Source: Nitrososphaerota archaeon (GTDB lineage: Archaea; Thermoproteota; Nitrososphaeria; Nitrososphaerales; Nitrosopumilaceae). Taken from it: DNA of 64,000 bases. The notes beneath the pieces are model-generated. The model had not been told where the DNA came from. It did not search any database and worked only from the letters and a program-made list of their open reading frames with translations. The translations under genes were made by a program, and so were the position numbers. Location: the NCBI GenBank assembly GCA_013288545.1, contig JABDBR010000001.1:1-64000 (forward strand), written 5' to 3'. Shown here in pieces: positions 1 to 64,000 of the stretch. Each line of letters opens with the position of its first letter. Position 1 is the stretch's first letter.

Positions 1-696
1 TACATTATGAACAATATCTACTTGATTAGGATGAATGATGCTTTTGCCTACATATCCAAGATTTTTGGCAGTAAGAGAATCTTGTTTTAATCCAGAAATA
101 TCATCAAGATCTTGCCATATTGCATCAATTGCATATTTTCCTGCAGCTCTTGCATCCACTGGAACTTTTGCCCTTGAATATGTAGCCCCTTCTGGCTTTT
201 TTGTATACTCTACACCAAGATCATTTAACAGATCAAATACGCCAAAGACCAAGGCTGAGACTCTTTTGCTACATGATGCAATAGAATATGCATTTACAAC
301 ACCCTGAGTAGACTCTATTGATGCCATAAGTTCTATAGGCTTTAGTTTACGTTTTTTTTCTAATCCTACCATGATTTTTTCAATTTTCTTTATCTCGCTT
401 GCGGTGTTTACTTTTGGAATCACTATGCCATCAACACCTTTCTGGATAATTTCTGATAGGTCATCAGGTATTATTCCAGATGCAGGAGAATTGGTTCGCA
501 CGTAAATTTCAGAATTATATTCAGATCTATTTTGTAATGCATGTTTTATCAGATTTCTTGCGGATTTTTTTTCTCCTAGTGGAACAGAGTCTTCCAGATC
601 AAAACATACAATGTCTGCCTGGAGAGATTTTGCTTTTTCCAAGAATCGACTATTGTTGCCTGGAACAAACAAAAGACTACGTAGGAGTCTTGCCAT
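1..696 (-). CDS. HpcH/HpaI aldolase / citrate lyase beta (CitE)-like lyase, 3' end cut off
   Basis: The reading frame is open for 232 codons from an ATG at 696 and runs off the left edge, so the C-terminus is missing. The N-terminus reads MARLLRSLLFVPGNN and continues with FDLEDSVP, the usual opening of CitE/malyl-CoA lyase family TIM barrels. The last visible part has GYVGKSIIHPNQVDIV, the conserved loop of this family. Members cleave or form (citra)malyl-CoA type thioesters with a divalent metal; the substrate cannot be told from sequence. The stop codon of the dehydrogenase upstream is only 13 bases before this start, so the two are probably cotranscribed. Confidence 0.88.
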   Translation of the reverse strand, partial: MARLLRSLLFVPGNNSRFLEKAKSLQADIVCFDLEDSVPLGEKKSARNLIKHALQNRSEYNSEIYVRTNSPASGIIPDDLSEIIQKGVDGIVIPKVNTASEIKKIEKIMVGLEKKRKLKPIELMASIESTQGVVNAYSIASCSKRVSALVFGVFDLLNDLGVEYTKKPEGATYSRAKVPVDARAAGKYAIDAIWQDLDDISGLKQDSLTAKNLGYVGKSIIHPNQVDIVHNV

Positions 697-709
697 GGAT
701 AGAAAGAGT

Positions 710-1759
710 TTATGGTTTAAGCAAGATTTTGCCGACTAATCCCTTACCAGTAAGCATCTTGGTATGTGCTTCTGCGGCATTTTCAAAGTTATATACTGAA
801 TCTATTGTAGATTTAATTTTCTTTTTACCCATCCAATACAATCCTTGCTCTAGTTCTGCCTTTGTTCCTTGTGTAGAACCCAAGATATTGGTTCCTTTGA
901 AGAAGATATGTCTCAAGTCAGTCTTTGCGTCATACCCGGTAGTTGCTCCACAGGTTACCAGTGTTCCTCCATATTTTAACAAGGTAAGCTGATCATTCCA
1001 GTGTGTTTGACCAATGTGATCAAATGAAATATCAATACCACCAAATGGTTTTGCAATTTGTCTTACTTCTTTAGCCCAATCTGCTTTTCTATGATCAACT
1101 GCAAAATCTGCTCCAATCTCTTTTAGTTTGTCTAGTTTGTCTGGACTTCCTGTAGCAATTACATTACAGTTGTATAGTTTTGCAATCTGAATTCCAAAGC
1201 TTCCCACACCAGAACCTCCTCCCATGATAAGGACTGTTTGACCAGGATGAATTCTTGCTCTTCCTACAAGCATGTGCCATGAGGTAAGTAATGTCATAGA
1301 AGCTGCTGCAGCTTCATCAAAGCTTACGCCTTCTGGAATTTTTGCAACATTAACTTCAGGCAAGTGTGTAATTTCCGAAAATGCACCCCAAGTAGGTCCT
1401 GTTTGAAATCCCCAGATGGTTCTCTTTTGACAATCATATTCACGTCCGTCAGTACATGCTTCACATACTCTGCATGACATGTTTGAGTGTGAAACAACTC
1501 TGTCACCAACTTTGAAATTAGTAACGTCTTCTCCTATTGCAATAACTTCTCCTGCAGCATCTGAACCTGAGACATGTGGTAATGGTACAGCAACTGGTTG
1601 CCCTCTCATTCCCCAGATATCATTATAATTTAGGGCCGCTGCCTTGACACTGAAAACAACTTCATTTGGCTTTGGTTTTGGATCAGGTAATTCTTTTACA
1701 CTTAGAATTGATTTGTAATCATCATTTGGAGCATACTTATCATAAACAACTGCTTTCAT
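710..1759 (-). CDS. Zinc-binding MDR dehydrogenase (quinone oxidoreductase-like)
   Basis: This 349-residue protein has the length and layout of medium-chain dehydrogenases/reductases: an N-terminal GroES-like domain and a Rossmann domain with GGGSGVGSFG around residue 180. Cysteines at 96, 99, 102 and 110 match the four-Cys structural zinc site. The catalytic zinc ligands of classical alcohol dehydrogenases seem absent: the Cys position reads LNYND and the usual GHE is GSD, as in quinone oxidoreductases. An NAD(P)H-dependent reductase is therefore more likely than a zinc alcohol dehydrogenase; the substrate is unknown. It precedes the CitE-like lyase by 13 bases, so a shared acyl-CoA or organic acid pathway is possible. 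Confidence 0.88.
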   Translation of the reverse strand: MKAVVYDKYAPNDDYKSILSVKELPDPKPKPNEVVFSVKAAALNYNDIWGMRGQPVAVPLPHVSGSDAAGEVIAIGEDVTNFKVGDRVVSHSNMSCRVCEACTDGREYDCQKRTIWGFQTGPTWGAFSEITHLPEVNVAKIPEGVSFDEAAAASMTLLTSWHMLVGRARIHPGQTVLIMGGGSGVGSFGIQIAKLYNCNVIATGSPDKLDKLKEIGADFAVDHRKADWAKEVRQIAKPFGGIDISFDHIGQTHWNDQLTLLKYGGTLVTCGATTGYDAKTDLRHIFFKGTNILGSTQGTKAELEQGLYWMGKKKIKSTIDSVYNFENAAEAHTKMLTGKGLVGKILLKP

Positions 1760-1804
1760 ATTTGTAATCGTTCAATTTACCCCTAATATATTTTCCCTAG
1801 AGAA

Positions 1805-2083
1805 CTACTTGCGGTTAATCTTGAAATCTCGTTTAGGCTGTTGTGTTGACAATAAAATTTGCTTTAACTGATCATCAGAAATTTGTGAATTTAACCTTCC
1901 TTGAGACGCCAATCCTAAGAGATAATTTTCGACCATTGCTGCAAGATCGGGTTTAACCAATCTAACATTATTCAGCCTTAATCTAGCTTCAGCTGTTAGA
2001 AGAGTTTTTAGTGCATTTTCCTTTAAAGCAGAAACTTCGGCATCGCTTGGATTTCTATCATCATTTGGATTATGAGAGCTCAT
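1805..2083 (-). CDS. PDCD5/TFAR19-family DNA-binding protein
   Basis: This 92-residue, charged, helical protein has the PDCD5 signature in order: LKTLLTAEARLRLNNVRLV, then an AAMVENYLLGLASQGRL helix, then ISDDQLKQIL and a basic KRDFKI tail. Archaeal homologues are small nucleic acid-binding proteins that commonly lie beside S19e, as here: the S19e stop is 7 bases upstream of this start. No catalytic role is expected. The order S19e then PDCD5 on one strand supports cotranscription with translation genes. Confidence 0.9.
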   Translation of the reverse strand: MSSHNPNDDRNPSDAEVSALKENALKTLLTAEARLRLNNVRLVKPDLAAMVENYLLGLASQGRLNSQISDDQLKQILLSTQQPKRDFKINRK

Positions 2084-2090
2084 GATGCCA

Positions 2091-2543
2091 CTAGGAATAT
2101 TTCTTCAGATTTGGATTCTTTACAATCAATTCATTCAAGATTTCAGTTGATAGTCTATCAAGTTTCTTCATACCCTCATGAGATATTGTTCTACCTTTTC
2201 CTTCAACTTTATCTAGATAACCTAATTTTTCTAAACTATGTACTGCTGTTCTAATTATTGCACCGCCAGCATCTCTGTGATGAGCTCCTCCGTAACCAAC
2301 AGGTTTTGTACCTCCATACATTGATCTTAGATCATTTATGCCAATAGGTCCGTGCAAGTAAATTTTTCTTAGAAGAGATGCACATCTAGTGTAATACCAA
2401 TCACTCTGTTGCGGAGGTTTTACTGCATGAGCACCAGTCTTAACAAATGGAATCCAGCTTGGTTGTACAATATCTTCATTCTTTAAAGTCTCGGATAATT
2501 TACCGATCAATAAATCCGCTGGTACATCGTATGCCTTTGCCAT
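2091..2543 (-). CDS. rps19e: 30S ribosomal protein S19e
   Basis: A 150-residue small-subunit protein found only in archaea and eukaryotes. It opens with MAKAYDVPADLLI and carries SDWYYTRCASLLRKIY, the family core, then GPIGINDLR and the conserved GAHHRDAGGAIIR loop. An in-frame ATG three codons upstream (2552) is possible, but 2543 gives the usual S19e N-terminus and is preferred. It lies between the RNase P subunit upstream and the PDCD5 gene downstream with short gaps, forming a conserved archaeal translation cluster. Confidence 0.96.
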   Translation of the reverse strand: MAKAYDVPADLLIGKLSETLKNEDIVQPSWIPFVKTGAHAVKPPQQSDWYYTRCASLLRKIYLHGPIGINDLRSMYGGTKPVGYGGAHHRDAGGAIIRTAVHSLEKLGYLDKVEGKGRTISHEGMKKLDRLSTEILNELIVKNPNLKKYS

Positions 2544-2574
2544 AAAAACCAAAATTCAAAGTTCGTCTTATAAA

Positions 2575-2895
2575 TCATTGACCTATTGGAATTTGTTTTT
2601 TAATTATCTTTCTATATGTATGATTACAGAAAGTACAGGTAATGCGTATTGATTTAACATTGCTCCTGCCTATTCGTATCCTTGCTGTAAATCCCGGCAC
2701 GATAAATTTTTTACATTTTTTGCAATAATTTGACCTTAACTCATATGGCATTCTAATACGGTATTTCGTACAAAGCCTTTTGGCAAGTAATGCTTGCCTT
2801 TCTGCCAATTCTGGATTAGATCTAGCGTTAGATATGGCATTTTTAATTAGGATTTTCATTCGTTCTATTATGAGATCCTTAATTGCAGGTTTCAT
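2575..2895 (-). CDS. rnp4: RNase P protein component 4 (Rpp21/Rpr2 family)
   Basis: This 106-residue basic protein has an N-terminal helical part (LAKRLCTKYRIRMP) followed by a zinc ribbon, with cysteine pairs in YCKKCKKF and CTFCNHTYRK. This is the layout of archaeal Rnp4, which binds the RNase P RNA with Rnp1 and helps tRNA 5' processing. It starts the minus-strand group Rnp4, S19e, PDCD5. The divergent Nep1 gene begins 35 bases away, so the two face each other across a short shared promoter region. Confidence 0.92.
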   Translation of the reverse strand: MKPAIKDLIIERMKILIKNAISNARSNPELAERQALLAKRLCTKYRIRMPYELRSNYCKKCKKFIVPGFTARIRIGRSNVKSIRITCTFCNHTYRKIIKKQIPIGQ

Positions 2896-2929
2896 GTTGT
2901 TTAATAATTCCCACCCTTAAAATACAATC

Positions 2930-3598
2930 TTGCTCTCGCTTGTAATAACAGAATCTGCGTTAGAACTGGTACCTATAGAGTTACAAAGACATAATTCTGT
3001 TACAGCATCTGCTAGAAGATTTAACAAAAGACCATCTGAAATTTTACTGGACGTATCATGGCATTTTGCTGCAATGAAGGGAATCAAAAATGAGATAAAA
3101 AGAGGAAGACCGGATCTGGTTCATTTCTCTCTACTTGAGGCTTGTAGCATTCCTCTCTATTTTGAAAATAAGTTGAATGTGTTTGTTCATACCATTGATG
3201 ATAAGGTTATTTTCATAGGTCAAAATGTAAGATTACCGAAATCATATCATAGGTTCATAGGACTTGTTGAAAAATTATATGCAACTAAAGAAATCAAAGA
3301 AAACAACAATACACTTCTTACATTGAAAGACATGAGTTTTGGAGAATTAATTAAAAAAATCAATCCAGAACAAACAATTGCACTTTCAAGCAAAGGTATC
3401 AAAAGCTCTTATCAAAAATTAGCTGAGGAGGTAAAAGATAACACTTGTCTTATAGTAGGAGGATTTTCAAAAGGTCAATTTTCTGATAAGAATAAAGAAT
3501 ATTTTGACAAGACAGTGTCTGTGGACAATAATCCACTTGAAGCTCATATCATAATTTCGCGCATACTCTATGAACACGAAAAAAGAATTATTATGTAG
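2930..3598 (+). CDS. nep1: rRNA small subunit pseudouridine methyltransferase Nep1
   Basis: A SPOUT-class methyltransferase that N1-methylates a pseudouridine in 16S rRNA helix 35. The 222 residues match Nep1 in length. Recognisable segments are SLVITESALELVP at the start, LDVSWHFAAM, the GRPDLVHFSLLEA motif, and near the C-terminus a VGGFSKGQF loop, a glycine-rich loop of the cofactor knot. The start is TTG at 2930: the sequence gives the expected Nep1 N-terminus and no better ATG is near. Its stop lies 21 bases before tRNA-Gly. Confidence 0.94.
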   Translation: MLSLVITESALELVPIELQRHNSVTASARRFNKRPSEILLDVSWHFAAMKGIKNEIKRGRPDLVHFSLLEACSIPLYFENKLNVFVHTIDDKVIFIGQNVRLPKSYHRFIGLVEKLYATKEIKENNNTLLTLKDMSFGELIKKINPEQTIALSSKGIKSSYQKLAEEVKDNTCLIVGGFSKGQFSDKNKEYFDKTVSVDNNPLEAHIIISRILYEHEKRIIM

Positions 3599-3618
3599 GT
3601 CCAAGATTGGCACAGTGA

Positions 3619-3692
3619 GCGGTCGTAGTATAGTTTGGTTAGTACACTGGCCTTCCAAGCCCGTTACCCGGGTTCAAATCCCGGCGACCGCA
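3619..3692 (+). tRNA. tRNA-Gly (anticodon UCC)
   Basis: The cloverleaf can be drawn by eye. The acceptor GCGGTCG pairs fully with CGACCGC. The D arm is GTAT/GTAC around AGTTTGGTTA, the anticodon loop is CTTCCAA with TCC at 34-36, and the T arm is CCGGG-TTCAAAT-CCCGG. The discriminator is A at 3692, and no intron or encoded CCA is seen. The anticodon stem CTGGC/GCCCG contains one T-C mismatch (positions 28-42), which is slightly unusual. Confidence 0.96.
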
Positions 3693-3705
3693 TTCTAATA
3701 TTTTA

Positions 3706-4857
3706 TCATGAAATTATTCCAATCAAGATCAAATATTGGATAGAACCAACAAATGTATTATCATCAATTTCATTTGTAAACCACAAGTGAGCATTTTTCT
3801 GGAACCAGTGAGGTATTGTGGAAACAGTGTTTTTTCCATTATTGGATTGGATTATGTTATGTTCCATTAGATAATCAATTACAGAGTAAAAATTCCCATC
3901 ATGTGCATTCCCATCTGACCATAAACCTGCGACTTGTTTTGTCCAAATAGGAATAGTAGGTCCATACGTCGTCATATTCTGTGGTTTTTCATTATGAAAA
4001 AGATAAAACCATGTAATACCAGATTTTGTGTTATCCTTCAGATATCCACTTAGAAATACATCATTTTTTACTTGAAAAAATGATTTTTCAGATATATTAT
4101 TTGTTCTAAAAGTAATTTTGGTACCATTTTCAAATGATGGATAGTCTGAGAAGCTTAACACTTTGATAGTAAACGATCCATTGTTTGTCTCATCAGAGGA
4201 AATTTCTTTTGTAATCAGTTTTCCGCCTGCCTTGTCGACAAGTTCAGATGCAAATTGTGTTTGCAGATAGTTTATTATTTTATGATCAGGGTCAGCAAAG
4301 GAATAATCAATGTTTTCCCCCGGTTGTAGGTTACAGGTTTCTTGTTGCCACAAAGAAGAATTCTTTATTGCATCAATCATAAGTTGACCATGAAGTAGTT
4401 CATGGTACAATATAACTAAATTTTCAATGTTATGCAATTGTGGGTCTATTTGAGTATCATTAGATATGACTTTGGGATTAAGTCTAAGTTCATTATTACA
4501 ATCTAGAGAAATTTTTCCATTCTGTATGGTTTCAGAACAATGCCATGTATACGAACCTCCTGTAACTAGATCCTGATGAACTGTACTTTCGTCAAATTTT
4601 GCTAATTTAGTTTTGACTATGGTTATAATTTGATTATTTGTATCATGAAAATTACAAGAAAAAGTATTGACCATAGGTTTTTGAAATGTTCCAATTACGT
4701 CAGATACATCTTTTTTTGGTTCATCAACTGTCTTAAATTTGGCAAGCAATTGATCAAATATGGTTTTTTCTTCATTTGTAGGGGATTCGTATAATGCATA
4801 CGCCGGAATGATGTTTATGATTAGTAATGCTATACTCAGAACTCCGACATACTTCAT
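3706..4857 (-). CDS. Exported HExxH protein with two C-terminal IPxW repeats
   Basis: The 383-residue protein starts with a signal peptide (about 1-21, ending AYA). HELLHG at 152-157 fits the HExxH zinc-peptidase motif, and a Glu about 20 residues later could be a third ligand. The mature part has four Cys (68, 107, 120 and near 174) that could form disulfides outside the cell. The C-terminus holds two degenerate copies of a roughly 35-residue repeat, IPIWTKQVAGLW and IPHWFQKNAHLW, the second ending IQYLILIGII; the same repeat ends the protein at 15300. The fold family is not recognised, so peptidase activity is inferred from the motif only. It lies 25 bases downstream of the glycosidase-like gene. 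Confidence 0.75.
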   Translation of the reverse strand: MKYVGVLSIALLIINIIPAYALYESPTNEEKTIFDQLLAKFKTVDEPKKDVSDVIGTFQKPMVNTFSCNFHDTNNQIITIVKTKLAKFDESTVHQDLVTGGSYTWHCSETIQNGKISLDCNNELRLNPKVISNDTQIDPQLHNIENLVILYHELLHGQLMIDAIKNSSLWQQETCNLQPGENIDYSFADPDHKIINYLQTQFASELVDKAGGKLITKEISSDETNNGSFTIKVLSFSDYPSFENGTKITFRTNNISEKSFFQVKNDVFLSGYLKDNTKSGITWFYLFHNEKPQNMTTYGPTIPIWTKQVAGLWSDGNAHDGNFYSVIDYLMEHNIIQSNNGKNTVSTIPHWFQKNAHLWFTNEIDDNTFVGSIQYLILIGIIS

Positions 4858-4882
4858 AGGGAAGAAACTTGTAATTTAGTAA

Positions 4883-6031
4883 TTAAGAGTTGGGAATAGA
4901 TTGTATTTGATGTTTCAATTCATCCCAAGCAGGTTTTGGATTTTTGTCCACATCAAACAAACCACTACCACATAGATATGCTGCAGTATTGTTCAAGACT
5001 TCATTGTTGGCAAATATGGAATTACTACCTAGGTTTAGCGAGTTGTAACATGTATCAACTGGTCTATCATACTGTCTATACCAAGTTAGAAATTCGAAAT
5101 CAGATTGATTCTTTTTATAAAAGTCGTATACAATTTTTACAAATTTTTGCTGATCTTCCTTTGTTCCATTAATAGACTTGTCAGTACTCCAACCAACTTC
5201 CATTAGTGCAATTTTCTTACCCTGGGCAAAGTCAATCATCTTTTGCAAATTTGCACCTTCCTTCTCTGTACTATTACTTTCATAATATAGCAAATCTACG
5301 GGTGCATAAGAATACGCTACAAAGTCACCTTGGTTTAGTTTCCCTACAATATCACCTTGACCATGATCTGATATATCATTTAGTGAGAACCAATTTCCAA
5401 ATTTGATGTTTGGATGCTTTGCTTTTAATTTGTCATATACACCATTAAAGAAATCCACATATTGAGGAATTTCACTTGGATGATCTCTAAAGTAATTGTC
5501 AACATTACCTCCAATGATAACATAATCCACTATGTAATACCTTGAGAGTATGGCATCAAGAGTGGTTACTGTTTGATCTTGAAGTTTTTTGTCAAGTTGT
5601 GGTTTTCCCATCCAGTCTGGGAATGGTCCCAAAATTTGGTTGTTGATTACTGAAAAGTAAAGTGTGACGTTGAGACCTTGTTCACGATTTAGTCCCATCA
5701 GAATATCTGAATAGCCCCAGTTGTAAGTTCCTTGCTTGGGTTCCATGATAGGCCAGGAAAGATAGACATTGCTTCTTCCTATTCCTGTTGATGCGGCTTG
5801 AGCATATGCATCTTTGATTTCTTGAAGAGTTGGTTTCTGAGTAGGAGGCATGATAACAAGACCAAGTTTTGGATTATGCGAAAGATTTCCAGGTTGTGTA
5901 GTAGATGAAGATCCAGTTTGTGAAATAGTTTGTAATTGTGGTAGTAACACAAAGAAAGTCACTGCAATGGCTATTGCAACTCCTGCTCCAATAGCGGCAC
6001 CAATGATTTTCTTATTCAATAATATCTTCAA
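4883..6031 (-). CDS. Membrane-anchored glycoside-hydrolase-like TIM barrel protein
   Basis: The 382-residue protein has an N-terminal membrane anchor (about 9-31), a Ser/Thr-rich linker, then a barrel-like domain. SWPIMEPKQGTYNW near residue 92 resembles the beta-2 strand of clan A glycosidases. MEVGWST with Glu278 looks like the nucleophile strand. At the acid/base position, where related proteins read GNEVD, this one has GGNVDNY, so Glu is replaced by Asn176. It is either a sugar-binding or altered enzyme, or the assignment of the acid/base residue is wrong. It sits outside the cell on the cytoplasmic membrane and is probably cotranscribed with the HExxH protein. Confidence 0.7.
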   Translation of the reverse strand: MKILLNKKIIGAAIGAGVAIAIAVTFFVLLPQLQTISQTGSSSTTQPGNLSHNPKLGLVIMPPTQKPTLQEIKDAYAQAASTGIGRSNVYLSWPIMEPKQGTYNWGYSDILMGLNREQGLNVTLYFSVINNQILGPFPDWMGKPQLDKKLQDQTVTTLDAILSRYYIVDYVIIGGNVDNYFRDHPSEIPQYVDFFNGVYDKLKAKHPNIKFGNWFSLNDISDHGQGDIVGKLNQGDFVAYSYAPVDLLYYESNSTEKEGANLQKMIDFAQGKKIALMEVGWSTDKSINGTKEDQQKFVKIVYDFYKKNQSDFEFLTWYRQYDRPVDTCYNSLNLGSNSIFANNEVLNNTAAYLCGSGLFDVDKNPKPAWDELKHQIQSIPNS

Positions 6032-6070
6032 GAATTGGAGATACTAAAAGAGTTTTGATTTGAAGAAATC

Positions 6071-8728
6071 CTATCCAGATGTACAGCCGCTATATCCACA
6101 TTCAATACACACACTACATCCTTCTGCAAATACCAAGTTGTTTTTGCATGTAGGACACAATCTTTCTTCCATTTGTTCTGGTGTGAGTGCTGGTGCTGGA
6201 GAAGATACTACACTATCTGGAATTTTTATCTGAAGTGCTCTTTCTATCTCAGTTTTTAGATATGCATTTGTAACATTCTTTGAGATATAGTCTGTCACAT
6301 AACTACTTGGAGTTACTTGGAAGTTCTTTTGAACATTATTTCCTGTCATGTGTAATACTTGTTCATGTCTTGAACCATCTCTGAATACAGTGATTCCTTT
6401 CAGACCAAGATCGTGTGCTAGTAGATATGCAGCTTTTACATCATCTGATGAGACATCATTTGGCATGTTGATTGTCTTGGCAATTGCATTACCTATCCAA
6501 CGCTGCCATACTCCCTGAGCCATCAGATGATCAGCCCAGTGAATATCCATTGCTGTAACAAATATCTTCTGCATCCATTCTGGAATCTCGGCTATTCCCT
6601 TTACAGAACCATAGTTATTTGCAATCTTTTCTAGAATTTGATCGTTGTATAGGCCATGTTCTTTGAGTACTGCTTCAAAGATTTTGTTAGTATAGAAAAA
6701 TCTACCCACTGTTACTCTTTTTTCAAAGACTAGAGCAAACATTGGCTCCATTCCGTTTGAGCAGTCAGCTATCATCGATAGTGTACCAGTAGGAGCAACG
6801 GTTGTTGTTAGAACATTTCTGATACCATGTTTCTGGATTTTGGCAATCAGAGCATCCCAATCATAAGTACGGGCACTCTTTGGTTTCTCATAATACCCAG
6901 CAACAGGAATTTTACCTTCTGGATATTCGGTTTTTGAACAGAGTGGGAATGGCCCTCGTGTCTTTGCAAGTGCAATGCTTTCTTCCATTGAATAGTACGT
7001 CAGTGCTTCAGCAAGCTTCTCTTGGAATTCATAGCCTTCTTGTGAGTTATATGGGATTCGTAATTTGAACAATAGATCAGCAACTCCCATTACTCCAAGT
7101 CCAATTCTTCTAGAATCTTTTGATGCCTTGTCAATTTCTGGAATTGGATATGTATTGACATCTATTACATTATCAAGGAATCTTGTTGTCTTTCGTATGG
7201 TTTCTTCATATCTTTGCCAGTCAAATTCGTATTGACCATCTGCTTTTCTCTTGACATAATTAGATAGATTGATCGAACCAAGGTTACATGATTCGTATGG
7301 ATAGAGACTTTGTTCTCCACATGGGTTTGTTGCTCGTATTGGCTCACCTCTTGCTTTTGCAAAAACATTGTATTTGTTTATGATATCAAAGAAGATCAAT
7401 CCTGGTTCACCACTCTTCCATGCAGAAAGTGCAATCAGATCAATCAAGTGATGTGCGTTTATTTCTCTTACAGGAGTTCTCTCTCGTGGACTTCGAAGAA
7501 CAAATTTTCCATCAGCTGAATTGACAAGTGCTTCCCAAAAGTCTTCCCAAACTCCTACACTTACATTAAAGTTTTCAAGAACACCTGGTTTTGTCTTTGC
7601 AGTAATGAATTTTTCAATATCTGGATGCCATGCTTCTATGATTCCCATGTTTGCACCCCTTCGTTTTCCTCCTTGTTTGACTACTTCAGTTACAGTGTTA
7701 ATGATGTTCATAAAAGAGACAGGACCTGAAGCTACTCCAGATGTTGATGCTACCATATCTCCCTCTTGCCTCAAATCTGAATAGTTGATACCAACTCCAC
7801 CTCCGGATTTGAATATCAATGCAGCATCAGAGGATGATTTCATTATCTTTTCCATATCGTCTTCCATTGCAAGAACAAAACATGCTGAAAGTTGGCCTAA
7901 TCGTGCACCAGCATTCATCATAGTTGGAGAATTTGGCAAAAAGTCTTGAGCAACCATCAAATCTGCAGCTTCTTTAATGCGTTCTGTGTATTGTTCAAAC
8001 TTGTTTGCAGCTAACATGGTCAATAATTCCCTAAAGCTGACTTTCATCTGGCCATGTTTTGCCAAGTCTATGTAATGATTTATCATTGATCTAAAATGAT
8101 ATTTATTAAGATAGTATTTTCCTATCTTGAATTTGTAGTTAAAGTCATCAAGTTTGTCTAGATATCTTGCGGCTTCCTCTACACTCTGGGTATTACCTCC
8201 TTCAATTTGAAATATTGAAGTATCCCTAATGACATCTGCAAGACCTACTAAGATAGCAACTCTTTCAAACATTTCGCCTGGGCTTTCAGTTATCTGACCT
8301 TTGTTATTTCTAAGCAGGTATCTTGATGCCAAGACTCTCAAGCAATTAAGATCAAATTTCTTTGCTACACTATCAAGAGATTTAGATTCTAAAACTTTCA
8401 TCTTTTCTTCTCGAACTCTTCGTCGTTCGTGTCGGTATAGGATGTATGCCTTGGCGATCTCACTGAGTCCTTCCTCAATTAGAGTAGACTCGACCATATC
8501 TTGCACATCTTCTACGCTTGGTGCTTCTGAACCAGAAAATCCCCGATTCACAAGTTTTGTAAGAACATGATTTGCTAGTTTATCTGCCAGACCATGATCT
8601 GATCTTCCGCAAGCAACAAGTGCTTTGTAGATTGCGCTTGAAATTTTATCTCTTTGGAAATCTGATACTCGACCATCGCGCTTCTTTACTTGCAAGATCG
8701 AATTTTCTATTTGTGAAAAATCTGTCAA
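6071..8728 (-). CDS. nrdJ: Adenosylcobalamin-dependent (class II) ribonucleotide reductase
   Basis: An 885-residue enzyme making deoxyribonucleotides with a B12-generated radical, so no oxygen or iron subunit is needed. An ATP-cone (VKKRDGRVSDF, about 14-105) gives allosteric control. The catalytic domain shows LSACFVL (first redox Cys), FKSGGGVGINYSDLR (cofactor region), NPCGEQ (active-site Asn, Cys, Glu) and SCNLGSINLSNY. The C-terminus has two CxxC pairs and a final GYSGCTSG that likely re-reduces the active site. The start is TTG at 8728, chosen because GGGGAG lies just upstream. It follows the HTH/NrdD-like gene across 229 bases on the same strand. Confidence 0.96.
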   Translation of the reverse strand: MTDFSQIENSILQVKKRDGRVSDFQRDKISSAIYKALVACGRSDHGLADKLANHVLTKLVNRGFSGSEAPSVEDVQDMVESTLIEEGLSEIAKAYILYRHERRRVREEKMKVLESKSLDSVAKKFDLNCLRVLASRYLLRNNKGQITESPGEMFERVAILVGLADVIRDTSIFQIEGGNTQSVEEAARYLDKLDDFNYKFKIGKYYLNKYHFRSMINHYIDLAKHGQMKVSFRELLTMLAANKFEQYTERIKEAADLMVAQDFLPNSPTMMNAGARLGQLSACFVLAMEDDMEKIMKSSSDAALIFKSGGGVGINYSDLRQEGDMVASTSGVASGPVSFMNIINTVTEVVKQGGKRRGANMGIIEAWHPDIEKFITAKTKPGVLENFNVSVGVWEDFWEALVNSADGKFVLRSPRERTPVREINAHHLIDLIALSAWKSGEPGLIFFDIINKYNVFAKARGEPIRATNPCGEQSLYPYESCNLGSINLSNYVKRKADGQYEFDWQRYEETIRKTTRFLDNVIDVNTYPIPEIDKASKDSRRIGLGVMGVADLLFKLRIPYNSQEGYEFQEKLAEALTYYSMEESIALAKTRGPFPLCSKTEYPEGKIPVAGYYEKPKSARTYDWDALIAKIQKHGIRNVLTTTVAPTGTLSMIADCSNGMEPMFALVFEKRVTVGRFFYTNKIFEAVLKEHGLYNDQILEKIANNYGSVKGIAEIPEWMQKIFVTAMDIHWADHLMAQGVWQRWIGNAIAKTINMPNDVSSDDVKAAYLLAHDLGLKGITVFRDGSRHEQVLHMTGNNVQKNFQVTPSSYVTDYISKNVTNAYLKTEIERALQIKIPDSVVSSPAPALTPEQMEERLCPTCKNNLVFAEGCSVCIECGYSGCTSG

Positions 8729-8957
8729 CTTACTCCCCTCAACCCTAACAAATGGGAGTTAAATAAACACTGCGGCAAAAAATAATTTTCTAAAGCTAAA
8801 CTTTGGATCAATTTTGTTGACACCGGTACGATTTCCATGGTATTAGATCATCTCACGGCAAAATAAATTTTAAGGAATTCATTAAAAATTTAATATAAAT
8901 TCCAGATTAATTCAAAATTTTTGTTCACTAAACTATCAGCCTGTCGCGGGTTGAAAA
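8729..8957 (-). promoter_or_regulatory. Leader/promoter region of nrdJ
   Basis: This 229-base AT-rich gap separates nrdJ from the HTH-ATP-cone protein upstream and is one of the longest non-coding stretches here. Read on the minus strand, a TATA-like TTTATTTAA lies about 30 bases before the TTG start, followed by GGGGAG as a ribosome binding site. Two similar blocks reading CGGCAAAA(A)ATAA-TTTT on the plus strand (8773-8790 and 8856-8871) and an inverted repeat at 8874-8903 are candidate operator sites. No B12 riboswitch was recognised. Confidence 0.5.
8874..8903. repeat. Imperfect inverted repeat between nrdD-like gene and nrdJ
   Basis: GGAATTCATTAAA at 8874-8886 faces TTTAATATAAATTCC at 8889-8903; the outer GGAATT/AATTCC and inner ATTAAA/TTTAAT pair, with a two-base bulge. 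It lies 55 bases after the stop of the upstream gene and about 145 bases before nrdJ. It could be an operator or an RNA hairpin. AT richness makes chance a real alternative. Confidence 0.35.
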
Positions 8958-11054
8958 TTATGCTAGTATGTAAGGTGACTTGCACACTGAACACTTTTCA
9001 GCGATCTTTTCTTCCTTGAGGCCACAGTTACTACATATAGGCACCTTTTTGACAGGTCTGAAGGATCCTAATAACTCGCCTGCTTTCTCTAATGCTTTCT
9101 TTATTCCTGAAGAATCCATTGCGTCTGGGATCTTTAACTGAACTAATAACCCACCGTTGAGTATTTTTGAAAAATAGTTCGATTCTACGATCTTTTCATT
9201 TTTGGGATTCATCTCTACTATCTCAGAGGCGTCAAGAACAATCCCTTCTGAATATGACTCTCCCATTGCGTGATTATTAATTGACATCTTACCATATTTT
9301 TCACCATCAAGTGATGAGAAGCGACTTGCAGCGTCACTCTCAGTCATGGTCACAATAACATTATCTCCCATCTCTTTTCCTTTCTTTGTAGCCACTTCCA
9401 TGGCAGTGTTTATCACTTTAGCCAAGATTTCGTGTCCAGCCTTGTTATTTTCATATCCTAGAATACCATAAACTGCCTCCTTAAGTCCGATCAAATTAAC
9501 AACCAAAGTTACCGATCCCTTTTGCATATACTGAGTATTATTCGCAAGGATTGGGTTAAGACCGCGTCTAGTTAGATCAGATATTTCCTTCTTTCTAAGA
9601 GACATAGCTGCCAGTGCTGGCTTCATCAATAGTGCAAGTCTTGCTCTGAAATAAGTTTCATCTTTGTTTGATTCAAAAGCCAGTCTTGGCATATTAATCG
9701 ATAGAGACTCTAAATTGATTGAAGTCGTTCCAACATTCTTTGTATCTCCTCGTGCCAATCCCTTGTTAGATACTAATCCTTTAGCAAACATAATGTGTCC
9801 GCCTAATGCAATTACATCTGCTAAAATTTCCGAATAGTCACTTAGTTTGGCTTTTTCATAATCAATTACTAGTCCTATAGATGGAAGCGGTGTTGACTTA
9901 ACATATTTTTTGTAGGCTTGGAGAATAGTTCCAACTATCTTTGGTTCTGTCCCAATGGAAATTCTAAATGAAGCAAGTGTTCCATTCTTTCCATACTTGG
10001 GTCCTGTAGATATTTTTGCAAAACAACTTGCAAGTTTTTCTTCAATTTCAGGCAAATTCTTGGAATATTTTTGTAATACAGTAGTCAATCCATCCATAAC
10101 TACTTCTTGTGATGCTTCTTTTATGAGAAGGCATGTTAGTAGAGATAAAGAGGTAAAAAGATCGTCTAATGAACTTGGCGATGATGTTCTTGTTACACCC
10201 AAGAATTTCCCTCTCAAGTCAACGCCTTCTTCAATAAGTTCCTTAATGTTCACAAATATTGTATCTGGAAGAAGTGACCACAATCCAGCATTTGTTATGT
10301 GAAGATCTCCTGAGAGATGAGAATCAGCGACATCTTTAGGCAGGGTGTTTAAGACAAGATATTCTCCAAATACATTCTGTCCTGTTTTAAATAGCAAACC
10401 CTCAACTCCGTTATGGATACCATCTACATTGGTTAGCATCTCATGAATATCATAACCAGGTAACCCAAATCTTGCCAGTTTGTGCCTATAGTCTTCATGG
10501 CCTTGTTCTAAGAGGACAGAATTGACCATTTCACGTATAAGTGAGGATGTAAGATAAGATGTCTGAAATTTGTATATTCTATTCTCCACTTCCTCAGTTA
10601 TTTTTTGAGCAAGTTCAAGTGGAAGGCTACCTTCTCTAACCAATGATTGAATAATCTTATGAGAATTGAATTCCTCTATTGACTCATGTGAGGTTCTGAC
10701 ATACATTTTACCGCTTTCAATGATAGATCGCTCTTCGATCTGTCTTGCAAGACTTAGTACTAGTTTTCCCAAGTTAGTAATAGTATATCTCCTTTCAGAC
10801 TTGTTTAAGGCTACAAGAGATTGTCTTAGCAATTTTCTCAAGTGATATGCAAACTTACCACTCTCCTTTTTTGATTTGAAACCGGCAAGAGATTTTAATT
10901 CAGAATAGGTAAGAGGGCCCTTTGAATTCAGGATACGTAAAATATCAATTCTGTTCGGACTTGCCATAACAGAGAAGATCATTCTTACACGTTTTGATGC
11001 TGATTGTAATATTCCACCACGTTTTGGATCGCCAAAGTCCTCACTTAGTTCCAT
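8958..11054 (-). CDS. Winged-helix / ATP-cone / degenerate NrdD-like protein, candidate RNR regulator
   Basis: The 698 residues divide into three parts. About 20-110 is an ArsR-like winged helix (ASPNRIDILRIL, then HLRKLLRQSLV). About 115-205 is an ATP-cone ending ARFGLPGYDI. About 205-670 resembles the class III reductase NrdD (TTSINLESLSINMPRL, VTLVVNLIGLKEAVYG). The C-terminus is a zinc ribbon with Cys 674, 677, 688 and 691, and the protein stops seven residues later, so the glycyl-radical loop normally following it is absent. No Cys occurs in the finger-loop region before the NMPRL strand either. This suggests a non-catalytic nucleotide sensor joined to a DNA-binding domain. It lies directly upstream of nrdJ. 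Confidence 0.8.
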   Translation of the reverse strand: MELSEDFGDPKRGGILQSASKRVRMIFSVMASPNRIDILRILNSKGPLTYSELKSLAGFKSKKESGKFAYHLRKLLRQSLVALNKSERRYTITNLGKLVLSLARQIEERSIIESGKMYVRTSHESIEEFNSHKIIQSLVREGSLPLELAQKITEEVENRIYKFQTSYLTSSLIREMVNSVLLEQGHEDYRHKLARFGLPGYDIHEMLTNVDGIHNGVEGLLFKTGQNVFGEYLVLNTLPKDVADSHLSGDLHITNAGLWSLLPDTIFVNIKELIEEGVDLRGKFLGVTRTSSPSSLDDLFTSLSLLTCLLIKEASQEVVMDGLTTVLQKYSKNLPEIEEKLASCFAKISTGPKYGKNGTLASFRISIGTEPKIVGTILQAYKKYVKSTPLPSIGLVIDYEKAKLSDYSEILADVIALGGHIMFAKGLVSNKGLARGDTKNVGTTSINLESLSINMPRLAFESNKDETYFRARLALLMKPALAAMSLRKKEISDLTRRGLNPILANNTQYMQKGSVTLVVNLIGLKEAVYGILGYENNKAGHEILAKVINTAMEVATKKGKEMGDNVIVTMTESDAASRFSSLDGEKYGKMSINNHAMGESYSEGIVLDASEIVEMNPKNEKIVESNYFSKILNGGLLVQLKIPDAMDSSGIKKALEKAGELLGSFRPVKKVPICSNCGLKEEKIAEKCSVCKSPYILA

Positions 11055-11121
11055 GGAATTGTCTAGAGAGCATCAGTAATTAAGATTTTTGACTAATTTG
11101 ATCTTACGGAAGCTATTTAGA

Positions 11122-11283
11122 TCAGTTTTTCTGTACATCCACACTAAATTCGGATGGAGATAATGTCTGTCCACAAGATGGACATTTACTGTTATATGGT
11201 CGCATTACATCTTTTATTGATTTTAACATACGCATATTTGCAATTTTAGCTCCACATCTTCCGCAAACAACATCGACAGACAT
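11122..11283 (-). CDS. Small zinc-ribbon protein (53 aa)
   Basis: A 53-codon ORF with ATG at 11283 and stop TGA at 11122. It encodes MSVDVVCGRCGAKIA, a basic middle with MLKSIKDVMRPY, then CPSCGQTLSP. The two CxxC pairs make a classic rubredoxin-like zinc ribbon. It fills most of the gap between the NrdD-like gene (67 bases downstream) and the OB-fold gene (73 bases upstream) on the same strand. Its function is unknown; nucleic acid or protein binding is typical of such ribbons. Confidence 0.75.
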   Translation of the reverse strand: MSVDVVCGRCGAKIANMRMLKSIKDVMRPYNSKCPSCGQTLSPSEFSVDVQKN

Positions 11284-11356
11284 TTCAAATTAATGTAGAT
11301 GTAAATATTATAAAAGAGATTTTTTGAATTTTTTTAATCAGTTTAATAAATTTGAT

Positions 11357-11773
11357 TTACTGTTTTTCGATTATGATTCCACGTTGATCATAACCTGTAA
11401 TTCTTGCTCTTGTTCCAAGAGGAAGATCTGCTGGAGACTTTATGTTGGCCATAAAACCAGAGATTCTCAACTCAGAATCATCCAATTTCATTACTACCCA
11501 TGCATAGGGAACGTATTCTTCGTATCCGTCTGGAGGCACGGTGATTATGGTATAAGTGACAATGAAGCCCTTGCCATCAACTATTGTGTTCTCAAATCCC
11601 TTATTTCCACAGTTTTGACAGAAATATGTAGTGACAAGATGATGATGTCCGCATTTTGTACATTTTCTAGTGAGTACCTTACCTAATTTGGCATTGTTGG
11701 AGACTTCTTCTTTTGTTAGCAATTTACACACTTTTGAATATATGTACGGCACAGCTGGCGCCTGTTGCGCCAA
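11357..11773 (-). CDS. Zn-ribbon OB-fold protein (DUF35 family), thiolase partner
   Basis: A 138-residue frame with a rubredoxin-like ribbon (CTKCGHHH and CQNCGNKG) followed by an OB-fold (about 75-138, ending ARITGYDQRG). DUF35 proteins form complexes with thiolases or HMG-CoA synthase and shape the acyl-CoA channel. The gene is placed right after a thiolase. The ATG at 11773 would overlap the thiolase by 50 bases; a GTG sharing the thiolase's last codons, or a TTG just after, would give a start near 11725, so the first 15 or so residues are doubtful. Translational coupling with the thiolase is likely. Confidence 0.88.
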   Translation of the reverse strand: MAQQAPAVPYIYSKVCKLLTKEEVSNNAKLGKVLTRKCTKCGHHHLVTTYFCQNCGNKGFENTIVDGKGFIVTYTIITVPPDGYEEYVPYAWVVMKLDDSELRISGFMANIKSPADLPLGTRARITGYDQRGIIIEKQ

Positions 11774-12878
11774 AGTTATGTGTTAATCCGATTTTAGCAT
11801 CTTTGACTGTTCTTTCTCCTGCTTTTCCTGTTAATTGATCAAAAACTTCCGCTACCTGACCTATTCCGGTTGCACCTATTGGATGACCTTTTGACTTTAG
11901 ACCTCCAGATGGGTTGATAGAGATGTCTCCGTTAAGTTTTGTTCTTCCTTCTCTAACAGCTTCAACAGCTTTTCCTTTTTCGAAGAATCCTAGGTCTTCA
12001 GTGTCAACTAGCTCAGCAATTGTAAAGCAATCATGAACTTCTGCAAAATCAACATCTTTTGGTGATATACCAGCCATCTTGTATGCAGCCTGTGCTGCAA
12101 TTCTTGTGCTCGGTATTGTTGTTATATGATCTCTTCCTTGCAGTGCAGCAGGTGATCCACCCCTACCTGATCCAATGACTTCAACATAATTTTTAGTATG
12201 AGCCTTTGCGAATTTTTCACTGCATATGATAACAGCACTTGCTCCATCTGAAAATGGGCAACAGTCATACAACTTTAGTGGACTTGCAACTACTGCTGAT
12301 TTCATTACATCATCTATTGTAATTTTTTTTCTGAGATGTGCTTTTGGATTAAGAAATCCATTATCATGATTTTTTACTGCAACCATTGCAAGATCCTCTT
12401 CTGTTGCTTTGAATTCAGCAAGATATGCTCTTGCCATAGATGCAAATAACCCAGGAAATGAAGCACCAGCTCCTCCTTCATAAAAGAAATCAGAACAATA
12501 TGAGAAATATGTTGTAGTCCATTCAGTACCGGTATGAGTAACTTTTTCCACTCCTGTTGCCAAGACAACATCATAAAATCCTGCAGCAACATTTGCATAT
12601 GCTTCTCTAAATGAAACCGAACCACTTCCACATGCAGATTCAATTGAAAGAGATGGAACTTCTGGAATACCGAGGTTACTCATTATAACAGGACCAAGAT
12701 GAACTTGTTTGTCTGCAATGCCAAACACGTTGGAAATGTATCCGGCCTGAATTTCCTTTGGTCCTATTCCTGCACTTTCAATAGCATCAACTGATGCCTG
12801 AAGTGCAATATCAGTAATACTATCTTCTAATTTACCATATTTTGTACTGCCAGCACCAATAAGACATACTTTTTCCAC
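11724..12878 (-). CDS. Thiolase family protein (acetyl-CoA acetyltransferase-like)
   Basis: A 384-residue thiolase. Cys83 in SIESACGSGS is the acyl-accepting residue, HNFGATGAS carries one active-site His, and GGLKSKGHPIGATG carries the other with the CoA-binding loop. With its DUF35 partner it most resembles the archaeal acetoacetyl-CoA thiolases. In ammonia-oxidising archaea such an enzyme ends the 3-hydroxypropionate/4-hydroxybutyrate cycle (splitting acetoacetyl-CoA) or starts mevalonate synthesis. The sequence alone does not decide between the two. No HMG-CoA synthase gene is adjacent. Confidence 0.9.
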   Translation of the reverse strand: MEKVCLIGAGSTKYGKLEDSITDIALQASVDAIESAGIGPKEIQAGYISNVFGIADKQVHLGPVIMSNLGIPEVPSLSIESACGSGSVSFREAYANVAAGFYDVVLATGVEKVTHTGTEWTTTYFSYCSDFFYEGGAGASFPGLFASMARAYLAEFKATEEDLAMVAVKNHDNGFLNPKAHLRKKITIDDVMKSAVVASPLKLYDCCPFSDGASAVIICSEKFAKAHTKNYVEVIGSGRGGSPAALQGRDHITTIPSTRIAAQAAYKMAGISPKDVDFAEVHDCFTIAELVDTEDLGFFEKGKAVEAVREGRTKLNGDISINPSGGLKSKGHPIGATGIGQVAEVFDQLTGKAGERTVKDAKIGLTHNFGATGASCAVHIFKSV

Positions 12879-12941
12879 AAATCTCGCTGACTAGATTCCA
12901 TATAAAAATTCTTCAGTAGTTTCTTTAATTCGATTAAACAA

Positions 12942-13403
12942 ATGATATCATTGAAAGACCAAGTTACTCTAGCTGTTACTAGAAAGCGACTAAATTCTAG
13001 AAATTCTGTCAAAATAACAAAGAAAAACATTGGTAAGATCCAAAGTGAGATAAGACAATACTATGACAAAAATGGATATCTTTCATGGTCAGAGAAAAAG
13101 AGAAAGTATGTCATTTTAGGTACAAATGCGCCTGTTAACGGTCTTGTGGAATGTCCTGATTGTCACATAGGTAAACTTCTCATAATCAGATCTCGTCAAA
13201 CAAAGAAACGATTCATTGGATGTTCAAATTACTATAATGGTTGCAGGGCATCATCCCCATTGATACAAAGGGGTATGATCTGTGCAACAAAGATTTCTTG
13301 CAAAATTTGTTTTTGGCCAATCATTTTGCAAAGATATTCTAGGAAACAAAAATGGGCAAGGCAGTGCTCTAACATGCGATGCGCAAGCAGAATTAAATCT
13401 TGA
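12942..13403 (+). CDS. Topoisomerase-type C4 zinc-finger protein
   Basis: A 153-residue basic protein. After a Lys/Arg-rich N-terminus (about 1-65) come two C4 fingers of the kind found at the end of type IA topoisomerases: CPDCHIGKLLIIRS...GCSNYYNGC (about 73-104) and CKICFWPIIL...CSNMRC (about 121-148). There is no topoisomerase catalytic domain, so this is a stand-alone DNA/RNA-binding finger protein. Its 3' end overlaps the convergent nitrilase gene by 11 bases. Confidence 0.75.
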   Translation: MISLKDQVTLAVTRKRLNSRNSVKITKKNIGKIQSEIRQYYDKNGYLSWSEKKRKYVILGTNAPVNGLVECPDCHIGKLLIIRSRQTKKRFIGCSNYYNGCRASSPLIQRGMICATKISCKICFWPIILQRYSRKQKWARQCSNMRCASRIKS

Positions 13404-14202
13404 GATTTGTGTAGATGTCAGTACGTCTGTTGCGTAAAAGCGGAAGTTTTTGTCTTACTTGTTTGATTTCATCTAACGAGATGTCAACAATTCCAATTCC
13501 CTCTTTTTTCTTCATATCAAGAAGTATTTTGCCATAAGGATCAACTACTACACTTCTTCCGCAGTAAATGTTTCCCACTTGATCTGGAGATATTACATAA
13601 CAGCCGTTCTCAATCGCTCTTGTCTTGTTTATAGTAATCCAGTGTTCTTCTTTCATTTTTCCTTGTACCCATGCAGATGGAACTACAAGAATTTCAGAGC
13701 CTGATGAGGCTAACATTCTAGACATTTCAGGAAATCTGAGATCATAGCAAATCATCATTCCCATTTTCCCCGCACTAGTTTTTACGGGTTTTGTAATTGA
13801 TGATCCAGGATAAAGTTTTGCAGATTCTTTGAAGCCGAGTGCATCATAGAGATGAATTTTTCGGTATGTTGAGATAACTTTGCCAGTTTTATCTATGAGA
13901 AAAGATGTATCATATACTCTATTTGGTTTTGGACTTTTTTCATATAGGGTACCAATAATTTGTATTGAATTTCTTTTTGCCTCTTCAGATATTGATGAAA
14001 CAAATTCTCCATCTATTTTTTCAGCAACAGTAGCAAGATCTGCAGCAGATTGAGATGATGGTGTGTAACACATCATAAATTCTGGAAAGGCACAAAGTTT
14101 TGCATTCCTTTGTGCAGCTTGTGATATGTATTGTAGAATTTTTTTTAAATTATTTTTCTTGTCTGTTTCAGCTCGCATTTGAACTACAGCAATCTTTGTC
14201 AC
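13393..14202 (-). CDS. Carbon-nitrogen hydrolase (nitrilase superfamily, Nit/omega-amidase-like)
   Basis: A 269-residue amidase with the Glu-Lys-Cys triad visible: Glu41 in AFPEF, Lys115 in YRKIHLYD and Cys152 in MICYDLRFPE. The DLRFPE context after the Cys matches Nit1/Nit2-type enzymes, which hydrolyse deaminated glutathione or omega-amides; these are the most likely substrates but this is inferred. No signal peptide, so cytoplasmic. The end overlaps the convergent zinc-finger gene. Confidence 0.9.
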   Translation of the reverse strand: MTKIAVVQMRAETDKKNNLKKILQYISQAAQRNAKLCAFPEFMMCYTPSSQSAADLATVAEKIDGEFVSSISEEAKRNSIQIIGTLYEKSPKPNRVYDTSFLIDKTGKVISTYRKIHLYDALGFKESAKLYPGSSITKPVKTSAGKMGMMICYDLRFPEMSRMLASSGSEILVVPSAWVQGKMKEEHWITINKTRAIENGCYVISPDQVGNIYCGRSVVVDPYGKILLDMKKKEGIGIVDISLDEIKQVRQKLPLLRNRRTDIYTNLKI

Positions 14203-14236
14203 AAGTTTGCTGAATTATCATAAAATAAAAATGTGT

Positions 14237-14413
14237 TTAGAGAGGATTTCCTGCCATATACCAATTTTCTTTTGGATTCTCTTCGAAAACCACAATTACA
14301 TGACTTTCCTTTGTCTTGAGAATCTCAACTGCTGATTTTGTAATGGCTTTTGCATATTCCTCTTTTTGCTTTTCAGTTCTGCCCGGATACATTGAGACTG
14401 TAATGAGAGGCAT
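14237..14413 (-). CDS. 4-oxalocrotonate tautomerase-like protein
   Basis: A 58-residue protein starting MPLITVSMYPG. The start at 14413 rather than the ATG three codons upstream is chosen because it puts Pro directly after Met: in this superfamily the processed N-terminal Pro1 is the catalytic base. GRTEKQKEEYAKAIT and VVFEENPKENWY are typical of the small beta-alpha-beta fold, which assembles as hexamers. The substrate is unknown. Confidence 0.85.
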   Translation of the reverse strand: MPLITVSMYPGRTEKQKEEYAKAITKSAVEILKTKESHVIVVFEENPKENWYMAGNPL

Positions 14414-14506
14414 ATTCATCAATGAACAATACTGGATTTATTCTTTAGTAATTATCAAACTCGTTGAATTCTTCATTATGGATACGCCTACAAAATTATT
14501 TTTGAT

Positions 14507-15253
14507 TCAAGTTCCCCAGTTGGTACCGCCACCCTTCCATCCATATCTTGTACCATATGTAAATTCTGAACTATGAGTCTTTTTGTAAATATACCCAGCA
14601 AGTAATCCTACTAGAAATCCTCCGATGTGAGCAAAAAAGGCAACACCAGAACCACTTGATCCTATGAATGCTGGTAAGACATTTTGGAAAATGAACCAGA
14701 ATGGCAAGTACCACTTGGCTGAGATTCTAATAAGTCTGGTAAAAAATCCAAGAAACATTAGTGTGACTACCTTTGCGTTTGGAAATAAGATGAGATATGC
14801 ACCAAGTACACCAGAGATTGCACCAGATGCTCCTAATGCAGGTAGTGGACTAGATGGATCGGATAAGATATGGAAAAAGTCAGCTACAACACCCCAAAAA
14901 AGATAGAGCGCTAAAAATTTGCCTCTGCCAAATTTATATTCAATATTGTCCCCAAATATCCAGAGAAATAACATGTTACCTCCAATGTGCATTATACCTG
15001 CATGAAGAAACATGGAACTGAAAATAGAAGTAAATACACCATAATTGTGATTTGCCAATCCATTTACAACATTGTTTGGAATTGTACCGTAACTCAGTAA
15101 CATGTATTCTGCTTGTTTATTTGTAAATTCCCACACTTGATGTGTTACAGCTATTTCCCAAAAAAAGACTAGAATATTGATTGCAATTATAGAGTAAGTA
15201 ACGTAAGGTCTGTATCCCACAGGTTTTGGATTTTCATCTCTAAGAGGTAACAT
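14507..15253 (-). CDS. Rhomboid-family intramembrane serine protease
   Basis: A 248-residue polytopic membrane protein. The rhomboid signatures are present: HIGGNMLFLWIFGDNIE, the catalytic Ser143 in GASGAISG and the catalytic His209 in FFAHIGGF. The first membrane helix is at about 17-36 and a large loop faces outside before HIGGN. Rhomboids cut membrane proteins within the bilayer. The short Gly-rich cytoplasmic tail ends GGGTNWGT. It is not obviously in an operon. Confidence 0.93.
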   Translation of the reverse strand: MLPLRDENPKPVGYRPYVTYSIIAINILVFFWEIAVTHQVWEFTNKQAEYMLLSYGTIPNNVVNGLANHNYGVFTSIFSSMFLHAGIMHIGGNMLFLWIFGDNIEYKFGRGKFLALYLFWGVVADFFHILSDPSSPLPALGASGAISGVLGAYLILFPNAKVVTLMFLGFFTRLIRISAKWYLPFWFIFQNVLPAFIGSSGSGVAFFAHIGGFLVGLLAGYIYKKTHSSEFTYGTRYGWKGGGTNWGT

Positions 15254-15299
15254 GTGATAGTAAGTTCACTCGGTAATTTCTATAATAGCATTTTGTGAC

Positions 15300-16976
15300 T
15301 TAGACTGCAATTATTCCAATTTTGATCAAGTATTGAATTCCAGCTGCAAAGGTAGAGTCATCAATTTGACCATTGGCCCATAATCCAGCATTGGCTTTTA
15401 CCCATTGAGGTATTTGTATACCAGGACTTGATTGACCTGATGCTGTTGGTGGAAGTTGAATTACTCCTTGTTTTATAAGATATTGAATTCCTGATGCAAA
15501 GGTAGAGTCATCAATTTGTCCCTGTTGCCACCATTTTGCATCATTTCTTATCCACTGTGGAATCACAATTGTTTGTCCAGACTGATTTTGTGACGTAGAA
15601 TTGGATTGGTTAGTTGACTGGGTCAATGAATCATCTTCTGTCACAGTAGAAGGTATGACAACATTTCCTCTTGCCATGCCAATTCTTGTTGTATCAGGAA
15701 GACCATTTATGATGATTGATTTTACCTTGATAACAATACTATAGATTCCATTGATAGGCAAGTTTACCGTTTGAGTATCTGCACCATTCTGTGCAACAGC
15801 ATCAATCTTTGACCACAATACACTTTGATCTTTGTCAAGTATTTGTATATCATAATTCACGTCTCCAGTTACCTGTTTCTCGGTAAATGAGTCAAAGAAG
15901 CTAATGTGCAAATTATTTTGTGAATTTGCTGACAAGCTTGTAGGATTCCAACCAAGCTTTACGTGCCATCCTCCAAAGTCTGTGAGTAATGAAGCAGATG
16001 ATTGTACATTTGGTTGTTCTGGTGCTACTTTGAATTCAATATCACTAGTTCCACTTGGAACAGTCTTTGCCATATTTACCAAGTCAAATTTGTTAAGAAA
16101 TAGATGAACTATCATGTAATCTCCAATCGTATATGGATCAACAATTATTCTGCTTCCAGTAAGACCATATCCTTGAGCACTTGCTGCATATGTCGGTGTA
16201 TTTGAGAAAGCAGTCAGTGATTTTGGCACTCTCAACTCTTCATGTATGAATATTGGTCTGTCTTGGAATCTATTCACATTCCAGTCAAAAGGCATCTTCC
16301 AAGAAAATTGTTTTGTTGATTCATCAAAGTTAAAGTTAGATGTTTTGTCATAGTATGAGATTAGTGTAGTATTGTATGAATTGTTTTGATATGTAACATC
16401 TTGTGTAGATACATCTCCAACACTGAGATAAGAATCAAATTTTGGCGGATTTGATGTGATCAATTCATTAGAAAAGTCGAGAGCTAAAAGTTCCATATGA
16501 AAATGATATAGTCCACCTTCTGTGAGTATCGGACCTAGAACTGTTACCTCATCATTTTGAGATCCCAATCCACCCAATACTGGATCAGTATCACCGTACA
16601 CTGTATATTTCCCATCCTCGCCACCAGGTTGGAATTTTATTGTGAGATATCCTGTATGGGTGTAAAATAATTCATGCATTAGAATTTTGTCTCCCTTTGT
16701 TGCATTGACGAAAAATGAAACGTTGTTTATGGTAGTATTGGTATTTGCATCAAAAAATCGAAACTGCAAGGATCTATCTCCTGAATTATCAGATGTTATA
16801 ATTGGAGGATTAAGTTTAATGAAAAGTGTAATTACTCTATTTCCAATATTTGCCTGTACATTTTCTTGAGTAAAACCGTCACCGTATGCTTTTTGTGGAA
16901 TAAACGGAACTGCAGATGATATAACTATCAGGCCAAGAACTAATGATAGCATATTCTTGACATAAAGTTGCATCAA
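15300..16976 (-). CDS. Large exported protein with two C-terminal IPxW/IQYLI repeats
   Basis: A 558-residue protein with a signal peptide (about 1-32, ending AYG) and a long beta-rich extracellular part with many Asn/Thr sites. A Ser/Asn/Gln-rich linker near 455-475 leads to two repeats, IPQWIRNDAKWW and IPQWVKANAGLW. Each continues GQIDDSTFA(S/A)GIQYLIK and ends in GVI or GII. This roughly 35-residue unit is common on exported proteins of ammonia-oxidising archaea and recurs at 3706-4857. The main domain is not recognised; a cell-surface role is inferred. Confidence 0.75.
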   Translation of the reverse strand: MMQLYVKNMLSLVLGLIVISSAVPFIPQKAYGDGFTQENVQANIGNRVITLFIKLNPPIITSDNSGDRSLQFRFFDANTNTTINNVSFFVNATKGDKILMHELFYTHTGYLTIKFQPGGEDGKYTVYGDTDPVLGGLGSQNDEVTVLGPILTEGGLYHFHMELLALDFSNELITSNPPKFDSYLSVGDVSTQDVTYQNNSYNTTLISYYDKTSNFNFDESTKQFSWKMPFDWNVNRFQDRPIFIHEELRVPKSLTAFSNTPTYAASAQGYGLTGSRIIVDPYTIGDYMIVHLFLNKFDLVNMAKTVPSGTSDIEFKVAPEQPNVQSSASLLTDFGGWHVKLGWNPTSLSANSQNNLHISFFDSFTEKQVTGDVNYDIQILDKDQSVLWSKIDAVAQNGADTQTVNLPINGIYSIVIKVKSIIINGLPDTTRIGMARGNVVIPSTVTEDDSLTQSTNQSNSTSQNQSGQTIVIPQWIRNDAKWWQQGQIDDSTFASGIQYLIKQGVIQLPPTASGQSSPGIQIPQWVKANAGLWANGQIDDSTFAAGIQYLIKIGIIAV

Positions 16977-17064
16977 TTAAAAAAGGCCTAACAACCTATT
17001 TAATTCTTGAGCATCAATCATGTCTTAACATAAAATTATTAACAAGATAAGATAAAATTATGAA

Positions 17065-18192
17065 ATGAAAAGATGGTCAAAAATATCATCTATTTTTGCA
17101 GTATCCATCACAATATTAGTATTGTATCTTGTATCAAATTCAGGAATTTATCATTCAGCAAATACAGTATTTGCACAAAGTTCATCACTTACGATAATTT
17201 CACTTTCAAGTGATAACAAGCTGATTAGTGGAGGTCAATTTACAATAACACCAAATCCATTTACTGGTATAGGAAATTATACAATTAAAGACAACTCTGC
17301 TGATGACACCGAGAAAGACAAAGATGGTGTGATTACTTTATCAGGAATAAAAAATGGAAATTATAACATAATTCAGACAGGTATTACATCAGGATACAGT
17401 GTTGACCAAATTCAAAAAACAATTCAAGTGAATAACTCATCAGGTGTTACTACTTTTACTGATCTACCTACCAATGATGCTACTGCATCCTCAACCTCTG
17501 CAAGAAGCGTCACATATACAACCAAATTTGAATGCGGTTCAATATACGCAGGAGAAGGACCACTGAGACCCGGTCATTACGATACGGACATTAGTTTATT
17601 TAATAAACAGAAATTCCAGACTCAAGTTCTTTGGAATACTGTATTAAACAATGGCCCCAGTTCAAATGCCATTTTACTGAAAATGAATGCTGAAACATCA
17701 AAAAGTATAACTTGTCAGGACATCAGGACTGCACTTGGAAATAATAATGAAAATTTCATAGAGGGATTTACTATCATCAATGTTCCATTGGATTCAACAT
17801 TTAATGAAGGAACAACCATGACAAGTTCCTCTTCAAATGACATCAATGTGTTAGATGTTCAAGCATTTTATACTGCAAATGCTTTGGATACTCTCCCTCA
17901 TGAAGTAATTGTGGATAAAATTTCATTTTACATAATTCAAGATGGAAGTGGAAAGATTCCTGTTAACATGATGCAAAAAACTCTTGACATTTCTGTACCG
18001 TCAGGCCTAAATCAGATATCAGATACTGAAAAGAAAGTAAAAGATGCACTTGCAAAGCAGTACACTCTTTCTGACGATGACTTAACAAAAATCGTGATCA
18101 GAATAAAAGATGTCTCAGTTGGAGTAGGAGTCTTGATCGATGATCATGCAATATCATTATCCACAGTAAAGCCAGAACTAGGTTCACAATAA
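17065..18192 (+). CDS. Exported protein with an N-terminal prealbumin-like (Cna-B/SpaA type) domain
   Basis: A 375-residue protein with a signal peptide (about 1-38, VFAQ cleavage region). The first mature domain, with GGQFTITPNPFTG and GNYTIKDN followed by GVITLSGIKNGNYNI, resembles the prealbumin-like fold used as a stalk in surface proteins. The rest (about 150-375) has two Cys in FECGSIYAGEG and SITCQD and is beta-rich, with no recognised family. No membrane anchor or sorting signal is visible at the C-terminus. It is divergent from the repeat protein at 15300. Confidence 0.7.
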   Translation: MKRWSKISSIFAVSITILVLYLVSNSGIYHSANTVFAQSSSLTIISLSSDNKLISGGQFTITPNPFTGIGNYTIKDNSADDTEKDKDGVITLSGIKNGNYNIIQTGITSGYSVDQIQKTIQVNNSSGVTTFTDLPTNDATASSTSARSVTYTTKFECGSIYAGEGPLRPGHYDTDISLFNKQKFQTQVLWNTVLNNGPSSNAILLKMNAETSKSITCQDIRTALGNNNENFIEGFTIINVPLDSTFNEGTTMTSSSSNDINVLDVQAFYTANALDTLPHEVIVDKISFYIIQDGSGKIPVNMMQKTLDISVPSGLNQISDTEKKVKDALAKQYTLSDDDLTKIVIRIKDVSVGVGVLIDDHAISLSTVKPELGSQ

Positions 18193-18217
18193 AATAAAAA
18201 TAATAAAAAGGAAGTTA

Positions 18218-18320
18218 AGTTTAGAATTTTGGAATTACTCTAGTCTTTGCAGCAAATACTACCATGCTCATTACAGCAATTGCAAGAACTATTGATGCTA
18301 CTGGACCGAATTCTGGTACA
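18218..18320. repeat. Duplicated block L, copy 1 (pairs with 18915-19017)
   Basis: About 103 bases from AGTTTAGAATTTTGG to TCTGGTACA, encoding the PEFG-CTERM end of the short blue copper protein. It appears identical to 18915-19017 by eye. Confidence 0.9.
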
Positions 18321-18763
18321 GTTGCATTATCTGGTGTTGCAGGTGTTGTACTTGGTGTACTGCTAGCTGCTGCTACAATTACTTGAGCTGTCATCCATGG
18401 ATGGACAGTGCAAAAGTAATCAAATGTGCCGGCATTTGCAAAAGTAAATTGGTATGTACTGCCTGGTTTGATCAAATTACCGCTATCAAACACAGTTCCA
18501 GTTGTATTATCGGATGGTTGACCGCTTGTCACATAGTGACTTACGGTATCAGTATTTTTCCAAGTTACTGTTGTTCCTGGTGTAACACTTAATGGATTTG
18601 GAGTAAAGCAATTCTTTGCAGCAACACAATCCGCAGTTGCGGCTGCGCCTGCACCTTTTGTCATATCAATTTCATTTGCTGTTTGTCCAAATGCTGGTGC
18701 TACACCTAAGATAGCAACTAGAGCCAAAAGACCAAATAGTGCGCCAATTGGTTTTGACTTCAT
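18221..18763 (-). CDS. Blue copper (plastocyanin-like) protein with PEFG-CTERM anchor, short copy
   Basis: A 180-residue type 1 copper protein, probably an electron carrier on the outer face of the membrane. The signal peptide ends around APAFGQ. The cupredoxin domain (about 45-135) has His in SHYV and the Cys-His-Met cluster in FCTVHPWM. A Ser/Thr/Pro-rich linker leads to VPEFGP, a membrane helix and a basic end, the PEFG-CTERM sorting signal known in this phylum. The first 135 or so and last 31 residues are identical to the longer copy upstream at 18918. Confidence 0.92.
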   Translation of the reverse strand: MKSKPIGALFGLLALVAILGVAPAFGQTANEIDMTKGAGAAATADCVAAKNCFTPNPLSVTPGTTVTWKNTDTVSHYVTSGQPSDNTTGTVFDSGNLIKPGSTYQFTFANAGTFDYFCTVHPWMTAQVIVAAASSTPSTTPATPDNATVPEFGPVASIVLAIAVMSMVVFAAKTRVIPKF

Positions 18764-18765
18764 TG
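18356..18765. repeat. Duplicated block R, copy 1 (pairs with 19410-19819)
   Basis: About 410 bases from TGTACTGCTAGC to GACTTCATTG, covering the signal peptide and cupredoxin domain. Both the protein and the opposite-strand translation agree with 19410-19819, so synonymous positions match too. Similarity stops one or two bases before the start codon. Confidence 0.9.
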
Positions 18766-18914
18766 TTTTGTGTGATATTGAGCTACTATAAAAATCTCTC
18801 AGATAGTTCTCTAAAACATACCCTCAACATTTGCTAAGGACATCAGGAAATTAACTATAATTCAGTTATACATGCATGATTTGGCAAAATCAAATAAAAA
18901 GAAAAGTAGGGTTG

Positions 18915-19017
18915 AGTTTAGAATTTTGGAATTACTCTAGTCTTTGCAGCAAATACTACCATGCTCATTACAGCAATTGCAAGAACTATTGATGCTACTG
19001 GACCGAATTCTGGTACA
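18915..19017. repeat. Duplicated block L, copy 2
   Basis: Direct repeat of 18218-18320 at an offset of 697 bases, encoding the C-terminal anchor of the long blue copper protein. Confidence 0.9.
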
Positions 19018-19817
19018 ATATGTGTAAAGCTGAGTGTTTCACCTTTAACACCTGTCCATGTTGTCGGATCTACCGTAGGTAACCCAATACCATTGAGTGT
19101 TATCTGTATGTCTACTGGATCAGAAGATGAGAGGTTTGTACTGCTGGTTTGAGTATCATCACCCGTATGTGTATGTCCAGCTGAATTTGACAATACGTTA
19201 TTGCCATCTTGCATCACAGTAATTGCATAGTTCTGATGGTGTATTTTATTTCCACTAGGATCTGTGAACGATATTGCTAATGACAATGATTGTCCATTTA
19301 CTGGACCACTAGTACTTACAGTGACGGTTGTACCATCAGAAGCTTTAGTAGTCAACATTGTCATTCCACTCATATTTCCACCAGATGTTCCTAGGGTCTG
19401 ATTATCATTTGTACTGCTAGCTGCTGCTACAATTACTTGAGCTGTCATCCATGGATGGACAGTGCAAAAGTAATCAAATGTGCCGGCATTTGCAAAAGTA
19501 AATTGGTATGTACTGCCTGGTTTGATCAAATTACCGCTATCAAACACAGTTCCAGTTGTATTATCGGATGGTTGACCGCTTGTCACATAGTGACTTACGG
19601 TATCAGTATTTTTCCAAGTTACTGTTGTTCCTGGTGTAACACTTAATGGATTTGGAGTAAAGCAATTCTTTGCAGCAACACAATCCGCAGTTGCGGCTGC
19701 GCCTGCACCTTTTGTCATATCAATTTCATTTGCTGTTTGTCCAAATGCTGGTGCTACACCTAAGATAGCAACTAGAGCCAAAAGACCAAATAGTGCGCCA
19801 ATTGGTTTTGACTTCAT
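18918..19817 (-). CDS. Blue copper protein with inserted domain and PEFG-CTERM anchor, long copy
   Basis: A 299-residue protein; the start at 19817 is chosen because it gives the same MKSKPIGALFG signal peptide as the short copy. The cupredoxin domain with SHYV and FCTVHPWM is identical to that copy. In place of the short linker it carries about 120 extra residues: a Met-containing NMSGMTM segment and a beta-sandwich-like part with DPSGNKIHHQNYAI and AGHTHTGDD. The His and Met residues could bind more copper, but that is inference. The C-terminal VPEFGP anchor is shared. Confidence 0.9.
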   Translation of the reverse strand: MKSKPIGALFGLLALVAILGVAPAFGQTANEIDMTKGAGAAATADCVAAKNCFTPNPLSVTPGTTVTWKNTDTVSHYVTSGQPSDNTTGTVFDSGNLIKPGSTYQFTFANAGTFDYFCTVHPWMTAQVIVAAASSTNDNQTLGTSGGNMSGMTMLTTKASDGTTVTVSTSGPVNGQSLSLAISFTDPSGNKIHHQNYAITVMQDGNNVLSNSAGHTHTGDDTQTSSTNLSSSDPVDIQITLNGIGLPTVDPTTWTGVKGETLSFTHIVPEFGPVASIVLAIAVMSMVVFAAKTRVIPKF

Positions 19818-19819
19818 TG
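19410..19819. repeat. Duplicated block R, copy 2
   Basis: Direct repeat of 18356-18765 at an offset of 1054 bases. The different offsets of blocks L and R show that about 357 more bases lie between them in this copy. Confidence 0.9.
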
Positions 19820-19895
19820 CCGTAAGATCGCGTCCATTGTATAAAAACATGATTTAGATTATTTCATAATTACATTATTCCACATAACAAAAAGA

Positions 19896-20753
19896 TTAAC
19901 TGGTGGTGGACAAGTTATGTTCATTTATTGTCTTGGAAAACATGCCAACATGTTTTGCTACCAGTGTTCCCACAAACATTGCAACCATCAACATAACTAT
20001 AGTTCCTGAAGGGGCAAGATTGAAGTAATATGATATAGTGATGCCTGCAATTACTGCTGAAACAGATAGAGAAATAGAAATTAGCATTGTTTTTTTGAAC
20101 CCCTTACCCATCATTATACTGGTTATGTTTGGCAACACTATCAGTGCAGATATCAATAAAATTCCAACTAGCCTCATTGTTGCAATTACGGTAACTGCTG
20201 CCAAGGCCACAAAGAGGTAATTTAGTTTTTCAACCGGTATTCCATGAACTTTTGCTTGTTCTTCATCAAATGTGAAATGTATCAAGGGTTTTCTGATTGC
20301 AATTAATGTTGCAATAACACCACAACTTACTGCTACAATTAGTAATGCATCTTGCATATTGGTCAACAAGATACTTCCAAACAGAAAACTGAAGAGATCA
20401 ATAGTGAAACCATGAGATGCACTAATGAGCAATACGCCCATTGCAAAACCAGATGATAATAATACTGCTATGGCAGCGTCTCCAGATATTTTGGTGCTTT
20501 TTCGTAGTTTTGTAATACCTAGAGCAGTAGAAACAGAAACAGCAAATGCAGTCCAGATTGGATAGATGTTAAGAAAAAATCCCAGAGCTATGCCACCAAA
20601 TGCAACATGTGAGAGAGCATCTCCAAAAAGAGAATATCTTTTCAAAACCAAGAACAAGCCTATCATTGAACAAGTAATTGAAACCACTATACCAGTAAGT
20701 AGAGCTCTTTGCATAAAACCATAGGATAAGATATCAAAATTCATGGAAATCAC
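19896..20753 (-). CDS. Metal ABC transporter permease (ZnuB family)
   Basis: A 285-residue integral membrane protein of the ABC-3 family, with about eight helices. Family features include GDALSHVAFGGIALG early on and LLISALIVLPNI near residue 200. The ABC-3 family moves zinc, manganese or iron; with a nickel-type regulator next door, nickel or another divalent metal is also possible. The start overlaps the ATPase gene stop by 4 bases, so the two are translationally coupled. No metal-binding lipoprotein gene is next to it. Confidence 0.92.
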   Translation of the reverse strand: MISMNFDILSYGFMQRALLTGIVVSITCSMIGLFLVLKRYSLFGDALSHVAFGGIALGFFLNIYPIWTAFAVSVSTALGITKLRKSTKISGDAAIAVLLSSGFAMGVLLISASHGFTIDLFSFLFGSILLTNMQDALLIVAVSCGVIATLIAIRKPLIHFTFDEEQAKVHGIPVEKLNYLFVALAAVTVIATMRLVGILLISALIVLPNITSIMMGKGFKKTMLISISLSVSAVIAGITISYYFNLAPSGTIVMLMVAMFVGTLVAKHVGMFSKTINEHNLSTTS

Positions 20754-21553
20754 AAATCATGTTTGTGCATGTGCATCTGCATAGCAGATTCAGAGTATGT
20801 TTTTAGCATATCCTTGTTTGCAAAAAATTCTTTCTTTTCTCCATGGAAAAATAATTCTCTATTCATGCATGCTACCCTTGTTGCAAGGTCTGAAATTGCA
20901 GTAAGATCATGTGAAGACCACACTATGGTTATCTTGTTTTCTTTGTTTATTTTTCTGAGTACTGAATAGAATTTGTTTTGTACATCCATGTCTACTCCAG
21001 TTACAGGTTCATCCAATATCATCAACAATGGTTCCTTAACAAGAGACTTTGCAATGAAAGCTCGTTGTTGTTCTCCTCCAGATAATTCACTAATTCTCCT
21101 ATCTTTGAATGATTCCAATCCAACAATTTTGAGTGCCTCTTCTATTTTTTCACTGTCTTTGCTAGATGTTGCAAATATTCTATTCCAACAACAGCCGCAA
21201 GATTGTATCAATGCAACGCCTTTGACCAATTTCTTTTTTGACAAAATTCCCATCGCAACCACATCATAAACAGTTGCAGGAAAATTTGGTTCAAAATTTA
21301 CTTTTTGTGGTACATATCCTATCATAGAAAGTAGCGTAGTGTATTGATTTCCTTCATATCCAAATAGTTTGATTTTTCCCTGATAATTTTGTAGTCCAAG
21401 AATAGCTCTGAATAGTGTAGTTTTACCAGCACCATTGGGTCCAACAATTCCCAAAAGATCTCCTTCTTGAACATTAAAACTAATCTTGTTTACTGCCAAA
21501 ACTCCATTATGACTTACTGAAACGTTTTCTACATCCAGTGCATTTACTGGCAT
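20750..21553 (-). CDS. Metal ABC transporter ATP-binding protein (ZnuC family)
   Basis: A 267-residue ATPase with Walker A GPNGAGKTT, Q-loop VPQKVNF, signature LSGGEQQR, Walker B LLMILDEP and the switch His in WSSHDL. An unusual stretch after the Q-loop region, with SCGCCWNRIF near residue 130, adds three cysteines in a row of four residues where ZnuC proteins normally have none. The C-terminus MQMHMHKHDL is His/Met-rich and could touch metal. It forms an operon with the permease and is divergent from nikR. Confidence 0.93.
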   Translation of the reverse strand: MPVNALDVENVSVSHNGVLAVNKISFNVQEGDLLGIVGPNGAGKTTLFRAILGLQNYQGKIKLFGYEGNQYTTLLSMIGYVPQKVNFEPNFPATVYDVVAMGILSKKKLVKGVALIQSCGCCWNRIFATSSKDSEKIEEALKIVGLESFKDRRISELSGGEQQRAFIAKSLVKEPLLMILDEPVTGVDMDVQNKFYSVLRKINKENKITIVWSSHDLTAISDLATRVACMNRELFFHGEKKEFFANKDMLKTYSESAMQMHMHKHDL

Positions 21554-21648
21554 TCTAAAGCCATCTCCAATTCCTGTCTCTATTCAACACCAATTTTGTT
21601 CATAAGTTATTAATAAATATATAAAATTATAATAATTATTGTTGCTAA

Positions 21649-21660
21649 ACTTATAAGATA
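21649..21660 (+). promoter_or_regulatory. Probable TATA box of nikR
   Basis: ACTTATAAGATA lies about 25 bases before the GTG start at 21679, the right distance for a leaderless archaeal transcript. The core CTTATAAG is a perfect palindrome, so it could also be part of an operator. The whole 125-base gap to the ABC genes is very AT-rich. Confidence 0.45.
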
Positions 21661-21678
21661 CTTAATAACAGTAATACT

Positions 21679-22062
21679 GTGCCCATAGTCTCAATATCTC
21701 TAAACAATGAAATCCTATCAGAATTAGACAGAATACAAAAAACAATGGGATTTTCAGGCAGATCTGAAATTATTCGAGCAGGCATAAGAAATTTAGTGGC
21801 TGAAGAAAAACAACATGATGCATTATCTGGATTAATCCACGCCATTCTCATGATTGTCCATGATGAAGAATCAGAACAAATTGTAACAGGAATTAAACAC
21901 AATCATGAAGATTTGATTGGTACTCATCTACATAGTAAAGTAGATGGAAACAAGTGCATGGAACTCTTCTTGCTACATGGCGATGCTGAGAAGATTAGCA
22001 TTATGACACGTGACTTTCAAACAAATAAGAAGATGGATAATGTCAAACTAGTTACAATGTAG
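21679..22062 (+). CDS. nikR: NikR-family nickel-responsive regulator
   Basis: A 127-residue repressor with an N-terminal ribbon-helix-helix (MPIVSISLNNEIL, GRSEIIRAGIRNL) and a C-terminal ACT-like metal domain. His74/76, His83 and His85 (in THLH) and Cys93 match the pattern of the nickel site in NikR. It starts with GTG at 21679. The only transport genes beside it are the divergent znuC/znuB-like pair, so control of that pair by nickel or another metal is the natural reading. Urease or hydrogenase genes are not in the window. Confidence 0.92.
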   Translation: MPIVSISLNNEILSELDRIQKTMGFSGRSEIIRAGIRNLVAEEKQHDALSGLIHAILMIVHDEESEQIVTGIKHNHEDLIGTHLHSKVDGNKCMELFLLHGDAEKISIMTRDFQTNKKMDNVKLVTM

Positions 22063-22079
22063 AAATTTATTTTTCTATA

Positions 22080-23012
22080 TCATATACCATTTTCATTTAG
22101 AATCAGTGCAAGAAGTGCGGCACGTGTATCTTTTCCATATTGTGCTTGTTTAAAGTACTTGGCTTGTTTTGTAGAATCAATTTCAGGCGATATTTCATCA
22201 AGACGCGGCAGTGGATGCATTATAATAGCATCATCTTTTATTTTATTAACTAATTCTGGACCAATTTTATAGCTCCCTCGGACTTTGACATATTCTTCAA
22301 TGTCAACAAATCTTTCTTTTTGTATTCTTGTTACGTATATCACATCTAGATCATCAAGATTCTCTTCTAAATCACTGGTTTCAGTATATTGCAATTTTTT
22401 TCTTATTTCATAAGTTGAATCAGCACGAATTTTAAGCGATGGTGGAGATATCAGTTTAACATCAACGTTATAATTGCTTAGAGCATACAAAAGTGAGTAT
22501 ACAGTTCTACCATATTTTAGATCACCAATAATTCCTATCTTAAGACCATCAATTTTCTTTTTTTCTTTTCTAATAGTATAGAGATCAAGTATCGCCTGTG
22601 TAGGGTGTTCTTCTGTACCACTTCCTGCATTAATCAAAGGTTTTTCTGATATTTCGGCCGCAAATCTGCTAGAACCATCAAGTTGATGCCTGAGAACCAG
22701 AACATCAGAATACAGGGACATGATTTTTACAGTATCGGCAAGGCTTTCACCCTTTTTTGCAGACGAGGAGGAGGCATCAGCTATTCCAAGTGAGGTTCCC
22801 CCTATGGAGGCCATTGCGGCTTCAAAACTTAACCTAGTTCTTGTACTTGGCTCAAAGAACAGATATCCAAGGGTCTTTCCGCGTACGATTTCTCTTCGCT
22901 CATTTTGATTCATTCCAATTATTTTATCAGTTGCCTGGAAAACAGTTTCAAACTTTTGTTTATCAAAATCTCTCACTGAGACAATATCTTTTTGGAAAAA
23001 AGAATTGCTCAT
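22080..23012 (-). CDS. pyrB: Aspartate carbamoyltransferase catalytic subunit
   Basis: A 310-residue enzyme making N-carbamoyl-aspartate, the second step of pyrimidine synthesis. The carbamoyl phosphate site reads EPSTRTRLSFE, with further motifs HPTQAILDL and MHPLPR. The ATG at 23012 is preferred: upstream in-frame codons would run into the divergent pyrI promoter. The regulatory subunit gene pyrI starts 43 bases away on the other strand, a divergent rather than tandem layout. Confidence 0.96.
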   Translation of the reverse strand: MSNSFFQKDIVSVRDFDKQKFETVFQATDKIIGMNQNERREIVRGKTLGYLFFEPSTRTRLSFEAAMASIGGTSLGIADASSSSAKKGESLADTVKIMSLYSDVLVLRHQLDGSSRFAAEISEKPLINAGSGTEEHPTQAILDLYTIRKEKKKIDGLKIGIIGDLKYGRTVYSLLYALSNYNVDVKLISPPSLKIRADSTYEIRKKLQYTETSDLEENLDDLDVIYVTRIQKERFVDIEEYVKVRGSYKIGPELVNKIKDDAIIMHPLPRLDEISPEIDSTKQAKYFKQAQYGKDTRAALLALILNENGI

Positions 23013-23023
23013 TAGCAATTCAC

Positions 23024-23033
23024 TATTATATAT
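23024..23033 (+). promoter_or_regulatory. Probable TATA box of pyrI
   Basis: TATTATATAT at 23024-23033 is centred about 27 bases before the ATG at 23056, fitting a leaderless transcript. This spacing argues for 23056 rather than 23032 as the pyrI start. Confidence 0.5.
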
Positions 23034-23055
23034 GAGTAGTATACAAACTATTCCA

Positions 23056-23517
23056 ATGTCAGAGTCGGATCTTATCGTAAGAAGGATCAAAAATGGAACT
23101 GTGATTGATCATATAGAATCTGGAAAAGGTTTGAAGGTGTTAAGTGCATTAGGAATAGATGGTAGAGATGGAAACGTAATTACAATTGCTCTCAATGTTC
23201 CAAGCTCCAAGGTTGCAAAAAAAGATATCATAAAAGTAGAGAATAAATTTTTGCAGGATACAGATACTAACAAGCTTGCACTTATTGCACCAAAGGCAAC
23301 AGTGAACATAATCCAAGATTACAAATTAGTTGAAAAAAGACGTGTTGCCTTGCCAAACCAAATCGAGAGAATTTTTCGATGCTCAAATCCAGATTGCATA
23401 ACAAATAGCGATGAGGAAATACAACCCATCATGGATGTTGTTGATAAAACAGGACTTGTCCTAAGGTGTAGGTACTGTACAAGAACTTTGGATGTCAACG
23501 AATTAAAATATTATTAA
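23056..23517 (+). CDS. pyrI: Aspartate carbamoyltransferase regulatory subunit
   Basis: A 153-residue protein binding the catalytic trimers of PyrB and nucleotide effectors. It starts MSESDLIVRRIKNGTVIDHI, the normal PyrI N-terminus. The C-terminal zinc domain has CSNPDC and CRYC, the four ligands that hold the PyrB contact. An upstream ATG at 23032 is less likely given the TATA box over it. The convergent ATPase subunit I gene ends 5 bases after the stop. Confidence 0.95.
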   Translation: MSESDLIVRRIKNGTVIDHIESGKGLKVLSALGIDGRDGNVITIALNVPSSKVAKKDIIKVENKFLQDTDTNKLALIAPKATVNIIQDYKLVEKRRVALPNQIERIFRCSNPDCITNSDEEIQPIMDVVDKTGLVLRCRYCTRTLDVNELKYY

Positions 23518-23522
23518 AGTTT

Positions 23523-25538
23523 CTATTTCTTTTCTGCTTGTAATTCATACTGGTCAAATGTGAATTTTCTTGCAGTTCCAAATGGCCTGAATGCTCTTCC
23601 ATTACCATGATAGAATTTTGAAAAGAATTCAACATAGATCAATCTGGCTCCCTGAATGCCTGGCTCAAATACACCAATCACGATATTGAATATGTGACCT
23701 ATGAATAGTATCACTGTTCCAAGAATGATGTACGGAATTGAATGATGCAACGTCTTTGTAAATATGAAATCAATTACATCAGCCAGTATAACTGATGCCA
23801 ACAAAATACCAATAATTCTTGTATAGGACAATATGTGACTTACAATCGATGGCAACTCCATGATTGCCCTTGGGCCTTCTCCTACAAACATGAGTCCTAT
23901 TCCTCCTATCATCAAGCCTATGTAGGCTGCTCCTGTCATACTATGTACTGGGTTAATGTGTTGATGATGCATTAGTGCCAGACCTAAGAGTACTACACCC
24001 CAACCGAAGAGCATCCAGCCCATCTTACCAATTGCGTGTTTCTTTTCTCTTTCACGAAGACTGTTTAGTATACCAAGAACTAGTCCGAATGTTACCATTC
24101 CAAGACCAACGTATCCACTAATTAGTAATAACTTTCTCAGACCATGAATTGGGCTGAATATTGTTCCATCTGCTGGAAGGTGTAAACCTAGTGAGGAGTT
24201 GAGGAAACCAAATAGATATCCATTGAGATGGAATCCAAAGTACAAGTTAAACACAAAGCCTAGTCCTATTGCAATGATTGCACCTGGAGTCATTGCTTTT
24301 GCTAGTTTTACCATTTGTCGTCTTTTTAGTATATTCAGTGCAAACTTTCTCAACATTCCCGGCATGATGTTAAAGTCTCTCTTTCCACCATCAATTCTTC
24401 GAATAACCCACCTACAAACTAAGAGTATAACAAGCCCATATCCTGCGTCTCCTACCATCATTCCATAAAATATTGGAAAGAGTAACCCAAAGATTAGCGT
24501 TGGATCAAATTCTTTTCCTTGTGGTAGAGAATAAAATCTGATAAAGGCTTCAAACAGCTTGAATCTTTTTGGATTATCAAATTGAGTAGGAGGGAGTTCA
24601 TCTGTCTCAAGCTCAAATAGCATTGTACCTTTAGTATTTTTTTCAAAAATATTCCTTAGTTGTCCTATCTTTGATTTTGGAATCCATCCTTCAAGAGCAA
24701 AAGAATCAGATGTTACTCCCAAGTTGTCAATGACTTCAAGTTTTCTATTTTCAATCTCAAGTTGTTCCTCGATGCATACGATATTGACATAATGAACCTT
24801 TGAGATTTCGTCTAGTTGCCTTTCAACTTCTTGTAGTTTATGAGAAATATCAGTCTGTTTTGATTTGAGGTTTTGCATTAGCTGGTCTGCTTTTCCTTCT
24901 AGTTTTGGAACTGCTTCCATCTTTACATCATATTCTTGGACTACAGTTGCAAGTGCATGTGGTGGAAAGTTTGGAAATGTAACAAGGACTACATTTGTTG
25001 TATCCTTTCCTTCTTTTGGATAGATAAAGACATCTTGGTTGTTGACATCTAGTGCCTTTTTGAAGGCAGGATAGTTTTTGGAGTCCACCCGACCAAAGTA
25101 GGAATGAGCCATCTTTAATTGAAGAACGTTAAAATCTTCTGGGAAAAATGAAAACTCCTCAACTAGTTTTATGTTGTTCTCGGTCTCTTTGAGCTGTGTT
25201 AAGAGATGTTCCTTTTCTTTCTCCAAGGTGGCTACTTTGTCATCAATGTCAATAGACTTGGTAGCCTGAATTATTTGGTCCATAGAAGTGAATCGTTGAC
25301 ATTGTGTAGCCTCAATTGCTGGTAACACCGTCTTTAGTGCCTTCATTCTCAAAAGCTGGTCTGAGACTTGTCTGAACATTTCATTGTCACGTTCATTTCG
25401 TACAAGTGTAGCAACATCCTTTGACAATGGTTCTAATTGTACAACATTAAGATCGTGTAAAATTGAGACTACGGTTTGTCGTTCTTTTCGGAGCCCAAGT
25501 ACTGCAATTCTTCCCATGGGTATTGGTTTTAGAACCAA
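23523..25538 (-). CDS. atpI: V/A-type ATP synthase subunit I (a subunit)
   Basis: A 671-residue subunit with a soluble N-terminal half of long coiled coils (about 90-125 and 220-260) forming part of the stator, and a membrane half of about eight helices from residue 340. FGLLFPIFYGMMVGDAGYG is the family signature, and SYTRIIGILLASV contains the Arg thought to carry the half-channel. It conducts H+ or Na+ past the K ring. Last gene of the ATPase operon, 3 bases after H. Confidence 0.95.
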   Translation of the reverse strand: MVLKPIPMGRIAVLGLRKERQTVVSILHDLNVVQLEPLSKDVATLVRNERDNEMFRQVSDQLLRMKALKTVLPAIEATQCQRFTSMDQIIQATKSIDIDDKVATLEKEKEHLLTQLKETENNIKLVEEFSFFPEDFNVLQLKMAHSYFGRVDSKNYPAFKKALDVNNQDVFIYPKEGKDTTNVVLVTFPNFPPHALATVVQEYDVKMEAVPKLEGKADQLMQNLKSKQTDISHKLQEVERQLDEISKVHYVNIVCIEEQLEIENRKLEVIDNLGVTSDSFALEGWIPKSKIGQLRNIFEKNTKGTMLFELETDELPPTQFDNPKRFKLFEAFIRFYSLPQGKEFDPTLIFGLLFPIFYGMMVGDAGYGLVILLVCRWVIRRIDGGKRDFNIMPGMLRKFALNILKRRQMVKLAKAMTPGAIIAIGLGFVFNLYFGFHLNGYLFGFLNSSLGLHLPADGTIFSPIHGLRKLLLISGYVGLGMVTFGLVLGILNSLREREKKHAIGKMGWMLFGWGVVLLGLALMHHQHINPVHSMTGAAYIGLMIGGIGLMFVGEGPRAIMELPSIVSHILSYTRIIGILLASVILADVIDFIFTKTLHHSIPYIILGTVILFIGHIFNIVIGVFEPGIQGARLIYVEFFSKFYHGNGRAFRPFGTARKFTFDQYELQAEKK

Positions 25539-25541
25539 AAT

Positions 25542-25865
25542 CTATACCTCTTTTAATAAAATATCGATTATCTCTTTGACTGTCTTAGAATCAATTCTTG
25601 AAGAAATTGTCTTTGCCTTGTTTTTTGCCTCTTCTATGATTTTTTCTGTTTCAGTATGTGCTTTCTTTCTTGCTTGATCTATAGATGATTCAACTAATTT
25701 TTCTCCATCAGCTTTTGCTTTAGTAATTGCTTGTATAGCATAAGTTTCAAAATTTCGCAGTTCTTCTGCTACTTTTTTCTTTTGTTCATCAATTTCTTTT
25801 TGAGATCTCTCTTCTGCTTCTTTTATTTGCTTGAGTGAATGTACGTATTTTTCTGATGTAGACAT
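25542..25865 (-). CDS. atpH: V/A-type ATP synthase subunit H (peripheral stalk)
   Basis: A 107-residue protein, almost all charged coiled coil (Glu, Lys, Ala), of the subunit H/G class that pairs with subunit E to make the peripheral stalk. The ATG at 25865 (MSTSEKYVHSL) is preferred over one ten codons upstream because GGAG stands ten bases before it and because the longer form would overlap the small ORF 25867-25992. Function is inferred from composition and operon position. Confidence 0.88.
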   Translation of the reverse strand: MSTSEKYVHSLKQIKEAEERSQKEIDEQKKKVAEELRNFETYAIQAITKAKADGEKLVESSIDQARKKAHTETEKIIEEAKNKAKTISSRIDSKTVKEIIDILLKEV

Positions 25866-25866
25866 T

Positions 25867-25992
25867 TTAAACTCCAAAAAAATGCTTGCCTGCATATAAT
25901 GCCAAGGCTACAGTACCAAGAATGTTACCTAGCTTGAATGCCCTGATTATCATAAAGAATCTTCGCTGTTGTTGATTTACAAAATTAGGCAA
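25867..25992 (-). CDS. Overlooked 41-codon membrane ORF between ATPase D and H
   Basis: Read from TTG at 25992 to TAA at 25867, the frame encodes MPNFVNQQQRRFF, a basic patch, then about 22 mostly hydrophobic residues (FKLGNILGTVALALYAGKHF) that would span the membrane once. The start overlaps the last codons of subunit D by 8 bases and the stop is 1 base from the ATG of subunit H, so it exactly fills the only sizeable gap in the operon. Such fit suggests a real, coupled gene. It may be a small rotor or stator accessory, comparable in position to ahaG, which follows ahaD in Methanosarcina; homology is untested. Confidence 0.6.
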   Translation of the reverse strand: MPNFVNQQQRRFFMIIRAFKLGNILGTVALALYAGKHFFGV

Positions 25993-26653
25993 TTATTTCT
26001 CTCTCCTTTTTTAGTAAAGCTTCTTGTTCTCTCTCTCCCATCTTTCGTTTTACTGTCTTTAGCATCATGAAGGTATCTCGTTCCATCTCATCTAGTCTGA
26101 ATATGATAAATTTGATTGCGGCTTGCAATCGTGGTATGAATACATTTTCAATAGCATTGGATTTTCGTTTTGTTTTTTCAATCTCAAGTAATAGTTTACG
26201 AAGCGTAGTTTCCTTCTCTGCAACATCAAGAACCATCTTGTGCACATTATGAAATGCTTTGATTGCCTCGTTAATAGACGGAGGAAGTTCTAGTAGATGT
26301 TCTGTAAGTGCTTGATTACTTTTTCCTCCTTCAATCTTTGGGATTCGAACACCCATAACGTTTTTTGGAGTAATTCGTAATTTATTTAATTGTGGAATTT
26401 TCATTGCTTCATTTTCTAGTCTCATGGCACCTGCAAGCATTTCAGCCATTCGAATTGCCTGATATCCTTTTACCAATTCCGCCTGAAGACCACTTCTGAG
26501 TGCTGCTACAGTTTTGCTTGCATTAAAGAATTCAAGAATTAATGCCTGTCTTTTTAGCTTTAGTAATTTTAGACCTTTTTTTGCAACAATGATTCTTCTC
26601 TTTGTACGAATGTATTCAAGGCGTGTTGGTCTAATGTTAATTACTGATGGCAA
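25985..26653 (-). CDS. atpD: V/A-type ATP synthase subunit D (central shaft)
   Basis: A 222-residue subunit of two long helices, forming the central rotor shaft inside the A3B3 head. INIRPTRLEYIRTKRRI at the start and NAIENVFIPRLQAAIKFI near 165 are family signatures. It follows B by 2 bases and overlaps the small ORF 25867-25992. Confidence 0.95.
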   Translation of the reverse strand: MPSVINIRPTRLEYIRTKRRIIVAKKGLKLLKLKRQALILEFFNASKTVAALRSGLQAELVKGYQAIRMAEMLAGAMRLENEAMKIPQLNKLRITPKNVMGVRIPKIEGGKSNQALTEHLLELPPSINEAIKAFHNVHKMVLDVAEKETTLRKLLLEIEKTKRKSNAIENVFIPRLQAAIKFIIFRLDEMERDTFMMLKTVKRKMGEREQEALLKKEREIIA

Positions 26654-26655
26654 TT

Positions 26656-28044
26656 TTATGCACCTGCACCAGATCTCTTTCTGTACTTTTCAATGAATTC
26701 TGGTTTGATACGATTAAGTTCAGAGTCTGATAGTTCGCTTAGTAATTCCCAACCAATATCCAAAGTCTGTTCAATTGAGCGGTTCTCGTCCATTCCTTGA
26801 TTTACAAACTTTCTTTCAAAATCGTTAGCTACTTTCATGAACTTTCTATCAAGATCACTGAGTGCTTCTTCACCCACAATTGCAGCCAATGATCTTGCAT
26901 CCTTGCCTTGTGCATAAGATGAGTAAAGTTGGTCTGCCAAGCTTCTGTGATCTTCTCTTGTGCTTCCCTTTCCAATACCTTGGTTCATCAAACGTGAAAG
27001 ACTTGTCAAGACATCTACAGGTGGATGTATGTCTCCTCTGTGCAAGTCTCTGCTCATGACAATCTGTCCTTCTGTGATATAACCAGTAAGGTCTGGGATT
27101 GGATGAGTAATATCATCTGCAGGCATGGTAAGAATTGGGATTTGTGTTACAGAGCCATTTCTGCCTTTGATCTTTCCCGCTCTTTCATACAATGATGACA
27201 AGTCAGTATACATGTAACCAGGATAGCCTCTTCTTCCTGGAACCTCTTCTCTTGCAGCAGAAATTTCTCTTAATGCTTCACAATAGTTAGTCATATCAGT
27301 CATGATTACAAGCACGTGCATGTCTCTTTCATATGCTAGATATTCTGCAGTAGTCAATGCAAGTCTTGGAGTAAGTAAACGTTCCATTGATGGATCTGAG
27401 GATAAATTCAGAAATAATGCGGTTCTTCCAAGTGCACCACTCTCTTCGAATTGTTTTACGAAAAAGTTTGCTTCTTCACTTGTGATTCCCATTGCAGCAA
27501 ATACTACAGAAAAGTTTTCTGAACCACCAAGAACTTTTGCTTGTCTTGCAATCTGTGCTGCAAGCAAGTTGTGTGGAAGACCTGCGCCTGAAAATATTGG
27601 AAGTTTTTGACCTCTGACCAGCGTATTCATTCCATCAATATTAGACATACCAGTCTGGATGAATTCGGATGGTTCTTCTCTTGAATATGGATTAATACCA
27701 GAACCAACCAAGTCAACCTTGGTTTTAGAAACAATTTTTGGACCATTGTCTCTTGGATTTCCAAGACCGTCAAATACACGTCCTAACATTTCGTCAGATA
27801 CTGCAAGCTGAGCAGTCTCTCCAAGGAATTTTACGGATGTATCACCAATGTTAAGGCCTAGTGTTGCACCAAAGACCTGAACAATTGCAAGACCTTGTCT
27901 TGTATCAAGAACTTGGCCTTGTCTTCTCTCACCATTTTGTAATTTGATTTCTACCATTTCACCGTATGCAGCATTTTCTACACCCTCTACAAACATTAGA
28001 GGACCTGCAATCTTTGAAAGAGTCTTAAATGATACTCCAGACAT
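26656..28044 (-). CDS. atpB: V/A-type ATP synthase subunit B (non-catalytic head)
   Basis: A 462-residue head subunit of the RecA-like ATPase family. It lacks the P-loop: the corresponding place reads [16 protein letters not shown], as in all B subunits. [14 protein letters not shown] and [10 protein letters not shown]-type residues form the A-B contact. It regulates nucleotide binding by A. Its start codon shares one base with the stop of A, so the two are coupled. Confidence 0.97.
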
Positions 28045-29807
28045 TATCTTGAGGCCTCCATCGATAGGGTTGAAAATTCTTCTTGCATTTTGCTCTTTGT
28101 GTCCTTTACTAGTTGTTCAACTTGATCTTCCTTGGTCCATTTAATTTTTGATATCATCTTTCTTGATTCTAATTGTCCTACCTTTACAGATGTAATTCCT
28201 TTCTTGATTGCATCTGCTTCCATCTTGCCAAATTCTAAAATTGTAGACAGCATTAAGAATTGTTTTCTGATTGATGTGTATGTATCTACGTCATCATATG
28301 CACTCTGTTGTAGATAGTCTTCTCGAATTGATCTTGCAGTATCCAATACACCTTTTTCTGGTTCTGGAAGTGCGTCATAACCGACAAGTTGGACAATTTC
28401 TTGCAACTCAGATTCTTTCTGCAGAATTTCAAGTGCTTCTTTTCTTGATGCAATCCAGGTTGCTGATACATTATTTTTGTACCAGTCTCCCATGCCGTCT
28501 GCATATAATGAATAACTTGTAAGCCAGTTAATTGATGGAAAGTGTCTTCTTGATGCCAGGCTTGCGTCAAGTGCCCAAAAGACTCTGGTAACTCTGAGTG
28601 TATTTTGGGACACTGGTTCTGAAAAGTCACCACCTGGTGGTGATACTGCACCTACAAGGGTAAGAGAGCCGATACGCTCTTCAGGAGAAATAACAACTGC
28701 TTTTCCACCTCTTTCATAAAATTCTGCCAGTCTTCTTCCAAGATAAGCTGGATATCCTTCTTCACCAGGCATTTCCTCAAGTCTGCCTGAAATTTCTCTG
28801 AGTGCTTCTGCCCATCTTGAAGTACTATCTGCCATCAATGCAACACCATATCCCATGTCACGATAGTATTCACCCATTGTGATACCAGTGTAGATGCTTG
28901 CTTCACGTGCAGCTACTGGCATGTTAGAAGTATTAGCAACAAGAATTGTACGCTCCATCAATGGTCTCTTTGATTTTGGATCTTCGAGTTTTGGGAATGT
29001 TGTAAGAACCTCAGTCATTTCATTTCCTCTTTCTCCACAACCTACATAGACAATCACATTACTGTCTGCCCATTTTGCAAGTTGTTGTTGAGTTACAGTC
29101 TTTCCACTTCCAAATGGACCAGGAATTGCAGCTGTGCCACCTTTTGCAACTGGGAAGAAAGTATCAAGTACTCTTTGTCCAGTAAGCAATGGTTCTTCTG
29201 GTGCCAATTTGCGAAGAACTGGTCTTGGAGTTCTGACAGTCCACCAGCTTGATAGACCAATGTCTGTCTTGGTTCCATTTTGTACTGAAGCTACAATATC
29301 ATTAACAGTATACTTGCCTTCAGAAATATCAGTCAAGGTGCCTTTGACGTTATAAGGAACCATTATCTTGTGCATGATAAGTGGAGTTTCCTGAACTTCA
29401 CCAATTATTTCTCCAGGAGAAACATGATCTCCTTTCTTCTTTATTGGGACAAATTCCCATTTTGTGGTTTGGTCAAGTGCAGGTATGACCTTTCCTCTGC
29501 TGATAAAGTCACCACTTTGTTCTCTTAGAACATCTAGTGGTCTTTGAATACCATCATAAATTGATTTTAGTAAACCTGGTCCAAGCTGCATTGAAAGAGG
29601 TCTCTTTGTATTGATTACCTTCTCTCCTGGACGAAGACCAGTTGTATCTTCATAGACTTGAACTGTTGCCTTGGTTCCTTCAAGACGAATTATTTCTCCT
29701 ACTAGCCCCATATCACCAATACGGACTACGTCGAACATTTGTGCGCCTTCTAGACCACTTGCGATCACTACTGGACCTGAAACTCTTGAGATTATTCCAT
29801 CAGCCAT
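28044..29807 (-). CDS. atpA: V/A-type ATP synthase catalytic subunit A
   Basis: A 587-residue catalytic subunit. The P-loop GPFGSGKT is at 230-237, the catalytic Glu lies in the CGERGNEM segment, and the roughly 90-residue bulge domain typical of V/A type subunits (about 110-200) is present; F-type beta lacks it. [18 protein letters not shown] is the family signature. No intein is inserted. The gene lies between F and B. Confidence 0.98.
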
Positions 29808-29816
29808 TTATCATCA

Positions 29817-30158
29817 TCAACTCGAGGGGATACTTATTCCTAACACTCTCTTTGCTAAAACAGATATAGATTCTTCTTGAATGTTACCTTCTAAAGCTGG
29901 CATAAATATCACTAGAGGTTCAATTGAGGCTTCGATTTTCTTTCTAAAGATACCAGGAAGACTGGATCTAACTGCATCACTTATGATTATGAGGCTGTAG
30001 TTACCTGATGAAAAGAGATCCTGGATGGTCTTGCTTGCATCGTCACCACTTGTAATGAAAGTATCTTCTATTCCTAGAAGGTTATATCCTATAGCAAGCT
30101 CACGCTCACCTACTACTGCTATTTTTCCAGTGGTTGTATTGGATTTTTGTTGTGACAT
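29817..30158 (-). CDS. atpF: V/A-type ATP synthase subunit F
   Basis: A 113-residue Rossmann-like central stalk protein (IAVVGERELAIGYNLLGIEDTF) with a flexible C-terminal helix that in homologues modulates rotation. It has 9 bases before A and 2 after C, in the usual C-F-A order. Confidence 0.93.
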   Translation of the reverse strand: MSQQKSNTTTGKIAVVGERELAIGYNLLGIEDTFITSGDDASKTIQDLFSSGNYSLIIISDAVRSSLPGIFRKKIEASIEPLVIFMPALEGNIQEESISVLAKRVLGISIPSS

Positions 30159-30160
30159 GT

Positions 30161-31228
30161 TTATTCTACCAGTAATAACGAATTGATGTAATCTGTAGAG
30201 AGGTTATAGCGTTTACCATATGCAATTCTTTTGATGTTTTCACGTTCATGCTCGGTGTTAATGATAAAGTAGAATATAGTACCAATTGAGAGTGCAATAT
30301 TTTTCAATTTTTTGACATATTCGGAATTTATGAATTTATCCAAAGCGACCTCAAAATCGATTAGGCTGTTTGATTTCTTGTACTGAACTAATGCATTTAC
30401 CAACATGAACCTATTTTCTATTCTGCCAACAATTTCTGAAACGTCTTTTGCATTGTAAACATCCAATAATTCGTTTGTGGTCATCTTGCCACCCTCGATC
30501 AGGTGTTTACTCAATATGTCCTTGTCAAGATTAGATTCTTTGGCCTTGAGAAGACTGAGAACGTTTTTCTTGTCTATCTCTGCCCTTATGAAATCTCGAA
30601 TCAATCCCTCATCGCCTTGGAAGAACTTGAGTGACTCTAGTAAATTATGATAATAGAAAGTTTGAAGTGCAGACATCATAGGGCCAAGATCGCCAGTTTT
30701 CTGATATGTTTCAAGGTGGTGCATCAGAACTGGTCCATAATTGTATTTTACCAATTGATTTACAACACCATCAACTCCTGTCTGGGACAAGATTATCTTC
30801 ATCTCATCATGTGTGATGTTTCCAGCAGAGATTCCTGCAGGAACATTTCTGCTTGAGACAAGAAATGACTCTGTCTCGGAAATTGGTCGTCCCATACTCT
30901 TTGCAGAAAGAATAAGCTCGATATTGTAAATATCCCATTTTGAAAGATATGCCCTAATTGCAGACTTGCCATTAAATGGAGTTGCTTCTAATGCAGTCTT
31001 GTTGATGTATACAAGATGTCTGTTAAGTGCAACTTCCAATAGTTCAGATTCCTTGAAAATTGATGCTGCCTTTTCAATCTCTGGTTTATACCATGTAGAC
31101 CCAAGTGTTTTTACCATCTCGGCCTCATCTTTTGCCTTCATTAGGTTTTGCATTTCTTCTTTTGATAAAAGATTAAGTGAGATTGCCTGCAACCTGCCAA
31201 ATGACGACGCGTATTGTGATGTTGGCAT
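30161..31228 (-). CDS. atpC: V/A-type ATP synthase subunit C (d)
   Basis: A 355-residue, all-helical, funnel-shaped subunit that links the central shaft to the K ring. SSFGRLQAISLNLLSKEEMQNL is the N-terminal signature. Its length is typical. The start overlaps the last base of E, showing coupling. Confidence 0.92.
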   Translation of the reverse strand: MPTSQYASSFGRLQAISLNLLSKEEMQNLMKAKDEAEMVKTLGSTWYKPEIEKAASIFKESELLEVALNRHLVYINKTALEATPFNGKSAIRAYLSKWDIYNIELILSAKSMGRPISETESFLVSSRNVPAGISAGNITHDEMKIILSQTGVDGVVNQLVKYNYGPVLMHHLETYQKTGDLGPMMSALQTFYYHNLLESLKFFQGDEGLIRDFIRAEIDKKNVLSLLKAKESNLDKDILSKHLIEGGKMTTNELLDVYNAKDVSEIVGRIENRFMLVNALVQYKKSNSLIDFEVALDKFINSEYVKKLKNIALSIGTIFYFIINTEHERENIKRIAYGKRYNLSTDYINSLLLVE

Positions 31229-31782
31229 TACATCTTCTCCGAGAGGAAGCTCTTGACTTGGTCTTCATTGGTTCTAAGTAATTCTTCAAAGGTAAGGTCC
31301 AATTCTCTTGTTCCTTCTTTGTTTTCTGCAATGATTCCACCAAGTGTCTTAATTGACTTGCTTGTGGTTACTCCAAGTTCTTTGAGAATTGATTTGTCTT
31401 CTTCTCGGCAGTGAACTATAATATTTTGACCAAGTTTCTTTTTTGCATTGTTTACCATAGTTTCAAGAGATTTCTTGTACTGTGGACTTTTTGTGTAATT
31501 TTCTATCTCTTGATGAATTATAGTAAAAGCAGATTGCATGTTGGCATTTATTGCATCAAATATGATCTTCTTTGCCTGTAGCTTTGAAGCCTCAATTATT
31601 CTTGCTTGTTCTCTTTCTGACTTGACTTTGGCTTCAGTTGAAAAGCGTTCTTGAATCTCCTTTAGTGTATTATTCATCTCAGTTTGGAGTCTAGACTTGC
31701 TTTCCTGAAGATCTTTTTCAAGACCCTCAATCTCTTTTCGTTTCCTAGTCTCTATCTCTTGAATGAACGTTTCAATGCTCAT
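31228..31782 (-). CDS. atpE: V/A-type ATP synthase subunit E (peripheral stalk)
   Basis: A 184-residue protein whose first 100 residues are charged coiled coil (Glu, Lys, Gln) and whose C-terminal part, with VHCREEDKSILKEL and LTFEELLRTN, is the globular head that binds subunit B. It pairs with H to hold the head still. It lies 12 bases after K. Confidence 0.92.
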   Translation of the reverse strand: MSIETFIQEIETRKRKEIEGLEKDLQESKSRLQTEMNNTLKEIQERFSTEAKVKSEREQARIIEASKLQAKKIIFDAINANMQSAFTIIHQEIENYTKSPQYKKSLETMVNNAKKKLGQNIIVHCREEDKSILKELGVTTSKSIKTLGGIIAENKEGTRELDLTFEELLRTNEDQVKSFLSEKM

Positions 31783-31794
31783 TACTGAAAACCA

Positions 31795-32139
31795 CTATAG
31801 TATGCCCAGTAGCAATATGATTCCTAACACGAATCCAATGATCCAAAGAGTTTCTGGAATCACAAAGAAGAATAGTACCTGACCAAACTTCTCTGGCTTT
31901 TCGGCAATAATACCCATACCGGCAGCACCAATACCTTGTTGTGCGTTACCAGTACCAATAAGACCACCAGCGATTGCAATTGCTGCTGCAATTGCTAAAA
32001 GTGGTTTTGTTAATCCGCTACTAGTAGTAGAAGTGTCAGCAGCAAATGCTGGAGTTGTTGACACAAATGTTGATAGTGCAATTGTTAATCCGGCAACTAT
32101 AACTAAAAGCGATAATTTTGAACGCTTGTTAAGCACCAT
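31795..32139 (-). CDS. atpK: V/A-type ATP synthase subunit K (c ring proteolipid)
   Basis: A 114-residue ring subunit. An N-terminal hydrophobic stretch ends TTPAFA, which looks like a cleavable signal peptide. One hairpin follows: helix 1 with GLIGTGNAQQGIG and helix 2 with VIPETLWIIGF, whose Glu carries the ion. A Gln in helix 1 and Thr after the Glu are features also used in Na+-binding rings, so the ion is uncertain. The start is ATG at 32139, with TTG and GTG codons just upstream as weaker options. First gene of the operon. Confidence 0.93.
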   Translation of the reverse strand: MVLNKRSKLSLLVIVAGLTIALSTFVSTTPAFAADTSTTSSGLTKPLLAIAAAIAIAGGLIGTGNAQQGIGAAGMGIIAEKPEKFGQVLFFFVIPETLWIIGFVLGIILLLGIL

Positions 32140-32162
32140 CACCAAAGGCTCATTTGAGGAGG

Positions 32163-32171
32163 CTATATTAA
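32163..32171 (-). promoter_or_regulatory. Probable TATA box of the ATP synthase operon
   Basis: On the minus strand TTAATATAG is centred about 28 bases before the ATG of atpK, the distance expected for a leaderless or very short-leader archaeal mRNA. No other promoter-like gap exists until the end of the operon. Confidence 0.5.
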
Positions 32172-32265
32172 TCTAATTCTTGCAAATATATTTTCAAATT
32201 TTTTAAGATCAATAAACATGCGATCATCGTACATTATTTTATTATAATTAGATCTCAGTTTTGGT

Positions 32266-33078
32266 TTATAGCTCAACTGGTAGATCCAGTTTGTTTCCCC
32301 ACTCACCCCATGAACCAAGATAGACTTTTACATTTTTGAATCCAAGCATTTTGAGTGCCATAAAAGAATTTGCTGCACGATATCCCCCCTGACAATATGT
32401 TACAATTTCGTCATCCTTTGAAAAATTATACATATTGGTAAGATCTTCAAGAGATTTCATGGTACCATCATCATTGATATTTAGTGTCCAGTCCATATTG
32501 ATGGCAGTTGGAATGTGTCCATTTCTTGCGGCCCGTATCGTAACTCCATTGTATTCGTCTTTGCTTCTTGCATCAAGAAGCTTTACTTTGCCTAACTTTT
32601 TGTTGATGTATTCATAGCCTGCAACGATATCCTTGTTTACTTTACCTGAAAATTTGTCTGGCTTGAATCCATTTGTCTTGATTTCAGTATCAAGTCCAAG
32701 ACTAGACCATTTTTTGAATCCGCCATCTAGCATGAATGTATCTTTATGTGAAAAGTACATCAAGAGCCAGACTCCCCTTGCTGCACTCATCCCTGAAACA
32801 TCATCATAGAATACAACTGTTTTGTCTTTTGTTACACCCAAAAAAGATAGGAGATTCTCCATTTGCTTTTCAAATGCCTTTATCCCATCTTTTGAAGTAT
32901 CAGACCAATGATAATAGAAAAAATCAAGATTTACCGCGCCTGGAATGTGTCCTTGCAGGTAATCTTTGTATGATCTACAATCGACAAGAACAAGATTTGG
33001 TTTCTGGATTTTTTCCATTAGATCAGTACATGAAATCAGCATGTTACAATTCGGGACTTGAGGGTAATGTAAATCCAT
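32266..33078 (-). CDS. Thiosulfate/3-mercaptopyruvate sulfurtransferase (two rhodanese domains)
   Basis: A 270-residue tandem rhodanese. The N-terminal domain (about 15-125: LVDCRSYKDYLQGHIPGA, VVFYDDVSG) is inactive, as usual. The C-terminal domain (about 150-265) has the active-site Cys in TYCQGGYRA. It moves sulfane sulfur to cyanide or thiol acceptors and may help sulfur trafficking to Fe-S or tRNA. An ATG 12 codons later (33042) is an alternative start. No signal peptide. Confidence 0.92.
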   Translation of the reverse strand: MDLHYPQVPNCNMLISCTDLMEKIQKPNLVLVDCRSYKDYLQGHIPGAVNLDFFYYHWSDTSKDGIKAFEKQMENLLSFLGVTKDKTVVFYDDVSGMSAARGVWLLMYFSHKDTFMLDGGFKKWSSLGLDTEIKTNGFKPDKFSGKVNKDIVAGYEYINKKLGKVKLLDARSKDEYNGVTIRAARNGHIPTAINMDWTLNINDDGTMKSLEDLTNMYNFSKDDEIVTYCQGGYRAANSFMALKMLGFKNVKVYLGSWGEWGNKLDLPVEL

Positions 33079-33138
33079 TTTACTGTATCTTCAATTACAT
33101 GCAATACAGTGATGCATTATTGAAATTTTTTCACAAAC

Positions 33139-33148
33139 TGATGCATCA
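33139..33148. promoter_or_regulatory. TGATGCATCA palindrome in divergent promoter region
   Basis: A perfect 10-base palindrome; the 8-base core TGATGCAT also occurs at 33110-33117, 29 bases away, between the rhodanese gene and the gene at 33294. It may be an operator for one of them; no regulator is known. Confidence 0.3.
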
Positions 33149-33263
33149 AATATTTGAGGAAAAAATAATTTGTTACAATTTTTTCAAGTCACAAATTCTT
33201 ATATCTTAGGAAAAATATGATAATATCGCAAAATGAATATTTTAAATTATCAAACTATAAAAG

Positions 33264-33293
33264 AGAATCATTTTACCATACAAGAATCATTTT
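33264..33293. repeat. Direct repeat AGAATCATTTT x2 at the start of gene 33294
   Basis: AGAATCATTTT occurs at 33264-33274 and 33283-33293, 19 bases apart, placed between a TATA-like ACTATAAAAG (about 33253-33262) and the GTG at 33294. A factor bound here would block initiation. Confidence 0.4.
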
Positions 33294-33983
33294 GTGAGTA
33301 ATATGACCAAAGCAAAAAAACAGACTCCAAAGCTGTCAGTTTTTCAAACATTCAAGACAAAAGACAAAGAGTTTACAGGAGAAGCTATGCGCCAACGTGG
33401 AATTATAATACATCTTGTATCTGAAACTTTACCTACAAGAAAAACTCGCACTGCCATTGCACACAAGCTTGCAGAACAAAATGGTACCACTTGGCAGAAT
33501 ATCTATTCTGGAATTTTCAGAGATTTGGATGAAATTCTCCTTCCTCTTGAATTGGTCAAAGAAGCTGGAAGACTGCCAATAAAACGTGGACCAAAGGCGC
33601 TCCAAGAACAAGGAGTTCCATATTACAATCTGACTGACAGTGGTTTGCTTGTTGCAGCTTCTGTATCAGATACTGGAAAAGAGAGAATCAGAATTATGAA
33701 TGACTTTTTTGAAAAAGAGACTAATACAAAAGAAAAGGACTTGAAAAAAGCAATCATAACATTGCTTGATGTTGCGCCAAATTTTGTTTTGTTATTATTG
33801 AGAAAATACATTGAATCGTACAGCGAGGGAACAATTGACAAACTTGTCCCGTTCAATTCAGAGTATATCAAAAAGGCCTGTGATGACGCATTACGTGTTC
33901 AAAGGGAGTTATTGGAGGGATTTTCTTCTCTGTCAAATTCTGATAGGGAACCGATCATGAGCTTTCTCAAGAAGATAGGCTAG
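33294..33983 (+). CDS. Uncharacterised protein, winged-helix-like N-terminal half
   Basis: A 229-residue cytoplasmic protein starting GTG at 33294 (an ATG three codons later is possible). Residues 30-130 read like a winged helix: IIIHLVSETLPTRKTRTA, AHKLAEQNGTTWQNIYSG and a wing YYNLTDSGLLVAA. The second half is helical and charged. No family is recognised; DNA binding is inferred. The repeats before its start raise the possibility that it controls itself. Confidence 0.6.
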   Translation: MSNMTKAKKQTPKLSVFQTFKTKDKEFTGEAMRQRGIIIHLVSETLPTRKTRTAIAHKLAEQNGTTWQNIYSGIFRDLDEILLPLELVKEAGRLPIKRGPKALQEQGVPYYNLTDSGLLVAASVSDTGKERIRIMNDFFEKETNTKEKDLKKAIITLLDVAPNFVLLLLRKYIESYSEGTIDKLVPFNSEYIKKACDDALRVQRELLEGFSSLSNSDREPIMSFLKKIG

Positions 33984-34089
33984 ACATCCCAATAATAATT
34001 AAAATCCCTTTCCAAAAGAGCTTGATAATATTGATAATGTCATCTAAAGCCGCTTTTGTCAAGTCATGTCATATTGGAACAGTGGTTAG

Positions 34090-34659
34090 ATGACAGATGA
34101 ACTGATTGAATATGTAATACACCTCATAGATGGTAAAAAGGGAGATGTCGGAAGACTAAGCTATATTCTAGGTGCACTACAGGATGGCAAGACACTTTAC
34201 AATTCTGACAAAAAATATCTTGATTCACTAATAACTACATACCTTGGCCCCTCAAAGAAAAAAACAGGAGAGCAAAAATCTGTCGAGGAATTAAAGGCAG
34301 AACTTGCAAAAGTCAAGGAGAGACTGGAGAAATTTGAAAAGCACGGATACAAAAAACCTGTAGGCAGAAAGGCCGGATTTTTCTTTGTGACATTTTTCTT
34401 TGGATGGCATGCTGTTATCACACTGCTTGACAAAAAATCTGTAATCAGTATACACGATCTGAACCCATATCTTTTGCCTCTATACCAACTAGACAAGGTA
34501 ATTCCTGCAGCATATCTAAATTATGTATACCAGTTCAATCTTAGCATACCAAAGATTGTAGTTCTTGCATGGGGTGCCATGATAATTACATGGATAATAC
34601 TTGGCTTTGTCTATCTTGTAAAGTTCATCCGCTCAAGATACAATCCTGGTAAACACTAG
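34090..34659 (+). CDS. Uncharacterised membrane protein with coiled coil
   Basis: A 189-residue protein: a soluble start (LIEYVIHLIDGKKGDVGRL), a Lys/Glu coiled coil (about 64-92, VEELKAELAKVKERLEKF), one hydrophobic stretch near 97-112 and a clear membrane helix near 155-176, then a basic end. The family is not recognised. It may be cotranscribed with gene 33294 (106-base gap). Confidence 0.6.
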   Translation: MTDELIEYVIHLIDGKKGDVGRLSYILGALQDGKTLYNSDKKYLDSLITTYLGPSKKKTGEQKSVEELKAELAKVKERLEKFEKHGYKKPVGRKAGFFFVTFFFGWHAVITLLDKKSVISIHDLNPYLLPLYQLDKVIPAAYLNYVYQFNLSIPKIVVLAWGAMIITWIILGFVYLVKFIRSRYNPGKH

Positions 34660-34662
34660 GAT

Positions 34663-35235
34663 TTATTGTAAGAAATCAAAGTCTTTTGTATATGCTTGAC
34701 CTGCAAAAGCTGAATGTGTTGAATAATAGGCAGTTCCATTAAATCTAAGCTTTGCAGTATGAGTTTGTAATGTGGACCAGATCTGGGGATTATTTCCATC
34801 GTTGATGATCTTTGTGTCTACTGTAATGATCTCAGAGTTGTGCTGTGTTAGTGGTAGGTAAGAGGAGCTCTCCCAAGTTCCATCGTATCGTTGTCCATAT
34901 TGTCCATGACCAATCACGACATTATTTGCATAGATATCATAGGTTACCATTTCAATTATCAGAGTATTGTCATTTGGATTTGTAAGATTGAACTTTGTTT
35001 CTATTGTTGCATCTCTGTCTCCAACTGACATTACAGAAGAACCGTTGTATTTCATGTCAAGAGGCTTTACCTCAGTCATTACAGATGTAAGTGCAGTTGG
35101 CGTATTTGCATTTGGAGTAAACATGTTTTTGAAAATTCCTGAACTTGGAAGAATTACAACTACAGCGAGTACTACAATTATTGCCAGTATAGCAGCAAAG
35201 ACAAAAATTTTCTTATCCAAGGATGTTTCTACCAT
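34663..35235 (-). CDS. Membrane-anchored LEA14/WHy-like extracellular protein
   Basis: A 190-residue protein with an N-terminal helix (about 9-31) anchoring a beta-rich domain outside the cell. KFNLTNPNDNTLIIEMVTYDIYANN is the hallmark of the LEA type 2 fold: NPN followed by a hydrophobic strand. A related gene lies at 62665. Its role is unknown; the plant family is linked to water stress, which need not apply here. It ends 3 bases from the convergent gene 34090. Confidence 0.7.
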   Translation of the reverse strand: MVETSLDKKIFVFAAILAIIVVLAVVVILPSSGIFKNMFTPNANTPTALTSVMTEVKPLDMKYNGSSVMSVGDRDATIETKFNLTNPNDNTLIIEMVTYDIYANNVVIGHGQYGQRYDGTWESSSYLPLTQHNSEIITVDTKIINDGNNPQIWSTLQTHTAKLRFNGTAYYSTHSAFAGQAYTKDFDFLQ

Positions 35236-35296
35236 TTGTTCAATTCTTAAATGTTGAGTTGAAAACGCTTATAGTAAAAGTTTGAAAATACAACTC

Positions 35297-35614
35297 ATGC
35301 AGTATCACCAAGCAATTAGGATAGGGCAAGAGAGATCAAGAAAGTCACAGATGACCCTATTTTCGCATGCAGGCTTTGCCATGCTCACACTTACTGTAAA
35401 AAAATCTCAGGGAGTGTTTGTGCCAGTTGGGGAAAAAGAGTTTGTTGCAATTGTTGAAAGACCTGGGGAAGGCTGGCTTGTTGTAATAGTTGACGAGGAA
35501 GGATATGCAAAATCTCAATCAAAGGTCCTAGTAGAAAAGGACGCAAGAGAAATTTTGAATAAAGCCATGACTGCAGGCATTCCTGAATATACCGGACAAG
35601 TCAGGTTAGTGTAA
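35297..35614 (+). CDS. Uncharacterised small protein
   Basis: A 105-residue cytoplasmic protein from ATG at 35297; a TTG five codons upstream (35282) is another candidate. It begins [16 protein letters not shown] and has a beta-rich middle ([21 protein letters not shown]) and a helical end. No family recognised. Its 3' end overlaps the convergent pyrH by 14 bases, the largest such overlap in the window. Confidence 0.6.
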
Positions 35615-36278
35615 TTTCAGTACCCTCTGGACTTCCTTTGATTGCTTTTTCAAGTATCTTTGTGTCTGCCTTTAGTATTCTTGTCTTTAGTTTTGAGCGC
35701 TCTATCACCTTTAGCGCAACTATATCCATCAGGTCATAACCTCCTGCCACAGAATCTTGATGTACTAGCATTGAGCGTAGTTTTTTTATCGGTATCTTTT
35801 TGAATTTGCTTGCATTTTTGTTCTTGTTTGGATCAGAGTCGTACACTCCGTCAACGTCTGTAGCATTGAAAAATGTGCTTGCTCGGACTTTTTCTGCAAT
35901 CAATGCGGCAGTAGCATTTGTGCTCTGTCCAGGATGGAGCCCCCCTGTTACTACAATCAGTCCAGTGTCTGCAGCATTTGCAACTTCCTTTAGATTTACT
36001 GGCGGATGCGGATATGCTTTTTCCTGTAATGCATAGATCAAAAGTTTTGCATTAAGCCTTGATACTTCGATTCCAAGCTCATCTAGTGTTGATTCATCTG
36101 CACCAGATGATCTTGCATGAGAGATGTAGTGTCTTGCAATCTTTCCCCCGCCTGCAATTATAATTGGCTGGCAGATCTTGCTTATTTTTACAAAAAACTC
36201 GGCATACTGTTTTAGTGTCTTCATGTCTTCAAGGCCAAACAGACTTCCGGATAATTTTACTACAATTCTTTTTTTCAT
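35601..36278 (-). CDS. pyrH: Uridylate kinase (archaeal type)
   Basis: A 225-residue amino acid kinase-fold enzyme converting UMP to UDP. It starts [13 protein letters not shown], with [10 protein letters not shown] for nucleotide binding, [15 protein letters not shown], and [14 protein letters not shown] for ATP. It shares one base with the stop of the HD hydrolase upstream, forming the set tmk, HD hydrolase, pyrH devoted to nucleotide levels. Confidence 0.95.
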
Positions 36279-37522
36279 TAACTGTTTTCACCAAGGATGA
36301 TGTTTGCTGCAATTTCAACCTTTTTTCTAAATTGCTGTCGTGTATAGACTCTGAGTATGTCCATAAAGCCTGAAATTGCAGAAACCAGCGGAATCTCAGA
36401 TATTGGAAGCTCGTAAGACTCTTTTGGTCCTTCTCCTTTTTTTGTTGTAAGAATTATTGATTGGGATTCTTTTTTTGACGGTGCAAGCGGAATGGACGGT
36501 GTTTTTGATATGTCAATGAAGACCTCACACTTGTCTACTTTGGATCTTTTTGCAATCTCATCTTGTAGCTCTGTCATGTTCACCTTGCCCATCCTGGGAC
36601 GAGTAAAGATCTTTTCATATACACATTTGAGCAGTCTTCGCTCTTGGTATTCTATTGCAAGCTGCCTTGCCCTTTTGAGTTCCTCATTTTTTGGTTCTAG
36701 TGATACAAGTTTTGATATTACAAACTCGTCTGTCATCTGGACATATTTTTCTATGTTATCCGTAGTGAGTTCAAGTTCGCTGTCTGCAAGTATCATGGAT
36801 TGTATCAACATCACCTCTGCAGAGCGCACTGTCTTGTGAAAGTATACTGCCTTGAACATTTGGTATCTTGAGATCATCATTGATTCAAAGGAATGAAGTG
36901 CTGACTTGTCAAGGGAAAGTTTCTTGTCGTGAACATCAAGTGAGTGGATTATTCTCATAAAATCCACTTTTGCATGCTCTGCACCCGTGAAATAGCCATC
37001 ACGCAAAAGATAGTCCATCATGTCAGCACTAAGCCCGCCAGAGATGATTTCATTCATGAATTGATATTTTGAATTTCCAAATGCCAGTTTGCCAAGAAAT
37101 GCCTTGTCAAATCCTGATTTTTTTATGATATCACCAATCTCTGATTCTAGTATGAGTTTTTTTCCAATGTCTTCATGAGAGTTTTTTTTCTTTTTTTGCA
37201 GGACTTCTTCGAAGAGATGTGAAAATGGGCCATGGCCGATATCATGCAATAGTGCAGCCATCCGTATATTTTCAAAGTCGTTTGCATCAAGGTGTCCCTT
37301 GTCTTTTAGTACGTTTGCTGCCTGGCTTGCAATGTGCATTGTTCCAAGTGAATGCTCAAATCTTGAATGTTGTGCCCCAGGATATACTAGATGTGCTCCT
37401 GCAAGCTGTCTTATTCTTCGTAGTCTCTGAAATACAGGCGAGTCTATCAGTTCCAGCTCATGTGGATATACAGTAATGAAATCATGAATCGGGTCAACAA
37501 TTTGGAGATATTTTTTGGCCAT
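36278..37522 (-). CDS. HD-domain phosphohydrolase (dNTPase/SAMHD1-like)
   Basis: A 414-residue metal-dependent HD protein. The ligands are visible as [25 protein letters not shown] (the HD pair) and a later [11 protein letters not shown]. This pattern matches the archaeal/bacterial group related to SAMHD1, which hydrolyses dNTPs. The start at 37522 ([15 protein letters not shown]) is chosen as that gives the usual N-terminus. Placed between thymidylate and uridylate kinases, a role in balancing deoxynucleotide pools is likely. Confidence 0.9.
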
Positions 37523-37529
37523 GTCTTTT

Positions 37530-38108
37530 TTACCTGATATGTTTTGATACAATATCTTTTACTTGTTTGTGAACTTGATCTTTTTGCTGTGATGCGTTTA
37601 CGGTATACCAGTGATATTTTTTTCCAAGTTTTCTGTATGTGTTTGCAATCTTGAGTGCAAATGTTTTGTCTTTTTCAAACCTGTCTCGTCTTTGCTTTTT
37701 TCTTGAAAATGAATCGGATACTTTGACATCAAGCAATATGACCATGTCTTCTTTTGGAAGGCCCCGGTCTAGGTTTTCAAGCCATTTCAAGTCAAGACCA
37801 TTTACTGTTCCATATACTAGATTTGATTGGTAGTAACGGTTCATTATAACAACATGATTCTTTGCAAGTGCATCTTTGATATCTTGTGATCGCTCCCACC
37901 TGTTTGCTGCAAGAAGGCAGTGTATTACCTGTGGTGCAAACTTGCGCTTGCCTCCAAGAAAATTCTTGATCTCTTTTCCAACTGGAGTGGTGTAATCTGG
38001 AAAACTAAATATGGTAGATTTCTTGTTTTGCGCCTTGAAAAAATCCGACAATAATTTTGACTGGGTTTTTTTTCCTGCCTGGTCAAAGCCCTCTATTACA
38101 ATAATCAT
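37530..38108 (-). CDS. tmk: Thymidylate kinase
   Basis: A 192-residue P-loop kinase phosphorylating dTMP. The P-loop is GFDQAGKKTQ, DYTTPVGKEI is the substrate region, NRWERSQDI resembles the Arg-containing helix and MNRYYQSNLVYG is the YxxS-like motif. The lid RKKQRRDRFEKD is Lys/Arg-rich. It is the first gene of the nucleotide cluster, 7 bases from the HD hydrolase. Confidence 0.93.
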   Translation of the reverse strand: MIIVIEGFDQAGKKTQSKLLSDFFKAQNKKSTIFSFPDYTTPVGKEIKNFLGGKRKFAPQVIHCLLAANRWERSQDIKDALAKNHVVIMNRYYQSNLVYGTVNGLDLKWLENLDRGLPKEDMVILLDVKVSDSFSRKKQRRDRFEKDKTFALKIANTYRKLGKKYHWYTVNASQQKDQVHKQVKDIVSKHIR

Positions 38109-38230
38109 AAGTCCTATTAAATCGGGCAGTAGATAAATTATGAATTACTATCCACATGCCTAACCTGTTACAGGGATAAAGCGTGCTAGTATTACAGAGC
38201 CAATCTGACTAAGGTTTAATAATCAAAAAA

Positions 38231-38632
38231 ATGATAAATGATACTATCATGGGCATAGGTCATTACATGGTAAAAGAAGTCATGAGAGAGATAGGAAACA
38301 AGTCACGCGAGTTCTACGAGTTCATTTTACCTCCGGTAGACATGATACTACAAAATGACAGCCTAGTTGTATCAATAGACATGCCAGGATTTGACAAAAA
38401 AGAGATCAAGCTAAGACTAAACGGCAACATACTATCAATTAGCGCAACAAGAGAGGACGATGTTGAAGGTACAATAGTCTGGAGACAGAGACCACGCGTA
38501 ATTGACAAAAAAATCAGATTGCCAATCGAGGTAAAAGACGATGAAAATCCAGCTGCATCTGCAAAATATCGTGACGGTGTACTTACACTTACAATACCTA
38601 CAAAGACTGGAAAGAATATCGCAATAGAATAA
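38231..38632 (+). CDS. Hsp20/alpha-crystallin small heat shock protein
   Basis: A 133-residue chaperone: an N-terminal arm, then the alpha-crystallin domain (about 33-125) from PPVDMILQNDSLVVSIDMPG to KYRDGVLTLTIPT. The tail KNIAIE is short and lacks a clear I-x-I motif. TTTAATAATC at about 38213-38222 would make transcripts begin near 38245, so the true start may be the ATG at 38249. It holds unfolding proteins under stress. Confidence 0.9.
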   Translation: MINDTIMGIGHYMVKEVMREIGNKSREFYEFILPPVDMILQNDSLVVSIDMPGFDKKEIKLRLNGNILSISATREDDVEGTIVWRQRPRVIDKKIRLPIEVKDDENPAASAKYRDGVLTLTIPTKTGKNIAIE

Positions 38633-38672
38633 ACTCTGAGTCCAGTAGAGCAATTTTAATAGAAATTATATT

Positions 38673-40160
38673 TTAGTCGTTGTTCTGGTTATTTCCTTGT
38701 TGATTGTGCTTACCCTGATTGTGTTTATCTTTGCCTTGTTTTTCTGAGTTTATCTTGAGATGTTTTGTCATGTTGTTGTCCAGATTAGGTAATTTTGGTG
38801 TAAAGTGTTTTGTCATGTTCTCTTGTTGATCGGTTTTATTCTCAGAATTTTCTGTTTCATTTTCAGAATGTTTTATTTCTTTGTCAGAGTGATCTTCATC
38901 TTTGTCTTCAGATGATAGTAATTTGAGTTGAGCCTTGAGTTTTGCAAGTTCTGTGTTTAGTTGGTTTCTTAGATCAGTGTATTTTGCTCTTGATTCTTTT
39001 ATCTTTACTTTACAATCCTGAGCAACCTGTGTTTTATTCTCTGAAGATGCGTTCTTGATTTGAACGCGACAGTCATGGATTAGAGTTAGAGTCTCTTGTC
39101 TTTGTTGCTTTAATAATGTATTACGCTGGTGTTCCAAATCTGAGATTAGTTTTCCTAAATTGGCAGAAGTTTGGTTTGTTCCGTTACCAGAAGGTAAGAT
39201 AATAGTTGAATTGGTCATTCCAAAAGCTGGATTTGAAAATGTACCCAGTCCAATGCTATTCCATGCGGCAACTCGGTATGTTTGCTCGTGAGATGACAAG
39301 AGGTTTGTATCAAAATAACTTGTTTTGTTTGAAGACGTATTGATTACAATGGTTGTGCCGTTTCTCTGTATGAGATAGCCAGTAATTTTTGCTCCGCCGT
39401 TATCAGATGGGGCAGACCAGATAAGATTTAGTGATGTGCTAGATGTTACTATTACGCCCAGTCCTGCAGGAGCATTTGGAACGTGTATCTGAACAGGTGC
39501 AGGTGGAGTAGTTGCAGTTACATTATTTGTCATCATACTGCTTGCACCTATTGCGTTGATTGCTTGTATGTTGTATCGATAACAAGTATTTGCACCAAGT
39601 CCAGTATCAGAATATTTGGTACTTGAATTAGTCGATATAGTGACAAATGTTCCAGTACAGGAATTATCTCGTAGAATTTTATAGCCTGTGATAGCGGTTC
39701 CGCCATTATTTACAGGTGCAACCCAGATAAGATCAATTTGTGATGAAGAGATTACAGTAGCTGATAAATTCCTAGGTATAGAAGGAACGGAAAGTGTAGT
39801 TCCAGTAGCTTCATTTGATGGGTTACCAGTTCCAGCAGAATTGATTGCAGAGACGCGATAAGTGTAAGTTGTATTTGTCACAAGTCCAGTATGAAGATAT
39901 GTTGTCAAATTACCTATTAGACTCAGATCTGAATACGAACCAGAACCTATCTTGTATTCTATTTTATATCCTATAACTCCGGTTGCATTAACTGGAGCAT
40001 CCCAGACCAAAAAGATCTGTGTGTTAGATACTGGAGATGTGTTAAGATTACTTGGAGAAAGTGGAACAGGTTCAATGGCAGATGCAGACAAAATTCCACC
40101 CTGTGTAACTAGCGCACCAAAAAGGAGAAGCCAGACAAGAGGTAGGCCTGATATTTTCAC
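38673..40160 (-). CDS. Exported protein with three fibronectin type III domains and a charged tail
   Basis: A 495-residue protein with a signal peptide (about 1-28, ending ASA). Three FN3 domains lie at about 30-125, 126-220 and 224-315, each with a W near the start (VWDAPVN, IWVAPVNNGG, IWSAPSDNGG) and Y-R-V or YR-N strands. From 330 on it is charged coiled coil, and the last 90 residues are a run of Asp, Glu, Lys, Asn and Gln ending GNNQNND. No membrane anchor. A surface-binding role is inferred; archaeal FN3 proteins are uncommon. Confidence 0.85.
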   Translation of the reverse strand: MKISGLPLVWLLLFGALVTQGGILSASAIEPVPLSPSNLNTSPVSNTQIFLVWDAPVNATGVIGYKIEYKIGSGSYSDLSLIGNLTTYLHTGLVTNTTYTYRVSAINSAGTGNPSNEATGTTLSVPSIPRNLSATVISSSQIDLIWVAPVNNGGTAITGYKILRDNSCTGTFVTISTNSSTKYSDTGLGANTCYRYNIQAINAIGASSMMTNNVTATTPPAPVQIHVPNAPAGLGVIVTSSTSLNLIWSAPSDNGGAKITGYLIQRNGTTIVINTSSNKTSYFDTNLLSSHEQTYRVAAWNSIGLGTFSNPAFGMTNSTIILPSGNGTNQTSANLGKLISDLEHQRNTLLKQQRQETLTLIHDCRVQIKNASSENKTQVAQDCKVKIKESRAKYTDLRNQLNTELAKLKAQLKLLSSEDKDEDHSDKEIKHSENETENSENKTDQQENMTKHFTPKLPNLDNNMTKHLKINSEKQGKDKHNQGKHNQQGNNQNND

Positions 40161-40261
40161 TGTACAGACTTGAAATTTTTAAGATATAATCATCAGGCAG
40201 GATTCATCAGTATGATTTTGTCGCAAGATTAAAGTACAAAAATGAAAGTCTGGCTTGTGCT

Positions 40262-41764
40262 CTAGTTATCTCTCATCAATACAGAGATACCCATTATAAC
40301 AGCAGAGCCAATCATTCCAATTTCCCCGGTGATATGGTTCGTAGAGTACAAAATTGTCGAGCCGACAAAGACTGCTGCTGCAAGAATCGTTCCTGAAAGA
40401 AGAATGGTCCTTGATTTTAGTTTGTTTTGCTGCATGTTTTTGTTTTGTTCCATGAATTGCCTTATCTCTGGCACAAGTGCAATTGCAGAATCTATTGACT
40501 TGACAAATCTTCCAAACGAGATCTTGAGCTCTTCTACATATGCATCCCGTACAATGTTTTCCTCTTCCATTATATTTTGTAGAACATTGATGAATCTGAA
40601 ATTTACTTTGTGTGTAAGGTATACTCCTTCAAGTATTGATGCCATCCTCATGTAGAGTGCAAGATGTTTTGGCAACTTGAATGGAAACTTGCTCATTGTT
40701 TTATTTGCAAGCTCCATCAGGGCTTTAACTTCCATTCTATCTACTTTAGTTCCATGAAAGGCCTGGATTGAAAGTGCAAGTCCCTTTTCTATTATATTTC
40801 GGTCAAATCCTGGCATGAGCATACCAAGATCATCCATTGCAGAGACTGTTCTTGCAGGGTCTCTTTCTATAAGAGAAAGGTAGAGCCTGATCAGCTTTAG
40901 CCTTGTCTTGTTGTCAAGCCTTCCGACCATTCCAAAATCATACAGTATCAGGGAGCCGTCATTTGCTACTGCAATATTTCCAGGATGTGGATCTGCATGA
41001 AACAAGTCATGTCTTAGTAACATTGTAAAAAATATTCGGTGTGCGCGCACAACAATCTGCTCCCTGTCAATTCCTGCCTCGTCAAGTGCCTTGATATTTG
41101 TTATTTTTATTCCAGGGAGATACTCCATGGTAAGTATGTTTTTGCTTGACCTGTCGTCTATTACAGACGGAATTATCAGCTTTGGGTAGCTCTGCATGTT
41201 TTTCTTGATTGCCTTTAGGTTCTGGGATTCAATTCGATAGTCCATCTCCTCATGGATTGTCTCAATAAACTGTGAAAGCATGGCCTCTGCAGAATATCGA
41301 AGATTTGGGTCAACAAACTTCATTGCAAACGGGATGATTCTTTTTAGAACATGAATGTCTTCTTCGACTATTTTTTCAATTCCTGGTCTTTTGACTTTTA
41401 TTATGACATCTTTTCCTCGTAACCTTGCCTTGTAAACCTGTCCAAGTGATGCGCCTGATATTACATTGGTATCGACAAAATCAAAATTCTTGTCCATTGG
41501 TCCAAGATCATTTTCTATGATTGGCCTTACTTTATCAAATGATTCTGCAGGAACTTCATCTTGGAGCTTTGCCAATTCCTCAAGATATGGTTGCGGCAAA
41601 ATGTCTGCCCTCGATGAGAGCCATTGTCCCAGTTTTATGTATACAGGACCAAGTGAGAGAAATGTCTTGAGTGCCTTGCGGGCATTTTTTTGGTATCTTT
41701 TGAGGTCAACATTTTTTCCTTGCTTTTTGACCCATTCTCTTCTATCTTTTCGTAGTGCAATCAC
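40262..41764 (-). CDS. ABC1/UbiB-family atypical kinase
   Basis: A 500-residue member of the ADCK/UbiB family. YIKLGQWLSSRADILP carries the family KxGQ motif, SGASLGQVYKARL replaces the glycine-rich loop, and the catalytic core shows DLFHADPHPGN and LYDFGM. The C-terminal end has one or two membrane helices (ILLSGTILAAAVFVG). Such proteins support quinone or lipid metabolism; in archaea the target is unknown. The start is GTG at 41764. The small membrane gene 41827 is 62 bases upstream. Confidence 0.92.
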   Translation of the reverse strand: MIALRKDRREWVKKQGKNVDLKRYQKNARKALKTFLSLGPVYIKLGQWLSSRADILPQPYLEELAKLQDEVPAESFDKVRPIIENDLGPMDKNFDFVDTNVISGASLGQVYKARLRGKDVIIKVKRPGIEKIVEEDIHVLKRIIPFAMKFVDPNLRYSAEAMLSQFIETIHEEMDYRIESQNLKAIKKNMQSYPKLIIPSVIDDRSSKNILTMEYLPGIKITNIKALDEAGIDREQIVVRAHRIFFTMLLRHDLFHADPHPGNIAVANDGSLILYDFGMVGRLDNKTRLKLIRLYLSLIERDPARTVSAMDDLGMLMPGFDRNIIEKGLALSIQAFHGTKVDRMEVKALMELANKTMSKFPFKLPKHLALYMRMASILEGVYLTHKVNFRFINVLQNIMEEENIVRDAYVEELKISFGRFVKSIDSAIALVPEIRQFMEQNKNMQQNKLKSRTILLSGTILAAAVFVGSTILYSTNHITGEIGMIGSAVIMGISVLMRDN

Positions 41765-41826
41765 AAGTGGTATGAGCTTGATGAAGGTTTGAATTGTTCT
41801 GGAGCGTGAAATTTGCTTTTCCCTCC

Positions 41827-42216
41827 CTAGAACTCTTTTAGTTTTTTTGTTATAGCATAACCTGCATAGCCTGCAACTATAGATGCTACAAGCCCTGCAA
41901 AGATGGATGCGCCCTTTGCAAAAGGCATGTTCTTTTGTAATTTGTAAACACCTGATGAAATTTTTGCAGCAGCAATTCCGCTTGCAACTCCAACTAGAAT
42001 TTCTGGTGCATCCCGTACAAGATGGCCAAGTGGATCTTTTCTTGGATCAACTCTATCCATGTGGACCAAATACTTGTCGTCGTATTCTCTAATGTGTAGA
42101 TTACCATAACGATACTGTTTTTTTGCGCCATTTTTTTGACCCAGTACTGTCTCTTCTGCCCCTTCAAGCATGAATTGGCGGACTTCAATTGGGATCTCGA
42201 TTTCATCCCATATCAT
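41827..42216 (-). CDS. Uncharacterised small membrane protein
   Basis: A 129-residue protein, soluble for about 70 residues (IEIPIEVRQFMLEG, YGNLHIREYDDKYLVHMD), then two small-residue-rich helices (ILVGVASGIAAAKI and GASIFAGLVASIVAGYAGYA) with glycine zippers. The family is not recognised. It lies between the exported protein 42250 and the UbiB-like gene on the same strand, suggesting a shared membrane-related role. Confidence 0.65.
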   Translation of the reverse strand: MIWDEIEIPIEVRQFMLEGAEETVLGQKNGAKKQYRYGNLHIREYDDKYLVHMDRVDPRKDPLGHLVRDAPEILVGVASGIAAAKISSGVYKLQKNMPFAKGASIFAGLVASIVAGYAGYAITKKLKEF

Positions 42217-42249
42217 GTCTGAAAAAATGCCTTTGTAGTAAATATACCC

Positions 42250-43908
42250 TTAGCTTGACTCTTCGATTTTTTTTTCAAGTACAACAGCCTTTTTCTTTCG
42301 TACCTTGAATACGATTCCACCTATTCCTGCTGCAATTGCTACAAGTATGATAATCTGTAATTGGTTTATGTTCGAACCGTTACCTGACTGGACCTGCGGT
42401 TCTCCAAATGATACGGTATCAATTTCAGTTATTGTATGCTGTTGCAGTAACGTATCCTTCCAGGTCAGTGTCACCTGGACTTTTTGATCACCTGTAGGTA
42501 CGGTGTCAGAGTTTACTGGAATGTTAAATGGTACTGGTGCATCAATGTCAATGTCTCCGATATACTGGGTTGATTTTTTGATAATTGTATTATCAAGAGG
42601 CGTTACAGTCACCTGGCCAAAGACTGCCTTAACATTTCCTTGGTTGAGTACATCTCCTATTATCATCTTCTTGCCTGCAATGTCTGTCACTCCTATATCG
42701 TGAAGTGAGATATCAATTACTCCCCTGATGTATGTTGCAAAGTTTTGCTTTTCAATTACAGTTGCACCATCTTTTGTATACTGGGTATCAACTTCATAAT
42801 TTACTGCCTGGCCCTCTATGCTCTTGTCTGCAAATACCGGAATTACCAAGTCAGTCTTTTCAAGTGGACCTATTTCTTTTATGAACCACTTGTTGTCTTG
42901 GAGAATCTTCAAGTTGTTAGAGTTTGGTGTGATTGAAATTGAAATGTCAGATATCTTTGATGGGGACAAGTTTTCAATTCCTAGCGTAAGGTTTTGCATT
43001 ACTGCAGTAAAAAGATATGGCGGAGATGACAATTTTATTATCGATACAGAACTTGTCGGTCCCACGATAAAGTCCACAGTCCTAGTTGTTGTAACCTGAT
43101 TTCCCTGTCCGTCAAAATATGTCACAGTAAATGGTGCATGGATTGTCTGTCCTGCCACATTTTGCGGGATAAATGTATGAATCAAAAACGTGTTTGATGA
43201 GCCAGGCTGGACTGTTCCTACCTTCCAGTGGTTCTGGTCAAGTACGATTCCCTGCAGATTGTTTGTGTCAGTTGTTGTACCGGTATTTTGGTCTCTTTGT
43301 ATTACAACATCAACATCATTTAGTGGTGCGGTGCCAGCGTCTGAAATTTGGATTGTTATATCATTATTTGATGCTGGATCCAAAAATGGGTTTTCTGCCT
43401 TCAAGTTTACTACGCTTTTTCCTGTTACCTTGAAATTAAAGTCAAGAAATGCTGTGCGTTCTCCGTTTTCTCTTACTCTAGAATATGTAACCTTGATTGT
43501 TCCTGAATAGTCATGGATATTGACTGTTTTATCCACATTTACAAAGAATGTAAGCGTAAAGGACTGTCCTGCAGTTGCTGTATTGGTGTTGTCAGCCTCG
43601 ATAAGCCCGCTGCTTGTAATGGCGCCTGAAAATCCTGTTGGCAAGCTAAGAAGGCCTCCTATTCCAGAGATGTCTTCTGTGCCAACATTTGACAATACAA
43701 CTGTAAATGGAACGTTCTTGTCACCAGGCTCTGACTCAATTTTTTGTCCGGCAGGACCAAAGTATGCATCAAGTAGTTTGATATCTGTAAATCCATGCTC
43801 AAAGGGCGATACGGGTGGTGTTAGTATTTCACCAGATGTTGCATAGATTGGAATTATCATCTGTCCTGCAAGCAACAGTACTAGAACTGTTATACCCTTG
43901 TAGATCAA
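42250..43908 (-). CDS. Exported beta-sandwich protein (NEW3/CARDB-like) of the ABC cassette
   Basis: A 552-residue protein with a signal peptide (about 1-24), four or more Ig-like beta sandwiches of the type seen in archaeal S-layer-like proteins (for example PFTVVLSNVGTEDISGI and DITIQISDAGTAPLNDV), a membrane helix near 520-540 (LQIIILVAIAAGIGGIVF), and a basic tail. It overlaps the ABC ATPase gene by 4 bases, so it is part of that system and may act as an outside partner, in the place of the fusion protein of bacterial MacA-MacB. Confidence 0.75.
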   Translation of the reverse strand: MIYKGITVLVLLLAGQMIIPIYATSGEILTPPVSPFEHGFTDIKLLDAYFGPAGQKIESEPGDKNVPFTVVLSNVGTEDISGIGGLLSLPTGFSGAITSSGLIEADNTNTATAGQSFTLTFFVNVDKTVNIHDYSGTIKVTYSRVRENGERTAFLDFNFKVTGKSVVNLKAENPFLDPASNNDITIQISDAGTAPLNDVDVVIQRDQNTGTTTDTNNLQGIVLDQNHWKVGTVQPGSSNTFLIHTFIPQNVAGQTIHAPFTVTYFDGQGNQVTTTRTVDFIVGPTSSVSIIKLSSPPYLFTAVMQNLTLGIENLSPSKISDISISITPNSNNLKILQDNKWFIKEIGPLEKTDLVIPVFADKSIEGQAVNYEVDTQYTKDGATVIEKQNFATYIRGVIDISLHDIGVTDIAGKKMIIGDVLNQGNVKAVFGQVTVTPLDNTIIKKSTQYIGDIDIDAPVPFNIPVNSDTVPTGDQKVQVTLTWKDTLLQQHTITEIDTVSFGEPQVQSGNGSNINQLQIIILVAIAAGIGGIVFKVRKKKAVVLEKKIEESS

Positions 43909-44603
43909 GCCAGATTTGCCTCCATTTCTTCTTTGAGAATTCTGCCGTCTTTTATTGTTACTACTTTATCCACCTCGCCAAATTGGTGTCGGTCATGTGT
44001 TACTATGATAAATGTCTGGTATAGTTTTCGGTTAAGTGATTTTAATAGCTGTACTGTAGTCTCTGCAGAAACTGAATCCAAGTTTCCCGTAGGCTCGTCT
44101 GCTAGAACAACTGCTGGTTTTGCAATCAATGCACGTGTGATTGCAACTCTTTGGGCCTGTCCACCTGATATTTGGTTTCCAAATTTGTGCATCTGGGTTT
44201 CTAGTCCTACTGTTTTGAGCAATGTTTTTGCCTCGTCTGCAGAGTTTTGTACCGTACCTTGAATCTTTCTTGGCAGTGTAACGTTTTCTAAAACTGTAAG
44301 ATCTGACAAGAGGTTTGAAAACTGGAAGATAAAGCCAAGCTTTGTGTTTCTAAACGTGGAAAGTTCATTGTCATTTAGCTCTGACGTGTCCACTCCGTCA
44401 ATTATCACCTTGCCCCGAGTTGGCCTGTCAAGCAGTCCAATCATGTTAAGCAATGTGGACTTGCCAGAGCCTGAGCTTCCAACTATTAGCATAAACTCTC
44501 CTCGCTTTACGCTAAATGATAAATTCCGTAATGCATAGACCTCGGTCTCTCCCTGGCCATAGACTTTGTCGATGTTTTTTACCTCTAAAACGTAATCAGC
44601 CAA
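43905..44603 (-). CDS. ABC transporter ATP-binding protein (MacB/LolD type)
   Basis: A 232-residue ATPase with Walker A GSSGSGKST, Q-loop FIFQFSNLL, signature ISGGQAQR, Walker B VVLADEPTGNLD and switch His VTHDRHQFG. ADEPTGNLD is a hallmark of the MacB/LolD/FtsE group that works with FtsX-like permeases and drives mechanical export rather than uptake. It overlaps the permease gene by 8 bases. Confidence 0.95.
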   Translation of the reverse strand: MADYVLEVKNIDKVYGQGETEVYALRNLSFSVKRGEFMLIVGSSGSGKSTLLNMIGLLDRPTRGKVIIDGVDTSELNDNELSTFRNTKLGFIFQFSNLLSDLTVLENVTLPRKIQGTVQNSADEAKTLLKTVGLETQMHKFGNQISGGQAQRVAITRALIAKPAVVLADEPTGNLDSVSAETTVQLLKSLNRKLYQTFIIVTHDRHQFGEVDKVVTIKDGRILKEEMEANLA

Positions 44604-45792
44604 CTCTCATTGCCTCCACAGGCTCTAGCCTTGTAGCCTTGTATGCAGGATAGATTGATGCAATAACTGCAAGCACAAACGCCATGATATCTGTCTGGAG
44701 TATACTTGTCCAGTTGTATTTTACCTCAAGGGGCAAGCTTCCCTGAAATGTCATGTGGGTCTCCTTTGCATATGCAGTATATGTAACACCCATGACAGTT
44801 CCAAGCCCTGCACCTATTGCGCCAATTACCATTCCTTGAAATATGAAAACTAACAAAACGTCTTTTCTTTTTGCACCGATTGCCCTCATTACACCAATGT
44901 CTCTAGTCTTGCTTGTTACCTGCATCATTTGTATGGTAACTACGGCAAACGCTGATGACATCATTCCAAAATATCCAACTAGGTTAATCAGTGCAATTCC
45001 TGATCTAAAACCGCTCAGTGTCTGCTCTGCTGACTCTTCGATTGTCTGTGCCTTGAATTTGTCAGCACTTGATGGAAATGCAGCAAGAAATAGATCTTTG
45101 ACATCTGTATCCTTTGTTGGGTCGTTTAGCCTGACAAGAATTGATTGTGTCTGGTGTGGCCTGTTTAAAATTTCACGCAGTGTATCTATATTCATTATAA
45201 CACTATTGTCAAGGCCTACTGAACCTGCAGTTGCAGTGATTCCAACTATAGTTAATCGTCGTAAAACATCATTGCCAAATTGATCCTTGAATTTTAGCTT
45301 TACATTATCTCCTACTTGTGGAAAACCTAGATCTCTGTCAACAATTGCTCCAAGCACAACTGAATCTCTGTACGTGACATATTGTCCACCTGCTCCTACA
45401 GTTTGGTACATTGTGGACGCTTCCTTGTCAAGAACTGGATCAACTCCTATAACAGGTACAGAATAATCTCGAATTATTTTTCCATCTATTGTTGCATTAA
45501 TTGAAGCAGCAGAATCAATTCGGGGTGCAGCTGCCTGGACATATGGAATTCTTTCAAGCCAGTTTACAAGCATGAAATCAGATTTTGTGATATAGTCTTC
45601 TTGTCTTGTGATGTACACATGGCCAAACCTGTAATTGATTTGGTCACGGACTATGGCATCATAGAGGCCCTGGAAAATTACTGAATTTACCTGGACTACA
45701 AGAATAGCAATTGCCACTGCAAGACTTGCTGCAATGAGGCTGCCCCTACGCCTTGTGATGAATCGGATGCCAATCTGTGCACGATAGTCCAA
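44596..45792 (-). CDS. ABC transporter permease (FtsX/MacB type)
   Basis: A 398-residue protein with one N-terminal membrane helix (about 17-40), a large extracellular MacB-PCD-like domain (about 45-250), and three C-terminal helices from 270. KTRDIGVMRAIGAKRKDV and the final KATRLEPVEAMRVG are family signatures. First gene of the three-gene cassette. The divergent Lrp-type regulator begins 118 bases away and may control it. Confidence 0.93.
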   Translation of the reverse strand: MDYRAQIGIRFITRRRGSLIAASLAVAIAILVVQVNSVIFQGLYDAIVRDQINYRFGHVYITRQEDYITKSDFMLVNWLERIPYVQAAAPRIDSAASINATIDGKIIRDYSVPVIGVDPVLDKEASTMYQTVGAGGQYVTYRDSVVLGAIVDRDLGFPQVGDNVKLKFKDQFGNDVLRRLTIVGITATAGSVGLDNSVIMNIDTLREILNRPHQTQSILVRLNDPTKDTDVKDLFLAAFPSSADKFKAQTIEESAEQTLSGFRSGIALINLVGYFGMMSSAFAVVTIQMMQVTSKTRDIGVMRAIGAKRKDVLLVFIFQGMVIGAIGAGLGTVMGVTYTAYAKETHMTFQGSLPLEVKYNWTSILQTDIMAFVLAVIASIYPAYKATRLEPVEAMRVG

Positions 45793-45910
45793 TAGACGAT
45801 CATGAATTAGTCTGATATTTAATGTTTTAGTGATGTGTAGTTATCATATTAGACAATATTATATAATACATGTTCATTTTGATATAATTAATGGAGTGGT
45901 ACCATAACAA

Positions 45911-46813
45911 ATGGACAAATTAGACATACAAATCCTCTCACACTTGCTCAACAACTGCAGAAAGCCAGACAGGCAGATAGGCCAAGAGATTGGCATCTCA
46001 GGGGTTGCTGTAAAATCAAGAATTCAGAAAATGATTGAAAATAAAATAATTGAAGAGTTTGCCCTAAAAATTGAACCGCCGGTATTAGGGTACAGTGTCT
46101 TGTATTTTGTAGTCACTGGAAAAGAGATTGATGATATAATACAAAAGATACAATTGGTTGGAGAGCCATTCTTTGTTGTACCATGTGTTGGTGGTATTAC
46201 CGTATGTAGTATAGTGGTAAAAGAAGATCCTGAAAAAAAGATGAACTTGGCAAAGAACTTGCTTCGTGATGTACGAGTTCTTAGTATCTTTGAGGCAAAA
46301 AATCCTGAGATAAGATCTGATCTGACAAAGACAGACATTGAAATTATTGATATTTTATTAAGAGACCCGAGATTAAAAATTGAAGAGATTGCAAAAAAAT
46401 CTGGGTTTTCAACAAAGACCATAGCACGCTCACTGGAGAAATTACAAAATGATGAAGCAATACAATTTACTTTGATATATAATCCAAAAAACATGGGAGA
46501 GTTTATTCCCTTTGCAATTTTAGTTGGGGTGACAAATGTCAAAAAGACACTTGCAAAACTTGCCAAGGTCTTCTCGGGATCATTTTTGCAAAATCCGTTT
46601 GTGCACATGAACCAGATTGTTCTTTTCATGTATACAGATAATATCTACAAGATGGATGATTTGTCCGGTAAAGTGCATGATATACAAGGAATACACTCTG
46701 TTGATTTGTTCATGCCAAAAAAAATTACGTTTTTGAACAAGTGGGTAAAAGATGCAATCATACAAGCCAAGAAATCAAAGAGGCTTCATCTCATGTCTGA
46801 GATACATTCATAA
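45911..46813 (+). CDS. Lrp/AsnC-family regulator with two helix-turn-helix units
   Basis: A 300-residue protein with two AsnC-type HTH modules: 2-60 (MDKLDIQILSHLLNNC, IGISGVAVKSRIQKM) and about 138-190 (LTKTDIEIIDILLRDP, SGFSTKTIARSLEKL), each followed by a ligand/oligomer-like part. Normal Lrp proteins have one HTH in about 150 residues, so this is an internal doubling. Its position, divergent from the ABC cassette, suggests control of that cassette. The ligand is unknown. Confidence 0.88.
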   Translation: MDKLDIQILSHLLNNCRKPDRQIGQEIGISGVAVKSRIQKMIENKIIEEFALKIEPPVLGYSVLYFVVTGKEIDDIIQKIQLVGEPFFVVPCVGGITVCSIVVKEDPEKKMNLAKNLLRDVRVLSIFEAKNPEIRSDLTKTDIEIIDILLRDPRLKIEEIAKKSGFSTKTIARSLEKLQNDEAIQFTLIYNPKNMGEFIPFAILVGVTNVKKTLAKLAKVFSGSFLQNPFVHMNQIVLFMYTDNIYKMDDLSGKVHDIQGIHSVDLFMPKKITFLNKWVKDAIIQAKKSKRLHLMSEIHS

Positions 46814-46838
46814 CATAATTGTACCATAATTATTCCAA

Positions 46839-47351
46839 ATGAGGAAAAATGTCTTCAAAGGCAGAGTTCTCTCACTTAGTCTTTATACATTATCTGTCAA
46901 CAAGCGAAAAGTTACACGAGAAGTAATAGAGCATCCCGGTGCTTCTGCCATACTTGCAATAGAAGACGGCAAGGTATTGCTAGTACGACAACATAGGTTT
47001 CCGCATGGATATGTGCTTGAAATCCCTGCTGGAACACTAGAAAAGGGAGAAAAGCCGCTCAAGTGTGCCCACAGGGAACTGCGCGAAGAGACTGGATACA
47101 CAGCAAAAAAGATGGCTCCGCTGATAAAGTACTATCCCTCTATAGGATACAATACTGAAATAATCCATTGCTATGTTGCATCTGGAATAAAAAAAGCAGG
47201 AGGCCTGCAACTTGACCAAGATGAGATAATGTCTGTTGTAAAAATTGATTTCAAAAAGGTTCTCAAGATGATAACATCAGGAAAGATTACAGATTCAAAA
47301 ACAATTTGTGCTGTCTTGACTTATGCCGTCAAGAAAAAATATCACGTATAG
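46839..47351 (+). CDS. Nudix hydrolase (ADP-ribose pyrophosphatase-like)
   Basis: A 170-residue Nudix enzyme. The box runs from GTLEKGEKP to HRELREETGYT with the metal-binding RExxEE. VLLVRQHRFPHGYVLEIPAG upstream of it is typical of ADP-sugar pyrophosphatases. It probably hydrolyses ADP-ribose or a similar nucleotide sugar. It follows the Lrp-type gene by 25 bases and ends overlapping the convergent AbrB-PhoU gene by 10 bases. Confidence 0.92.
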   Translation: MRKNVFKGRVLSLSLYTLSVNKRKVTREVIEHPGASAILAIEDGKVLLVRQHRFPHGYVLEIPAGTLEKGEKPLKCAHRELREETGYTAKKMAPLIKYYPSIGYNTEIIHCYVASGIKKAGGLQLDQDEIMSVVKIDFKKVLKMITSGKITDSKTICAVLTYAVKKKYHV

Positions 47352-48319
47352 ACTGGCTTTACCAAATCAGCAACATCTGCCCAACATCTTGATAATTTTT
47401 CAAACGTAAATACCAAGTTTAGCAGTTGAATTGATCCTTGTTTTTTTGGATCAAGCAAAGAACCTACACTTGAGATCTTTTTTTGATAGTTTTTGTGAAG
47501 CGTGATTGCCTCAATTGCTAATTTTCTATTGTTCTCAATAAATGAGGTGATTGCTTTTTCATGCACATTTTCTATCTCTTGTGCCGCATCGTACAGTTTT
47601 TTTGTGTCAGATTTTGATATGGGCAACTCTGAAATTGAATGTGCAAGATCTATTATTGTATCCCCTGCAGTCTCTAGCAAGTTTGCTGCAACCCTATAAT
47701 CTAAAATGTCAATGTTTCCCAAGTTTAATGCAGTTGCAAGTTTCTTGTCAACCATTGCGCTTCGAATTAATCTTACCAGCAAGAAATATTGTCTATCAAT
47801 TTCATCATCCCTGCTTGGCATTGTTTGCAATACGGACCTGTCATCTGATGCAAGACAGGATATTGTATCACGAAACATTCCAAGAACAATTGAGCTCATT
47901 CTTTTTAGTATCTTATCAGGACTTAGTGTAGTTGCATCAAGCAAAAACTGGACATTGACATTTGATGCATCCTCTTCAACAATTTCCATACCAACCAATC
48001 TTCGCATCAGTCCACGAATCTTTTCTCGGTCCTCTCCTGAAATGGTTGATTTTCCATTTATCTTTATGAGATCATATCCAAGCAGGTATGCACCTGTGAC
48101 ATAGGCGCTGATGTTTTCTTGTTTTGATACAGGATATGGTATCACAACTTCGTTTGGTGCCCTGCTTGCACCAGTTGGGGTAATCGATATGCTGTTAGTA
48201 CCTGTCTCGATTTCTACCTCGTCGCTTTTTTCAAGTTTGTTTGCCTGGACCCACTCTATTGGCAAGGAAACCAGGATGCTGCTTCCTATCCTTTGCAGGC
48301 GTCGAATAAATTTAGTCAA
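47342..48319 (-). CDS. AbrB-PhoU fusion, phosphate-uptake-type regulator
   Basis: A 325-residue protein with an N-terminal SpoVT/AbrB DNA-binding domain (FIRRLQRIGSSILVSLP, WVQANKLEKSDEVEIE) and a PhoU-like helical part from about 110, with two repeats (LGMFRDTISCLAS, ETAGDTIIDLAHSI). Archaeal proteins of this make-up are taken to regulate phosphate uptake. No pst transport genes lie nearby. Confidence 0.88.
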   Translation of the reverse strand: MTKFIRRLQRIGSSILVSLPIEWVQANKLEKSDEVEIETGTNSISITPTGASRAPNEVVIPYPVSKQENISAYVTGAYLLGYDLIKINGKSTISGEDREKIRGLMRRLVGMEIVEEDASNVNVQFLLDATTLSPDKILKRMSSIVLGMFRDTISCLASDDRSVLQTMPSRDDEIDRQYFLLVRLIRSAMVDKKLATALNLGNIDILDYRVAANLLETAGDTIIDLAHSISELPISKSDTKKLYDAAQEIENVHEKAITSFIENNRKLAIEAITLHKNYQKKISSVGSLLDPKKQGSIQLLNLVFTFEKLSRCWADVADLVKPVYT

Positions 48320-48381
48320 TTTATACTAATTTATATAATTTAATGATCATTTTTATATTTTCTCATAAATTTAAGCTAGTT

Positions 48382-49266
48382 ATGCAGGCAGTAGCCTTTG
48401 CGCCAGGCCACATTACTGGGTTTTTCAAGGCAGAAGTAGAGCCAAGAGAGCCCGAACAAAAGGGGTCAATCGGTGCAGGATTTTGCATCAAGGAGGGTGT
48501 GACAACAAAGGTCAAGGTGACAAGCTCTGACAAGCCTGGATTCAAGATCATAGTAACTGGATACAAATCAGACAACACACAGGTCTCAGAATTTGTTGTA
48601 AAAGAATTTTTTAAAATTGTAAAGGAGAATTATTTTTTGGATATTGAACATTATACCACGATTCCAGTTGGATATGGTCTTGGCTCTAGCGGTGCAGTTG
48701 CGTTAAGTTTGGCATTTGCATTAAACAAGGCACTTGGGACAAATCTGTCCCGTACTAAAATAGGACAGATTGCCCACAATGCAGAGATCCACTGCAAGAC
48801 AGGACTTGGGACCGTACTGTCATCGTATCATGGCGGGTTTGAGATAAGGACAAAGCATGGTGCCCCAGGAATTGGAAGCCTGCAAAAGATCCACACAGAC
48901 TATACCGCAATTGTAATTTGCTTTTCTCCAATATCAACAAAACACTTCATCAAGACCGAACTCTCAAAGATAAATGGTCTTGGAGGAAAGATGGTTACAA
49001 AATTATTAAAGTCAAGAGACCAGATGGAATTTTTGGACATGTCACTTGAATTTGCAAAATATGTTCATGTCATCACAAAACAGATGCAGCAGGTAATTGA
49101 TGACCTGTCCCAAAATGGATTCAAGTCAGGTGTTGCAATGTTTGGAGAGACGGTATTCACCCTTGTTCCAAAGAATAGGGAATCTGAAGTGATGCAAGTT
49201 TTGAAAAAATATGATGGAATGATAATTAAAACTGAGATAGACAAGAGTGGAGCTAGAGTCTCCTAG
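48382..49266 (+). CDS. Pantoate kinase (archaeal CoA pathway)
   Basis: A 294-residue GHMP-family kinase making 4-phosphopantoate. MQAVAFAPGHITGFF is its typical start (ATG at 48382, preferred over one 13 codons upstream). The P-loop is PVGYGLGSSGAVALSL, and the C-terminal GVAMFGETVFTL is the third GHMP motif. With the next gene it replaces the bacterial pantothenate synthetase/kinase pair. It opens a tight four-gene operon; its TAG stop shares one base with the next GTG. Confidence 0.94.
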   Translation: MQAVAFAPGHITGFFKAEVEPREPEQKGSIGAGFCIKEGVTTKVKVTSSDKPGFKIIVTGYKSDNTQVSEFVVKEFFKIVKENYFLDIEHYTTIPVGYGLGSSGAVALSLAFALNKALGTNLSRTKIGQIAHNAEIHCKTGLGTVLSSYHGGFEIRTKHGAPGIGSLQKIHTDYTAIVICFSPISTKHFIKTELSKINGLGGKMVTKLLKSRDQMEFLDMSLEFAKYVHVITKQMQQVIDDLSQNGFKSGVAMFGETVFTLVPKNRESEVMQVLKKYDGMIIKTEIDKSGARVS

Positions 49267-50012
49267 TGTTGATTCCAAAGACACATCCAAGGGCCACATC
49301 TCTTTACATCCGGGAAAAACTTGTCCAGGGATTCAAAGGGGGACTGGTTGTCGAAGAAGGACTGTTGGCCCATGGAAGAGGTGAGATGTTTGACTATCTC
49401 ATAGGGGAAAAGACTAGCAAGACCTCGCACAAGGCAATAAAGGCTGCTGCAAGGGCACTGCTTGCGGCAAAATCACCTGTAATATCTGTAAACGGCAACT
49501 TTGCAGCCCTTTGTGCAAAAGAGATTGTCGAGCTCTCAAAAATTACTGGCTCAAAAATTGAGGTAAACTTGTTTTATGCAAGCGAGAAACGAAAAAAAGC
49601 CATTGCAAATATTTTAAAGAAAAATGGTGCAAAAGAAATACTTGGGGTTTCACCTAAATTTGCAAAGAAAATTCCAAAACTTGACAGCGCAAGAAGGGTT
49701 GTGGACAAGCGAGGAATATTTTCTGCAGACGTTGTACTGGTGCCGCTAGAGGATGGCGACAGGACAATTGCGCTAAAAAAATTTGGAAAAGATGTCATTA
49801 CGTTTGACTTGAACCCCATGTCCCGCACTGCACAGACTGCTGATATCACAATTGTAGATAACGTAGTCCGAGGAATGAAGATACTAGTTGATGTTTGCAA
49901 AAAACTAGCAAAAGAAGAACTAGAAGAGAGGCCAAAATTTGACAACAAAAAGAACCTGAAAAAATCTATTGGTACCATAAGAAAAAATCTGCGGAGAATG
50001 GCAAATGCCTAA
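49266..50012 (+). CDS. 4-phosphopantoate--beta-alanine ligase (phosphopantothenate synthetase)
   Basis: A 248-residue archaeal enzyme joining phosphopantoate and beta-alanine. IPKTHPRATSLYIREKLVQG is the family start, followed by HGRGEMFDYLIGE and VDKRGIFSADVVLVPLEDGDRT, with the DLNPMSRTAQ loop. It starts GTG at 49266 overlapping the kinase stop, and overlaps panB by 8 bases. Confidence 0.95.
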   Translation: MLIPKTHPRATSLYIREKLVQGFKGGLVVEEGLLAHGRGEMFDYLIGEKTSKTSHKAIKAAARALLAAKSPVISVNGNFAALCAKEIVELSKITGSKIEVNLFYASEKRKKAIANILKKNGAKEILGVSPKFAKKIPKLDSARRVVDKRGIFSADVVLVPLEDGDRTIALKKFGKDVITFDLNPMSRTAQTADITIVDNVVRGMKILVDVCKKLAKEELEERPKFDNKKNLKKSIGTIRKNLRRMANA

Positions 50013-50838
50013 GTCTGTAAGAGATATTTTATCAATGAAAAATTCTAAAAAAATTACTGTAATTACGGCATATGATTATACCACATCGCAGCTTTGCGAC
50101 AAAGCCGGAGTTGACATGTTGCTAGTAGGTGACAGTGCAGGGATGGTGATGCTAGGATATGACAATACAATACCAGTTACAATGGAGCAGATGTGTCTTT
50201 TTACAGAGGCAGTCGCAAGGGGCAGACATGATGCTCTAGTTGTTGCAGACATGCCATTCATGTCATACCAGTCTAGCAAGTCACAGGCAATTGAAAATGC
50301 TGGGAGATTAATCAAGTCAGGTGCAGATGCGGTAAAACTGGAAGGCGGAGTTGAGATAAAAGATACCATACATGCCATTGTAGAAATTGGCATACCAGTA
50401 ATGGGTCACATTGGGTTCCAGCCCCAGACTACGACACTGCAGGAAGGCTACAAAGTCCAGGCAAAGACAAAAGATGCTGCAATGAAATTAATTGATTCTG
50501 CCAAGGCCCTTGAGAGGGCAGGTGTATTTAGCATAGCACTAGAGATGGTGACAAGAGAGGTCTCAAAGATTATTTCCAGTTCTATTGGAATTCCGACAAT
50601 TGGCATAGGCTCTGGTCCTGACTGTGATGGACAGGTGCTTGTGGTACATGATGTCTTGGGGTTGTATGAAAAAATAAAACCCAAGTTTGCAAAAAGATAC
50701 TTGGAATTGTCTACCGATATTGTCAAAGCTGTCCAGTCTTACAAAAATGATGTAACATCAGGCAAGTTTCCTGGCCCAGAGCACTCTTTTGGGATGGACA
50801 AGGCAGAACTTGAAAGGTTGAAAAAAGAAATTGGTTGA
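50005..50838 (+). CDS. panB: 3-methyl-2-oxobutanoate hydroxymethyltransferase
   Basis: A 277-residue TIM barrel making ketopantoate from ketoisovalerate and methylene-tetrahydrofolate/methanopterin. Visible motifs: TAYDYTTSQL, LLVGDSAGMVMLGY with metal-binding Asp, ADMPFMSYQ, KLEGG and GHIGFQPQT. It begins ATG at 50005 and overlaps coaBC by 8 bases. The next step, ketopantoate reductase, is not encoded nearby. Confidence 0.96.
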   Translation: MPKSVRDILSMKNSKKITVITAYDYTTSQLCDKAGVDMLLVGDSAGMVMLGYDNTIPVTMEQMCLFTEAVARGRHDALVVADMPFMSYQSSKSQAIENAGRLIKSGADAVKLEGGVEIKDTIHAIVEIGIPVMGHIGFQPQTTTLQEGYKVQAKTKDAAMKLIDSAKALERAGVFSIALEMVTREVSKIISSSIGIPTIGIGSGPDCDGQVLVVHDVLGLYEKIKPKFAKRYLELSTDIVKAVQSYKNDVTSGKFPGPEHSFGMDKAELERLKKEIG

Positions 50839-52066
50839 AAAACATCCCTCTTTAGATATAGTTGGCTCTGACGGTACCGAGCTTGCAGGAAAGAAAATTA
50901 TTTTATGCATATCAGGAAGTGTTGCAGCATACAAGGCAATTGAGCTTGCAAGGTTGTTCATGCGACATGGTGGTAACGTTACCTGTGTTGCAAGCAAGGC
51001 TGCAACTGACTTGATCCAGCCAAGCTACTTCAAGTGGGCAACAGGAAACCAGGTCATTACAAAATTGACTGGGGATTTAGAACACATCAAGGTTGCAGAC
51101 TATAAACAGTCAGATTGTATTGTGGTATACCCATGTACTGCAAATACTCTTGGCAAGTTGGCAAATGGAATTGATGATACACCCATCTCTACTGTATTAA
51201 GCGTCGGACTTGGTTCCAAGATTCCAATTACAATAGCACTTGCAATGCACCAGGCAATGTATGAAAATCCTGCAGTTGTAAAAAATATTGAATTTTTGAA
51301 AAATAAGGTTGATTTTATTTCTCCAAGCTTTGTTGAGGGAAAGGCAAAGGCTGCAGAACCTGAAGAGATACTAGAGAAAATATTGCGCAAGTTTGGCTCG
51401 TCACCTGCTCTCAAGGGGAAAAAAGTTCTCATCACTGCAGGACCTACTATAGAATACATCGATCCTGTGCGAGTGATTACAAACCAGAGCACTGGCAAGA
51501 CTGGTATTTTATTGGCATCAGAATTTGTCGCAGCAGGTGCCAAGGTTACATTGATCTATGGACCTGGGACAGAGATGCCACCAAAAGGTGCCAAGGTGAT
51601 ACGAGTCAAGACCAGTGGACAAATGAGTGACACACTACGAAAAGAGATGAGACAAAAGTTTGATATTGTAATTCTTGCAGCAGCAGCTTCAGACTATACA
51701 CCAGAAAAGCCAAGCAGAACTAAACTAAATAGTGACCTTCTTAGAATTTCTTTAAAGCTAAATAGAGTACCCAAGATGATTAATGATGTCAAAAAGATTC
51801 AGAAGAATACATTTCTTGTTGGATTCAAGGCAGAAGTAAATGTATCAAAAAAAGATTTGATAGAAAAAGCAAGAGAGAAACTTGTACAGGCAGACTGTGA
51901 TCTTGTCATTGCAAACGACATTGGTACGAAACGATACAGGGAAAATCCGGATTACAATAATGTTATAGTTGTTGATTCAAAAACTGCTACTGAATCAGGA
52001 TGGAAAAGTAAATCCAAGATTGTCAAATTCATCAGAACACAAATAGAAGAACAAATTTCACATTAA
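50831..52066 (+). CDS. coaBC: Bifunctional phosphopantothenoylcysteine synthetase/decarboxylase
   Basis: A 411-residue fusion. The flavin decarboxylase CoaC part (about 17-190) has CISGSVAAYKAIELARL and the VYPCTANTLGKLANGI active site. The CoaB part (about 195-405) has ITAGPTIEYIDPVRVITNQ and AAASDYTP. It completes the operon: pantoate to 4'-phosphopantetheine. The start is TTG at 50831, inside the end of panB. It overlaps the convergent gene 52063 by 4 bases. Confidence 0.96.
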   Translation: MVEKHPSLDIVGSDGTELAGKKIILCISGSVAAYKAIELARLFMRHGGNVTCVASKAATDLIQPSYFKWATGNQVITKLTGDLEHIKVADYKQSDCIVVYPCTANTLGKLANGIDDTPISTVLSVGLGSKIPITIALAMHQAMYENPAVVKNIEFLKNKVDFISPSFVEGKAKAAEPEEILEKILRKFGSSPALKGKKVLITAGPTIEYIDPVRVITNQSTGKTGILLASEFVAAGAKVTLIYGPGTEMPPKGAKVIRVKTSGQMSDTLRKEMRQKFDIVILAAAASDYTPEKPSRTKLNSDLLRISLKLNRVPKMINDVKKIQKNTFLVGFKAEVNVSKKDLIEKAREKLVQADCDLVIANDIGTKRYRENPDYNNVIVVDSKTATESGWKSKSKIVKFIRTQIEEQISH

Positions 52067-52296
52067 AGATCATACTGTAACGGCCTGATTAGTTTGAACT
52101 TTCCATCCGAGTCCATTTCAAACAATTCTGAAGTTTCACCGGGATTGCTTTGTTTATGCTTTGACAAAAATACCATGCAGGTGTACTTGTCCAAATATGG
52201 ACATGCCTTGATGAGATCATTTAAAGAGAAAGGCTCGACTAACTTGCCTGACTTTGTTGCCCTAACAATTGTTCTGTAAATGACATGTACTGCCAT
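52063..52296 (-). CDS. Uncharacterised small protein
   Basis: A 77-residue soluble protein (IYRTIVRATKSGKLVEPFSLNDL, CPYLDKYTCMVFLSKH). The helix-rich start and FEMDSDGKFKLIRPL end could be a small winged helix, but no family is recognised. It is 38 bases downstream of the M24 peptidase on the same strand and is likely cotranscribed with it. Confidence 0.6.
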   Translation of the reverse strand: MAVHVIYRTIVRATKSGKLVEPFSLNDLIKACPYLDKYTCMVFLSKHKQSNPGETSELFEMDSDGKFKLIRPLQYDL

Positions 52297-52334
52297 GATA
52301 TCATAGATACACTGGTACTGTTTGAAGATTGGCC

Positions 52335-53396
52335 TTATACTATAACAAGTTCTTTTGTAAACTTGTGCATGACCTCAACTTTGTTTCCAACAATTACAGA
52401 GTCTTCAATTCTTACACCAAACTTTTTTGGAATGTATATTCCAGGCTCTACTGTTACTGCCATGTTTTTAGATAAAATTGCCTTGCTTGATGGACCAAGA
52501 TTTGGCAATTCATGGACTTCAAGTCCAATTCCGTGACCTGTCGAGTGGATGAAATATTTTCCATATTGTTTCTTTTCAATTAATTTTCTACAAGCATCAT
52601 CTACAGATTTGCAAGATGCATTTGGCTTGACAGCTTTGAGTCCTGCCTCTTGTGATTGTCGTACAATTTCATAGACTTTTTTTGCCTCTGCAGATACGGA
52701 ACCAAGTCCAAATGTTCTTGTTGCATCAGAGACATATCCTTTGTATCGTAAAGTAAGATCAACTACAACCATGTCTCCATTTTTGAATTTTCTGTCAGTT
52801 ACCTGCGCATGTGGCAGTGAACCATTTGGACCACCTGCAATTATCAATGGGTTCAGTGTGGATTTGTATCCAGTTGCAAACATGCCTCGCTCCATTGCAT
52901 ACTGCATCAAGATAGTCTGAAGCTGGGCCTCAGACTGGCCTATCATCATTTCATCTACGCACATCTCATACATCTCATCGAGTATCGAGGATGCTTTTTT
53001 CAGTATAGTAATCTCTTGTGCATCTTTAACTTGCCTAGCACGATAAAACGGATCAGTTGAAGACTTGACTTCAGGAAGAGACATCTTAAGGCTTGATACA
53101 ATATTGTAACTATCACTGTCTGTGCACACTTTTTTTCCTTTTAGTATCTTGACAAGAGTGGCAAGAGAGCCCTTTCCACGCTCGGACTTGACCACATCGC
53201 ATCCAGTGGATTCGTCTTTTACACGACCCATCTCAAGTTCTGGGGAGACAATTGTACAGCCATTTTTATCCAATATTGCAATTGCCTCACCCCAAAATCC
53301 AGTCATATAAAATAGATTTTCAGGCTCAAAGACAACAAGTGCATCACATCCTGTATCATTACAATATTTTAGAAGATTCTTTCTGCGCTGGTTCAA
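52335..53396 (-). CDS. M24B aminopeptidase (Xaa-Pro dipeptidase-like)
   Basis: A 353-residue cytoplasmic metallopeptidase. The creatinase-like N-terminal domain (about 1-125) precedes a pita-bread fold whose five metal ligands can be seen: Asp in VVVDLTLRY, Asp in YVSDATRTF, His in HSTGHGIGLEVHE, Glu in VTVEPGIY and Glu in RIEDSVI. It removes residues before proline from small peptides. Its start at 53396 faces the divergent PP-loop gene. Confidence 0.94.
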   Translation of the reverse strand: MNQRRKNLLKYCNDTGCDALVVFEPENLFYMTGFWGEAIAILDKNGCTIVSPELEMGRVKDESTGCDVVKSERGKGSLATLVKILKGKKVCTDSDSYNIVSSLKMSLPEVKSSTDPFYRARQVKDAQEITILKKASSILDEMYEMCVDEMMIGQSEAQLQTILMQYAMERGMFATGYKSTLNPLIIAGGPNGSLPHAQVTDRKFKNGDMVVVDLTLRYKGYVSDATRTFGLGSVSAEAKKVYEIVRQSQEAGLKAVKPNASCKSVDDACRKLIEKKQYGKYFIHSTGHGIGLEVHELPNLGPSSKAILSKNMAVTVEPGIYIPKKFGVRIEDSVIVGNKVEVMHKFTKELVIV

Positions 53397-53470
53397 TACA
53401 TCAATTCTAACCCTTTGCTATTTTATATTTGCTGGAAGGTTTAGATATTGGAAAATGACCCTCTGGTTTT

Positions 53471-54475
53471 GTGGAAGAGAAAAAGAAAGTTGTAGCATTA
53501 TTGTCAGGCGGTCTTGATAGCAGACTAGCTGTAAAGATGATGCAAAACCAAGGGTTTGATGTAACTGCTGTTGCAATCAAGACTCCGTTTTGCGATTTTG
53601 ATTGTGGTAGAGGTTGTGGATTTGAAATAAGAGAGACTGCAGACTCGCTAGGTGTTGACTTGAAAACAGTATACCTCGGTGACGATTACATTGAAATGCT
53701 AAAACATCCAAAACATGGTTTTGGTTCTGGAATGAATCCATGTATTGACTGTAGAGCAATGATGTTCAAGGCCGGAAAAAAAGTTATGGACGATATTGGT
53801 GCAGAATTTATCATATCAGGTGAAGTTTTGGGTCAGAGGCCAATGAGTCAGTTTGCTCCGGCACTTAAAACAATAGAAAAAGAATCTGGACTAGAAGGAA
53901 TTATTGTAAGACCACTTTCTGCTGCATTGTTACCACCAACAAAACCAGAGATGGATGGAATAATCAAGAGAGAAAATCTTGGAATGATTCGCGGACGTTC
54001 CAGAAAAGAACAGCTAAAGATGGCACAAGAGTTTGGTTTTGATAACCCACCAAATGCTGGTGGCGGTTGCTTGCTTACTGATCCTGCATTTTCTATTAGA
54101 GCAAAAGATCTTTTCTCTCATACAGAGACACCAAACACAAATGACATTGATCTTCTAAAGATTGGAAGACATTTCAGATTTGACCAAAAAACAAAATTCA
54201 TTGTTGGAAGACACAAGGATGAAAATGAAATGTTAAAGGCCCTTGCATTACCTGGTGATGTTTTGTTTGATGCAAAAGATCATGTCGGTCCAATCTCGTT
54301 GTTGCGCGGAGAAGATTCTGAGAAAAATATGAAATTAGCTGCAGCTATCGCAGTACGATATTCTGATGCGCCAAAGGACAAGCAAAGTACAATCTTGACA
54401 GAAAAGGGCGACGTAAAATCAGAGATTACTACTGGTTCGATTGCAGAATCAGAATACCTCCAGTATAGGATTTAG
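53471..54475 (+). CDS. PP-loop ATP pyrophosphatase, tRNA thiolation type
   Basis: A 334-residue protein with PP-loop LLSGGLDSRLAVKMM and Cys-rich segments FCDFDCGRGCGF, CIDCRAM and GGGCLLTD. The layout resembles an MnmA/ThiI-like adenylating thiolase, but the RNA-binding part of ThiI is missing and the C-terminal 100 residues (IGRHFRFDQKTKFIVGRH, DHVGPISLL) form a separate unrecognised domain. The cysteines could carry persulfide or an Fe-S cluster. It starts GTG at 53471. The exact tRNA position modified is unknown. Confidence 0.82.
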   Translation: MEEKKKVVALLSGGLDSRLAVKMMQNQGFDVTAVAIKTPFCDFDCGRGCGFEIRETADSLGVDLKTVYLGDDYIEMLKHPKHGFGSGMNPCIDCRAMMFKAGKKVMDDIGAEFIISGEVLGQRPMSQFAPALKTIEKESGLEGIIVRPLSAALLPPTKPEMDGIIKRENLGMIRGRSRKEQLKMAQEFGFDNPPNAGGGCLLTDPAFSIRAKDLFSHTETPNTNDIDLLKIGRHFRFDQKTKFIVGRHKDENEMLKALALPGDVLFDAKDHVGPISLLRGEDSEKNMKLAAAIAVRYSDAPKDKQSTILTEKGDVKSEITTGSIAESEYLQYRI

Positions 54476-54545
54476 TCATACAACCTAATCTGTGAATTGC
54501 ATTTGACTGCAAAGACTTTTTGAGGGAGTTGATCGCTTACAGAGT

Positions 54546-54824
54546 ATGCAGCAGCAAAAGGCTCCCACTTACCTCAAGGCAATAACTTTGAGGGACTATA
54601 GTGACGTACATAGTGTAAAGGAGGATATCAAAAAGGGAATGATTCTGGTTCTCAGGGTAACCCCACTTGCACAAAAAAATGTGGATGAGCTCAGAAAGGC
54701 AGTTGAAGAAATTTACAACATTGCAAAAAATGCAGATGCAGACATTGCAAGACTTGGAGAAGAAAGAATCATTGTAACTCCATCTGGTGTAAAGATCTGG
54801 CGAGCCGAGTACGATCTAAAGTAA
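54546..54824 (+). CDS. sepF: SepF-like cell division protein
   Basis: A 92-residue protein of the SepF fold (YLKAITLRDYSDVHSVKEDI, ILVLRVTPLAQKNVDELRKAV, IARLGEERIIVTPSG). In archaea SepF anchors FtsZ to the membrane. The phylum also has the Cdv (ESCRT-like) division machine, so SepF may have another or an added role here. The N-terminal membrane-binding helix is short or absent. The 3' end overlaps the convergent aCPSF1 gene by 9 bases. Confidence 0.88.
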   Translation: MQQQKAPTYLKAITLRDYSDVHSVKEDIKKGMILVLRVTPLAQKNVDELRKAVEEIYNIAKNADADIARLGEERIIVTPSGVKIWRAEYDLK

Positions 54825-56747
54825 TCTAATTCCTTCTTGTACTTGCGGACAGGTTGTCGCAATTCTAAACATCCTGTGTACTGAGCTTGCCAAGTTTTCA
54901 CACTTGCGTCGCTCACCGTGATTTACAATTACTCTACGAAGTTTTGGTCGCAGTCTGTGGATATATGACATCAATTGGTTGTAATCACTGTGACCACTGA
55001 ATCCATCAAGTTTTTCAGTTGAACAATTTATGTTGATGACCTCAATTTTTCCGTCCTTTCCGACAACAGAGACTTGTCTTGAACCATCAAGAACTCTTCT
55101 GCCCAAGGTGCCGTTTACCTGATATGATACAAACAAGATCTTGTTTTTCTGGACTGGTGCAATGTTCTTGAAATATTCCAGTACTGGTCCACCCTCTAGC
55201 ATACCAGATGTTGCCATGATTATAGATGGACCTTCACGTAATGGCTCTTCTCTTGCATCAGAGTGTTCTATATTTGTGAAATATTCAGAATCAAATGGAT
55301 TGTCGTCTGTCTCAAGGATCTTTTGTCTGAGTTCTCGTGCAAGATACTCTGGATAAGATTCATGTATTGCAGTAGCCTCTGAGATCATTCCTTCTGTAAA
55401 TACAGGTGCTTCCATTAGTAGTCCTTGTTTCATGTATTGATCGATTACCATCATGAGTTCTTGTGCACGACCCACTGCTGGAATTGGGATCAATACTTTG
55501 CCGCCGTTTCGCAGTGTCTCGTTTACTGATTTGACAAACATGGACTCGACCTCTTCTCTTGATGACTGGATGTCTTCTTTTGCACCATAGGTACTCTCAA
55601 TTAGTAATGTCTCAACTCTTGGGAAATTCCAGGATGCGCTCTCAAAGAGCATGGATTTTCCATACTTTAGATCGCCAGTATAGACAAAGTTGTGATTGCC
55701 GTTTCCAATATGAAAGTGGCAGCTTGCAGAGCCCAAGATATGTCCTGCATTTGAAAATACTAGTTTAATGTCAGGTGAGATATCGGTAACTGTTCCATAG
55801 GATAACGGAATGGTCTGCTTCATGACCTGTTTTACGTCGCGTTCAGAGTACAATGGAACCCTGCCTTGTGCTGCTGCGACTTTGATTGCATCAAGCTGGA
55901 TTAGGTTCATCATAGGTAAAGTTGGCTCGGTACAGTAGATTGGGCCCTTGTAGCCATACTTGAACAAGACAGGCAGAAATCCTGTGTGGTCCAGGTGGGC
56001 ATGGCTGATTACTACAGCGTCAAGCTCGTCTAGTGTTATGTTTGGCCAGTCAAGGCGTGGATATGCATCTATTGGGTTTTTTGCACCGGGGTTTATGCCA
56101 CAGTCAATTAGGATCTTGCTTTCATGAGTAGTAAGCAGCATGCATGACCTTCCTACCTGGCTAAAGCCACCTAGTGTCATCAGTGAAACTTCGGCATCCT
56201 CTGAGAGCTTTGGCCTGAATATTTGCTCACCTACTTGTCTTAGGTGCTTGCTTCTCTCAGTTGAAGAAATTTTTAGGTTATAGTTGATAGTTTGAATTGT
56301 AGATGACTGGCTTGCAGTTGCCTTTCTGATTCGTATCCTCCAGCCAGTCTTTGATACAATCTCTGGCATGTTAAAGGCCTCAGTATTGTTAAGAAGCCAT
56401 GGGCGCTTGACATCTACTGTCATCTCGCCTGTTGCAGTGTCAAAGAAAGTTCCGCCAAGTTCAGCCTCTTTTGGAAGCATTTGGGTTAGAATCTGCCTCG
56501 ATTCTTCCTCGTTCTTTCTAATTGACTCTTCAGTTCTTACTACAATTCTTTTTTTTATGACATTTACCATGTTGGAGATTACTTCGTTGTGCTCCATCAG
56601 ATATTTTGGATTCTTGGTATAGATTGCAATCCTTGGCCCCTCGTAATCTATCTTGGTTACATCAGCTTCTTTTGGAATACTTTGCAGTATTGTTGCCATT
56701 ATGTTTTGGGCTGGAGATAGTTCACGTTGTGCTTGTTTTCTTTGCAT
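54816..56747 (-). CDS. aCPSF1/FttA ribonuclease, archaeal transcription terminator
   Basis: A 643-residue metallo-beta-lactamase/beta-CASP nuclease. Two KH-type domains lie at about 1-180, then the MBL core with SHAHLDHTG, GHILGSASCHFHIG and YTGDLKYG, and the beta-CASP part with SGHSDYNQL and VNHGERRKC. Homologues cut RNA behind archaeal RNA polymerase to end transcription, and belong to the same family as the eukaryotic 3'-end nuclease CPSF73. Length and zinc ligands look complete. Confidence 0.95.
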   Translation of the reverse strand: MQRKQAQRELSPAQNIMATILQSIPKEADVTKIDYEGPRIAIYTKNPKYLMEHNEVISNMVNVIKKRIVVRTEESIRKNEEESRQILTQMLPKEAELGGTFFDTATGEMTVDVKRPWLLNNTEAFNMPEIVSKTGWRIRIRKATASQSSTIQTINYNLKISSTERSKHLRQVGEQIFRPKLSEDAEVSLMTLGGFSQVGRSCMLLTTHESKILIDCGINPGAKNPIDAYPRLDWPNITLDELDAVVISHAHLDHTGFLPVLFKYGYKGPIYCTEPTLPMMNLIQLDAIKVAAAQGRVPLYSERDVKQVMKQTIPLSYGTVTDISPDIKLVFSNAGHILGSASCHFHIGNGNHNFVYTGDLKYGKSMLFESASWNFPRVETLLIESTYGAKEDIQSSREEVESMFVKSVNETLRNGGKVLIPIPAVGRAQELMMVIDQYMKQGLLMEAPVFTEGMISEATAIHESYPEYLARELRQKILETDDNPFDSEYFTNIEHSDAREEPLREGPSIIMATSGMLEGGPVLEYFKNIAPVQKNKILFVSYQVNGTLGRRVLDGSRQVSVVGKDGKIEVININCSTEKLDGFSGHSDYNQLMSYIHRLRPKLRRVIVNHGERRKCENLASSVHRMFRIATTCPQVQEGIRLL

Positions 56748-56754
56748 TAAATCA

Positions 56755-57387
56755 CTAAAGCGTAATTATGGCCTTTTTCTGTTCTTTTGTTAAGAGTCGA
56801 TATCCCTGCTTGTCGATTATTGCGACGTTTATTCCGTCACCAGTTCCGATGTTTCTGGTGATTGCAGCTTTTACCGCTCTTAGGGCAATTATTTTTCCCT
56901 CTTCTACTGATAGGCCGTCACGGTACTCACTTTCTAACAGACCGTATGCTACTGGAGAACCACTTCCTGTTGTTACGAATGTTTTTTTGTCAAGTGATCC
57001 GAACATATCGATGTTGTAAAGTGATGGACCTTGTTTGTCGTATCCTCCAACGAGAATATCGGCAATGAATGGATAGTATCTATTTTGGAAAAATATCAAT
57101 GATGCAAGTCTTGCAATTGATTTTATTGGTAGATACTCTTGTTTGTCAATTCGGTGTATGTTTGAATGATATCGCAACATGTCTGTGACATTTTGTGCAT
57201 CTGCAACACCACCTGCAATTGTCATTCCTGCGTGATTATCGATCTTTTGGATCTTCATTGTATTGTTATTTGCTATGAAATATCCTGCGCTTGCTCTCAT
57301 GTCTGCACAGAGCACTACGCCGTCAGTACAGCTTATTCCTACTGTAGTTGTTCCATGGTATGTGTGTTGTTCGATATAGTCTGACAA
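56755..57387 (-). CDS. psmB: Proteasome beta subunit
   Basis: A 210-residue precursor of the 20S proteasome catalytic ring. The short propeptide MSDYIEQHTYHG is followed by TTTVGI, whose first Thr becomes the nucleophile. The start is TTG at 57387, preceded by GGAG; longer in-frame starts would overlap the divergent egsA and give a long propeptide. Conserved Asp and Lys are in CADMRAS and the following region, and GSGSPVAYG is the late motif. It is 7 bases before aCPSF1. Confidence 0.94.
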   Translation of the reverse strand: MSDYIEQHTYHGTTTVGISCTDGVVLCADMRASAGYFIANNNTMKIQKIDNHAGMTIAGGVADAQNVTDMLRYHSNIHRIDKQEYLPIKSIARLASLIFFQNRYYPFIADILVGGYDKQGPSLYNIDMFGSLDKKTFVTTGSGSPVAYGLLESEYRDGLSVEEGKIIALRAVKAAITRNIGTGDGINVAIIDKQGYRLLTKEQKKAIITL

Positions 57388-57490
57388 ATAACTTACTCCT
57401 AACTTGAGATGTTTTGGTTTGAATATTACCCGCTTAAATAACTTTGGATTGCTAGGATATTGATAAATAACCAAATTCCAAGTGAAAATC

Positions 57491-58531
57491 ATGGCTTCTC
57501 ACATAATGGAGCTACCAAGAAAGATACTCATAGGTGAGAACAATATTTCTGATATAGGAAATTTTCTGGTAGGCCTGTCGGATCCAAAAAAGGTTTCCCT
57601 AGTTTCAGGAGACAAGGTACGAAAGATAACTGATAAAAAAATTTCCGCTTCACTTTCAGATTCAAAGATCAAATATGTGTGGCATCGCAGCACAAGCAAT
57701 GACGTAGAGGCTGCAAAAAAAACACTTGATGAAATAAAAAAAGACAAGAGTGATTTGATAATTGGAATTGGCGGTGGCAGATCTGTTGACATTGCAAAGA
57801 TGATTGCTTTTACACTAAAGAAGTCATTTGTTAGCATACCAACCTCTGCTTCACATGACGGTATTGCCAGTCCCTTTGTTTCGTTGCGTGGAGACAAGCC
57901 ATATTCCATTATAGCAACTGCACCGCTTGGTGTCTTTGTTGATATTGCAATTCTGAAAAAGGCTCCAAGGAGACTTTTAGCTAGTGGTTGTGGTGATCTT
58001 ATGGCAAAAGTTACTGCAGTACGAGACTGGGAACTTGCAAGAGATAACACTGGAGAATATTTTGGAACTTATGCAGCGAATTTGGCATCAATGAGTGCAA
58101 AGATAGTCATAGACAATTCAAAAGATTTCAGGAAAAATCCAGATGTTAGAATGATTGTTGAGGCCTTGATAAGTTCAGGAGTAGCAGCCTGTATTGCTGG
58201 AAGTAGTAGACCATGTTCTGGTGCAGAACACTTGTTTTCTCATGCAGTTGATCATCTCAAGCCAGGCGTAGGTCTGCATGGAGAAAAATGCGGTATTGGT
58301 GCAATATTGATTGCAAAGCTACAGGGCCAAGACTGGAAAAAAATAATCCAGATGCTAAAAGATGTAGGCGCACCAACCAAGGCAAAAGAGATTGGTTTGG
58401 ACTCTGAGATTCTTGCAAAAGCACTTACAATTGCACAATCACTACGACCTGAGAGATATACTATACTCAGCAAGACAAAGATGAATGAAACAAAAGCTTT
58501 AGATCTTGCAAAAGATACTGGCGTACTATAA
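57491..58531 (+). CDS. egsA: sn-glycerol-1-phosphate dehydrogenase
   Basis: A 346-residue enzyme forming glycerol-1-phosphate, the backbone of archaeal membrane lipids. GIGGGRSVDIAKMIAF is the NAD(P) loop; SASHDGIASPFVSL and GAEHLFSHAVDHL hold zinc ligands. ATG at 57491 is preferred to a GTG three codons earlier. Divergent from psmB. The next gene is convergent, 2 bases away. Confidence 0.96.
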   Translation: MASHIMELPRKILIGENNISDIGNFLVGLSDPKKVSLVSGDKVRKITDKKISASLSDSKIKYVWHRSTSNDVEAAKKTLDEIKKDKSDLIIGIGGGRSVDIAKMIAFTLKKSFVSIPTSASHDGIASPFVSLRGDKPYSIIATAPLGVFVDIAILKKAPRRLLASGCGDLMAKVTAVRDWELARDNTGEYFGTYAANLASMSAKIVIDNSKDFRKNPDVRMIVEALISSGVAACIAGSSRPCSGAEHLFSHAVDHLKPGVGLHGEKCGIGAILIAKLQGQDWKKIIQMLKDVGAPTKAKEIGLDSEILAKALTIAQSLRPERYTILSKTKMNETKALDLAKDTGVL

Positions 58532-58533
58532 TT

Positions 58534-59280
58534 TTAGGCTGCTTTTTGCTGAGCAGGTTTTTCCTCAGCTGGTTTTTGTTCTACTGGCTTGTCTTGTTTT
58601 GGTTTGTTGTATGAATCAACAAAGTTAACTTTTTCTAGTTTTGTTACAAACTTGAAAATCTCGTTTGCAATTGCACGTTTTACTATCTGGAGGCCTTCCA
58701 TCATCATTGCTTCTTCTGGAATGTTAACATCAAGTTCTGTTCCCTTGATCTCAAACTTGATCTTTGATTCTTCAATTGGGAATCTTCGTTTGAGCAATCC
58801 CAAGACTTTATCCTGGTCTGTGTCTAGTGATTTGATAACATTAAGATCATAAACAATTGTTTTTCCTGCAAATCTGTGATTGAAATCAACTTGGACTCTA
58901 CCAGAGCCAATGAATCTTACAATTCCTGTTCTTTCATCAATCTCTATTGAATCTCCAACTGTAACTTTTTCTGCATCTTCTCCAAGTTTTCGAAGTGGGA
59001 TCATGCGAACCTTGCCTGTATCTCTTACTCCAAATCCTTTCTCTGGAGGAACTTCGATTGAAAGTTTGTCGCCAGCTTTTGTATTTGCTAGTGCATCATC
59101 AAGACCCTTTAGAACCCAGGACTCTCCTACAGAAATGAGTCTTGGTTGATACTTTACATTTGCATCATGAATTGAACCTGATTTAGCATCGGCTTCGCGT
59201 GTTGTCTCAAATACCTCGTTTGAATCTTTAACTTTTGCAGTATAGTCTACCAGAATTAAAGTTCCTTTTTGGAAAGCCAA
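58534..59280 (-). CDS. FKBP-type peptidyl-prolyl isomerase (SlyD-like, long form)
   Basis: A 248-residue prolyl isomerase and chaperone. The FKBP core (about 5-150, GTLILVDYTAKVKDSNEVF, VLKGLDDALANTKAGDKLSIEVPPEKGFG) has the inserted flap, with VQVDFNHRFAGKT. A further alpha/beta domain follows (about 155-225), as in the archaeal 26-kDa class. The end is a Lys/Pro/Glu/Ala-rich tail (VEQKPAEEKPAQQK), likely disordered. Confidence 0.93.
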   Translation of the reverse strand: MAFQKGTLILVDYTAKVKDSNEVFETTREADAKSGSIHDANVKYQPRLISVGESWVLKGLDDALANTKAGDKLSIEVPPEKGFGVRDTGKVRMIPLRKLGEDAEKVTVGDSIEIDERTGIVRFIGSGRVQVDFNHRFAGKTIVYDLNVIKSLDTDQDKVLGLLKRRFPIEESKIKFEIKGTELDVNIPEEAMMMEGLQIVKRAIANEIFKFVTKLEKVNFVDSYNKPKQDKPVEQKPAEEKPAQQKAA

Positions 59281-59323
59281 CGTGATCGATCCTTCAACTT
59301 CCTTATATTAAGTTAACACGAAA

Positions 59324-60466
59324 TTATAGAGCCTTTAGTTTTTCTTCAGCAACTTTGAGTGCTTCTGGATTTGTCTTGTATCCCATCATATCAAGTGTAG
59401 ATCCTATTGCAGAGAGTGTTCTCATTACATGATACTTGTTTACTTCTCCCATGCATCCAACTCGAAATACTTTGCCTTTTAGTTCGCCAAATCCACCTGC
59501 AACCAAGACTCGGAATTTTTCAGAGAGTGTTCCTCGAAATGTCTTGTCATCAAGTCCTTCAAGATAGTTTAATGCAATTACAACTGTAGAGCGTGCATCT
59601 TCTTTTGCAAACGGTGAGAGTCCCATTGTACTTAGTCCACTGTAAAGAGCATCAGAGCAAACTCTATGTCTTTTAATTCTGTTGTCAATTCCTTCTTCTA
59701 GAATAATATCAAGTGCTTCTCTGTATGCATAAAGCAATGGAATTGCAGGAGTAAATGGTGTTTCTTTGCTGTCATCATAATACTTGAAGTATCTTGCCAT
59801 GTTAAAGTAGAATGTTGGAGGAGGATTTGCAATCATGTGTTTCTTTGCTTTTTGGCTTACAGCAATTGGTGAGATTCCCGGAGGAGCCGCGAGTGCCTTT
59901 TGCGCACCTGTTACACATACATCTACTCCCCACTTGTCCATATGGAATTCTTCTCCGCCAAGTATTGAAACTGCATCTACTACAAAGAAAGAATCGTTTC
60001 TTGCAGTAAGATCTTTGATTCTATCAAGGTACTTTACCATTGTACCAGTAGAGGTTTCATTCCAAACTACATAGAATGCTTTTACATCTTTATTATTATC
60101 AAATGCCTCTTTTACTTGATCAAAAGTTGCATTTTGTCCAAATGGTGTTGTAAGACGTACGACATTTGCACCAGCCCACTCTAACATTGTTGAGAGTCTG
60201 CTGCTAAATTCACCGTTGACTGGAATTATTACCTTGTCACCTTTCTTTACCATGTTTACAACAGAGGCTTCAACTGCACCTGTTCCAGATGCACTGAGGG
60301 CTACTACATCGCTTGTAGTATCAAAAATTTTCTGACTCTTTTCAATAGTATCTACGTATAACTTGACAAAATCTTTGCTTCTGTGATTTATCATGTGAGT
60401 AAACATTGAACGTGTTACTCTTTCTGGAACATTTGTTGGACCAGGTAACATGACTAGATATTCCAA
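59324..60466 (-). CDS. Class V aminotransferase (alanine/serine-glyoxylate type)
   Basis: A 380-residue PLP enzyme. MLPGPTNVPERV and HMINHRSKDF are typical of alanine-glyoxylate aminotransferases. The PLP lysine is in TGAQKALAAPPGI, and ALSASGTGAVEASV binds the phosphate. It moves the amino group of alanine, serine or phosphoserine to glyoxylate or a similar acceptor; the in vivo pair is uncertain. Confidence 0.9.
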   Translation of the reverse strand: MEYLVMLPGPTNVPERVTRSMFTHMINHRSKDFVKLYVDTIEKSQKIFDTTSDVVALSASGTGAVEASVVNMVKKGDKVIIPVNGEFSSRLSTMLEWAGANVVRLTTPFGQNATFDQVKEAFDNNKDVKAFYVVWNETSTGTMVKYLDRIKDLTARNDSFFVVDAVSILGGEEFHMDKWGVDVCVTGAQKALAAPPGISPIAVSQKAKKHMIANPPPTFYFNMARYFKYYDDSKETPFTPAIPLLYAYREALDIILEEGIDNRIKRHRVCSDALYSGLSTMGLSPFAKEDARSTVVIALNYLEGLDDKTFRGTLSEKFRVLVAGGFGELKGKVFRVGCMGEVNKYHVMRTLSAIGSTLDMMGYKTNPEALKVAEEKLKAL

Positions 60467-60508
60467 ATAAATTCTCCAACTTGCAAGAAAGTTAACCGCT
60501 ATTTATAA

Positions 60509-61006
60509 TTAAAGAATTTTGCCAAGTCTGCTTTTTGCGTCTATTTTTAAGAGCACTTGTTTAGTTCCTTCAGGAACAAGATCTGACCAGTCTTTTCCAC
60601 TTGCGATCATCTCCCGAATATTTGTTCCAGATATCGTATCTCTTCTCAAAAGAGGAACTTCAAAGACAGTTTTTCCTCTTTTTTTGTATAATGTAATGGT
60701 AAAATCGTCATTTGAAAAGACCATATCATATGGAGGTACAATAGAATCAACATGATATGTCCACTTCTCATGATCGCCGGTATCTGGTACAAAAAATATT
60801 TTGACACGTTCTAATGTTTTAGAATCAAGTGATGAAAGAATCATTTCTTTTCGTTCCTCTGCTGTGAATGGATTTCTTTTTTCATTATTCTTGTTTGAGC
60901 TGCCAATTCCAATCCACAGATTGTCAACCTTTGACAATCCAATGTTTACAGCTTCGAGATGTCCTTTGTGAAACGGTTGGAATCTACCAATTAGAAGACC
61001 ATCCAT
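60509..61006 (-). CDS. nadM: Nicotinamide-nucleotide adenylyltransferase
   Basis: A 165-residue archaeal NMN adenylyltransferase making NAD. GRFQPFHKGHLEAV contains the HxGH motif and SGTNIREMI the ISxTxxR-like motif. ATG at 61006 is preferred because it starts MDGLLIGRF as in homologues. Divergent from rtcA. Confidence 0.93.
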   Translation of the reverse strand: MDGLLIGRFQPFHKGHLEAVNIGLSKVDNLWIGIGSSNKNNEKRNPFTAEERKEMILSSLDSKTLERVKIFFVPDTGDHEKWTYHVDSIVPPYDMVFSNDDFTITLYKKRGKTVFEVPLLRRDTISGTNIREMIASGKDWSDLVPEGTKQVLLKIDAKSRLGKIL

Positions 61007-61075
61007 TGTCGAGATCTTGTTGTACATGTTTAAAAAACCATCATTAATTAGATTCTAAAATTAAACGAGCTAGTC

Positions 61076-62098
61076 ATGGAGCCAATAAAGATAGACGGCG
61101 GACGGGGCGAGGGAGGAGGACAGATAATCCGAAGTGCAGTTACCTTGTCTGCAATCACGGGCAAACCAGTTGAGATAGAAAATATTAGAAAAAACAGAAA
61201 GGTTCCAGGTCTTAGGCCACAGCATTTGCTTGGGGTAAAAATATTGTCAAAGATGTGTCAAGCCAAAGTGGAAGGACTTTATGTAAATTCAACTTCGCTA
61301 AAGTTTTTTCCCTCTCAAGGATTGAACTTGGATCTTCAAGAAGACATTGGTACTGCAGGAAGTATTCCACTTATTTTGCAAGTATTGATTCCTGCTGCCT
61401 CACTTATGAAAAACAGTTTGAAATTATCAATCATTGGCGGAACAGATGTTTCTTGGAGTCCCACAGCAGATTATACAAAACATGTTTTTGCCCAAGCATA
61501 TTCCAGAATTGGAATCAATTTTACTTTAGAAACCAAAAGACGTGGATATTATCCAAAAGGTGGTGGACTTGTTGAAACCCAGATACAACCTTGCAAGAAT
61601 TTGAATCCAATATCACTTCTTCAGAGGAGTACAGCATCTGCAAGACTAATGTGTACTTATTCTCACATTCCAAAGGAAATTGTAGAAAAAGAAGTGCATG
61701 ATGCAAAAAATATTCTTGCCAAAAATGGATTTGATAGTGAAATTACAATAAAAGAAGACAGTGCGCAAGACAAGGGATGTTCAATTTTGATATTTTCACA
61801 TGATGCAAACTCAGTAACAGGCTCAGATGGAATATACCAAAAGAGCTTGAACGGTCTTGGCAAATCAGTTGCAGAAAAATTCATTGAATCAAACTTTGGT
61901 GTTGATCTTTATCTTTCTGATATGATTGTAGTTCCACTTTCTCTTGTAAAAGAGACTTCGGTGTATAGAGTAAAACAGATTACAAAACACTTGGAGACAA
62001 ATCTTTTTGTCGCAGCAAAAATTACTGGCTGCAGATACGGAATAGGAAAACTTGATGATGGTTTTGAGGTAAGAATTTCTGGAGTCTCAGACGCCTGA
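61076..62098 (+). CDS. rtcA: RNA 3'-terminal phosphate cyclase
   Basis: A 340-residue enzyme that turns an RNA 3' phosphate into a 2',3' cyclic phosphate using ATP. GGRGEGGGQIIRSAVTLSAIT is the start motif; RKVPGLRPQHL is conserved; the adenylated His is in KHLETNLFVAA near the end. No rtcB ligase is near. It overlaps the convergent gene 62087 by 12 bases. Confidence 0.94.
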   Translation: MEPIKIDGGRGEGGGQIIRSAVTLSAITGKPVEIENIRKNRKVPGLRPQHLLGVKILSKMCQAKVEGLYVNSTSLKFFPSQGLNLDLQEDIGTAGSIPLILQVLIPAASLMKNSLKLSIIGGTDVSWSPTADYTKHVFAQAYSRIGINFTLETKRRGYYPKGGGLVETQIQPCKNLNPISLLQRSTASARLMCTYSHIPKEIVEKEVHDAKNILAKNGFDSEITIKEDSAQDKGCSILIFSHDANSVTGSDGIYQKSLNGLGKSVAEKFIESNFGVDLYLSDMIVVPLSLVKETSVYRVKQITKHLETNLFVAAKITGCRYGIGKLDDGFEVRISGVSDA

Positions 62099-62581
62099 AT
62101 GAAGTAGTGCTGCCATCAAAAGTATGGCAAGTGACAGTATTACTGTAAGCCTTCCAAGCATGATAATTTTTGAGCGAAGTTTTTGTAGATGGTCCCCAGA
62201 AAGATTTTTTGACTCTATCTTTCTTTCCACCTCAGTTCGGATTAGCCGTACATGTATTGCAAATATGATTATCAGTAAGATTACTAGTATGACCTTGATG
62301 AGAAGAATAATTCCATAGTTTGTGGAAAGTATCATAGATGGTTTTACAATAAACCCAACAGAGTTGTAGATTCCAGTTACGATTAGTATGATAAGAGACG
62401 GGACTCCAATTGTGTTGAATTTTCGTCCTACTCGGATCATTATTGATAGCCTTCCCTCTACAGAATCAGAAATTGTCTTAAGAAGTGGAGCAAGAACTAT
62501 TCCAATGAATATTGAACCGCCAACCCAAATTGATGCAGCAACAAGATGTGCCCACATAATGAGTGCATCAACAAGTGCCAT
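62087..62581 (-). CDS. CopD-like four-helix membrane protein
   Basis: A 164-residue protein with four membrane helices at about 5-30, 57-78, 85-110 and 140-160. MWAHLVAASIWVGGSIF and the mid-protein IIFAIHVRLIRTEVE have the His residues found in CopD/DUF families of copper or haem-binding membrane proteins. Copper handling would suit an ammonia oxidiser, but the metal is not shown. Confidence 0.7.
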   Translation of the reverse strand: MALVDALIMWAHLVAASIWVGGSIFIGIVLAPLLKTISDSVEGRLSIMIRVGRKFNTIGVPSLIILIVTGIYNSVGFIVKPSMILSTNYGIILLIKVILVILLIIIFAIHVRLIRTEVERKIESKNLSGDHLQKLRSKIIMLGRLTVILSLAILLMAALLHSGV

Positions 62582-62664
62582 TACACTATTGCAGAGTTAA
62601 CGAATAATATCTATTATCATCTGAAGAAGGTTTTTTAATTGAACAGGCCTCGTAGCTTCTAGAT

Positions 62665-63162
62665 TTGATAAGTAAGGGAAGATTAGTCATATTTGCATGC
62701 TTTGCTGGCCTTGGCGCAATGATGTTATTTTTCTATCTTTACGCAAATTCTTTTCAGGGTGATCTTAGCAAAGTAATAATCAGTGTTGACAGCATCAAAG
62801 TTCTCGATGAGAACAAGATAGACAAACGTGCACATCTTGATGTACGATTTAATCTTACAAATCCTACTGCCATTGTTTTGACTATCGCCACAATCAACTA
62901 TCAGCTATATGCAAATGGGAATAATGTTGGAGAAGGACATTTTACAACAGATGACATTCCAGAGGCTGGAAGACCTGCACTATTTGCCAACAGCAATCTT
63001 ACCTTACCTACAACATTTGATCTTGTAAATAGTGACCAGATTACAAAGGAATATTCAGAAATAACAACTGGTCAACCGATAAAATATGAAGTAAAGGGAC
63101 AGGTAACCATAGAATCATTTCTGACTGCAGTTATCAAAGACTTTGATTTAGCTTTTGGTTAG
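62665..63162 (+). CDS. Membrane-anchored LEA14/WHy-like protein
   Basis: A 165-residue protein starting TTG at 62665. One N-terminal helix (about 6-27) anchors a beta domain with VRFNLTNPTAIVLTIATINYQLYANG, the same NP-hydrophobic-YxxYAN pattern as the protein at 34663. It is probably outside the cell. Its function is unknown. The 3' end overlaps the convergent PPOX gene by 4 bases. Confidence 0.75.
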   Translation: MISKGRLVIFACFAGLGAMMLFFYLYANSFQGDLSKVIISVDSIKVLDENKIDKRAHLDVRFNLTNPTAIVLTIATINYQLYANGNNVGEGHFTTDDIPEAGRPALFANSNLTLPTTFDLVNSDQITKEYSEITTGQPIKYEVKGQVTIESFLTAVIKDFDLAFG

Positions 63163-63557
63163 CCCAGACCCCAACTCGTTTTAGTTTTTGGAGTAATTTT
63201 TACAAATGGAGCTTCCTTTTCTTTCCAGGGATTTTCCCTGACCCAGGTAAACTTTTTGTAAAATATTTCGTATAACCGCTTGAATTGCGGACCTTTTTCG
63301 ATAAAGGTAGTTGTGCCTTGAACAACAACAGCTTTGTGTTGGCTAGGAGAGTAAATGTCCACAGAGATTGCAATTTTGTTGTTCTTTTTTAGATTTGCAT
63401 ATTTTTTTGTACCATAATCTGTTGCAAAATAAAAAAAGCCATCTTCAAAATAATATGTGACAGGAGCAATATGCGGTACATCACTTGTGCATGTAGATAT
63501 TCTGCATCCCTCATTTTCCTTTAGAAAATCTGATTCTTTTATGGTAAATTTTATCAC
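63159..63557 (-). CDS. Pyridoxamine 5'-phosphate oxidase-fold flavin-binding protein
   Basis: A 132-residue split-barrel protein. CRISTCTSDVPHIAPVTYYFED followed by FYFATDYGTKKYANLKKN is the PPOX signature; in archaea such proteins use FMN or F420. VVVQGTTTFIE and KRLYEIFYKKF are the later strands. The substrate is unknown. Confidence 0.85.
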   Translation of the reverse strand: MIKFTIKESDFLKENEGCRISTCTSDVPHIAPVTYYFEDGFFYFATDYGTKKYANLKKNNKIAISVDIYSPSQHKAVVVQGTTTFIEKGPQFKRLYEIFYKKFTWVRENPWKEKEAPFVKITPKTKTSWGLG

Positions 63558-63581
63558 AAAATGTAATTTATTACATTGAAT

Positions 63582-63590
63582 AAAAAGAAA
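63582..63590 (-). terminator. Poly-T terminator of tRNA-Val
   Basis: Directly after the tRNA 3' end the minus strand reads TTTCTTTTTA, the kind of T run at which archaeal RNA polymerase stops after short transcripts. Confidence 0.5.
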
Positions 63591-63665
63591 TGGGCCGAGA
63601 GAGATTTGAACTCTCGACCACCTCCGTGTCAGGGAGGTATCCTAACCAGACTAGACTACCGGCCC
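63591..63665 (-). tRNA. tRNA-Val (anticodon GAC)
   Basis: On the minus strand from 63665: acceptor GGGCCGG pairs with TCGGCCC (one G-T pair), the D arm is GTCT/GGAT, the anticodon stem is CCTCC/GGAGG around loop CTGACAC with GAC at 34-36, a 5-base variable loop TGGTC, and T arm GAGAG-TTCAAAT-CTCTC. The discriminator is A. No intron or encoded CCA. Confidence 0.96.
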
Positions 63666-63744
63666 AATAGAATTCGACCTCACTTTAGACGTTATTAACG
63701 TTTAAGAAACAAGAATAATATGCAATGCATCAAGTGAGTATCAT

Positions 63745-64000
63745 ATGATTGGTGATTTTTCACCAGAGGAAAAGGATGGCTTTTACAAAGCAGTATTTTC
63801 TAGACGTGATGTTAGATCTCATTTTACTTCAGAACCAATTGACGAGCAAGCACTCACACGTATACTAAATGCAGCACATCATGCCCCATCTGTAGGATTT
63901 TCTCAACCTTGGAACTTTATTCTAGTTAAAAACAAAGATACCAGAAAGCAGGTCAGAGATTCATTTGATAAGGAACGAATTCGCTCTTCTACTCTTGTTG
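63745..64000 (+). CDS. bluB: BluB-like 5,6-dimethylbenzimidazole synthase, 3' part cut off
   Basis: The reading frame is open from ATG at 63745 to the right edge (85 codons). FSRRDVRSHF, PIDEQALTRILNAAHHAPSVGF and SQPWNFILVKN match BluB of the nitroreductase superfamily, which breaks down FMN with oxygen to give the lower ligand of vitamin B12. It would support the B12-dependent NrdJ in this window; ammonia-oxidising archaea are known cobalamin producers. A general nitroreductase is the main alternative. Confidence 0.82.
   Translation, partial: MIGDFSPEEKDGFYKAVFSRRDVRSHFTSEPIDEQALTRILNAAHHAPSVGFSQPWNFILVKNKDTRKQVRDSFDKERIRSSTLV

Follow-up and report, generated by a model that had tools for sequence, protein, structure and literature searches.

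A predicted NrdD-like pseudoenzyme with a winged helix and an ATP-cone: a proposed transcription regulator of ribonucleotide reductase genes in Nitrososphaerota

Within the 64,000-nucleotide stretch of archaeal DNA that we analysed (the window), a gene just upstream of a ribonucleotide reductase (RNR) gene encodes a protein in which an ArsR-like winged helix is joined to an ATP-cone and a dead relative of the class III anaerobic reductase NrdD, and we consider it, with a probability of about 0.78, to be a transcription regulator of that RNR gene. There is strong support for a regulatory role linked to RNR genes, namely the adjacency of the two genes throughout the order, the persistence of the regulator through swaps of the neighboring reductase, and the conservation of the winged helix above all other parts of the protein.

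The open reading frame, which runs from an ATG at 11054 to a stop at 8958, is a real gene and not a chance frame: 39 of 41 close relatives carry it. The initial annotation had described a fusion of winged helix, ATP-cone and NrdD-like barrel, and all three gave Pfam matches above the respective cut-offs: residues 25-99 matched DUF7347 (E 2.3e-10, 41 against a cut-off of 27.6) and HTH_20 (E 7.5e-8, 32.7 against 27), residues 116-188 matched the ATP-cone PF03477 (E 9.7e-10, 39.3 against 25.8), and residues 441-692 matched NRDD PF13597 (E 9.1e-24, 84.5 bits against 26.2). Its placement of the gene upstream of nrdJ was equally correct, as nrdJ (8728-6071) lies on the same strand and starts 229 bp beyond the regulator gene. 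The top matches of the protein in the PDB were class III reductases, all of them weak, and AlphaFold2 gave a poor model from the window protein and 22 congeneric homologs (pLDDT 42). Just 5′ of the regulator gene there is also an ORF on the same strand (11122-11283) for a 53-aa zinc-ribbon protein, which is apparently kept in several genera.

Table 1. Positions in the window of the proposed regulator gene, its domains and the adjacent nrdJ region
Feature	Position	Strand	Length or basis
Winged-helix/ATP-cone/pseudo-NrdD gene, proposed RNR regulator	8958..11054	-	698 aa
Winged helix, ArsR-like, DUF7347/HTH_20, residues 21-108	10731..10994	-	Pfam and conservation in 65 homologs
ATP-cone, residues 115-198	10461..10712	-	Pfam and alignments
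NrdD-like barrel, residues 205-666, without catalytic residues	9057..10442	-	Pfam and alignments
Finger-loop region, degenerate and without Cys, residues 424-450, AKGLVSNKGLARGDTKNVGTTSINLES	9705..9785	-	Alignments
Zinc ribbon C674/C677/C688/C691, then 7 residues to the C-terminus	8961..9035	-	Alignments
nrdJ, class II (B12-dependent) RNR with its own ATP-cone; genuine reductase, proposed target	6071..8728	-	
Conserved element 5′ of nrdJ, ATaGtAncG[G/T]TGTnAAnnnnnTTGAncc, core 8808-8824	8803..8838	-	Candidate operator, Nitrosopumilaceae-type genomes only
TATA-like element GTTTATTTAA, 3′ of the conserved element and about 31-40 bp ahead of the nrdJ start	8759..8768	-	Sequence; aligned across genera

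The loss of catalysis is firmly supported by comparison with genuine NrdDs. We aligned 33 members of the family with 11 genuine enzymes (10 from genomes of the phylum and that of E. coli), in which a first-strand Cys (C175 in E. coli), a finger-loop Cys (C384, mostly within CCR or GCR) and the glycine of an RxxGY motif (G681) are found. In this alignment the window protein has no finger-loop Cys, no first-strand Cys and no glycyl-radical loop; exactly seven residues follow Cys691, and across the 65 full-length homologs from the order between 6 and 15 residues follow the last zinc Cys. The missing finger-loop Cys and the early end of the protein had both been claimed in the initial annotation, which had named such an alignment as a possible refutation of its own reading; neither a Cys nor a radical Gly was found at the catalytic positions. 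Among the 65 homologs the only columns with Cys in at least 30% of sequences are those of the four zinc ligands (C674, C677, C688 and C691, a predicted zinc ribbon present in 64 of the 65), none has RxxGY near its C-terminus, and the two other cysteines of the window protein, C308 and C344, are not conserved. A profile-profile comparison (hhalign) of the order-level homologs with the 11 genuine NrdDs gave an alignment over residues 115-698 (probability 100, E 9.6e-53) that stops at the zinc ribbon, and against the NCBI equivalog model for NrdD, TIGR02487, the window protein scored 77.9 bits, below the cut-off of 326.35. The initial annotation had noted that no activase gene is adjacent; at the level of genomes, TIGR02495 (NrdG2), the sole activase model run, found no NrdG above its cut-off in the ammonia oxidizers tested, which included three single-contig genomes (G006, G123 and G043), and its best score in genome G000 was 49.6 bits against a cut-off of 131. 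Every genome in which this model exceeded its cut-off also has a genuine NrdD. Since the catalytic Cys, the radical glycine loop and NrdG are all absent, the protein is, as judged from its sequence, a pseudoenzyme and not a functional NrdD.

How old is this loss? Of 299 genomes of the phylum, 215 have some match to the family. The same winged-helix/cone/NrdD architecture, in about 600-780 aa, is encoded at 20 loci outside the order, spread over many other families, and the genomes concerned usually also hold a separate genuine NrdD. The first-strand Cys is missing in all 20. Three of them (L094, L096, L110) have a Cys at the finger-loop position and two (L094, L105) a glycine at the radical position, and none has the complete catalytic set. 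Because relatives in other lineages also lack the catalytic residues, the loss is older than the aerobic ammonia oxidizers, and a recent loss of activity within that group is ruled out. Genuine NrdDs form one group in an unrooted tree (100/100), with which a single loss of catalysis is compatible. The initial annotation had reasoned that an oxygen-sensitive enzyme would make little sense in an aerobic organism, an argument that fails because homologs are dead also where a genuine NrdD and NrdG exist: the dead-NrdD architecture is phylum-wide and not a specific adaptation of aerobic ammonia oxidizers. In one family, three members (L099, L101, L111) are further shortened and the zinc ribbon is gone from their C-termini. 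Some genuine NrdDs (L126-L128 and L140, in G071:C35, G213:C50, G066:C9 and G249:C31) occupy frames of 909-1737 aa and possibly contain inteins.

When the architecture was sought beside RNR genes in relatives, all 66 order-level genomes whose flanks were examined, related genomes that are not independent trials, had a class II RNR gene directly 3′ of it and in the same orientation, usually at a distance of 90-400 bp. The reductase in question is not always of the same type. It may be a protein of about 885 aa with a cone, one of 735-790 aa with TSCPD and no cone (L188, L195, L196, L197, L199), one of about 1050 aa with Ribonuc_red_2_N (L187, L193) or one of 715 aa with a cone (L189). The swapped subtypes are 25-37% identical, whereas identity between their regulators, over the winged helix and the cone, is 58-87%. 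For instance, the regulators of L192 and L188 are 87% identical over these domains and their NrdJs 32%, and for L192 and L193 the corresponding values are 82% and 30%. Such divergent NrdJs beside near-constant regulators imply that the enzyme gene was replaced next to the regulator more than once, and a gene that always lies just upstream of a real RNR gene, even after a swap, is probably an RNR switch. One near-complete order-level genome (G030, locus L198) lacks the regulator yet has an RNR, a short NrdJ (707 aa) that bears a cone. The NrdJ that adjoins the regulator at L194 (765-4211) carries a LAGLIDADG intein within its barrel, and in Ca. Nitrosotalea sp. TS (L060) the regulator and nrdJ are each split over two frames, probably through sequencing errors. 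Outside the order, the neighbors are a genuine nrdD (L096, L110, L113), dCTP deaminase (L108, L109) or aspartate carbamoyltransferase genes; pyrB is often the neighbor in these lineages, frequently in convergent orientation, and the linkage is weak.

The domains of the protein have not been conserved equally. Mean pairwise identity among the 65 homologs is 0.90 for the winged helix, 0.81 for the cone and 0.44-0.60 for the barrel, which is the reverse of the pattern expected of an enzyme and is regulator-like. The cone has nonetheless been altered at its nucleotide-lid motif, KR(D/N)G, which in genuine NrdD cones is intact and in essentially all 65 homologs has become VR[TS][ST] (VRTS-type); E127 and F129-N130 are kept. 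Without KR(D/N)G, an NrdR-like dATP/ATP switch cannot simply be assumed, and to judge by these residues the cone may have a ligand other than dATP/ATP. The initial description of the protein as a reductase turned into a nucleotide-sensing regulator is partly supported: the loss of catalysis and the linkage to RNR hold, whereas the ligand may differ from the dATP/ATP that it had suggested for a binding test.

Three other explanations have to be weighed against a transcription regulator of RNR. That the protein is still an active class III reductase with unusual catalysis might be entertained because Thermotoga maritima NrdD is active although its crystal structure shows a Cys that is not pre-positioned (PMC4493059). 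However, that enzyme retains its SCCR motif and radical glycine, whereas the window protein has no conserved Cys beyond the zinc ribbon, no residues at the glycine site and no NrdG above the cut-off; with the conserved catalytic residues absent, the proposal is already contradicted by the sequence, and we regard it as exceedingly improbable. A second proposal accepts the barrel as dead and has it act at the protein level, as a pseudo-subunit that tunes activity or assembly, either by joining the genuine reductase in a complex or by titrating nucleotides, the winged helix being a protein-protein module. RNR barrels dimerize and inactive paralogs can regulate active enzymes, and the invariable adjacency to an RNR gene within the order also agrees with this proposal. 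We nevertheless think it unlikely: the partner RNR has been swapped for others 25-37% identical to it while the regulator barely changed, which suits control of a promoter better than a specific protein interface, the barrel has changed most rapidly and the DNA-binding-type domain least, and the partners, as class II enzymes, are only distantly related to class III barrels.

A third alternative keeps the transcription factor and widens its remit, so that the main targets would lie elsewhere, in pyrimidine or general nucleotide metabolism, and RNR would be one among several. The pyrB/pyrI and dCTP deaminase neighbors outside the order are in keeping with this, as is a cone that lacks the canonical motif. 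Within the order, however, the neighbor is always an RNR gene, and this across several RNR subtypes; we therefore hold the wider remit to be doubtful, if a less remote prospect than the pseudo-subunit.

If the protein is instead a dedicated regulator of RNR transcription, how might it work? The barrel and cone would dimerize or oligomerize in the manner of RNRs, and nucleotides bound by the cone or the barrel would change the oligomeric state. That change would in turn alter the affinity of the winged helices, which presumably bind DNA, for the adjacent RNR promoter, and RNR expression would thereby be matched to nucleotide supply. Both the identity of the sensed nucleotide and the direction of control (repression or activation) are matters that we infer.

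A candidate operator is present upstream of nrdJ. The element ATaGtAncG(G/T)TGTnAAnnnnnTTGAncc occurs at about -100 to -73 of nrdJ in 18 of 18 upstream regions from several genera, and the best common 20-mer of these regions had a mean of 15.2 matches relative to 12.6 or fewer in shuffled sequences, a comparison that, since the genomes are related, can serve as a guide but not as a test. L023, L026 and L028 did not show the element despite their nearly identical winged helices, and it is therefore a candidate for Nitrosopumilaceae-type genomes only. Searched for in 11 genomes, a loose pattern of the motif was no commoner genome-wide than a reversed control, so we claim no wider regulon. If the element is the operator of the proposed regulator, its position about 40 bp upstream of the TATA-like element fits activation as well as repression.

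The nearest comparison in terms of role is NrdR, the bacterial RNR repressor (TIGR00244), which likewise joins an ATP-cone to a DNA-binding module and serves RNR genes of any class; the nucleotide-dependent control of RNR transcription that NrdR exerts is only proposed for the window protein. NrdR has about 150 aa and begins with a zinc ribbon, whereas the window protein has an ArsR-like winged helix, a cone with an altered motif and a 490-aa dead reductase. It did not match TIGR00244 and does not have the order of zinc ribbon followed by ATP-cone, and no match to the consensus of the NrdR box within 3 mismatches was found in the 64-kb window. NrdR has been described as rare in archaea (PMC9110341), and we found it above the cut-off in 7 of 151 genomes of the phylum, all of one family and none of them an ammonia oxidizer. 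Stand-alone ORFs of about 95-115 aa that match solely the ATP-cone part of NrdR occur in several families (G081, G055, G106, G164, G194 and others). The initial annotation's phrase, a counterpart of NrdR in logic and not in homology as a whole, is close to our own best reading, which is NrdR-like in role, not in descent.

With NrdD itself the window protein shares a homologous barrel, the position of the cone and the C-terminal zinc ribbon, and differs from it in lacking the finger-loop and first-strand Cys, the glycyl-radical loop and an activase, and in its added winged helix. A parallel is offered by transcription factors that derive from enzymes (BirA, the ROK repressors and Gal80 among them), as in each an enzyme fold, active or dead, is reused as the sensor of a regulator. 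To our knowledge there is no case of a transcription factor derived from an RNR. Our literature search, which covered papers available without subscription, found neither an RNR-derived regulator nor a description of this type of protein, and a term search of two papers on RNR phylogeny (PMC9531940, PMC9669993) found no mention of this protein.

More tentatively, and at less than even odds, the family as a whole could be a phylum-wide, as yet undescribed class of archaeal RNR regulators with an entire dead reductase as sensor, in which the old allosteric and substrate sites of the barrel, and not a canonical ATP-cone, would gauge the nucleotide pool and control RNR transcription whatever the class of RNR. 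Database labels of "anaerobic reductase" on such proteins stand to be corrected, as they mislead inferences about anaerobic growth. If our main reading is true, the protein would clearly exemplify the conversion of an RNR into a transcription regulator. It offers a specific and testable RNR regulator in an archaeal group that ranks among the most abundant, and it probably supplies the switch that was missing from the DNA-precursor synthesis of these organisms.
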